The translations under genes were made by a program, and so were the position numbers. A model generated the notes under the pieces. That model saw only the letters and a list, made by a program, of their open reading frames with translations. It did no database searches and was not told where the DNA came from. From contig JALOOO010000020.1 of NCBI GenBank assembly GCA_025454375.1, positions 1 to 35,133 of the forward strand: 35,133 nt of DNA, given 5' to 3'. This stretch comes from Leptolyngbya sp. Prado105 (lineage in GTDB: Bacteria; Cyanobacteriota; Cyanobacteriia; Leptolyngbyales; Leptolyngbyaceae). Numbering within the stretch: position 1 is the stretch's first letter; every line of letters starts with the position of its first letter. Below are positions 1 to 35,133 of the stretch, piece after piece.

Positions 1-1
1 A

Positions 2-799
2 CCCAATCTGAATCTGCGGAATGAGCTTACAAAAGAGTTCAACGAGACTGCTGAAAAGTTAAATGAGACTGCAACCATCTTGGCCGCCAAGGAAGCTAAA
101 TGGGCGCATGTCGAGAAGGAACTGCGAGAAAAGCTCCACTCGACAGAAGTCGAGTGCGCAAATGCCAAGGCAAATGGTGCCATTTTGGAGGCTCAATTGA
201 AGAAGCGAATGCAAAACGAGCACGAGTTGGCTTCTCAAGTCAGCGGTTTGGCCAGTCGTTTGGCCGAAGCTGCATCGGAGTCAAACGAGAATGCCAAGAA
301 GTATGATCAATCTATCGCTGACCTCCATGCTGAGCGCAAGGATCTCATTGACACAGTTGAAGATTTGACCCATCGCCTCAAGGGTGCTGCCAAGGCCATG
401 GAGACCATGCGTGCCCAACAGCTCAAGATTATTGATGGTGCCATCTCTCATGAACAAATTGTTTCCAAGGCATTGGAAGCGCATGCCCAGATTGTGACCG
501 ATGCTGCTCGTCAGCAGCAGGAGCTGGAAATTGCCAAGGAAGAACGTGCCATTATCCTTAATTTGTTGGCCAAGCAAGACGAGGCTTACAAGAACACGAT
601 CTTCCCGAAAGCGGATCAAAAACGCTTGGTGGTTGAAGCCGCTTCTAGCTTCGGCTGGCAGAAGTACATGGGATCTGAAGGCGACATGATTAGCATTGAG
701 CGCTTTGGGATTTCTGCTCCGGGTGGAGTTGCAATGGAGAAATTCGGCTATACGGTCGATAACGTTGTCACTCGTGCAAAAGCTGTCATGGGCAAATAA
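2..799 (+). CDS. Coiled-coil protein with transketolase-like C-terminal tail (5' partial)
   Basis: The reading frame is open from base 2, so the gene starts upstream and the TTG at 80 is not its start. The first ~190 visible residues are rich in E, K, A and Q with heptad-like spacing, typical of a long coiled coil. The last ~75 residues match the C-terminal domain of transketolase: QDEAYKN, then KRLVVEAASSFGWQKYMG, RFGISAPGG, and FGYT.DNVV..AKA. The whole thiamine-binding and pyrimidine-binding parts of transketolase are absent from the visible part. Lysine codons are mostly AAG in the coiled coil and mostly AAA in the tail, so the two parts may have different origins. It may be a true fusion, a decayed tkt joined to another gene, or an assembly artefact. 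The tail assignment is fairly sure; the function of the whole is unknown. Confidence 0.7.
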   Translation, partial: PNLNLRNELTKEFNETAEKLNETATILAAKEAKWAHVEKELREKLHSTEVECANAKANGAILEAQLKKRMQNEHELASQVSGLASRLAEAASESNENAKKYDQSIADLHAERKDLIDTVEDLTHRLKGAAKAMETMRAQQLKIIDGAISHEQIVSKALEAHAQIVTDAARQQQELEIAKEERAIILNLLAKQDEAYKNTIFPKADQKRLVVEAASSFGWQKYMGSEGDMISIERFGISAPGGVAMEKFGYTVDNVVTRAKAVMGK

Positions 800-831
800 A
801 CACAGAAGTTGCTTTGAGTGATAGATTGCAA

Positions 832-858
832 GCCCTCAGAATTTCTGGGGGCTTTTTT
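832..858 (+). terminator. Rho-independent terminator after the coiled-coil/transketolase-tail gene
   Basis: The arm gccctcaga at 832-840 pairs with tctgggggc at 844-852 with one G-T wobble and a 3-nt loop, followed directly by six Ts. It lies 33 bp after the stop codon. Confidence 0.8.
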
Positions 859-972
859 GCTCCCATAATTTTTCGGAATTCCTAAAGACAAATTCCCCGT
901 GGTTTGCAGAAATGCCGCAGACTCTACCGCATCTCCGTAAACAACGGGGAATCAATTTGGATTGCCAATGCT

Positions 973-1458
973 CTAGGACATCGCCTGGACAATGAAATCG
1001 AAATAAGGAGCTGCTGCTGCTGCATCGTCACCACTCAGTATTCCGAGAGACGCTTCCTTTAGACAGCGAATCGCTTCTGCCATCCCTGGAACCGGAACCC
1101 CAAGCGCGTTATACATTTCCCGCGCTCCGATGACTCCAATTTTCTCGATCGGATCAGTACTGCCTGCTAACACACCATACGTGACCAGTCGCAAGTACCA
1201 GCCATAATCGCGCAGACACAACGCCCGCTCCCGATTGCCGTAAGCGTTGCCGCCCGGAGCAATGAAATCAGGACGCTTTTGCCACAGCAACTTGCTCGCT
1301 TGCTCTACAATCTTTTTCTCACTTTCAGACAGGGTTGCGGCAATTCGAGTCCGTTGCTCTCCAGTTTGAAAAAAGTCTCTTATGCCGCTCAATTCGCCGC
1401 TCGTTGGATAACGAAGCTCGTCGTCGGCTTGTAGGATAACTTGGCTAACTACGCTCAT
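973..1458 (-). CDS. apcD: Allophycocyanin alpha-B subunit (terminal emitter of the phycobilisome core)
   Basis: The product is 161 residues, the usual length for allophycocyanin alpha-type subunits. ApcD binds a phycocyanobilin and serves as a red-shifted terminal emitter in the phycobilisome core, passing energy mainly to photosystem I. The bilin-binding cysteine is at residue 81 inside [21 protein letters not shown]-type sequence, and the conserved PGGNAYG lies at 68-74. The N-terminus MSVVSQVIL and the C-terminal [13 protein letters not shown] resemble ApcD rather than ApcA, which usually starts MSIVTKSIVNAD. It stands alone, not in an apcAB operon, as is usual for apcD. There is no clear Shine-Dalgarno upstream of the ATG at 1458. 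Confidence 0.93.
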
Positions 1459-1616
1459 GTTTATATTGCGGTATCTCAGAATTCACTTTGTAGTGTACCG
1501 ACTTTCGGGGACGATGCGAAAGGGGAATCTCTCATTTAGCTTGACAATTCGTTACATTTCACTATAAGGGGACGAGAAAAGGCGGAACACTTTTTCTCAT
1601 TCCCCAACTTCCGCCA

Positions 1617-2093
1617 CTATTCCTCGATCGATTCAGTCTTAGGAGCAGTTGCGGTGGTTGGAGTCGGAGTCTCCACTTTGACAGGTTCCGGTTTTTTGAC
1701 GGGTTCAACTTTGACGGGTTCAACTTTGACGGGTTCAACTTTGACGGGTTCAGGCGGCATCTCAAATCCTAGTTGCGCTCTAGCTTGATTTAAGGTGTAG
1801 CCCAAACTTGATTTTCCAGCATTGAGCAAAGCTTTTCCAGTTTCAGACGCGATCTGCTCGCTCGATCCTTCGAGTTGGTTAAACCACTCGCGCGTGGTGC
1901 GCCCTGCCCCCACTGAAACCTTCCAAAACCAATCTGACACGACTAGAACAAGGCAAATCACTAACCATCCTAGGAGCGCTGTCTCTCTCAAAATTGTCCA
2001 GGTCATCGTTAGCGCTGATTGATAAGTCCCGTAGGTCTCTGAAGCGGTAAGTAGCTTCAACAACTTTGCGAATTGTGCTTGAATTTTTTCCAT
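1617..2093 (-). CDS. Small membrane protein with proline/valine/lysine/glutamate repeat tail
   Basis: The 158-residue product is not a family I can name. One hydrophobic segment (about residues 38-55, WLVICLVLVVSDWFW) is probably membrane-spanning. A polar region of about 60 residues follows, then a tail of PVKVE repeats and an acidic C-terminus. The repeats match a 15-bp DNA tandem repeat at 1698-1752. Proteins with one transmembrane helix and a charged Pro-rich tail are often periplasmic spacers or anchors, but nothing here proves the role. It lies 158 bp upstream of apcD on the same strand, which suggests neighbourhood only. The start ATG at 2093 is the only sensible one. Confidence 0.7.
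   Translation of the reverse strand: MEKIQAQFAKLLKLLTASETYGTYQSALTMTWTILRETALLGWLVICLVLVVSDWFWKVSVGAGRTTREWFNQLEGSSEQIASETGKALLNAGKSSLGYTLNQARAQLGFEMPPEPVKVEPVKVEPVKVEPVKKPEPVKVETPTPTTATAPKTESIEE
1698..1752. repeat. 15-bp tandem repeat, 3.7 copies, inside the coding region
   Basis: The unit gacgggttcaacttt starts at 1698, 1713 and 1728, and a partial unit of 10 bp starts at 1743. It encodes the PVKVE repeats on the minus strand. Copies are nearly identical at DNA level, so copy number may vary between strains without breaking the frame. Confidence 0.9.
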
Positions 2094-2566
2094 TTAAATT
2101 GCGTCTCCCTAAACAGAATCTTTCTCAAATTATCATTCTCAAGACTGAATTCCACCTGAATCCGGCGTTCATTGATGTCTATCGGTTCATTGATGCCTAT
2201 CAATAGATAGATGCGATCGCATCTGCCGCAGTCTAAACTACGCACAGCAGACTCAAGCGATTTATCAATCTGCGGCGATTAAGACAGGTATCAAGTCTTT
2301 TAGCGCACTTCACTCATCTTCTGAAATAATTGACTGTTGTAAGGCATTTTGAGGAAGATGATTGGACTTGAGGTAGCTTCATGGTTCTTTTTAACTACTC
2401 AGAATTGACTTAGATAGCTCTAGCGGCATAATCCGGGGTTGGGCGTTGATCTCCCGTAGGGGCGATGTGAATCTACCCAAAGGTTTTTATGCTAAGCGGA
2501 ACAATAATAAATGCGCTCGCTCATCAGGATCAGCTTGGTGAATTTTGTTAAATCTGTTTTACAGCT
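2094..2566. other. Intergenic region between the membrane protein and the PEP-CTERM gene
   Basis: I see no convincing gene. The 62-codon minus-strand frame at 2057-2245 overlaps the neighbouring gene and has no family features. Two near-identical 16-bp copies of ttcattgatgYctatc lie at about 2168-2183 and 2186-2201. The far end carries the promoter listed separately. Confidence 0.5.
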
Positions 2567-2596
2567 TTGACATCAGGCGTTAGGGGTTACTTTATT
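2567..2596 (+). promoter_or_regulatory. Putative sigma-70-type promoter of the PEP-CTERM protein gene
   Basis: A perfect -35 hexamer TTGACA at 2567-2572 is followed after 18 bp by TTTATT at 2591-2596, four of six matches to the -10 consensus. Transcription would begin near 2604, just before the ATG at 2623. Confidence 0.5.
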
Positions 2597-2622
2597 CGTC
2601 CTTTCGTAGAGTTCAGCTTTAG

Positions 2623-3669
2623 ATGGTGCCAGAAGATATTTCCACCTCTAGGAAGTGTGTGAGGAGACAGCCTTCGTTCTGCTGTCCTCAAGAGGAGAAC
2701 CTGAAATCGAATCGTTCAAATCGTCGAATTTCGTCGCTCGCGTTTGGGCTTTCGCTGGGATGGTTGACCAGTAGTCTCGTGCTTCCTGCTCGTGCTGCCG
2801 ATATGTCGATCGGCAATCAGGGCATTCGAGCCAATAAAGACGCGACCTTACAATCAGAATTTGTTGAGTCCCATGGTGCCTACCAATCTACTTTTGGTGT
2901 GATCAACCTGACCACGAAGGAAAAAACCCCTCTCTTGGTTGAGACGAAACCCTCTGATAGCCCAGATACGATTTTCCGCCCGTCTACAAAAATTGATGAT
3001 TTGGGCAGTGAGCTTGATTTTCCGGGTACTCCTGGGAATGCGGTTCCTGAACCTGCAAGACAGTACACCTTCAGACCCAACAATGATTACGTCTTTTATC
3101 TAGAGTCTTCATTTAATGGGCGACCTACTGGGATTTTGTATTCGACTGACAGTTTGAATCCCAATGCTGAACAGCACGTTAAATTCACGGGTGACATCAA
3201 TAGCCTGTGTCAATCGGGTGGGATGATGCTGGGCTGGGATGATACTGGCTCTAGAATTGTTCGCAATCGCGACGCGCAGGATCGGGACTACGACGATTTT
3301 GTTGTGCGGATGCGGGATACGGCATGTCCTGTCGGTGGCGGTGAACCCCCTCCTGTTGTTTCTCCGGTTGGACCGGGTGGCACTCCAGTGGGTCAGTTGC
3401 CTCCAGTTGCTCCAGCCCCAGGTGGGGGGTCGTTCTTGCTGCCCGCATTGCTAGGTGCAGGTGCGATCGCGGGATTGGCAGTTGGTTTAGGCGGGGATGG
3501 AGATAGTGGCGGCGGCGGCGGTGGTGCTGTCGGCGGCGGCGGTGGTGCTGGTGGCGGTGGCGAGGAGCCGATTCCTGAACCCTTGACGATCATGGGATCG
3601 AGTGCAGCCATTGGATTTGCCGCATTGATGCAGCGTCGTCGATCGAAGAAGAAAAACAAGAAAGACTAA
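2623..3669 (+). CDS. Secreted PEP-CTERM-type surface protein with Gly-rich linker
   Basis: The product is 348 residues from the ATG at 2623. A signal peptide is visible after a basic stretch (NRSNRRIS at about 28-35, hydrophobic core to about 56, PARA cleavage site). A beta-rich domain follows, with a DRDYDDFVVRM motif near 220 as in DUF4114-like domains. Next come a Pro/Gly-rich linker with poly-Gly, and a C-terminus with PEP, a hydrophobic stretch and an RRR/KKK tail. That tail is the PEP-CTERM signal read by exosortase; no exosortase gene is in this window. The start is uncertain: GTG at 2659 has an AGGA five bases upstream, and the signal peptide only begins around residue 27. It has its own promoter and terminator, so it is probably monocistronic. 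Confidence 0.8.
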   Translation: MVPEDISTSRKCVRRQPSFCCPQEENLKSNRSNRRISSLAFGLSLGWLTSSLVLPARAADMSIGNQGIRANKDATLQSEFVESHGAYQSTFGVINLTTKEKTPLLVETKPSDSPDTIFRPSTKIDDLGSELDFPGTPGNAVPEPARQYTFRPNNDYVFYLESSFNGRPTGILYSTDSLNPNAEQHVKFTGDINSLCQSGGMMLGWDDTGSRIVRNRDAQDRDYDDFVVRMRDTACPVGGGEPPPVVSPVGPGGTPVGQLPPVAPAPGGGSFLLPALLGAGAIAGLAVGLGGDGDSGGGGGGAVGGGGGAGGGGEEPIPEPLTIMGSSAAIGFAALMQRRRSKKKNKKD

Positions 3670-3689
3670 CGCCTGTGGTTTAATTGCAG

Positions 3690-3725
3690 ATATCCCTTCT
3701 TCGGGTTGGAGAAGGGATATTTTGT
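3690..3725 (+). terminator. Rho-independent terminator after the PEP-CTERM gene
   Basis: A perfect 11-bp inverted repeat, atatcccttct at 3690-3700 and agaagggatat at 3710-3720, has a 9-nt loop and is followed by tttgtt. It overlaps a possible TTG start at 3706 for the next gene, which argues for the ATG at 3739 instead. Confidence 0.85.
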
Positions 3726-3738
3726 TGGGGATTTGCTG

Positions 3739-5286
3739 ATGTCTTGGGTCGTCGCAGTTGGGAAAGTCGATCAGGTTCAGGCGACTTGGAAAGAGGCAGG
3801 CATTGCGATCGTTTGCGATACAAAGCTGCCTATTTTAGTCGGTGAGCGCTATGTTGTGATCGCTCAGAATTTTCAGTGGATAGGGTTTGAGTCGCTTGAG
3901 CAGATCGATGCGACCTTTCTCGTGTGGGATCGGCAGTTGCAGCAGATTTGGATGATTCGCGATCGAGTGGGACAGAAGACGCTCTACTACACGACAACGG
4001 GCGAGACTCGCTGGATTGCACCGAGATTGCGATCGCTCAATCCCTATCATTCGCAAGCATTAGATTTAGTCGCACTCCGGGATTATTTGTCCTGTGCGTT
4101 CGTTCCAGGATTTCAGACCTTATGGCGAGATGTGCGAGAAGTTCGACCGGGCACTTGTCGAACTTTCGAGACCGAAAGAATTTATTGGTCACCGCAAGAG
4201 CAAATTCAGAACACAGCAGAATCGCTCGAATGGCATGGGCAAAAAGTACGATCGCGATTAGAGTCACTCGTGCAGGAAATGCTGCCGATTGGAGAGCCTG
4301 TTGGCGCGTATCTCTCTGGCGGGATTGATTCGAGTTGTGTAACGGCACTCGCCGCTAAATTTCACGATCGATCTGTTCATACTTACTCGATTCATTTTGG
4401 GGCGCAGTATCCGAATGAGTTGGAATTTGCGAATCTAGTCGCAGAGCATTGTAAAACTCAGCACCATGTTCTAGAGATTTCGCCTGAGACGATTTGGCGA
4501 ATGTTACCGGAAACATTAGCGTTCTTAGACGATCCGATCGGGGAAGGCTTAACCGTTCCGAATTTGGTGCTGGGGCGTGCGGCAAAAGAATCAGTCGATG
4601 TCGTACTCAATGGAGAAGGAGGAGATCCCTGCTTTGCAGGTCCAAAAAATAAGCCGATGTTACTGAACAGTCTTTATGGTTCGCAGCAGAGCGATATTTC
4701 TGCGTATCTAAGGTCGTTTCAGAAGTGCTTTTCGGATTTACCAAAGCTGTTAAAGCCTGAGATTTACACCGCGATCGCCCAGGCTCCTTCGGTGTTCGAG
4801 TCAGATTTGAATGCGTCTGTGAACTATTTGAATCGATTGATGCTGATCAATTTGAAATTCAAAGGAGCGGATTACATTTTGACAAAAGTAGATGCCTTGA
4901 CATCAGCCGCAGGGATTGAAGGTCGATCGCCGTTATTTGATCCGAGCATGGTGACGTTGAGTTTGCAGATTCCGCCGGAATATAAGCTATCTGGAGCGCA
5001 AGAAAAGGCAGTTCTGAAAGCAGCCGTAGCGGACTTGTTACCCGATAGGATTGTAAATCGTCCGAAGAGTGGCATGATCATGTCGATGCAACAGTGGTTC
5101 CGCACGATTTGGAAACGCAGAGCGCGGGCGTTACTGCTCGATCGTAATGCGGAGATTGCGCCTTATATCAATCAAGCGATCGTCAAGGATTGGCTGGATT
5201 ATCGTGGGGAGATTTGGCATCGGTATGGGTTGAAGCTGTGGTTGCTGGTGACGCTGGAGATTTGGTTAAGAGTCAATCGACGTTAG
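3739..5286 (+). CDS. Asparagine-synthetase-like ATP-dependent amide ligase without the glutaminase cysteine (copy 1)
   Basis: The product is 515 residues from ATG 3739. The C-terminal half is an AsnB-type synthetase domain: the PP-loop SGGIDSS at 193-199 binds ATP and forms an acyl-adenylate. Other family motifs are NGEGGDPCFAG (291-301), GIEGRSPLFDP, and KLSGAQEKAVLK with the expected lysines. The N-terminal half keeps the amidotransferase fold (RDRVGQKTLYY) but begins MSWVVAVG, so the Cys-2 nucleophile that releases ammonia from glutamine is absent. Such enzymes are known as beta-lactam synthetases, lasso-peptide cyclases and other amide ligases. It lies convergent to the minus-strand block holding its paralogue at 7817. 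True asparagine synthesis is unlikely unless free ammonia is used; the substrate is unknown. Confidence 0.8.
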   Translation: MSWVVAVGKVDQVQATWKEAGIAIVCDTKLPILVGERYVVIAQNFQWIGFESLEQIDATFLVWDRQLQQIWMIRDRVGQKTLYYTTTGETRWIAPRLRSLNPYHSQALDLVALRDYLSCAFVPGFQTLWRDVREVRPGTCRTFETERIYWSPQEQIQNTAESLEWHGQKVRSRLESLVQEMLPIGEPVGAYLSGGIDSSCVTALAAKFHDRSVHTYSIHFGAQYPNELEFANLVAEHCKTQHHVLEISPETIWRMLPETLAFLDDPIGEGLTVPNLVLGRAAKESVDVVLNGEGGDPCFAGPKNKPMLLNSLYGSQQSDISAYLRSFQKCFSDLPKLLKPEIYTAIAQAPSVFESDLNASVNYLNRLMLINLKFKGADYILTKVDALTSAAGIEGRSPLFDPSMVTLSLQIPPEYKLSGAQEKAVLKAAVADLLPDRIVNRPKSGMIMSMQQWFRTIWKRRARALLLDRNAEIAPYINQAIVKDWLDYRGEIWHRYGLKLWLLVTLEIWLRVNRR

Positions 5287-5402
5287 CTCAGCATCTAAGT
5301 CATACAAGGGAGTTTGCAAGGTTAGCACCGGGTTGCAAATCTGGTGCAAGGCAGAATCGAAAAAGGTTGAAAATTAGCTTTGATTAATCCACAAGCTGTT
5401 TC

Positions 5403-6506
5403 CTATCCAAAGCTCTCAACTGCGTAAATGCCCCCGCTTGATGTATCCGTCATTAAGAAGAACCCGCCATCTCCTGAATCGCCGCTCATCTGGCTAGCTG
5501 TCATTCCATAGTTCAACACTTGCAGCAATCGCTGAGGCATCAAGGATTCGAGTTCGACAATTTTACCTGCTTCTAGCCATTGCAATGCTTGGGGCGCAAG
5601 TGATTGTCGAGCTTGACGTGGAATCGGTTGTGCAGAAGATTGAATGACTCTAAATCGTTTGCCTTTTAAGACTTGAGCGGGTGAGAGTCCTAAATCAATA
5701 ATTTGAATCGGTCGATCGCGAAACCAGTTTGGCTCCGTTTGCAATTGATGTACTAGATTCACCCCATTCGCATCTGCATTATGAATTGCGTAAACTTTCA
5801 GGTCTGGATTCCGTTGGAGCATGTCCATCACTGTTGAGAAAATGTCTTCCGGATAGCCATTGATGCTGAGAACTGCACAGTTGTTTTCAAAGTGGAAATT
5901 GTTGGCAATCAGGAATTGAGCAATTTCGTCACGATCGCAAATCACCGCGCGATCGAAACTATAAGCGGTGACCTCGGGACTCATCGATCGCGGTTGTGCG
6001 GGTTGTGCGAGGGGCGGAAGGAGCAATATCGTATTGCCATTAATCGTCTGCCATCGACGCAGCCATTCTCGAACTTCAGGCAATGTGATCAGTTCAGGTC
6101 GAGGGTTGTTTCTTTCTTGAGCGCTTTTCCAGGCTCCAGAAAGCGATAAAGCTGCGAGAAATGCTGCGATCATGCCAATCACAGGCTCTGCCGGAAACGT
6201 AAAGATTGAAAGAATGACAAAGATTAAGCTCAGAATGACGAGAACAATCGGATGAGTGGCCGTCGGTTTGTTCAACCGTCGATCGAGCAAATATTGAAGC
6301 TGTCGAGGAGTGAAGTGAATCGTTCCATTATTTGAGATATCTTGCAGCGCTTTTTGAAAGAAGACATCGGTAAACTTTAAGCGTGGATCACGAATCGCAC
6401 TTGGCTCAAAGACGAATCGATGATTGCAGTTTCTACAGCGACCGGAGTTGTTTGTGCGATCTCTTAAATTATTATCGGTTCCACACTGTACGCATTTCAT
6501 CCCCAT
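5403..6506 (-). CDS. Zinc-ribbon, two-helix membrane protein with a Toprim-like (Spo11/TopoVIA-like) domain
   Basis: The product is 367 residues. Residues 5-8 and 24-27 are CxxC pairs forming a zinc ribbon. Two hydrophobic helices follow at about 86-105 and 108-125. In the C-terminal part, the order VICDRDE (188-194), a strand with SINGYPE (214-220), then VYAIHNADANG (238-248) recalls the Toprim fold of Spo11 and TopoVI-A, where the motifs are V.EKE, GKGYPD and A..DADPYG. Acidic residues are partly conserved, so the fold call is tentative and catalysis is doubtful. ATG 6506 has AGGAG eight bases upstream, which fixes the start. It is the last gene of the minus-strand run, 68 bp after the decarboxylase homologue. 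I do not know its role. Confidence 0.65.
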   Translation of the reverse strand: MGMKCVQCGTDNNLRDRTNNSGRCRNCNHRFVFEPSAIRDPRLKFTDVFFQKALQDISNNGTIHFTPRQLQYLLDRRLNKPTATHPIVLVILSLIFVILSIFTFPAEPVIGMIAAFLAALSLSGAWKSAQERNNPRPELITLPEVREWLRRWQTINGNTILLLPPLAQPAQPRSMSPEVTAYSFDRAVICDRDEIAQFLIANNFHFENNCAVLSINGYPEDIFSTVMDMLQRNPDLKVYAIHNADANGVNLVHQLQTEPNWFRDRPIQIIDLGLSPAQVLKGKRFRVIQSSAQPIPRQARQSLAPQALQWLEAGKIVELESLMPQRLLQVLNYGMTASQMSGDSGDGGFFLMTDTSSGGIYAVESFG

Positions 6507-6574
6507 GTCTATTGCTCCTATAGCGATCTAGGTTGAGTTGTAATTTATGACTAATTTAGAATTGCTCCCTTGTG

Positions 6575-7720
6575 TCAAGTTAGCTGTCGCTCTAACAAAA
6601 CTGCATAATCTTCTCGCTTGCGAATCAATCGAGGGATTTGATTTTCAAGTAAAACTTCAGCAGGTCTGAATCGATGTAAGAAATGCGAAGACATCGCATA
6701 GCCATATGCACCCGTATCCAAAATCGCAATCGGATCTCCAACACTTAAAGCAGGCAATTGACACCCCTTTCCCAAATAGTCCCGCGAATAAGTTGTATTG
6801 CCGCAAACGTCACTTAAGTAATTTTCGGAGTCCTTCCAACTCACAATTTCGCGATAGCCCCCATGCACTGCTAGCACAGCTAAATTCGCGATCGAGGTAT
6901 CTACCCCAACAATCTGCTTTTCCCCTTGCCACTTCACCGAAACGACTCTTGCAAGTAAACAACCTGACTCCGCGATCGCTGCTCTCCCTGGCTCAATGAT
7001 CAAGTCAATCCCGCTCAATTTCTGATTCAAGCTCGCCCCAAACTCTTGCCAATCAAATCTCGCTCCCTCTTTACGATAGGGATAACCAAATCCGCCGCCA
7101 AAATCTAGCACGCTCCAATCGGGAAGCTGTTTCGCAGTTGCAATCACCGTATCGACGACCTGGGTAAATGCCTGAGTTGCATTCGTGCCCGTGCCGCGAT
7201 AGAAATGTAAGCCTGTAATGGGAAACTTAGAAACTGCGATCGCATCTCGAAACTCGCTCGGATGCACTCCAATTCGACTTTCTCCAGTAATCTCAGGCAG
7301 GTTCAACCGTAACCCTAGCTCGATTGGGAATCTAGCCATCTCAGAGCATTGCTGCACCTGCGACACACTATCCAAATTAATCCGCCGCACCCCCCAGTTT
7401 AAAATCTGCTCAAAATCCTCCCGACTCAGGTGACTGCCGCTATACACAATCTGATGCGGCTCAAACCCCGCATGAAGCCCCAGATAGACATCTCCGGGCG
7501 TATTCGCATGAAGTCCCCAACCTGCTTTGAGAAACTGCTTGAGTAAGGCAATATTGCCATTCGTCACACTGGCAAAATGAAACTGAGTCTTCGGATAAGA
7601 AATAGCTTGAGTAATTTCGGCGATCGTCGAATTTAAGCGCTCCGCTTGATAGACATACAGCGGCGAACCATAGGTTTCTAATAATTCATCCGCAAGTGCG
7701 TCCGAAAATGGAATTGCCAT
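6575..7720 (-). CDS. Fold-type III decarboxylase homologue lacking the PLP lysine
   Basis: The product is 381 residues from ATG 7720, chosen because an AGG lies seven bases upstream; ATG 7726 is also possible. The architecture is that of diaminopimelate/ornithine decarboxylases: a TIM barrel, GGGFG at 208-212 for the PLP phosphate, EPGR at 243-246, and a C-terminal GAYGYAMSS at 337-345. The PLP lysine normally sits in Y-A-x-K-A-N; here the aligned residues are F-A-S-V-T-N (49-54), giving Val-52. The C-terminal GPxCESxD active-site motif is GNTTYSRD (307-314), so Cys becomes Thr and Glu becomes Tyr. It is unlikely to be a normal PLP decarboxylase. It may be a binding protein, a regulatory partner of the neighbouring ligases, or a re-purposed enzyme. 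Confidence 0.8.
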   Translation of the reverse strand: MAIPFSDALADELLETYGSPLYVYQAERLNSTIAEITQAISYPKTQFHFASVTNGNIALLKQFLKAGWGLHANTPGDVYLGLHAGFEPHQIVYSGSHLSREDFEQILNWGVRRINLDSVSQVQQCSEMARFPIELGLRLNLPEITGESRIGVHPSEFRDAIAVSKFPITGLHFYRGTGTNATQAFTQVVDTVIATAKQLPDWSVLDFGGGFGYPYRKEGARFDWQEFGASLNQKLSGIDLIIEPGRAAIAESGCLLARVVSVKWQGEKQIVGVDTSIANLAVLAVHGGYREIVSWKDSENYLSDVCGNTTYSRDYLGKGCQLPALSVGDPIAILDTGAYGYAMSSHFLHRFRPAEVLLENQIPRLIRKREDYAVLLERQLT

Positions 7721-7816
7721 GATCATGCCTGCATCGATGCACGATCGACATTTTACCGGAGCGAGGATGTTCTACTCTATCAATTCTAGAAACTTTGGAA
7801 TTCTTGATCGCACAAA

Positions 7817-9454
7817 TTACCCAAGTCGATCGAAAGCATTCTGAACTCTTCTCCATCCCTGCCAAACCTGCGGCGGCATCCAAAACGGGTGATCCCAAGC
7901 ATAATTTTCGGCTGACTCTCCAAGTACCTCAATTCGCCAAGCTTGCCACATGATCAGTAGCCATAGATTATTACCCAGGTAGCGATCGCGCAAATTCACT
8001 CCCATCTGCCCCGACATCATCTGTTCTGCAATCTTCGGTTGCCAGCGTCCCTCCGCCCTTAGCACACCCGGATTTAACCATTGACCAATCTCATGCCAAA
8101 ACTCGCCATAGTACCAAGGTCGTAACGGAACTCGCATTCCTCGCTTCTCACGCCAAACGACTTCCGGCGGCAACCAGGATGCAACCGCGCGTTTGAGAAT
8201 GTACTTTTCACAAGCCCCTTGGAGCATCAGTTCACCCGGAATGCTGAATGTCCAACGAGTCAGATCTGGATCACAAAAGAGCGATCGTACCCACAATCCC
8301 TGCGCCAAAGCAGTTGCACGAGGTTGAATATTTTGCGCTCCTTTTAACATCAAGGATGCACGTCTTAACTGAGCGAGCAGAGAAGCGCATTTTTCAGGAT
8401 TTAACGCATCTCCAAGATAAGTTTGGAGATCAATCTCGCGAATACGTTCATAAACAGACTCAGAGAAGATTCGAGATTCATAGCCATACAATCGACCAAA
8501 TGTGTTGAGATACTGCTTCGAGAGTGAAAATTTTTCAGAATCGTAAACCTGATTGGCAATCAGAGGCTTATTCGTCCAGCCTGCAAATAGCTGATCGCCA
8601 TGCTCTCCGTTAAAGACTACTCGAACTTCTTGTGATGCCGCTTGATTCAATAGAAATAGCGCAGCCGTAACACCATCGCCATAAGGCACATCTAATGCTC
8701 TAGCTGTTTTGGAAATCGCTCGAATAATCTGTTTTGCTTGGGCTGGAACAAGAATCAATGGAATTTTGAGATAATCTGCAACTTGCTGTGCATAAGGCAG
8801 TTCTGAATCTTCGACTCCAAAATCGAGGGCATAAGCTCGAACTTTTACACCCGCTTGAACCAGTAAAGCAGCAACGATCGAAGAATCAATTCCCCCAGAC
8901 AGAAACACACCTACAGGCTCATCTGGTAAGTCTGAGATTTGATGAGCGATCGCGGTACTCAAAAGTCCTTGAAGTTGTCTTGCTGCCTCACTCTCATCGT
9001 AAATCGTCTCACCCGACTCGCGCCAATCCTCAAGATCAGACACAGTAAAAGTAAAATCTTGTGTCCAAGTTACTAGCGTTCCAGCCGCGATCGCCGAAAT
9101 TTCTTCAACTGGGCTTAGAGGCGTTGGAACATACGAGAAGCAAGAATAAGCATAGAGTGCAGTGTAACTGACTGTCGGTTGGATCAGGCTTAAAAGAAGC
9201 TTGAGTTGGGTTGAAAACCAAATCGCTGAATCAAGTTTGATCCAATAGAGTGGAACTCGTCCGAATGCGTCTCGACCTAGCGCGAAAGATGTCTCCGTTG
9301 CATTGACCCAGACATCATTGACATTGCTCCTGCCACAAGCACTGAAGCGAGTCTTTGTCATTGCAAATCGGTCTGAACGAATCTCTATTGCTTCGTCTGT
9401 CAGTTTAGCAAGCTTAAGATCAAGGTGATCGCCATAGCCCCAATATCCGAGCAT
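7817..9454 (-). CDS. Asparagine-synthetase-like ATP-dependent amide ligase without the glutaminase cysteine (copy 2)
   Basis: The product is 545 residues and begins MLGYWGYG, so Leu-2 stands exactly where the catalytic Cys-2 of MCG-type amidotransferases would be. The N-terminal domain keeps GRDAFGRVPLYW (60-71). The synthetase domain has the PP-loop SGGIDSS at 186-192 and a GEHGDQLFAGWTNKP motif that closely parallels NGEGGDPCFAGPKNKP in the copy at 3739, so the two are paralogues. ATP-driven amide formation is expected; the amine is probably not glutamine-derived ammonia. Its ATG overlaps the stop codon of the gene upstream in the form TAATG (9452-9456), a mark of translational coupling. 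The decarboxylase homologue follows after 96 bp. Substrate unknown. Confidence 0.8.
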   Translation of the reverse strand: MLGYWGYGDHLDLKLAKLTDEAIEIRSDRFAMTKTRFSACGRSNVNDVWVNATETSFALGRDAFGRVPLYWIKLDSAIWFSTQLKLLLSLIQPTVSYTALYAYSCFSYVPTPLSPVEEISAIAAGTLVTWTQDFTFTVSDLEDWRESGETIYDESEAARQLQGLLSTAIAHQISDLPDEPVGVFLSGGIDSSIVAALLVQAGVKVRAYALDFGVEDSELPYAQQVADYLKIPLILVPAQAKQIIRAISKTARALDVPYGDGVTAALFLLNQAASQEVRVVFNGEHGDQLFAGWTNKPLIANQVYDSEKFSLSKQYLNTFGRLYGYESRIFSESVYERIREIDLQTYLGDALNPEKCASLLAQLRRASLMLKGAQNIQPRATALAQGLWVRSLFCDPDLTRWTFSIPGELMLQGACEKYILKRAVASWLPPEVVWREKRGMRVPLRPWYYGEFWHEIGQWLNPGVLRAEGRWQPKIAEQMMSGQMGVNLRDRYLGNNLWLLIMWQAWRIEVLGESAENYAWDHPFWMPPQVWQGWRRVQNAFDRLG

Positions 9455-10074
9455 TACCGCACCACAAATGTTTGTTCACTAATTGGACGGTCTGCGATCG
9501 TCATTTTGACTGTCCAATTGCCAGGATTCGATTGTGAAGTCAAAGGAGCATAGCAAAAAGTTGACCAGGGAGATCGGGTAATCTCTTGCGTCTGATAACG
9601 GCTCTGATGGACGGATTGACCCGACGGATCAATCCAGTTACAACTAATCGTTAAGCGATCGTTGACGGGCGGATTCTTCAAAGTCACCTGATAGAACATT
9701 TGTGAGTCTTTTGTACGATCGAACAATGCAACAGGTTTAGAAGAGTCTTTGTAAGATACATAGTCCTGACTTGCTGCAATTCTAGCAATCTTATTTTGCT
9801 GTTTCTGATGCACTACAGCAAACGTTGCGAGCAATCCGACAATCATGATGGCAAGGGTTGAAATGACAATTCGGTGACGCTGTTGTTGTTGAGTCAGTGC
9901 TTCTCGACGGCGCAATTGAATTAAAGCGTCGTCTAGTAAATCATCTGGTAAATTTAACTCTTGTAAAATCTGCTTGACTTGTTCTCGATCGAGTTCGGCT
10001 TCGCGAACTTGAGCTAAGCGATCGACTTCGGCGACGACCTGGGACAGTTGGGTTTGAGTCAGACGAGTATCCAT
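9454..10074 (-). CDS. Single-pass membrane protein with N-terminal helical and C-terminal extracytoplasmic beta domain
   Basis: From ATG 10074 the product has 206 residues; a TTG two codons earlier is less likely. Residues 1-70 are helical and charged, with an LPDDLLDDALIQLRRREAL stretch resembling a small helical bundle. One transmembrane helix follows at about 68-90. The rest has beta-strand character (ISCNWIDPSG, NPGNWTVKMTI, FVV at the end) and looks like an Ig-like domain outside the cytoplasm. I do not recognise a named family. It lies 60 bp after the dioxygenase gene and its stop overlaps the start of the ligase at 9454, so these two proteins are probably made together. Confidence 0.65.
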   Translation of the reverse strand: MDTRLTQTQLSQVVAEVDRLAQVREAELDREQVKQILQELNLPDDLLDDALIQLRRREALTQQQQRHRIVISTLAIMIVGLLATFAVVHQKQQNKIARIAASQDYVSYKDSSKPVALFDRTKDSQMFYQVTLKNPPVNDRLTISCNWIDPSGQSVHQSRYQTQEITRSPWSTFCYAPLTSQSNPGNWTVKMTIADRPISEQTFVVR

Positions 10075-10134
10075 CTTCAAAACGGTTTAGTTATGAATCT
10101 GTAATAGCATATGCAATCTCTGAGTTTGTGCAGA

Positions 10135-11223
10135 TTAAAGATTTCCTCGCAATGCTTGCTCTCGTTCGATCGCTTCAAATAAAGATTTGAAGTTTCCTTC
10201 TCCAAACCCTTGCGATCCATGCCGCTCAATAATTTCAAAAAATAAAGTCGGACGATCCTGCACAGGCTGTGTAAAAATTTGCAGCAGATAGCCTTCTGCG
10301 TCGCGATCGACTAAAATTCCAAGTCTGGCTAATTGCTCGATCGATTGGTCAATTTTGCCTACACGGGATTCCAATTCTGCATAATAAGAACTCGGTACAC
10401 TCAAAAATTCAATCCCTGAATCTTTTAGAGCCGTTACCGTTTCAACAATGTTATGAGTAATACAAGCAACATGCTGAATACCCGCGCCATGATTGTATTC
10501 CAGGAATTCTTGAATCTGAGATTTTCTTTTGCCGATCGCAGGCTCATTGATCGGCAGTTTGATCACTCCGGTTGAATTTTGCATCACTGAGGATGTCAAT
10601 GCAGAATAGTCTGTCGAGATTGCGCGATCGTCAAATTTGATTAATAATTCCAATCCCAAAGTGTGCTTAAAGAACTCCACCCAGTGATTCATTTGTCCTT
10701 TTTCGACATTCCCAACAACGTGATCGATTTTGATTAGTCCAGCATTTAAGCGAGATGGAATCTCACGCGGCACGAATCCTGGAGCAAAAACACCGTGATA
10801 GAGATCGCGTTGCACAAATTTAATTAAAGTATTGCCGTAACCATAAATCATTGCATAACGATAGCTGCCCGTTTCGTCGGTTTCTTCTGTTGGTGAGATC
10901 GCTGCTAATGCGCCACGAGCAGTACTGAGGTGAAAGGCACGATCGAGGTCTTCAACGCTTAAAGCGACCACTGCAACATGATCACCATGTTTAGCTGCTT
11001 TCAGGGCGATGGGATGATTGGGATCAAGCGCAGAACTTAGCACCAAGCAAATCTCGCCCTGCCGCATCACATAAGACGCAACATTGCGTTCGCCCGTATC
11101 AAGTCCCCGATACGCGATCGTCTGAAAGCCAAACCCGCAACGGTAAAACATCGCTGCTTGCTTCGCGTTCCCAACATAGAGTTCCAAATGGTCAAAGGTC
11201 TGAATCGAAAAAGCGTCGCTCAT
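10135..11223 (-). CDS. hppD: 4-hydroxyphenylpyruvate dioxygenase
   Basis: This Fe(II) enzyme converts 4-hydroxyphenylpyruvate to homogentisate, the head-group precursor of tocopherol in cyanobacteria. The 362-residue product has two vicinal-oxygen-chelate domains. The metal ligands are visible as His-168 (KIDHVVGNV), His-251 (GIQHVACITHN) and Glu-330 (LFFEIIERHG). The C-terminal FGEGNFKSLFEAIEREQALRG helix is a hallmark of the family. The start ATG at 11223 has an AGG seven bases upstream. It is the first gene of the minus-strand run that continues through the membrane protein and the second ligase. The related 4-hydroxymandelate synthase is the main alternative; the C-terminal helix favours the dioxygenase. 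Confidence 0.9.
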   Translation of the reverse strand: MSDAFSIQTFDHLELYVGNAKQAAMFYRCGFGFQTIAYRGLDTGERNVASYVMRQGEICLVLSSALDPNHPIALKAAKHGDHVAVVALSVEDLDRAFHLSTARGALAAISPTEETDETGSYRYAMIYGYGNTLIKFVQRDLYHGVFAPGFVPREIPSRLNAGLIKIDHVVGNVEKGQMNHWVEFFKHTLGLELLIKFDDRAISTDYSALTSSVMQNSTGVIKLPINEPAIGKRKSQIQEFLEYNHGAGIQHVACITHNIVETVTALKDSGIEFLSVPSSYYAELESRVGKIDQSIEQLARLGILVDRDAEGYLLQIFTQPVQDRPTLFFEIIERHGSQGFGEGNFKSLFEAIEREQALRGNL

Positions 11224-11455
11224 GCAAAGCCTGGGTTACAGAAATTAAACTCAAAGAACTAATAGCATTACGAAATCATAAACTCTGGTTTTTCTAGGAA
11301 GAAATATAGATTTGTCCTGAAATAGAGACTTTATCAGGCTATGCCTAAAATCTTGACAATAAATATACCTTGAGAGGGATTGTCTATCGGGTTTGAGCGA
11401 CCAAAGTAGCGATTAACTTGGTTTAAGAGTTGCTTCGGAGAGTTTGCAGCGATCG

Positions 11456-11484
11456 AATTCGCGATCGTAATTCAATTCGCGATC
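11456..11484. repeat. Direct repeat aattcgcgatc, two copies
   Basis: Copies lie at 11456-11466 and 11474-11484, 18 bp apart, just past the stop of the oxoprolinase gene. They overlap HIP1-like GCGATC sites. The rest of the 266-bp gap up to the dioxygenase start holds no gene that I can see and probably carries the dioxygenase promoter. Confidence 0.6.
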
Positions 11485-11489
11485 CTGCG

Positions 11490-14400
11490 CTAACATTTTC
11501 CAAATCCGCCGCCTCCAGGCGTTTCGATCACAAATGAGTCGCCTGGAAACATTTGAATCTCTGCTTTTCCAGCAATCTCCTGAATCTCACCCTGGTGTCG
11601 CTCAATCCAATTTCGCCCGATCTTTCCTGCTGCTCCTCCTGCTAATCCAAAGGGCGGAATTCGGCGATGTCCTGACAAAATTGCAGCCGTCATGCACGAT
11701 CGAAATTTAATCCGCCGGATCACACCATTGCCTCCGGAGTATTTTCCCTGTCCGCCGCTCCCTGAACGGATTTCAAACGACTCTACAAAGACCGGAAAAC
11801 GCCATTCTAAAATTTCAGGATCGCTCAGGCGCGAATTGGTCATGTGAGTCTGCACGGCATCTGTCCCATCAAAAGTTGCTCCTGCTCCAGATCCCCCGCA
11901 AATCGTTTCATAGTACTGATACTGCTGATTGCCAAAAGTGAAATTGTTCATCGTGCCTTGAGAGGCTGCCAGGATGCCTAATGCACCGTAAAGAGCATTT
12001 GCGATCGCCTGTGATGTCTCTACATTTCCTGCAACGACTGCCGCCGGGTATTTTGGATTGAGCAAACATCCTTCTGGCACAATAATGTCTAAAGGTTTCA
12101 AACACCCTGCATTCAGCGGAATGTCATCTTGAACTAAAGTCCGGAAAACATAGAGAACGACTGCTTTGCAAATGGCTAGCGGCGCATTTAAGTTGGAGGA
12201 TTGTTGGGGAGAAGTTCCAGTAAAATCAACGATCGCACTTGAGCGATCTCGGATTTTGACGCTGACTTGAATTCGATTGCCATCATCCATTTCATAAGTA
12301 AAATCGCCAGCTTGTAAAACTGTAATCGCTTTGCGGACAGATGCTTCAGCATTGTCTTGAATGTGCTGCATGTAGGCTTGAACGGTTTCTAAACTATAGC
12401 GATCGACCATTTGTAAAAGCTGCTGTGATCCTCTCGCATTAGCTGCAATTTGAGCTTGTAAGTCTGCAATATTCTGCTGAGGATTGCGAACAGGATAAGA
12501 ATGATTTGTCAAAATATCAAGGAGTTCTACTTCGCGAAATCGACCTTGATTCACAAGCTGAAAGTTATCGAGCAAAATGCCTTCTTGCTCGATCGAGGTA
12601 CTATTCGGCGGCATGGAACCGGGTGTAATTCCGCCGACATCCGCATGATGACCTCGCGAAGCAACATAAAAGCAAGGTTCTGAATGGATAAATACAGGCG
12701 TGATGACTGTGATATCAGGTAAATGTGTCCCACCATTGTAGGGATTGTTGGATACATAGACATCGCCCGGTTTAAGCTGGTTTGCTTTCGCTTCGATCAA
12801 GCTACGAATGCTCTCACTCATAGAGCCAAGATGAACCGGAATATGAGGCGCATTGGCAACGAGTTGACCTGCTCGATCGAAGATCGCACAAGAGAAATCT
12901 AATCGCTCTTTGATGTTGACAGAATAGCTCGTATTTTGCAGTGTAATACCCATCTCTTCAGCGATCGCTCGAATCAGATTATTGAAAATCTCAAGTAAAA
13001 CTGGATCAGGAACATCAGAATGAGCAATCTTTTGTTCTGTCGATTGTTCTACTTTTTCTAAAATCAAATGATTCTGAGCATTCACCTGAGCCGTCCAACC
13101 GGGTTCAATCACATTAGTTCCAGTCGGTTCGATAATTAATGCTGCTCCAGTAATACGATCTCCTACTTTCATGTCTTCGCGCCGATATACAGGAGCATTG
13201 TGCCATTGACCTTTTGTGTAGATGGAAACCGTCTCGATCGCGCTCAAAGTTCGATCACAATTTACAACGGGTTCAACTGGCATAGGAGACTGTTTGATCG
13301 CTTCAACTGAAATGGCTTCAACAATCAAGGCTTTCTCCATGGTAAAGCCATATCGCTGTGTGTAAGCTTGCTCGAATCGACTCTGCATTTCCTCGATCGT
13401 TCCAAATTCGATCAAGATTGATGTGTCTGTTCCCTCGTACTTAAGATGAACTGTTTTGAGAATTTCAGAGTCCCCGATTTCGGCTTGAGCTTCTGCAACG
13501 ATCGGATCAAATTGCTCATCGAGGGGTTCGCCCAATTTTGCTTCAATGGCTCGTTCTTTTAGCGATCGTACATCTGCTAGCCCAATTCCATAAGCAGACA
13601 GCACACCTGCATAAGGATGAATAAAAATTCGCTTCATGCCTAAAGCTTCAGCAATTAAACAAGCATGTTGCCCTCCGGCTCCCCCAAAGCAGCAGAGCGT
13701 ATAGTCTGTGACATCATAACCGCGCTGAACTGAGATTTTCTTGATTGCAGTTGCCATTTTGTCGATCGCGATTGCTAGAAATCCTTCTGCAACTTGTTCG
13801 GGAACCTCTCCAATCTCAGAAAATTTCTGAACCACAATTTCATGATCTAAAGGCAAGTTTCCGGCTTGACCAAACACAGCAGGGAAGTAAGCAGGCTGAA
13901 GCTTCCCGACCATGACGTTGCAATCTGTGACCGTGAGTTCTCCGCCTCGTCGATAGCAAGCTGGACCCGGATTTGCGCCTGCTGATTCGGGTCCGACTCG
14001 ATATCTCGCGCCATCAAACCGCAGAATCGAGCCGCCGCCTGCTGCAACGGTGTGAATCGCCATCATCGGCGATCGTAGTCTCACGCCAGCGACTTCTGTT
14101 TCAAAGGTGCGCTCATACTGTCCGTTGAAATGTGAAACATCTGTCGATGTCCCTCCCATGTCGAAGCCAATAATTTTGCCAAAGCCTGCTAGCGTGCTTG
14201 TCTTAACGGCTCCCACAATTCCACCTGCTGGACCTGAGAGAATACTATCTTTACCCTGGAATTGTTGAGCATCAACTAAGCCTCCATTCGACTGCATAAA
14301 CATCAGATCAGTGTGGTCTAATGCCGTTGAAACTTGATCGACATAACGACGTAAGATCGGAGAGAGGTAAGCATCGACGACGGTTGTATCGCCTCGACTG

Positions 14401-15008
14401 ACGAGTTTCATCAATGGGCTGACTTGATGGGAGAGAGAGATCTGAGTGAATCCGATGCGGCTTACAATGTCTGCTAGCTGCTCTTCATGTTTGGGATAGC
14501 GATAGCCATGCAGTAATACGATCGCACAACTGCGAATGCCATTTTCATAGGCAGAAGTCAGCGATCGTAGAAATTCTTCGCTGATCTGAAGGGGGCAAAT
14601 TTCCTCGCCCTGAGCGCTGTACCGTTCTTCGACTTCGATTACCTGTTCATACAACATCTCTGGTAGCAAAATCTGCTGTGCAAAGATATTGGGGCGATTC
14701 TGATAACCAATTCTCAACGCATCTCGAAAGCCTTTTGTGATTAAAAGTAAAGTACGATCGCCCTGACGCTCTAGTAGCGCATTCGTTGCAACGGTGGTTC
14801 CCATTTTTACAACGGTGATTTGCTCTGAGGGAATGATCTGATCGTTCGCTAGTCCCAGCACATCCCGAATGCCTTGAATGGGAGCGTCTGCATAGCATTC
14901 TGGATTTTCAGACAGCAGTTTATGAACCACGATCGTTCCATCTGGACTTTGGGCGACGACATCGGTAAATGTGCCGCCCCGATCAATCCAAAACTGCCAG
15001 CCTGCCAT
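11490..15008 (-). CDS. Fused 5-oxoprolinase/hydantoinase (HyuA-HyuB type), ATP-hydrolysing
   Basis: The 1172-residue product carries a hydantoinase/oxoprolinase A part (about 1-640) and a B part (about 655-1165) in one chain, as in eukaryotic 5-oxoprolinase. That enzyme opens 5-oxo-L-proline to glutamate at the cost of ATP. The N-terminal DRGGTFTDVV (9-18) and the internal GFDMGGTSTDVS are the ATP-binding signatures of the acetate-kinase/actin-like fold. The B part has LRxDFSCAIFD-like and GGTHLPDITV motifs and a C-terminal PGGGGFG. The ATG at 15008 has GAAAGG seven bases upstream and lies 26 bp inside the end of the protease gene. The substrate could also be a hydantoin or a related cyclic amide. 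Confidence 0.9.
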   Translation of the reverse strand: MAGWQFWIDRGGTFTDVVAQSPDGTIVVHKLLSENPECYADAPIQGIRDVLGLANDQIIPSEQITVVKMGTTVATNALLERQGDRTLLLITKGFRDALRIGYQNRPNIFAQQILLPEMLYEQVIEVEERYSAQGEEICPLQISEEFLRSLTSAYENGIRSCAIVLLHGYRYPKHEEQLADIVSRIGFTQISLSHQVSPLMKLVSRGDTTVVDAYLSPILRRYVDQVSTALDHTDLMFMQSNGGLVDAQQFQGKDSILSGPAGGIVGAVKTSTLAGFGKIIGFDMGGTSTDVSHFNGQYERTFETEVAGVRLRSPMMAIHTVAAGGGSILRFDGARYRVGPESAGANPGPACYRRGGELTVTDCNVMVGKLQPAYFPAVFGQAGNLPLDHEIVVQKFSEIGEVPEQVAEGFLAIAIDKMATAIKKISVQRGYDVTDYTLCCFGGAGGQHACLIAEALGMKRIFIHPYAGVLSAYGIGLADVRSLKERAIEAKLGEPLDEQFDPIVAEAQAEIGDSEILKTVHLKYEGTDTSILIEFGTIEEMQSRFEQAYTQRYGFTMEKALIVEAISVEAIKQSPMPVEPVVNCDRTLSAIETVSIYTKGQWHNAPVYRREDMKVGDRITGAALIIEPTGTNVIEPGWTAQVNAQNHLILEKVEQSTEQKIAHSDVPDPVLLEIFNNLIRAIAEEMGITLQNTSYSVNIKERLDFSCAIFDRAGQLVANAPHIPVHLGSMSESIRSLIEAKANQLKPGDVYVSNNPYNGGTHLPDITVITPVFIHSEPCFYVASRGHHADVGGITPGSMPPNSTSIEQEGILLDNFQLVNQGRFREVELLDILTNHSYPVRNPQQNIADLQAQIAANARGSQQLLQMVDRYSLETVQAYMQHIQDNAEASVRKAITVLQAGDFTYEMDDGNRIQVSVKIRDRSSAIVDFTGTSPQQSSNLNAPLAICKAVVLYVFRTLVQDDIPLNAGCLKPLDIIVPEGCLLNPKYPAAVVAGNVETSQAIANALYGALGILAASQGTMNNFTFGNQQYQYYETICGGSGAGATFDGTDAVQTHMTNSRLSDPEILEWRFPVFVESFEIRSGSGGQGKYSGGNGVIRRIKFRSCMTAAILSGHRRIPPFGLAGGAAGKIGRNWIERHQGEIQEIAGKAEIQMFPGDSFVIETPGGGGFGKC

Positions 15009-16707
15009 ACAAGAACCTTTCTAACGAGATTCTTGTGATTTTACCTTTTCTTAACTGTGCGATCGTGGCGGAAATTCCTTGATAGGCTTTGGAATTGATC
15101 TGCCCGTTTTCACGCAGCAAGTTCATCACAGATTCATAAGCGACGATCGCGTTGCGCAGATCTCCCATCCGCTCGTATGCCATGGCTTGAACTGTATAGG
15201 ATTCACTCAGTTTTGGATCAAGTTGAATCGCTTTATTGGCATCTTTAATCGCATTTTGAGGATTGTTCAATCCTAGCCAAGCAAAGGCTCGATCGGCATA
15301 GGCGATCGCAAAGTTTGGATTGATCTCGATCGCTCTTGTACAGTCACTCATAGCAGCTTGATAGCGATCCATTCCCAACTGCACAAAACAGCGCAAATCA
15401 TAGGTGACTGCTGAATTTGGATCAAGTGCAATTGAACGATCGAAGTCTTTCAAGGCATTGGGCAATTGCTGTAATCCAAGATAGCTTCGCCCTCGTTCTC
15501 GGTAAGCGACTGCATCTTTGGGTTGGAGCGCGATTCCTGCTGTGAAGTCATTGACCGAGGCTTGATAGTTCCCCAGACGGCTATGAGTCATGCCTCGATT
15601 AAAGAGTAAGCTTGGAGTTTGAGGGGCAAGTCGCAGGGCTTCAGTATAGTCTGAGATCGCACCTTTTAAATCATTCCATTTCGCCCTCATTAATGCTCGT
15701 GATGATAAAGCATCACTGCGATCGGGATTGAGTCTAAGGACAGCATCAAAGTCGCGCATTGCACCCGCTCGATCGCCCATTCTTGCAAGCAGAGCCGCTC
15801 TCGTTCGGTAGGGCATCATCAGATTTGGATTTAGCTCGATCGCTTTTGTCAAATCAGCGAGTGCCGCTTGAGGTTGCTCAATTTGGCTGACTCCTCGTAA
15901 AAAGTAATCTTCAGCCGTTTGAGGGGTGCTAAGTTGGGGACGGGTTCCAGTCACAGCAGAACGATCGACATTCAAGGGCAGCGTGGTAAGTTTTGGCGAT
16001 TGTTGAATTAACTCTGAGACGAAATTTGTGGGGATGCCTGCTAGAAGCCCCATATCACCGGACTGTCCAAAGATTGCAATCACGCGCCCGCTCGCATCAA
16101 AAATCGGGCTGCCACTCATTCCTGGAGCCGCGATCGTCGTAAACATCAAGGAGTACCCTTCACGATGCGGGTCGTTGACCTCAGAGGTGAAGAATCCTTT
16201 GTGAAATGCAACAGGTTCTGTCCCAGGAGATTGCTTGGGATTGCCTGGATATCCATTAATCCAGATCAACTCTCGACTTGCAAGCTGAGTCGAATCCCCT
16301 AATGTTGCAACTGGATAGTTTTGCAGTGATTGAAACAGAACAACCGCGACATCAGGAATGCCTTTTGGCTGTTCAAATGTATGAGTATTTACGATTGGAT
16401 AGCGTTGACCATTGGCAGTGCGGATCTGGATTTTGAGTGTGCGATCGCATTGTCCTGCTAAATCCAAATTACAAATGACATGTCGATTGGTTAATACTGC
16501 ATAGGTATTGCCTTGCTTTGCAATAATCACGCCTGATCCCGTTTGGCTGCCGTCTTTACTAAATCCCAATACTTGAACAGTGAGCGGTTGCGCCGTTTGC
16601 TGGATTTCTGATATGGAGAGAACTGCTTTTGCAAAAGTAGTAGAAGCTTGACTAAATGCGAGTGTGATGCCGGACAGAAAGCCGACTATCAGACGAGTTC
16701 GAGTCAT
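14983..16707 (-). CDS. Secreted trypsin-like serine protease with TPR repeats
   Basis: The 574-residue product starts with a signal peptide (about 1-27, ending TTFAKA). A chymotrypsin-fold protease domain follows to about 245. The catalytic triad is visible as His-76 (NRHV), Asp-119 (PDVAVV) and Ser-198 (GMSGSPIFD). From about 265 to 555 there are about eight tetratricopeptide repeats with A..D...AI.L.P patterns, a protein-binding scaffold. This domain order is common in cyanobacteria and suggests periplasmic proteolysis with recruited partners. The ATG at 16707 has GAGGG seven bases upstream. Its 3' end overlaps the oxoprolinase start, so the two are probably co-transcribed although no biochemical link is obvious. 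Confidence 0.88.
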   Translation of the reverse strand: MTRTRLIVGFLSGITLAFSQASTTFAKAVLSISEIQQTAQPLTVQVLGFSKDGSQTGSGVIIAKQGNTYAVLTNRHVICNLDLAGQCDRTLKIQIRTANGQRYPIVNTHTFEQPKGIPDVAVVLFQSLQNYPVATLGDSTQLASRELIWINGYPGNPKQSPGTEPVAFHKGFFTSEVNDPHREGYSLMFTTIAAPGMSGSPIFDASGRVIAIFGQSGDMGLLAGIPTNFVSELIQQSPKLTTLPLNVDRSAVTGTRPQLSTPQTAEDYFLRGVSQIEQPQAALADLTKAIELNPNLMMPYRTRAALLARMGDRAGAMRDFDAVLRLNPDRSDALSSRALMRAKWNDLKGAISDYTEALRLAPQTPSLLFNRGMTHSRLGNYQASVNDFTAGIALQPKDAVAYRERGRSYLGLQQLPNALKDFDRSIALDPNSAVTYDLRCFVQLGMDRYQAAMSDCTRAIEINPNFAIAYADRAFAWLGLNNPQNAIKDANKAIQLDPKLSESYTVQAMAYERMGDLRNAIVAYESVMNLLRENGQINSKAYQGISATIAQLRKGKITRISLERFLYGRLAVLD

Positions 16708-17193
16708 TAGGGAACCCTCGTTAACAAAATTTTGGAGATAAAAAATTGAGACGGGTAGGATAAAAACTGCTGAGGCAAATTACCTTACTTAAGTTACAAA
16801 TGCTCAATGCGATCCCCTTTACTCCCCTTAATTAAACAGAGGAACGGCTAGTTCTAAATTAAACCAAACTCGGTATAGAAACCTTCTTCCCCCTGACTTA
16901 GGAGAATTGAGGGGACTCAAGCATGTGTAGCAATCACAAGACTTCTTGCAGATTCGGTTCATCTCGTTTGCTGCATTCCCCCACCCGCGCGTAAACGGCG
17001 GTTTAGCAGGCGCGGGCGGACAGTAACAAGAGCGCGATGAATTTTAATGTGCAAGAGGTCTACAGATCAGTTGAGTATGAGATAAACCCTGAAACAAAAT
17101 CTTGAAAAGCTCAATGAACAAAATTCTACAACTTGTTGCGTTTCAGCGGGTATCGCTTAAGCTTGTTTACGGATTGCCTTTTCTAAATGTCTT
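16708..17193. other. Intergenic region between divergent protease and glycosyltransferase genes
   Basis: I see no credible gene in these 486 bp. It should contain the promoters of both neighbours, but I could not find well-spaced -35/-10 pairs. A strong hairpin lies at 16984-17016 and is listed separately. Confidence 0.5.
16984..17016. repeat. GC-rich hairpin in intergenic DNA
   Basis: Outer arms cccgcgc (16984-16990) and gcgcggg (17010-17016) enclose an inner stem taaac/gttta (16992-16996 and 17001-17005) with a 4-nt loop. There is no T run, so it is not a classical terminator. It may be a repetitive extragenic palindrome or a structured leader element. Confidence 0.6.
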
Positions 17194-18276
17194 ATGCCTC
17201 AACCGATTCTCTATCTTGCAATTACCAATCATGGCTTTGGTCATGCCACTCGTGCGACCGCGATCGCGGCTGAAATTCAACGGCTTGATCCCGAAATTGT
17301 CCTGATTCTAGCGACAACGGCTCCCCGCTCGGTCTTAGAGGCATACCTTCCCGGTGATTTTATCCATCGCCCTAGAGCGCTAGATGTCGGAATTATTCAA
17401 CAAGACAGTTTAACGATGGATAAACCTGCGACGCTAGAGAAATTAAAGCAAATTCGATCGCAACAGCAAGCCACGATCGCGTCCGAAGCAAATTTCATTT
17501 TGCAGAACAAAGCAGGATTAGTTTTAGGAGATATTCCCCCTTTAGCGGCTCCCATTGCAAAAGCAGCAGGTGTTCCTGGTTGGATGATGAGTAACTTTGG
17601 CTGGGACTTTATCTACCGCGATTGGGGGGGAGAATTTCTTGAAATCGCAGATTGGATCAGTGATTGTTTTTCACAATGCGATCGCTTGTTTAGAATGCCA
17701 TTCCATGAGTCGATGAGTGCTTTTCCGACGGTAACAGATGTGGGTCTAACCGGAGTTGATCCAAGATTTGAGGCAGCAGCAGTCCTGGAAAAATTTAACC
17801 TCACTGAGACTCCAAAAGAAAAAATTATCCTAGTAACTTTTGGTGGATTAGGACTCGATCGAGTTCCTTATGAAAATCTCAATCACCTGTCTGACTGTCA
17901 GTTTCTCTGCTTTGATAACAATGCTCCGAATTTACCCAATTTGATCAAAGTAGACGATCGCTTTTACCGTCCGATTGATCTGATGCCGATTTGCGGTCGC
18001 CTGCTGTCTAAGCCTGGATATAGTACTTTTTCCGAAGCGTGTCGCTATGAAATTCCGGTGATGACGGTCACTCGTGAAGGCTTTGCAGAATCTCCAATTC
18101 TACTAGAGAGTCTTCAAGACTATGCAGAGCATCAGATTTGGTCACTCGATGAATTCTTTAACGGCGACTGGAGTAACATTCGACAACCGATGAACCCACC
18201 GCGCAAATCTGAGAAATTACCAAAAGATGGAAATTTGACGATCGCTCAAGCAGTGGTCGAGTATCTGCATTCCTAA
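17194..18276 (+). CDS. GT-B-fold glycosyltransferase-like protein
   Basis: The 360-residue product begins with ILYLAITNHGFGHATRATAIA. The GFGHATR loop (14-20) is the N-terminal nucleotide-sugar/acceptor motif of MurG- and UGT-like GT-B enzymes and of the domain fused to L-arabinokinase. The C-terminal half has VTFGGLG (about 213-219) and LSKPGYSTFSEAC (about 271-283), matching the donor-binding loop. It would transfer a sugar from a nucleotide donor; the acceptor is unknown. No signal peptide is seen, so it acts in the cytoplasm or at the inner face of the membrane. The ATG at 17194 has no clear Shine-Dalgarno. It is a single gene. Confidence 0.8.
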   Translation: MPQPILYLAITNHGFGHATRATAIAAEIQRLDPEIVLILATTAPRSVLEAYLPGDFIHRPRALDVGIIQQDSLTMDKPATLEKLKQIRSQQQATIASEANFILQNKAGLVLGDIPPLAAPIAKAAGVPGWMMSNFGWDFIYRDWGGEFLEIADWISDCFSQCDRLFRMPFHESMSAFPTVTDVGLTGVDPRFEAAAVLEKFNLTETPKEKIILVTFGGLGLDRVPYENLNHLSDCQFLCFDNNAPNLPNLIKVDDRFYRPIDLMPICGRLLSKPGYSTFSEACRYEIPVMTVTREGFAESPILLESLQDYAEHQIWSLDEFFNGDWSNIRQPMNPPRKSEKLPKDGNLTIAQAVVEYLHS

Positions 18277-18371
18277 CCCTTCTGTGCCGTTTCGTTGCAT
18301 GAGCATTGGATCTCACCCAAACGGAAGACCTGCTCATACTGCCCAAAGCCTCTACACAAAACTACAGCACA

Positions 18372-19310
18372 TTAGTCAGGAACAGAACTTACCTTGACAT
18401 CAGTTTGACTGCGCGATCGAGCAATTTGGCTCTGCTGATGGCTACTAATCGCCTCTGCGATCGCGCTCTGCCGACGTGCTTGATCACGGCTAATACTTTC
18501 CTCGGTATTTCCCAGCCCAGGAGCTTCCCACTGATTCGTGCGAGGATTCAAGTAAGAGTAGGTTCGTGCCTGCAAGACTGCTTCCGAGCCTTGGAGTCCG
18601 CGATCGTAAGCTTGGCGTAATCTATCGATATAGCCTCCTTGATCCAAAGCAGCAAGTGGAGCCTGGTTTGCTAAATCAATTCCGTTTAATTGCTCTGCTA
18701 AGCCTAAGCGTAATCCCGCCGCGATCGCAGAATCTTGAATCATATTGTACTGCCGCCGTAAGCGATCGAGTTGTTTGCGATCGGCATCATCGGGAGAGTC
18801 TGCCCCATGTTGGTAAGAAAAACTGCCCATATTCCACACGCCATTGCCTGGATCAACATGCCCGTAGTACGCCCATGTTTTCCCTCCATCAGGCGTGCGC
18901 GTGCCCTCTGCACTTCCGACTGCCTTCGCTACGAGTGAATCTGGACCTCCTTCAAACAGTTCATCCGGCGCAATTGCAACTAAGCGATCGTCATCGGATG
19001 AAGTATCAATGAGTTGCTTAGGTGACGCAGTTGTTGGCGGAGCAATGGCTTGAGCTTGATCTAGAATCGCAGTCGTAAAGATTGCGGGTGAGGCGCTAAC
19101 TTGAGGCTGACCTTTAGAAGGAGGCTGACCTTTAGAAGAAGGTTGAGGTGTAGGGAGACTCTGAGATGGAGATGGCTTATCCTGGTCCTCTTTGAGGTCA
19201 GATTTAGCAAGAGTGGGGTTGAAGTTGAGCAGACCTTGAGCTTGGCTTGATCGAACTCCACCAAACGTAAGAACGATCACGCTCATCATCAGAGAAACAA
19301 TTTTCTTCAT
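18372..19310 (-). CDS. Secreted protein with lysozyme-like domain
   Basis: The 312-residue product has a signal peptide (about 1-24, cut after SQA). A Ser/Pro/Gln-rich linker with an SKGQPP repeat follows. Residues ~120-270 look like a lysozyme-fold domain: AVGSAEGT with Glu-135 as a candidate acid, then DGGKTWAYYGHVDPGN and GSFSYQ. That pattern would fit a peptidoglycan-cleaving enzyme, but the exact family is not certain. Its ATG overlaps the stop of the lipoprotein gene by 4 bp (ATGA, 19307-19310), so it is the last gene of a coupled four-gene operon. The tail is Gln/Ser/Arg-rich. Confidence 0.65.
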   Translation of the reverse strand: MKKIVSLMMSVIVLTFGGVRSSQAQGLLNFNPTLAKSDLKEDQDKPSPSQSLPTPQPSSKGQPPSKGQPQVSASPAIFTTAILDQAQAIAPPTTASPKQLIDTSSDDDRLVAIAPDELFEGGPDSLVAKAVGSAEGTRTPDGGKTWAYYGHVDPGNGVWNMGSFSYQHGADSPDDADRKQLDRLRRQYNMIQDSAIAAGLRLGLAEQLNGIDLANQAPLAALDQGGYIDRLRQAYDRGLQGSEAVLQARTYSYLNPRTNQWEAPGLGNTEESISRDQARRQSAIAEAISSHQQSQIARSRSQTDVKVSSVPD

Positions 19311-19786
19311 CGTGGCTGTAAGGTTCGTTGCAATAGACTTTTATCGGGTTCGACTAGTGCCCAAGATCCATCTGATTGCTTGAGCAATGTTGCAAATTGG
19401 AGGATCTCTCCACTTGCGATCTGATCTCCAGCTTTCAATGCTCCAAGCTTAGGCGACTTTAACCCGCAGAGCCGAAAGAGATAGGCTGGAGTATCTGCAC
19501 CTGCAAAATACACACAGCCTTTCTTATCGGTATAGGTTTTCCCGACTGAAGGAGCATAGACAGACTTACCATTTAGCGCGATCGAGATGTCTCCTAGTCC
19601 ACCAATCACCGTAGAATCTGCAATTTTATCTCCTAGCTTGAGTTGCCAGGTCTGGTAGAGCTTTGGCTCATCGATCGTATTGTCAGACTGCTCAAGGGAA
19701 GTGCAGCTAGAGACAAAACTGAGCAAAACCAAGAATCCGACTTTAGCGAATCCAAAACTTATACCCCAAGTATTGGTCGCCTTCAT
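19307..19786 (-). CDS. Lipoprotein with a degenerate beta-barrel (M23-like?) domain
   Basis: From ATG 19786 the product has 159 residues. A hydrophobic leader ends in the lipobox-like FVSSC, so Cys-28 is the likely lipidated residue. The frame extends 53 codons upstream, but that stretch overlaps the preceding gene further and lies in front of the lipoprotein signal, so I take the internal ATG. The mature part has GDKIADSTVIGG, VYAPSVGKTYTDKKGC and ALKAGDQIASGEIL segments that recall beta-barrels of LytM/M23-type proteins without visible zinc ligands. It overlaps the 131-residue gene upstream by 44 bp and the lysozyme-like gene downstream by 4 bp. Confidence 0.6.
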   Translation of the reverse strand: MKATNTWGISFGFAKVGFLVLLSFVSSCTSLEQSDNTIDEPKLYQTWQLKLGDKIADSTVIGGLGDISIALNGKSVYAPSVGKTYTDKKGCVYFAGADTPAYLFRLCGLKSPKLGALKAGDQIASGEILQFATLLKQSDGSWALVEPDKSLLQRTLQPR

Positions 19787-20138
19787 AAGAAACCACAATA
19801 TACGTCTGAGAAATCGATTTTTCGAGCGCATCGGATGCAAGGCGATAAGCTTCTCGCTCAGTTTGCATCCCGGCTCGAATCGAGATTTTTGGCAAGGCAC
19901 AGTAAGGATCTTTGAGTAATTTTCGGATGGTATCTTTCGAGTCACCTGTTTTGACTTGAATCAACTTGGCAAGATTATCTTGAGAAATGGTTGCATTCTG
20001 CCGCACAGTCCCTTGACATTCTAGGGCTGCTTCCTTACTGCCAAAAGATGGCAAGCCCATTGCTTGCGTAAAAAAACCAATCGTTAGCAGCATCGCAAAG
20101 CCTGCTAGTAATTGATTGGATTTAAGCTTTTCAATCAT
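19743..20138 (-). CDS. Small exported protein, SmpA/BamE-like
   Basis: The 131-residue product has a hydrophobic N-terminal segment at about 9-28, a signal peptide or anchor. The remaining part has KTGDSKDTIRKLLKDPYCALPK, then YIVVSYEGDQYLGYKFW at the end. The order of a helix with GxSxxxVxxxLGxP-like sequence and a final pair of strands is that of the SmpA/BamE/OmlA fold. This fold is found in outer-membrane assembly and in several unrelated exported proteins, so function stays open. Its ATG overlaps the stop of the gene upstream by 4 bp (ATGA, 20135-20138). Confidence 0.6.
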   Translation of the reverse strand: MIEKLKSNQLLAGFAMLLTIGFFTQAMGLPSFGSKEAALECQGTVRQNATISQDNLAKLIQVKTGDSKDTIRKLLKDPYCALPKISIRAGMQTEREAYRLASDALEKSISQTYIVVSYEGDQYLGYKFWIR

Positions 20139-21010
20139 AACCGTCCTCCGACAAACAATCCTAATGCTAAAAGCAACAACCGATAGATACCGATTCGGTC
20201 TGCTTTGGGAATAAACAAGGCAGCATAAGCTGCAAGTAACCCAGGAACAAATACCAATACCATCACCGGAATTTCTAAAATCGGAAATGCAATGACTAAA
20301 TATTTCAAGCCGACTCTCAATCCTGCTGCTGCCATCACCCAGAGCGCAGCATCCATTGCAATTTCATTTTCTTTCGTTGGCATTTGCAAAATGTTTTGCA
20401 TCAGAAGCTGAAGTGGCTTGTTTCGCCGGAGTCGTTTTTTGCTTTGAGTTTGGGCAGGAGGAGAGTAAGGAGGGATGGCGTGCGGCTGAGGCGATCGCGT
20501 TGTGGAGCGAATGGGAGCTTGAGACGAAGGCTGCGACTGAAGACGATCGCTGATCTGTACTTTAGGCAACTCTGAGGAGGGTCTGGCTGCGGATTGCTGA
20601 TCTTTTGCTTGCAACTGCTCGACTATTGCCTTGAGTTGATCAAACGCGACCAAAGTCTCATTCAATCGTTCATTGACCTGATTCAGGTCAGATTCGATCG
20701 TCACAGGCGGTTCCCAGGTCAATCTCACCTGGGTTGAAGCAGATTGATTAGAGGATTTACTCGCCGCTCGCCGAGTTTGAGTCGTCTTTTTCGTTTTCGG
20801 GGTGCGAGGGGTCTGAGTTGGCTCAGACGGAGACTTCGCGATCGCATCAGAGGTGGACTCCCTGCCGCTCGAAGCTGCAATGTCTGAGGAAGCCACGATG
20901 TCTGAGGAGGTGGCGGATGTGACCGCAGTAGTTTTTTTGGATCGCCGATTTGCCGTGGGTTGGGTTTTAACGATCCGAGTAGACTGACTTTCTGTTTTAA
21001 GCTCTGTCAT
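20135..21010 (-). CDS. Membrane protein with disordered basic N-terminus and C-terminal helices
   Basis: From ATG 21010, which has AGGAG five bases upstream, the product has 291 residues; an in-frame TTG at 21028 is rejected. The first ~95 residues are Ser/Thr/Lys-rich and disordered. A short coiled coil (about 110-140) follows, then a Pro/Gln/Ser linker. The last ~70 residues hold two or three hydrophobic helices (AALWVMAAAGLRVGLKYLVI and following). No family is recognised. It heads a four-gene operon of envelope proteins with 4-bp overlaps. The simplest idea is an inner-membrane organiser for the lysozyme-like and lipoprotein partners. Confidence 0.65.
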   Translation of the reverse strand: MTELKTESQSTRIVKTQPTANRRSKKTTAVTSATSSDIVASSDIAASSGRESTSDAIAKSPSEPTQTPRTPKTKKTTQTRRAASKSSNQSASTQVRLTWEPPVTIESDLNQVNERLNETLVAFDQLKAIVEQLQAKDQQSAARPSSELPKVQISDRLQSQPSSQAPIRSTTRSPQPHAIPPYSPPAQTQSKKRLRRNKPLQLLMQNILQMPTKENEIAMDAALWVMAAAGLRVGLKYLVIAFPILEIPVMVLVFVPGLLAAYAALFIPKADRIGIYRLLLLALGLFVGGRL

Positions 21011-21042
21011 CGCGGCTCCTGGTGGCAAGTAATACTTGATTT

Positions 21043-21056
21043 AGTACTTTCGTACT
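21043..21056. promoter_or_regulatory. Palindrome agtac-tttc-gtact at the transcription start of the envelope operon
   Basis: The arms lie at 21043-21047 and 21052-21056. They fall about 6-19 bp downstream of the putative -10, close to the expected start of transcription, which is a typical place for a repressor site. A further TAGTA copy lies at 21059-21063. Confidence 0.4.
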
Positions 21057-21061
21057 ATCTA

Positions 21062-21090
21062 GTATTAATGAACGACTCCCTAGAAGTCAA
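21062..21090 (-). promoter_or_regulatory. Putative promoter of the four-gene envelope operon
   Basis: Read on the minus strand, TTGACT (21090-21085) matches the -35 consensus at five of six bases. TAATAC (21067-21062) follows after exactly 17 bp as a moderate -10. Confidence 0.45.
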
Positions 21091-21242
21091 GAGGTAAATT
21101 TAGAAAAAGGCGATCGTCGAAATAGCCCTCTACCACAAAGTGTCACTCTTTAGAAGTAATTAGTAGCTTTTTGTAATGATAGGTACAACCGATTGAATCA
21201 GCAGCGTTTAGATTAGAAGAAACGAAACGGCAGGAAATCAAG

Positions 21243-21680
21243 ATGGGTTTAACGACACAGGTTGAGATTTTCCCACTGCAATCGATCAAGGGCGGAATGG
21301 CAGAATTTTACACGCCCCAGTCCAGTCATGAGACGATGCTGGTTAGCATTCCAGCGCAGACGATCGACGATCTTTTCGTGCATCGGACTCAAACCGATCA
21401 ACTGCTTGTCGTTCGCGGCAGTTTTATTCTGGTTGTATTACAAAATCGTAAGTATCAATACATTCCATTAAGTGAATCTCAGCCGCAAGTGGTGAAGATT
21501 CCGCCGGGAGTGCCGCATGGCGCGATTAATTTGAGTGGAGCGCCCTGTGTTTTGGTGAACGCGGTGTTGCGTCACAGTGAGCCGATCGAGCAAGATTATC
21601 GCCCAATGCGCCGACCAATCCCCTACGATATAGAGATAGCTCACCATCTTCAAGAAATTTCGCGTTCCAGCGTTGCTTAA
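21243..21680 (+). CDS. Cupin-fold protein, sugar-epimerase-like
   Basis: The 145-residue product is a single cupin barrel. Visible are VHRTQTDQLLVVRGSFILVVL and the second motif IPPGVPHGAINLSG with a metal-type histidine. The layout is similar to dTDP-4-dehydrorhamnose 3,5-epimerase-related and other small cupins. The ATG at 21243 follows AGGA (spacing about 8). It lies 66 bp before a response-regulator gene on the same strand and might share its transcript. The ligand cannot be read from the sequence. Confidence 0.7.
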   Translation: MGLTTQVEIFPLQSIKGGMAEFYTPQSSHETMLVSIPAQTIDDLFVHRTQTDQLLVVRGSFILVVLQNRKYQYIPLSESQPQVVKIPPGVPHGAINLSGAPCVLVNAVLRHSEPIEQDYRPMRRPIPYDIEIAHHLQEISRSSVA

Positions 21681-21746
21681 TAAACCGCTTTAAATTCCGA
21701 CACGCCCCTGATTTGCGGCATTTGGAGTTCTTGCTCACTGTGTTTC

Positions 21747-22394
21747 ATGCCTTTGACGATCTTGATTGCTGAGGATGATGTCGGAACCCGACTCTCGATC
21801 AGCGACTACCTTGAATGTTCTGGTTATTCCGTGGTCGCGGCTGAGAATGGGGCGGATGCGATCGCATTGCTTGACGCGCATCAGCCCCATTTAATCGTGA
21901 CCGATGTTTCGATGCCTTTAATTGATGGCTATGAATTGGTGCGGCATGTTCGCCGTCGCCCTGCGCTGCGTCTTTTGCCGATTGTATTTCTGACAGGGCG
22001 CACTGAACCGACGGAGCGGGTGAAGGGCTATCAGTTGGGCTGTGATGTTTATTTGGCTAAGCCGTTTGAGTTGTCTGAGTTGGGAGCGATTGTGCGAAAT
22101 TTACTCGATCGCACTCAGATGATCGAGACAGAGTGGCGCTCTCGACAAGGATTTGAAGCCTCGGGTGAGGGAGGAGAAAAACCGATCGCGGATGTCAGCA
22201 TTGTGTTGACCGATCGAGAGAAAGAGGTTTTATCGCTATTGAGTGATGGTTTGTCGAATATTCAAATTGGCAGTCATTTGCATCTCAGTTCGCGGACGGT
22301 TGAGAAGCATGTGAGTAGTTTGTTAAGAAAGACAGAAACGAGCAATCGTGCAGAGTTAGTACGATTTGCAATGGAACATCATTTGGTGGTCTAG
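21747..22394 (+). CDS. NarL/LuxR-type response regulator
   Basis: The 215-residue product has a receiver domain (1-120) with the acidic pair Asp-10/11, phospho-acceptor Asp-53 (VTDVSMP), Thr-83 and Lys-105 (LAKPF). After a linker, a LuxR/GerE helix-turn-helix (about 152-212) shows LTDREKEVLSLLSDGLSNIQIG and SSRTVEKHVSSLLRKT. It should be phosphorylated by a histidine kinase and bind DNA as a dimer. The kinase encoded convergently at 22465-24498 is the obvious candidate partner, but orphan pairing is equally common in cyanobacteria. Confidence 0.92.
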   Translation: MPLTILIAEDDVGTRLSISDYLECSGYSVVAAENGADAIALLDAHQPHLIVTDVSMPLIDGYELVRHVRRRPALRLLPIVFLTGRTEPTERVKGYQLGCDVYLAKPFELSELGAIVRNLLDRTQMIETEWRSRQGFEASGEGGEKPIADVSIVLTDREKEVLSLLSDGLSNIQIGSHLHLSSRTVEKHVSSLLRKTETSNRAELVRFAMEHHLVV

Positions 22395-22423
22395 CACGAG
22401 CATTGTCCTACACGAATCCGCAT

Positions 22424-22452
22424 CCCGCACGGGGATTTAAATTCGGTGCGGG
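22424..22452. repeat. Hairpin between convergent regulator and kinase genes
   Basis: Arms cccgcac (22424-22430) and gtgcggg (22446-22452) enclose a 15-nt loop containing the palindrome atttaaat. It is placed where a bidirectional terminator would be expected, but there is no T run on either side. Confidence 0.6.
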
Positions 22453-22464
22453 GCAAAAACAGAG

Positions 22465-24498
22465 CTAAATATTTTGAATACTGACAGGTTCCGACTGCTT
22501 CACTGGCTCTGACTCTAACAACTCCACCTCCGCCTCATCCACTTGCGCATAAGGATCGAGCCAGGGCAACCAAATCCGAAACGTACTGCCCTTATCTAGA
22601 ACCGACCAGAACGATAAGGTTCCGCCGTGCATTTCTGCCAGTCGTTTCGTCAGGGCTAAGCCGAGTCCTGTCCCCTCGTGCTTGCGCGTCATCGACGAAT
22701 CAATTTGCTGGAACGGTCTAAACAGCAAATGCCAGCGATCTTTTGGAATTCCGATCCCTGAATCCTCAACCTCTAGACAGAGATAAGCCGTCTCTTGATT
22801 GATTGGACTGCGATCGGGTCGGACATCTTGAACCAGTTGATATCCATACCCAATTCGCGCAATCAGGGAAACCTCGCCACCTTCAGGCGTAAATTTCACC
22901 GCATTCGACAGTAGATTAATCACCATTTGCCGAACTCTTCGCTCATCTAAAGGCACTCGATCGAGGTCGTCTGCAAACCGCATCTCTAACTTCAGTCGCT
23001 TCATCTCAGCGCTCGGTTGCACCATTTTGAGACATTGCTCGCACATATGACGAATATTCACAGGCTGAAGGTTTAGCTCTGCCTTGCCCGCTTCAATTTT
23101 GGCGATATCGAGTAAGTCATTAATAATTTTCAGCAAATGAATGGCTGCATCATCTGCCTGCTGGAGAAACTCTAGCTCTTCTTCTCGATCGTCACAGCAG
23201 CCGTCTCGCACCAATCGCACACAGCCAATAATCGCATTCAAGGGGGTACGCAATTCGTGAGAAGTCGTGGCTAAAAACTCGCTCTTTACCTGATTTGCTG
23301 CCTGTGCTTCTTGCCAAGCTGCCTCCAATTCACTGGCGCGTTCTTCTAGCCGCTCGACCATGTTATCAAGGGCTTCAGCGAGATAGTTCAGTTCGCGCAC
23401 TTTAAAATTCTTGGGAGCGCGATCGCCATCAAACCGTTGTCGAATTTTCAGAGCATATTCGCTCAGTTTCTCGATCGGACGCGCTAGATCGCGAGTGAGA
23501 TAGAGCGTTGCTAATAAAATTGCGGTCAATAAGCCCAGGGTCAAGATAATCAAAACCTGCTTAATATCGCCTAAGCCATAGAGCGCACTCTCGACTGAAG
23601 TGGCGGCTAACACAACCCAAGTCGTCGTCTCGCCATTCTTTAGCGAAACCTGAATTGCACTGCCTCCCGCTAACCACTCTGCACCATTTTCCTCGAAGGG
23701 CACGGCTTCCAGTGATTCCCGCTCGTTTGAAGCACGATCGCCAACGGTACTACTTGCGATCGCAGTTTCAAAGACGTGTTGAAGCTGCTGACTATTTGAT
23801 CCTTGACGAATATTTCGTCCGATTCGTTCTGTGATCGGATGTGCCAGGATCACACCGTTCTCGTCAATGACGACGGTATACCCCGATGAAATCGCATTCA
23901 GTTCAGGCTCGGGCTTCGAGTAGAGCGACGCTTGCACACTCAAAGCATAGCGATCGCCGGATTTCATCGTCACAGGTGCGCTCATGACCAGGCTCAACTG
24001 ATGATCTACCGAAATTTCTCCGCCGACTCTTGAAGGCTGTCCAGGTGAAACTTCGATATTGTCAGAATTCACAATATTTGCAGAGGTGGGGCGATTTTCC
24101 CAGGGATCTCGTGGGAATTGTGCGATCAGTTGATTGCCGCAGGTGCTTGCCTTGATGGTTTGATTTTTTAGATTGATCAGCTGAATGCACTGAAGCGAGA
24201 GGGGTGAAGTGCGCTGAAGCTGTTCTAGAAAGTCGTAGGTTGCTTGAGGAGAATCAAGTTGCAGCGAGGTCGTCGTCGTTGCCAATGCCAAATTTGATCT
24301 CAACGTCGCGATCGAGGCTTGCAAGGCTTCTGCTTTTCGGACAGCGCTGGCGGTGAGATTATGGCGTGCCGTTTCTAAGAGTCCTGATTTTGCTTTTTTA
24401 TACGCGACCACCTCTCCCGTCAATAGCACCGGAATACTAAGGAGTAATAAACGCCATAGTAGGATGCGACGAAACGAAGATTGACGTGACTTTGCCAT
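22465..24498 (-). CDS. Membrane sensor histidine kinase (Cache-like sensor, HAMP, HisKA, HATPase)
   Basis: The 677-residue product has a transmembrane helix at about 11-33 and an extracytoplasmic sensor to about 310, with the dCache-like GYTVVIDENGVILAHP at 206-221. A second helix spans 315-335, a HAMP domain 336-388 and a short coiled coil follows. The HisKA domain has the phospho-acceptor His-414 in SHELRTPLNAIIG. The ATPase domain has NLLSNAVKF (528-536), DSGIGIP (579-585) and GTGLGLAL (609-616). It senses a periplasmic ligand and signals to a response regulator. There is no fused receiver. Its gene converges with a NarL-type regulator 70 bp away. Confidence 0.93.
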   Translation of the reverse strand: MAKSRQSSFRRILLWRLLLLSIPVLLTGEVVAYKKAKSGLLETARHNLTASAVRKAEALQASIATLRSNLALATTTTSLQLDSPQATYDFLEQLQRTSPLSLQCIQLINLKNQTIKASTCGNQLIAQFPRDPWENRPTSANIVNSDNIEVSPGQPSRVGGEISVDHQLSLVMSAPVTMKSGDRYALSVQASLYSKPEPELNAISSGYTVVIDENGVILAHPITERIGRNIRQGSNSQQLQHVFETAIASSTVGDRASNERESLEAVPFEENGAEWLAGGSAIQVSLKNGETTTWVVLAATSVESALYGLGDIKQVLIILTLGLLTAILLATLYLTRDLARPIEKLSEYALKIRQRFDGDRAPKNFKVRELNYLAEALDNMVERLEERASELEAAWQEAQAANQVKSEFLATTSHELRTPLNAIIGCVRLVRDGCCDDREEELEFLQQADDAAIHLLKIINDLLDIAKIEAGKAELNLQPVNIRHMCEQCLKMVQPSAEMKRLKLEMRFADDLDRVPLDERRVRQMVINLLSNAVKFTPEGGEVSLIARIGYGYQLVQDVRPDRSPINQETAYLCLEVEDSGIGIPKDRWHLLFRPFQQIDSSMTRKHEGTGLGLALTKRLAEMHGGTLSFWSVLDKGSTFRIWLPWLDPYAQVDEAEVELLESEPVKQSEPVSIQNI

Positions 24499-24836
24499 AA
24501 GCCCTGGACTTGGGGGTGAGACGGGATCAGGAAGTAGAGCAGTGATGCCGATGACAAGCTATTGCTGAGTATGAATCTGAGGGTGTTTTGATACGAGATC
24601 TGACCGAAAGGCACGATCAGTAACTTTACCTGCAAAATCCGCCTAAATTCATCCGCTATATGAACGATTTTCAACGAATTGACATGAAAAATCTATTTTC
24701 ACTTTAGCGGCGATATGACGTTCTAACCAGTTTCGCGTCAATTTCTTCAGAATGGCAGTGCCCAGGTGGGGGATATTCGCAAGATACCCTGCCAGATTTC
24801 AGCAAATCTATTAACCTGTATGAGGAAGACTGAACT
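24499..24836. other. Intergenic region between divergent kinase and FemAB-like genes
   Basis: No gene is evident in 338 bp. A TTGACA lies at 24679-24684 on the plus strand, but no good -10 follows at the right distance. A 6-bp inverted repeat agattt/aaatct with a 4-nt loop is at 24794-24809, shortly before the GAGGA ribosome site of the next gene. Confidence 0.45.
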
Positions 24837-26036
24837 GTGGATATGGTTGAACAATTCCAGCCCCGTATGTCGATCGCTTGGATCAATAAGATTTCTGAAG
24901 TTCCACAGCTAGCCTGGGATGCTTTAGCGATGCCCTTGAAAACGCCTTTCCTGGAATGGGATTGGTTGCATAATATGGAAATATCCGGCAGTACAACGGC
25001 TCGATCCGGTTGGATGCCGAATCATTTAACCCTCTGGCGTGATCATGAATTAATTGCCGCTGCGCCGTTGTATATCAAAGGTCACAGCTATGGCGAGTTT
25101 GTTTTTGACCATCAGTGGGCGGATTTAGCCGATCGTTTGGGAGTGCAGTACTATCCCAAACTGCTAGGAATGTCGCCGTTCACGCCAGCGGAGGGGTATC
25201 GATTTTTAATTGCGCCGGGTGAAGATGAGGACGAGATCACCGAAATGATGGTGAGTGCGATCGATCATTTCTGTACCAAGAATCGAATTTCTGGCTGTAA
25301 TTTTCTCTATGTCGATCCTGAGTGGCGCATGGTGATGGAGCGGCATGGGTTTAGTTCTTGGCTCCATCACAGTTTTATCTGGTCGAATCAGAACTATGAA
25401 TCGTTTGATAACTATTTAGGCGCATTCAATGCAAATCAGCGTCGAAATATCAAGCGCGAACGCAAAGCGGTGACAAATGCCGGACTAGCTTTCAGAACCT
25501 GGACGGGGGATGAGATTCCGAAGTCGATGTTTGTGACGATGTACAACTTTTACAGCGATACCTGCGACAAGTTTGGCTGGTGGGGAAGTAAGTATCTGAC
25601 GAAGAAGTTTTTTGAGCAGCTTCATACGAACTATCGCCATCGGGTTGTGTTTTTCGCGGCTTATGCGGCAGGCGATGATCAGCATCCGATCGGGATGTCA
25701 TTTTGTCTGACGAAAGGAGATCGCTTGTATGGGCGATATTGGGGCTGTACTCAAGAGATCGATTGTTTGCATTTTGATGCGTGCTATTACGCTCCGATCG
25801 AGTGGGGAATTCAGAACGGAATTCAGTTATTTGATCCGGGTGCGGGCGGGCGACATAAGAAGCGGCGGGGATTTCCAGCGATGCCGAATCATTCGCTGCA
25901 TCGGTTTTATAACGGTCGGCTGTCGCAGATTTTGCGATCGCACATTGAGCAGATTAATGATTTGGAGCAGCAAGAAATTGATGCAATTAATCAAGAATTG
26001 CCATTTAAGCAACAAACGATCGACTTCAAAATTTAG
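24837..26036 (+). CDS. FemAB-like acyltransferase, peptidogalycan biosynthesis protein family
   Basis: The 399-residue product belongs to the large GNAT-related family annotated as peptidogalycan biosynthesis protein (DUF482/FemAB-like). Characteristic pieces are HWADLADR-like sequence after LIAAAPLYIKGHSYGEFVFD, NQRRNIKRERKAV, FYSDTCDKFGWWGSKYLT, and the C-terminal FDPGAGGRHKKRRGFPAMPNHSLH. FemAB relatives transfer aminoacyl groups from tRNA to envelope precursors; the substrate in this branch is not established. GTG at 24837 is ten bases after GAGGA; ATG at 24843 is an alternative start. It is followed after 24 bp by the DUF4346 gene on the same strand. Confidence 0.85.
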   Translation: MDMVEQFQPRMSIAWINKISEVPQLAWDALAMPLKTPFLEWDWLHNMEISGSTTARSGWMPNHLTLWRDHELIAAAPLYIKGHSYGEFVFDHQWADLADRLGVQYYPKLLGMSPFTPAEGYRFLIAPGEDEDEITEMMVSAIDHFCTKNRISGCNFLYVDPEWRMVMERHGFSSWLHHSFIWSNQNYESFDNYLGAFNANQRRNIKRERKAVTNAGLAFRTWTGDEIPKSMFVTMYNFYSDTCDKFGWWGSKYLTKKFFEQLHTNYRHRVVFFAAYAAGDDQHPIGMSFCLTKGDRLYGRYWGCTQEIDCLHFDACYYAPIEWGIQNGIQLFDPGAGGRHKKRRGFPAMPNHSLHRFYNGRLSQILRSHIEQINDLEQQEIDAINQELPFKQQTIDFKI

Positions 26037-26060
26037 AATAGGAAAGCTGACTCTTGTTAA

Positions 26061-26450
26061 ATGTCCATGACTCAAACGGTTTTTAGTCCAACAGATCTTG
26101 ATAACAAGCTCTCGAATCGATTTATTGAACTTGATCCCTGTGGTTATTTTTTGATTTATCTCGATCGATCTGCGGGTTTAATTTGTGCAGATTTTTACAC
26201 GAATACGATTAATGAAAAGGGGTTGGCTTGCGATCCTGAGACGGGTGAGCCTTTGCCTTGTAAGGGTGAACTGAAGCGTCAAGCGAGTGCAATTTTTCGC
26301 GGGCGGACGGCGAAGGAGTTGTGTATTGAGGTGTTTGAGCAGCCTGAAAGTTGCTGTATTTCCCGCTTGGATCATGCAGCGTATTTGGGGCGAGAATTTG
26401 TGCGGGCAGAACAGTGTCTGTTTGCGGATCAAGAATACGTGCAGGATTAA
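26061..26450 (+). CDS. DUF4346 domain protein
   Basis: The 129-residue product matches a cyanobacterial family of small proteins with DUF4346. The pattern includes FIELDPCGYFLIYLDR, the ICADFYTNTINEKGLACDPETGEP run, GRTAKELC and SRLDHAAYLGREFVRAE. The family has been linked to tetrahydromethanopterin methyltransferase-like folds, but its role in cyanobacteria is unknown. An AGGAAAG lies about 14 bases before the first ATG; ATG at 26067 is also possible. The gene is probably co-transcribed with the FemAB-like gene. Confidence 0.8.
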   Translation: MSMTQTVFSPTDLDNKLSNRFIELDPCGYFLIYLDRSAGLICADFYTNTINEKGLACDPETGEPLPCKGELKRQASAIFRGRTAKELCIEVFEQPESCCISRLDHAAYLGREFVRAEQCLFADQEYVQD

Positions 26451-26563
26451 TCGGAGGGGGTGACAAACGGTTTCAAGCAGGCTTTCTAGCTTAGCCGTGG
26501 AAATGAGCGAGACGCTTTCCGCTCGTTGTTTATTTGCGGAGCCATGCGAAGGCGATCGCGCTT

Positions 26564-26832
26564 TTACGACAAGTTCAATAGCTTTTTTGCTTCTGCTAGG
26601 GTGACGGTTGAGGCATCTTTTTCGTCAGCTTTTGCTTGTCTTAGGTCTTGGAGGTCTTCGATGACAATGAACTGGTCTGGGCGGAGGATGACGTTTTCGT
26701 AGGTTGAATTGCCAACGAGGGATGGGTCTGGGATTTGTAGGTCGATCGCGTATCCTTCTTCGGGGACGGTATAGCATTCAACGACTGTGCCAAAGGTTCC
26801 TTTGGGAATGGTGAGATTGGAACTCTTTGTTT
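26564..26832 (-). pseudogene. Fragment of a DUF4926-like small protein joined out of frame to vapC
   Basis: In the frame ending at TAA 26566-26564 the translation contains IPKGTFGTVVECYTVPEEGY, then AIDLQIPDPSLVG, TYENVILRPDQFIVIED and a Lys/Ala-rich tail. This is the body and C-terminus of a small protein resembling the DUF4926 family. It has no start of its own; upstream it merges into the vapC frame, which is read in a different phase. The protein-like sequence in this frame, not in the vapC frame, marks it as the remnant of a second gene. The exact left boundary is approximate. Confidence 0.65.
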
Positions 26833-26994
26833 TTGGGCGATTAGAGTGAGTTCTGCTAGAACTAGAGTCGGGATTAGGATTTGAGTGGTTGTCGCTTCTG
26901 CTTGGGTGAGAAGAGTCTCGATCGAGGAAGATAGACGAGAATCTTCGGCAAAGAACCAGGCTAAGGCATGAGTATCAATCACAAAGACTTCCAT
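26641..26994 (-). pseudogene. Truncated VapC-type PIN-domain toxin
   Basis: The first ~58 residues are a PIN domain N-terminus: FVIDTHALAWFF with the first catalytic Asp, and PTLVLAELTLIAQ with the Glu. After QKQRVPI the frame changes to a Ser/Thr/Lys-rich sequence unlike any PIN domain, because it is reading the other gene fragment out of phase. The later conserved acidic residues are missing, so the toxin should be dead. It starts 4 bp after the antitoxin gene stops, the normal toxin-antitoxin spacing. Full-length PIN toxins have about 130 residues. Confidence 0.75.
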
Positions 26995-26998
26995 CGCT

Positions 26999-27202
26999 TT
27001 AAGCTTTGTCTCTCAAGTCTTTGGAAAGGAGCGATCGCTTCGCTTCTTCAAAGGCATCCTCTGGAATGTTTACGCCTTTCCAAATTCCTTTGAGTTGAGG
27101 AGAGGCTTTTGCGGATCCGCCTTCTGGCGTGAGAACTTTGCGTTTCAGCATGTCGAGTTCTTGCTGAATGGCTTCGATGCGGGTGAGGATGTAGTTGCTC
27201 AT
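26999..27202 (-). CDS. VapB-like antitoxin
   Basis: The 67-residue product has a helical N-terminus (ILTRIEAIQQELDMLKRKV) and a C-terminal part LKGIWKGVNIPEDAFEEAKRSLL that is typical of antitoxins encoded directly before PIN toxins in cyanobacteria. It would bind and neutralise the toxin and repress the operon. The partner toxin downstream is broken, so the antitoxin may now be a relic or may act against related toxins elsewhere. The frame is intact. Confidence 0.7.
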   Translation of the reverse strand: MSNYILTRIEAIQQELDMLKRKVLTPEGGSAKASPQLKGIWKGVNIPEDAFEEAKRSLLSKDLRDKA

Positions 27203-27226
27203 CGTGATTTGTGGAGAGGGATGATC

Positions 27227-27628
27227 TTATTTTAAGCGATCGCTTGAAGCGAAGAAGTTAACAATCGTAGATGGAGCGCGATCGCTCTTCTTATCCAGGT
27301 CGCTCTGTTCCTCTGCCTCGTTCATCTTTACCCGCAACAACCATTCTGCGCCCGTGACTGTTACGACTGCCGCATCTCCAAGTTGCATTGCTAACTTTGC
27401 TAAGCCCGATCGTAAACTGGGTTCTGTTCCTAGCACAATCCGAAACGGTCGAATGTTCTGCTGTCGCGCCTCTGATTCATAGAGATCGATCACTCGCCGC
27501 CGCACTCGCAAATCATCACACGCCACAATGATCAATGCCAGTCGCTCCTGATTGTTCTCAATCAGTGAGATCAGACTGGCATAAGTTGCTTCATTTTCTG
27601 CTGTGAGCGGCTCAAGCGCTTGCGACAT
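27227..27628 (-). CDS. Short protein resembling the N-terminus of large cyanobacterial NTPase/TPR proteins
   Basis: The 133-residue product has LALIIVACDDLRVRRRVIDLYE, PFRIVLGTEPSLRSGLAKL and AAVVTVTGAEWLL. In my recollection, similar sequence stands in front of an ATPase domain in large cyanobacterial proteins with repeats; here the chain stops shortly after, with a charged tail. So it may be a free-standing version or a truncated remnant. A perfect AGGAGG (27638-27643) lies nine bases upstream of the ATG, inside the end of the preceding gene, and the two genes overlap by 17 bp. Translation therefore looks functional. Confidence 0.6.
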   Translation of the reverse strand: MSQALEPLTAENEATYASLISLIENNQERLALIIVACDDLRVRRRVIDLYESEARQQNIRPFRIVLGTEPSLRSGLAKLAMQLGDAAVVTVTGAEWLLRVKMNEAEEQSDLDKKSDRAPSTIVNFFASSDRLK

Positions 27629-28065
27629 CCAAGATTCCCTCCTGTACTAGCAAATCTCGTACCAGTGGATTCAAGTCATACCAGAGCAACGCATTACGAT
27701 ACTCCAACACATACAGCCCATGTAGCAAATCCAAAAATCGTTGGTTCTCCGTGTCCTTGGGCTTAAACTCTGTATAGATTAACTTTAGCGCGTCAAAATC
27801 ACTCTGTCCTAGTACTTCTGCATACTCAAGCTGTAGTTCCGTCACGACTTCATCCAAAATCGACTGATCCACAATCACATCAGATTGATCAAACTGCTGC
27901 CGTCGAATCTGTCCGCGAATTTTCTGCATCGCCTTGTCACAACAGCGATCGCTCATCCGAATCAACTCCCGCAACACTCCACCACTAAGATGGATCGAGT
28001 TGAAGATTGCGCCCCGCTTCTCGGAAAAGCTCTAAACGGTGATGCAGCGCTTCTAAGCTAGACAT
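27612..28065 (-). pseudogene. Small helical protein gene with an apparent frameshift near its start
   Basis: The main frame (GTG 27977 to 27612, 121 residues) is helical, with RMSDRCCDKAMQKIRGQIRRQ and LYVLEYRNALLWYDLNP. Its GTG has no proper Shine-Dalgarno. Upstream, ATG 28065 with an AGG seven bases away opens a 26-codon frame, SSLEALHHRLELFREAGRN, that stops at 27985. Codons just before the GTG in the main frame read HLSGGV, a natural continuation of NLQLDP. A one-base change near 27990 would join both parts into one ~150-residue protein. It could be a true mutation, a sequencing error, or the shorter GTG or ATG (27956) start may be used. Function unknown; it is coupled to the gene at 27227. 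Confidence 0.5.
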
Positions 28066-28164
28066 ACGATACCTGTCTCATTCAATTGCCTCCTCATTGT
28101 ATGCGCTCAATTTACAACTCTCGATCGTAGATAACAATTTAGACTACGATCGCTGCACTCCAGA

Positions 28165-29310
28165 TTAGCTAAATTCTGCGATCGCGCTTACCAAGCTATC
28201 TATCTCCTGTTCGGTGGTGAAGTAATGCACACAAGCTCGAACACAATTTGGATTCAAAATCACTCGCAGGAAGAAGTTTCGCTCTTCCAAAAATTGCACC
28301 AATGGACTGTGCTTGCCATTTTCTAGTTGAAACGAAACCAATCCGGATTCGGGAGCCGACGTTTTTAAGCAATTTAAATTTGAGAGTTGTTTTAACCGAT
28401 TCCAGAGATAAGCACTACGATCGCAAATCATTGAATACCGCTCTGCTGCATAGGGTTGATGAAATGCGATCGCGGATCTTAACGCTGGGTAAAGCGGAAT
28501 TGCAGAAGTGGCAATCTCATACGCTCGACCATCGGATTGAAAGCGATCGGGATTTCCGCTCGAATCGGTGATCACACTTCGCCAGCCGATAAAAGTCGGA
28601 TGCAACGTCTTGCGCGCTTCAGGTCGAACATACAAAGCCCCAACGCCTGCTGCTCCACACCACCATTTATGCCCGGTGAAGGCGTAGAAGTCTGCACCGA
28701 GTTCAGTCAGATTCAAAGGCAACACTCCAACCGATTGCGCGGCATCGACGAGAACTTGTACCGATCGCGCATGACAGATTGCAATCATTTCTTGCAGCGG
28801 TAAAACTTGTCCTGTATTCCACAAAATATGGCTCACCACAAATAGGCGAGTATTCGGTTTGAGAAATTGTTCAACGATCGCACTTGGATCGCCCGAATTT
28901 AACGTCTCTAATAACGGACAAACTGAAACTTCTAAATCAAATCGTCTCTGAAGTTCTTTCACCGCTGCTACGATTCCTTGATGTTCGCAATCGGTGAGCA
29001 GAATGTGATCGCCTGCCTGCCAATCAATTCCCCATAAGGCAATATTGCAGCCGACTGAGACATCTTCGGTCAGGGTGATTGTCTCAGCCGTTGCACCGAG
29101 TTCTTTGGCGATCGATTCCCTGGTTAAGTTCCCTTCCTGCACAATCCAGGAATTTGCCGCGCTAGAGAATGGCCCGAATTCTTGAAAGCGGATGTTTGCA
29201 TCTTGTAAGGCTTGAATTGCCGATCGCGGCATCGGCCCTTGACCGCCGTAGTTAAAATACGATTTTTTTGCAAGGTATGGAAATTCAGAGCGATGGGTTT
29301 GGAGAGACAT
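28165..29310 (-). CDS. Cystine/cysteine C-S lyase-like PLP enzyme (class V aminotransferase fold)
   Basis: From ATG 29310 the product has 381 residues. The frame opens 24 codons earlier at ATG 29382, which overlaps the stop of the exoprotein gene as TGATG; family members usually begin near the HRSEFPYLAKKSYFNYGGQG segment, so I prefer 29310. PLP-binding Lys-215 is in FTGHKWWCG, Asp-189 in VDAAQS, and His-110 in CEHQG. The closest described type is the cyanobacterial C-DES, which splits cystine or cysteine and can deliver sulfur for iron-sulfur clusters. A cysteine desulfurase or other class V enzyme is the alternative. It follows the exoprotein array without a gap. Confidence 0.8.
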   Translation of the reverse strand: MSLQTHRSEFPYLAKKSYFNYGGQGPMPRSAIQALQDANIRFQEFGPFSSAANSWIVQEGNLTRESIAKELGATAETITLTEDVSVGCNIALWGIDWQAGDHILLTDCEHQGIVAAVKELQRRFDLEVSVCPLLETLNSGDPSAIVEQFLKPNTRLFVVSHILWNTGQVLPLQEMIAICHARSVQVLVDAAQSVGVLPLNLTELGADFYAFTGHKWWCGAAGVGALYVRPEARKTLHPTFIGWRSVITDSSGNPDRFQSDGRAYEIATSAIPLYPALRSAIAFHQPYAAERYSMICDRSAYLWNRLKQLSNLNCLKTSAPESGLVSFQLENGKHSPLVQFLEERNFFLRVILNPNCVRACVHYFTTEQEIDSLVSAIAEFS

Positions 29311-29381
29311 AACGGGGAATCTGATCAGCCTTTCCATCGTAAAGGGCAGCGATGAAATCTGCTCAGATTCCAAAGATCGCA

Positions 29382-32126
29382 TCAATTAGAACAAGTAACT
29401 GATTGGGTTGATTTCATAGACTGCGCTGTCAGCAATTCCACCTTGCCTGTTTTCGGATTGCGCTGCCAGGAAGCCGCTTCGATCAGAGGTTCAGAGACGG
29501 GCAGGGTTGCGGTGGTGGTTGAAGTGGGAGAAAAGGCGCGGAGATCTGCCCAGGTACGATCGCGATTCACCCTTTCGAGTGGATTGATCGGGGTTCCTCC
29601 TCGTCCGGTGATCACAAAACTACTGCCTTGCGTGGACGAACACCCTTTCGCAATTTGTTGTTTATCATCCACGAGATCGCCAGCGAGTTCGACTAAGCCA
29701 GCATTCGGGTCAACGCCAATGTTGTTGACTTGAACGGAGCCGTTGATGCCAAATTCGGAACTCGCAGTAATATCATTTTCCGGGGTTAAGCGATCGCGGT
29801 ATTTCAGTCCTAAAATCCCTTGGGTCGTGATGTTGATGTTGCCGCCCTGCCCTTTCACTGCATTCGCAACAATATCGCTGTTTTCCCATCCCAGAATGAT
29901 TGGGGCTTGGATTGTAATATTGCCTCCGTTTCCGGTTCCACCCGCATTCGTGGAAATCATACTATTGCGTCGGAGTTGTAACAGTTGGGTTTGCAAAGCA
30001 ATACTGCCACCCTCACCAGAAGTTGTGACAGCGGTGATGCTGCTAGCTGTGTCGAGTGCGATTTCATTTGCCCTAACTTGCACGGTTCCCGCGTTGCCTA
30101 GGCCGAATCCACTCGCCGAGATTTCTGCACCCTCGCTGAGACGAACGCGATCGCTATACACAGACAAATTGCCACCATTGCCCGTTGCCGTTGTCGTTTC
30201 GACTGCTGATCGTAAGCTACTGGCTCGTCCTAACCCAAAGCGATCGCTACCGATGATCTCTAAGTCATTCACATACAGGGTCAAATTGCCACCATTGCCT
30301 TTGCCAAACGTTCCGGTCGTAATCTGGGCACCCTCTGTGAGGCGGAGTCGATCTGCACGAATTTCTAAATTACCGGCGTTACCAACGGTGTCAGGCAGTT
30401 CCGCCAGCGCCGTGATTGTGCTAAAAAAGGAACCATCTTCAGCCGCACCCAACACTTCTACCGTCTTTGCATTGATCCGAATTGCGCCTCCCTGACCAAT
30501 CCCTTGAGTATTTGCAAGAATGCTTCCCCCAGCGGCGACCCGTAAGGTCGATGCCTCCAAAAAGATGTCGCCTCCTTTCCCTTGGGTTAATCTGCCATCT
30601 ACCCCAGCCTTCACCGTACTCTCAGTTCGTCCGCCCGTATTAGGTAAATCTGCACTCTCGACCCCCACAATTTCGATCGTGCCTCGCGCTCGAATCTCAA
30701 TATTGCCTGCATTGCCTAATCCATCCTCAGTTTCGACAGAAATGCGACTCCCGTTCACTACCCGGAAATCTGTCGTTGCGATCGTGATATTGCCGCCATT
30801 ACCCGTTGCCCCATCTTCTACTTCCGCATCAATTCGGCTGGCAACTCCTAAGGGACTGCTGCCCGTCACTTCGACGAGTTGCGCTGCCTGAATGTTGATA
30901 TTTCCAGCATGACCTGCTCCGGTGGTTTCGGCGGAAATTCTGCCGCCCTCAGCAATGCGTAAGTTGCGCGTCTGAATCGTAATATTGCCGCCATTGCCCG
31001 TGGCAGTTTCCTCAACTTGTGACTCTAAGCGACTGACCTGAGTGCCAGTACTTCCGACAATTTCAACTTGTTCTGCGGCTCTGATGTTAATATTTCCCGC
31101 CCGATTTGCATTTACTGTATCTGCAATCGTTGTGCTGCCTCCTGCTATTTGGAAGTTGGTTGCATCAATGCTGATGTTGCCGCCGTTCGTCGTTTTGATC
31201 GAACTTTGCTCTCTTAAGGTTGTCTTGTTTGTTGTATCGATCGTGATTGCACTGGTTGCACTGGGATGAATTGCACTGAAGGAAAACCCTGCTTGCAATC
31301 TACTTCGGGTTGATATCTCAAGGTTTGCGGCATGAATGCTGATCTGTCCTCCGTTTGCTGAGGTGACATTGACGATCGCACCCTCTTTGAGTGTGACATT
31401 ACCGCGTTTTACATCCTTGGGAATCGTCAATGTCTCAGCCAGTGAAATTGTGCTGGGTTGTAGCACTCCTGCAAGGACGACTTGCCCTCCCGGAGCCTGA
31501 AGGTTGCCCCCGTTGAGGATGACGTGACCGCCTAGCAGCGCTAAAGTTTGACCTGGTTGGACTCGCAGTTCGGTGCTGTTCGCTAAGTTAGATCCATTGA
31601 CTTGAATTGCGGCTGGATTAGTCCCCATCTGAATCCCGATCGGGACACTGATTGTGAGCAATGGTGCAGAGGTCACAGGACTAAACTCAGTCCCATCGGA
31701 AAACTTGATGGCTTGTGCTGTGGTGCCTACAAATGATCCACCAATGTCCAAACGCGCATCTTTGCCAAACAGAATGCCATTTGGATTAAGCAGAAATAGA
31801 CTGACTGGATGACTGCTGTTGATGGTTCTGATCGCTCCATCAATGCTGGAAACTGTGCCACCCGTAACTCGACTGAAGATCGCGGAGATCGCAGGCGTAT
31901 TAACTAAATCAAAGGTGGCAGTGCCGCCTGTGGGGATGGAGAATTCTTGGAAGCTATGAAAGAGATTCGTGCCTGCTGCGCTGCCGTTAGTAATCGTAAA
32001 GGTATTGCCCGATCGCGTAACGATCGTATTCACTGTTCCATCTGACATCACTTGCTGGGCTTGAACCGAACTAGCTAGCATGAATCCAGTTCCCAAGATG
32101 CCAAGCCATACGAGCGATCGCAGCAT
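29382..32126 (-). CDS. TpsA-like filamentous haemagglutinin exoprotein (copy 1)
   Basis: The 914-residue product has a signal peptide (about 1-24, ending VQA). A two-partner-secretion (haemagglutination activity) domain follows at about 27-145, with NPNGI at 115-119. A long right-handed beta-helix has recurring GNGGNITI and GNAGNI units. The C-terminus carries NNIGVDPNAGLVEL, KGCS, TGRGG and EAASWQRNPKTGKVEL motifs also found in the next two genes. Such proteins cross the outer membrane through a TpsB pore and act in adhesion or contact; no TpsB gene is visible here. GGAGAG stands six bases before ATG 32126. The gene lies 54 bp after copy 2. Confidence 0.87.
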   Translation of the reverse strand: MLRSLVWLGILGTGFMLASSVQAQQVMSDGTVNTIVTRSGNTFTITNGSAAGTNLFHSFQEFSIPTGGTATFDLVNTPAISAIFSRVTGGTVSSIDGAIRTINSSHPVSLFLLNPNGILFGKDARLDIGGSFVGTTAQAIKFSDGTEFSPVTSAPLLTISVPIGIQMGTNPAAIQVNGSNLANSTELRVQPGQTLALLGGHVILNGGNLQAPGGQVVLAGVLQPSTISLAETLTIPKDVKRGNVTLKEGAIVNVTSANGGQISIHAANLEISTRSRLQAGFSFSAIHPSATSAITIDTTNKTTLREQSSIKTTNGGNISIDATNFQIAGGSTTIADTVNANRAGNINIRAAEQVEIVGSTGTQVSRLESQVEETATGNGGNITIQTRNLRIAEGGRISAETTGAGHAGNINIQAAQLVEVTGSSPLGVASRIDAEVEDGATGNGGNITIATTDFRVVNGSRISVETEDGLGNAGNIEIRARGTIEIVGVESADLPNTGGRTESTVKAGVDGRLTQGKGGDIFLEASTLRVAAGGSILANTQGIGQGGAIRINAKTVEVLGAAEDGSFFSTITALAELPDTVGNAGNLEIRADRLRLTEGAQITTGTFGKGNGGNLTLYVNDLEIIGSDRFGLGRASSLRSAVETTTATGNGGNLSVYSDRVRLSEGAEISASGFGLGNAGTVQVRANEIALDTASSITAVTTSGEGGSIALQTQLLQLRRNSMISTNAGGTGNGGNITIQAPIILGWENSDIVANAVKGQGGNINITTQGILGLKYRDRLTPENDITASSEFGINGSVQVNNIGVDPNAGLVELAGDLVDDKQQIAKGCSSTQGSSFVITGRGGTPINPLERVNRDRTWADLRAFSPTSTTTATLPVSEPLIEAASWQRNPKTGKVELLTAQSMKSTQSVTCSN

Positions 32127-32180
32127 ACTGTTCTCTCCAAACTATTGGTTTCAATGTGCCCGCGATCGCGAAAGACTCAT

Positions 32181-34847
32181 CTACTCATGCGTCGTTACTC
32201 TAGAACAAGTCGCACTTCCAGTCAGTTGTGCAGGTCTGGCGGCGATTAATTCGACTTTGCCCGTTTGCGGATTGCGATGCCAGGAAGTTGCTTCGCGCAG
32301 GGGAGGCTCCGGAGTGATCGAAGCGTTTGAAACCGTTTTGTGGGAAAAAGCAGAGAGATCGCGGATATCTGCCCAAGAGTTTTCACCTCGCATTTGTTCA
32401 AGGGGATTTTGCGGCATCCCACCGCGTCCCGACACGATAAAGCTACTGCCTTCGGTTGGCGAACAGCCTTGGGCGATTTGCTGGCTGGCATCGGTGAAAT
32501 CGACGGGGAGTTCGACCAAGCCAGCGTTGGGGTCAACGCCAATGTTGTTGATGCGAACCGTGCCATTGAGACTAAATTCGGAACTCGCGGTAATGTCATT
32601 GGCGGGATCGAGTTGAGGTGTGAGGGTATTGCGGAAGGCGAGACCGATGATGCCTTGGGTTGTGATATCAATGTTGCCGCCGCGACCTTGAGTTGCATTG
32701 GCAATGATATTACTGTTCTCCAGTCCCACGATGTTCGGAGCATTGATTGTGATGTTGCCGCCTGTGGATGCTCCGGTGGCATTGGTTTCAATGTTGCTGC
32801 CTCGTCTGAGCATCAATAGATCACGCGCTTGAATTTGAATATTGCCTTGAGTTCCACCGTTGACTTCAGCGAGTAATCTTGCGTCATTGTCTAGAGTTAG
32901 ACGATTCGTATTGATTGCCAGAATTCCTGAATTGCCTGTGCTGGAGTTACTGACGCTGATCTCGGCTCCGTCTTGGAGGGATACGCGATCGCTCTTCACC
33001 GTAATCGAGCCAGAACTGAAAGCCGTACTGGAGCGAGCCGAAATACTACTGCGGTACTGTCCATCTAGGGAATTGCCCATTAAGTCGATCGTGTTCGCTT
33101 GAATTTTGATCGCGCCTGCATCGCCTTGTCCATTGGTGGAGGCAGTGATCTGTCCTCCATTCCACACGCGCAGTTGATTCGCTTGAATATCAAGTAGTCC
33201 ACCTTTACCTGTTGCGCCTTCCCCGATCGAGGCGACAATCCCGCTGATGGCTCCTGTGAAATCTACGATCGGATCGGCGACTTCAATCTCATTGGCTCGG
33301 ATCACGATATTCCCAGCATCTCCAGCGTTCACGACATTCACGGCAACCTTTGCGCCCTGGGTAATACTTAACCGACCTGTATTAATCAAGACATTACCTC
33401 CATCTCCCGTCGCACCTGGTTCAGAAGACGCAAACAGTCCGGTTGAGAAACGTTCGCTCGCACCTGATGAACCCGTAAAAGCGTTCGATCCACGCAATTC
33501 GATCGACTCCGTTGCATTGACGGTGACGGTTCCAGCCTTACCAGCCCCGAACGTTGAACCGTGGATTTGCGCTCCGTCTAACGCTTCAAAGCGTTGAGCA
33601 TTGATCGTTAAGTTTCCAGCATCGCCGTCAGCGAGGGTGTAGGAGACGATCGACAGCCAACCTTTTGCAGAGAGGCGATCGGCATTGATCGTTAAATTGC
33701 CACCCGTCCCTGAGCCATTAGTGACTGCCACAATATAAGAACTGCCGTCATCACCATTGGACGCACCAATCACGTCGATCGTGCTTGCCTGAAGCGTGAT
33801 CTCTCCACCTTTGCCCTCTCCAGAAGTGCTGGAGAAAATGAAGCTTTCATTTCTGAGGGCAACCTGCAGGGCGGTGATCTGCACATCGCCTCCGCGTTGC
33901 AAGGTCGTTGAGGTGCTGATCCAGGAGCCGCCATCGAGCAAGACTGATTCTGAAGCAGAGACTTGCAGGGGCTGACCTGGGTTCACACTATTAGCATTGG
34001 ATTGAACGTTAGACCCTTCTAAAAGATGGACTCGCCGCCCTTGGACTTGAATACTACCGCCATCGGTCGCGTTCAGGGTGGTTCCTTGAGTCAGTTGGAG
34101 ATCTTGAAAGCTTTGAACCCCTTGATAATTGAATGCCCAACCCGCTTGCGTTGGAGACAGGGAGACGGTGGCATTGTCGCCAACACTCCCCAGTGCGAGG
34201 TGTCCATCTGCCACGCTTAAAGTGCTGCTCTGTGATGTTAGGGTTCCTCCGACAAGGGCTAGGGTCTGCTTTGGGTTCACTTGCAGGGTTGCTCCTTGAA
34301 CGGCGATCGCTGCCGGATTTTGCCCGAATTGCAGCCCGATGGGCGCACTGATCGTTAATAAGGGTGGTTGACTCGAATTCACTGCACTAAACTCTGTCCC
34401 ATCTGCAAACCGAATCCGGTTCGCTGTCGTGCCGACAAAGGAGCCACCCATATTCAATTGAGCATTGCTGCCGAAGAGGATGCCATTGGGATTGAGCAGA
34501 AAGAGGTTGGCAGTTCCATTCGCCTGAATGAGACCATCAAGGTTAGAAACACTGCTCCCGGTGACACGACTGAAAATGTTTTGAATATCAGCGGCATTGT
34601 TGAAGAGAGCAGTGCCGCCTGTGGGAATGGAGAATTCGCGGAAGCTGTGAAAGAGGTTCGTGCCTGAGATCGTACCGTTGTCGATCGTGAAGGTATTGCC
34701 CGATCGCGTCACTTGGGTGTTCAGCGTTCCGTCGGGGACAACGGCTTGAGCATCGACAGGTTGAGTCGCTGTCATAACACTGAAACCGAGGATGTAGCCT
34801 AACGCGATTGGCTTTGCCAAGCTCACGAGGATCGTCGTATGAGTCAT
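32181..34847 (-). CDS. TpsA-like filamentous haemagglutinin exoprotein (copy 2)
   Basis: From ATG 34847 the product has 888 residues; an in-frame GTG at 34871 lies inside the preceding terminator stem and is rejected. A signal peptide ends at VDA (about 33). The secretion domain has the same TRSGNTFTI, FHSFREFSIPTGG and NPNGI (119-123) blocks as copy 1. A beta-helix rich in Gly/Asn follows. The C-terminus repeats NNIGVDPNAGLVEL, QGCSPTEGSSF, SGRGG, and ATSWHRNPQTGKVEL, so the two genes are clear paralogues that arose by tandem duplication. The product is expected on the cell surface or secreted. Many long plus-strand frames over this gene are by-products of its biased composition. Confidence 0.87.
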   Translation of the reverse strand: MTHTTILVSLAKPIALGYILGFSVMTATQPVDAQAVVPDGTLNTQVTRSGNTFTIDNGTISGTNLFHSFREFSIPTGGTALFNNAADIQNIFSRVTGSSVSNLDGLIQANGTANLFLLNPNGILFGSNAQLNMGGSFVGTTANRIRFADGTEFSAVNSSQPPLLTISAPIGLQFGQNPAAIAVQGATLQVNPKQTLALVGGTLTSQSSTLSVADGHLALGSVGDNATVSLSPTQAGWAFNYQGVQSFQDLQLTQGTTLNATDGGSIQVQGRRVHLLEGSNVQSNANSVNPGQPLQVSASESVLLDGGSWISTSTTLQRGGDVQITALQVALRNESFIFSSTSGEGKGGEITLQASTIDVIGASNGDDGSSYIVAVTNGSGTGGNLTINADRLSAKGWLSIVSYTLADGDAGNLTINAQRFEALDGAQIHGSTFGAGKAGTVTVNATESIELRGSNAFTGSSGASERFSTGLFASSEPGATGDGGNVLINTGRLSITQGAKVAVNVVNAGDAGNIVIRANEIEVADPIVDFTGAISGIVASIGEGATGKGGLLDIQANQLRVWNGGQITASTNGQGDAGAIKIQANTIDLMGNSLDGQYRSSISARSSTAFSSGSITVKSDRVSLQDGAEISVSNSSTGNSGILAINTNRLTLDNDARLLAEVNGGTQGNIQIQARDLLMLRRGSNIETNATGASTGGNITINAPNIVGLENSNIIANATQGRGGNIDITTQGIIGLAFRNTLTPQLDPANDITASSEFSLNGTVRINNIGVDPNAGLVELPVDFTDASQQIAQGCSPTEGSSFIVSGRGGMPQNPLEQMRGENSWADIRDLSAFSHKTVSNASITPEPPLREATSWHRNPQTGKVELIAARPAQLTGSATCSRVTTHE

Positions 34848-34862
34848 AACGTTTTTTCTTTC

Positions 34863-34885
34863 AAAAAGCACTACCGTTAAAGTGC
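34863..34885 (-). terminator. Rho-independent terminator between copies 3 and 2 of the exoprotein array
   Basis: Read on the minus strand, GCACT (34885-34881) pairs with AGTGC (34872-34868) around an 8-nt loop and runs into five Ts (34867-34863). The stem is short, so read-through is possible. Copy 2 would then need its own promoter or depend on read-through. Confidence 0.5.
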
Positions 34886-34911
34886 CCTCTCGTTTTGCGA
34901 TCGCATCTCAG

Positions 34912-35133
34912 TTAGCACGTTGCATTTTGCCTCGATCGTAGCGGCTGAGTGGCGACGAGTTCGACCTTGCCAGTCTGGGGATTGCGATGCCAGGATGCTG
35001 CTTCAATCAAAAGTTCAGAGGAAACGGGAGTCGTTGCGATCGTGTGAGTCGAAGAGACAGCACGCAGATCTGACCAAGGACGATGCGAGGAGCCACTCGA
35101 AACATTTTCGACTTGGCGACGGGCACCCATCGC
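34912..35133 (-). CDS. TpsA-like exoprotein (copy 3), C-terminal part only
   Basis: The frame is open to the window edge, so only the last ~73 residues are seen. They carry the array's C-terminal signature: WSDLRA, LLIEAASWHRNPQTGKVEL, and a final Ala-Thr-Cys. This matches the ends of copies 1 and 2, where a Cys also lies within the last residues. The ATG at 35130 is internal, not a start. It shows the array continues beyond the window. Confidence 0.85.
   Translation of the reverse strand, partial: AMGARRQVENVSSGSSHRPWSDLRAVSSTHTIATTPVSSELLIEAASWHRNPQTGKVELVATQPLRSRQNATC

Follow-up and report, generated by a model that had tools for sequence, protein, structure and literature searches.

The window analyzed in this study, that is, the whole 35,133-nucleotide stretch of Leptolyngbya sp. 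Prado105 DNA, encodes a protein with the fold of diaminopimelate decarboxylase (LysA) and with valine at the position of the PLP lysine. The loss of the lysine, its conservation, the single clade of Lys-less proteins, and the co-occurrence of this protein, pLysA, with a constant set of partners are established from the sequences, and it is almost certain that pLysA is a non-canonical protein kept by selection. The partners are two asparagine-synthetase-like ligases, AsnB1 and AsnB2, and the TOPRIM protein ZnTop, and the four proteins very probably act together. The fuller reading that we prefer, in which pLysA is a selected, non-decarboxylating LysA paralogue and an obligate part of this four-protein system, with a putative mechanism involving a protein tail and a ligand, has in our estimate an even chance of being right. 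The features considered are listed in Table 1.

Table 1. Features of the window and of related loci (positions without a locus label refer to the window)
Feature	Position	Strand	Remarks
AsnB2, second AsnB-like ligase without Cys1	3706..5286	+	convergent; actual start possibly downstream of the listed TTG
ZnTop: Zn ribbon, hydrophobic hairpin, TopoVI-A-type TOPRIM, disordered C-tail	5403..6506	-	MKC start at 6500
ZnTop C-terminal Ser-Phe-Gly-stop	5403..5414	-	
pLysA, Lys-less LysA-fold protein, 383 aa	6575..7726	-	ATG at 7726
GNTTYSRD, pLysA residues 309-316, replacing GPxCESGD	6779..6802	-	T312 codon 6791-6793
Val54 codon (GTG) at the PLP-lysine position	7565..7567	-	HMMER alignment and family alignment
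AsnB1, asparagine-synthetase-like ligase without glutaminase Cys1	7817..9454	-	SGGxDSS and R-x-K-R-G-M kept
208-aa protein, one apparent membrane segment	9454..10080	-	touches AsnB1; first gene of cassette
Rhizobial plasmid Lys-less (Met) relatives of pLysA	L135:9004-10197; L137:6941-8047		
ZnTop tandem arrays	L122:9200-15741; L115:9200-12645; L040:10291-14340; L095; L121		

The pLysA protein is homologous to LysA over its full length (TIGR01048, E-value 1.7e-69, in a search of Pfam and NCBIfam profiles), and its score of 234.3 bits lies 64 bits under the equivalog cut-off of 297.9 bits. Residues are numbered here from the ATG at 7726, hence Val54; an alternative in-frame ATG at 7720 underlies the coordinates 6575-7720 and the numbering Val-52 used in the first-pass annotation of this DNA. 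That annotation had placed a valine at the PLP lysine and a threonine at the catalytic cysteine, and the phmmer alignment with the LysA chains of the PDB agrees on both: FASVTNGN falls on YAVKANFN of 2p3e and FAVKANNN of 2yxx, and GNTTYSRD falls on the GPxCESGD segment. The GGGFG, EPGR, and GAYGYAMSS motifs are retained, as it had stated, and so are Thr179 and Tyr341. Further replacements beyond its list are Tyr176 for the second His of HxHIGS, Val284 for the Arg of RPxxY, Tyr313 for the Glu that follows the catalytic Cys, and Arg315 where the Gly of SGD stands in LysA. We take the roles of these positions to be those in the established ODC and LysA structures, namely the Schiff base for Lys, stacking for His, the ring nitrogen for Glu, the phosphate for Gly, Arg, Tyr, and Ser, catalysis for Cys, and the substrate for Arg.

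The PLP lysine of YAxKANxN, which defines LysA, is thus Val54 in every orthologue, and the catalytic Cys-Glu of GPxCESxD gives way to GNTTYSRD, which is invariant where readable; judged by these tests, pLysA should not be filed as LysA. The fold-III residues for the phosphate and the ring nitrogen of PLP (GGG, EPGR, and the Tyr of GAYG) are all present and invariant. Two further fold-III genes are found in the same genome, one encoding a Lys-bearing LysA (YASKAWNC, CESGD) and the other speA-like, judged by its length. Because the genome has this separate Lys-bearing LysA, the window protein is a paralogue.

Among 97 related genomes, 20 orthologues were identified, with best segments that are 61-87% identical, and every one of them has both Val and Thr. 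A scan of GTDB species genomes yielded 80 more pLysA loci, all of them cyanobacterial, with carriers that include Nostoc, Anabaena, Microcoleus, Okeania, Calothrix, and Chamaesiphon. The first-pass annotation had proposed to check whether the two residues are conserved among homologues: V54 is found in 102 of 102 sequences and T312 in all 101 that are readable, the latter being partly selected for, since one of the two motifs of the GTDB scan, [VI]CGNTTYS, contains Thr312 (Val54 was not selected in this way). Both residues are also present in 36/36 sequences from a whole-protein search with no motif selection, a set that partly overlaps the 102.

Over the 102 sequences, Val54 is encoded by all four GTN codons (GTG 17, GTT 36, GTC 41, GTA 8). 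Wherever readable, T312, R315, H73, Y176, E245, R248, and Y341 are likewise fixed, with synonymous changes in their codons. Comparison of the window gene with a same-genus orthologue by the Nei-Gojobori method gives dN 0.080 and dS 0.907, that is, dN/dS of about 0.09, at the lower end of the range observed for pLysA (about 0.09-0.35). The gene is present in about 9% of the sampled genomes of the phylum (34/386). The earlier view that a scaffold has been conserved while the lysine was lost is upheld by the fixed substitutions and kept motifs, and its claim of selection, not decay, by the four Val54 codons, the low dN/dS, and the separate LysA of the genome. A homologue with the normal lysine in the same neighbourhood and a second lysine in the predicted pocket had been named as findings that would speak against this view. 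None of the neighbouring homologues carries the lysine, and K265, the one lysine invariant in the family, is shared with Lys-bearing LysA and so does not stand in for the lost one.

The invariant residues fall into two groups. G210-212, T179, E245, R248, and Y341, assigned to the PLP phosphate and ring nitrogen, have stayed while the Lys, Cys, Glu, and substrate Arg are gone, and a new invariant set, H73, Y176, C308, T311-T312, and R315, has replaced the old catalytic one. With this exchange beside a retained phosphate and ring-nitrogen site, pLysA could bind another ligand or work by a Lys-independent chemistry, and the complete loss of catalysis proposed in the first-pass annotation is only one possible reading.

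In other classes of the phylum, the pLysA proteins of genomes G103 (39% identity) and G133 again have Val and Thr, in the motif forms GASTHSRD and GNTTHSRD. More distant relatives were found in rhizobia: a Mesorhizobium plasmid protein, 31% identical and annotated as alanine racemase, has FATMANDN, with Met at the lysine position, and GNSTYSRD, and a Sinorhizobium protein annotated as diaminopimelate decarboxylase has FATMANPS, also with Met, and GRTTFSRD. Both rhizobial genes directly follow genes for a SPASM radical SAM protein and a B12-binding radical SAM protein, which is a second, different context of the Lys-less clade. In the IQ-TREE phylogeny, which carries a long-branch warning for some rows, the Lys-less rows split from all Lys-bearing rows with support of 100/99, and one ancestral loss of the lysine is the simplest reading of the sequences.

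The AlphaFold2 model of pLysA, built with 41 window and locus sequences (pLDDT 86.3, pTM 0.86), has the full LysA fold. Its best solved matches by Foldseek and VIA-align are LysA 4xg1 (Z 37.3, rmsd 2.8 over 371), LysA 2p3e and 2yxx, and BtrK, and with a VIA Z of 37 to LysA the model belongs to the alanine-racemase/ODC type of fold III. In one cyanobacterial genome (L170:9103-10959, minus strand) AsnB1 residues ~1-411 are fused in frame to pLysA residues ~167-382; the fusion has no N-terminal half of pLysA, Val54 included, and the ZnTop gene comes next. Another cyanobacterial decarboxylase-like protein of fold III (L027-L029) has kept the lysine in YAMKSN and has GNINEALD at the Cys-Glu site.

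The first-pass annotation was right about the substitutions and about selection and missed the conserved multi-gene system to which pLysA belongs. In 100 neighbourhoods, the usual gene order is the 208-aa protein (84 loci), AsnB1 (90), pLysA (100), ZnTop (95), and, often, AsnB2 (54), which is mostly convergent to the rest of the cassette; ZnTop is sometimes present in tandem copies. No other gene family in these neighbourhoods is nearly as common. The phyletic profile of 97 related genomes, 21 of which have pLysA, points the same way: AsnB1 and ZnTop are each present in 20 of the 21 genomes with pLysA and absent from all 76 that do not have it (Fisher p 7.7e-20 for each), and AsnB2 occurs in 21/21 and 1/76 (p 2.2e-20), these p values coming from related genomes and thus not being strict probabilities. 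The sole AsnB1 miss is G035, an 84% complete genome with a 3.3-kb contig, and the sole ZnTop miss, G032, ends at a contig edge. The 208-aa protein is found in the pLysA genomes and also, without the other members, in six further genomes, and hence is not specific to the cassette.

Linkage alone is not sufficient to explain this co-occurrence, because the parts are retained when they are scattered. For instance, genome G002 has kept all of them 1.3-3.6 Mb apart, with pLysA and ZnTop at 4.72 Mb, AsnB1 at 6.06 Mb, and AsnB2 at 2.51 Mb, and in many genomes AsnB2 lies on a separate contig. Conversely, pLysA, AsnB1, ZnTop, and AsnB2 are adjacent in G133, from another class, and in Gloeothece verrucosa PCC 7822 the whole cassette is located on a linear plasmid (L134:6208-15000), near the gene of a protelomerase and a short gene of the PEP-CTERM type. 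Comparison of the cassette with the PADLOC defence models gave only a generic QueC match. A phage origin was considered and rejected, as no relatives were found in viral contigs.

Both ligases retain the SGGxDSS ATP-pyrophosphatase domain (Pfam PF00733), with the motif in essentially all AsnB1 and AsnB2 proteins, and R-x-K-[RS]-G-M is kept in nearly all. The glutaminase start MCG[IL] is found in none of 91 AsnB1 and none of 56 AsnB2 sequences; the AsnB1 of G133, from the sister lineage, starts with MSGICGW and has Ser where Cys1 would be. Since the pyrophosphatase motif is kept and the MCG[IL] start is absent, both are expected from their sequences to activate a carboxylate with ATP and not to draw ammonia from glutamine by the usual route.

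The fourth protein, ZnTop, begins with a zinc ribbon of four cysteines and ends in a tail of low confidence in the structural model. The TOPRIM profile PF21180 matches 37/39 members at E <= 0.01 (best 3.9e-7), and the model aligns with Topo VI-A (1d3y; VIA Z 11.8, rmsd 4.1 over 168), which makes the domain Topo VI-A/Spo11-type; a PDB sequence-profile search with ZnTop gave no matches. At the position that we take, by comparison with Topo VI-A, to be that of the DxD metal motif, most members have HDC[SNT]P and the window protein has HNAD.

The ZnTop C-terminus is nearly fixed. Phe-Gly ends 103 of the 105 full-length copies, and SFG ends 99 of the 116 ORFs overall; the two deviating ends, ESLV and DIYQKC, may be frame changes. 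Counted from ELES, the tail is 37 to 67 residues long, and each of its last two positions has an entropy of 0.16 bits, against about 2-3 bits over most of its length. The ZnTop proteins of the two distant lineages, which are 33-37% identical in the shared part, terminate in SDSDFG and GGGDSFG. No such fixed end is seen in the other cassette proteins compared. In three genomes, the matches to a stringent ZnTop-tail pattern did not outnumber those to a reversed-pattern control, and among those checked only ZnTop lay at real ORF ends, four other in-frame matches being the ends of very short frames. The tandem arrays comprise two to several copies, some of them broken, and the intact copies keep -SFG.

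We suggest the following scheme for the four proteins. The AsnB-like ligases would adenylate the carboxylate of the C-terminal Gly of ZnTop and couple it with an amine, and pLysA would use its kept phosphate cradle to bind, without a Schiff base, either the -FG tail or a ligand that is PLP-like or an amino acid; it would thereby present one partner of the ligase reaction, which would take place at the membrane. The activation of the ZnTop carboxylate is inferred by analogy with known AS-like enzymes for which the site of adenylation is the carboxylate at a peptide C-terminus (PMC13060819). On this analogy, the -FG carboxylate is a tentative candidate for the ligase substrate, with the odds rather against it; the -FG end could instead be a docking tail. 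The binding of a PLP-like ligand by pLysA, to which the retained residues point, has a prospect only a little short of even. The whole scheme, that is, a new bacterial tail modification or ligation in which AsnB-type ligases couple the Phe-Gly of ZnTop to an amine while pLysA presents a ligand non-covalently, is unlikely to hold in every part.

Alternatively, pLysA could be a fold-III enzyme with a new lysine-independent chemistry, with non-covalently bound PMP, PLP, or PLP-substrate adduct and with H73, Y176, C308, T312, and R315 as its working residues. The invariant phosphate and ring-nitrogen residues and the exchange of one invariant set for another are consistent with such an enzyme, as are the biosynthetic-looking rhizobial operons with SPASM and B12-binding radical SAM genes, and the Lys-to-His PMP enzymes of fold type I, for instance ColD, offer an analogy for Lys-free chemistry. 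However, the lysine position holds Val or Met and no base replacement, the conserved partners are ligases and not a PMP-recycling reductase, and the cyanobacterial cassette suggests no substrate or product; we therefore regard this explanation as improbable.

It is quite unlikely, too, that pLysA is a ligand-free scaffold or regulatory pseudoenzyme that binds AsnB1 or ZnTop with its fold as a mere binding surface. An invariant phosphate cradle would be superfluous in a pure scaffold; antizyme inhibitors have lost several of the cradle residues, and pLysA keeps them. Such a role would agree with the conserved position of AsnB1 beside pLysA in 90/100 loci and has a precedent in AZIN1 and ADC, non-enzymatic ODC paralogues in which the decarboxylase fold serves another purpose and of which mouse ADC has no lysine (PMC2748086). 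Unlike pLysA, which belongs to the LysA branch, these proteins belong to the animal ODC branch and bind antizyme.

The idea that pLysA is an ordinary diaminopimelate decarboxylase whose catalytic lysine has moved to another position has the whole-length LysA homology in its favor and is very improbable, as a normal LysA is present in the genome, the active-site Cys, Glu, Arg, and His are gone as well, and a search of the family-invariant lysines for a compensating one gave only K265, which is no substitute because the Lys-bearing LysA has it too. A decaying pseudogene or a sequencing artefact, for which nothing speaks beyond the loss of catalytic residues, is rejected as a negligible possibility in view of the same substitutions in more than 100 intact orthologues, together with codon variation, purifying selection, and a conserved operon.

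pLysA and its partners also differ from the closest known systems. The closest solved structures are those of LysA (TIGR01048; 2p3e, 2yxx, 4xg1), which shares the whole fold with GGGFG, EPGR, and GAYGY, whereas in pLysA the PLP lysine, the Cys-Glu pair, the stacking His, and the substrate Arg are replaced and the score is under the family cut-off. The beta-lactam synthetase/lasso cyclase branch of AsnB proteins, which is likewise not known to carry Cys1, shares the adenylating domain (weak matches to 1jgt and 1q15), but the cassette contains no precursor peptide, protease, or small-molecule pathway. The XrtA/PEP-CTERM decarboxylase and amidotransferase (TIGR03099, TIGR03108) likewise combine a fold-III decarboxylase with AsnB-like proteins, and a PEP-CTERM protein is found nearby in the window, but no acyl carrier, ligase, or exosortase is linked at the cassette, and the XrtA-associated decarboxylase (TIGR03099) keeps its lysine; membership in the exosortase A system, considered for this similarity, was dropped because the scores are far below both cut-offs. 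The RiPP systems with AS-like enzymes for C-terminal amidation or nitrile formation (PesC, nitrilobacillin; PMC13060819) resemble the cassette in having AsnB-type ligases beside a gene whose protein product has a recognisable C-terminus, and the PesC cluster also has a pseudoenzyme regulator. They differ in that here both ligases are without Cys1, the chemistry is putative, and the tailed ZnTop is a membrane TOPRIM protein of 365-445 aa and not a short peptide.

Lys-less fold-III pseudoenzymes are known in animals; the bacterial clade and the system around it are undescribed in the literature searched, where we found neither a bacterial Lys-less fold-III clade fixed across a phylum and beyond nor the four-protein set. 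Searches for a cyanobacterial LysA/AsnB/TOPRIM system gave nothing relevant in a literature coverage that mostly excluded subscription papers and preprints. The partners of pLysA stay the same even where the genes are dispersed, which opens its role to a direct knockout test in culturable cyanobacteria. Should the two ligases indeed act on the -FG end, the system would represent a new kind of protein-tail chemistry, assembled from repurposed folds that have each lost a canonical catalytic residue. The database labels of pLysA-type proteins (diaminopimelate decarboxylase, decarboxylase, alanine racemase) mislead metabolic models.

Elsewhere in the window, a PEP-CTERM protein with a DUF4114 domain (2623-3669, plus strand) adjoins AsnB2. 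On the minus strand, positions 11490-15008 encode a single-chain fused hydantoinase A/B (oxoprolinase-like) of 1172 aa, which has a 26-base overlap with the ORF of a trypsin-like/TPR protein (14983-16707).
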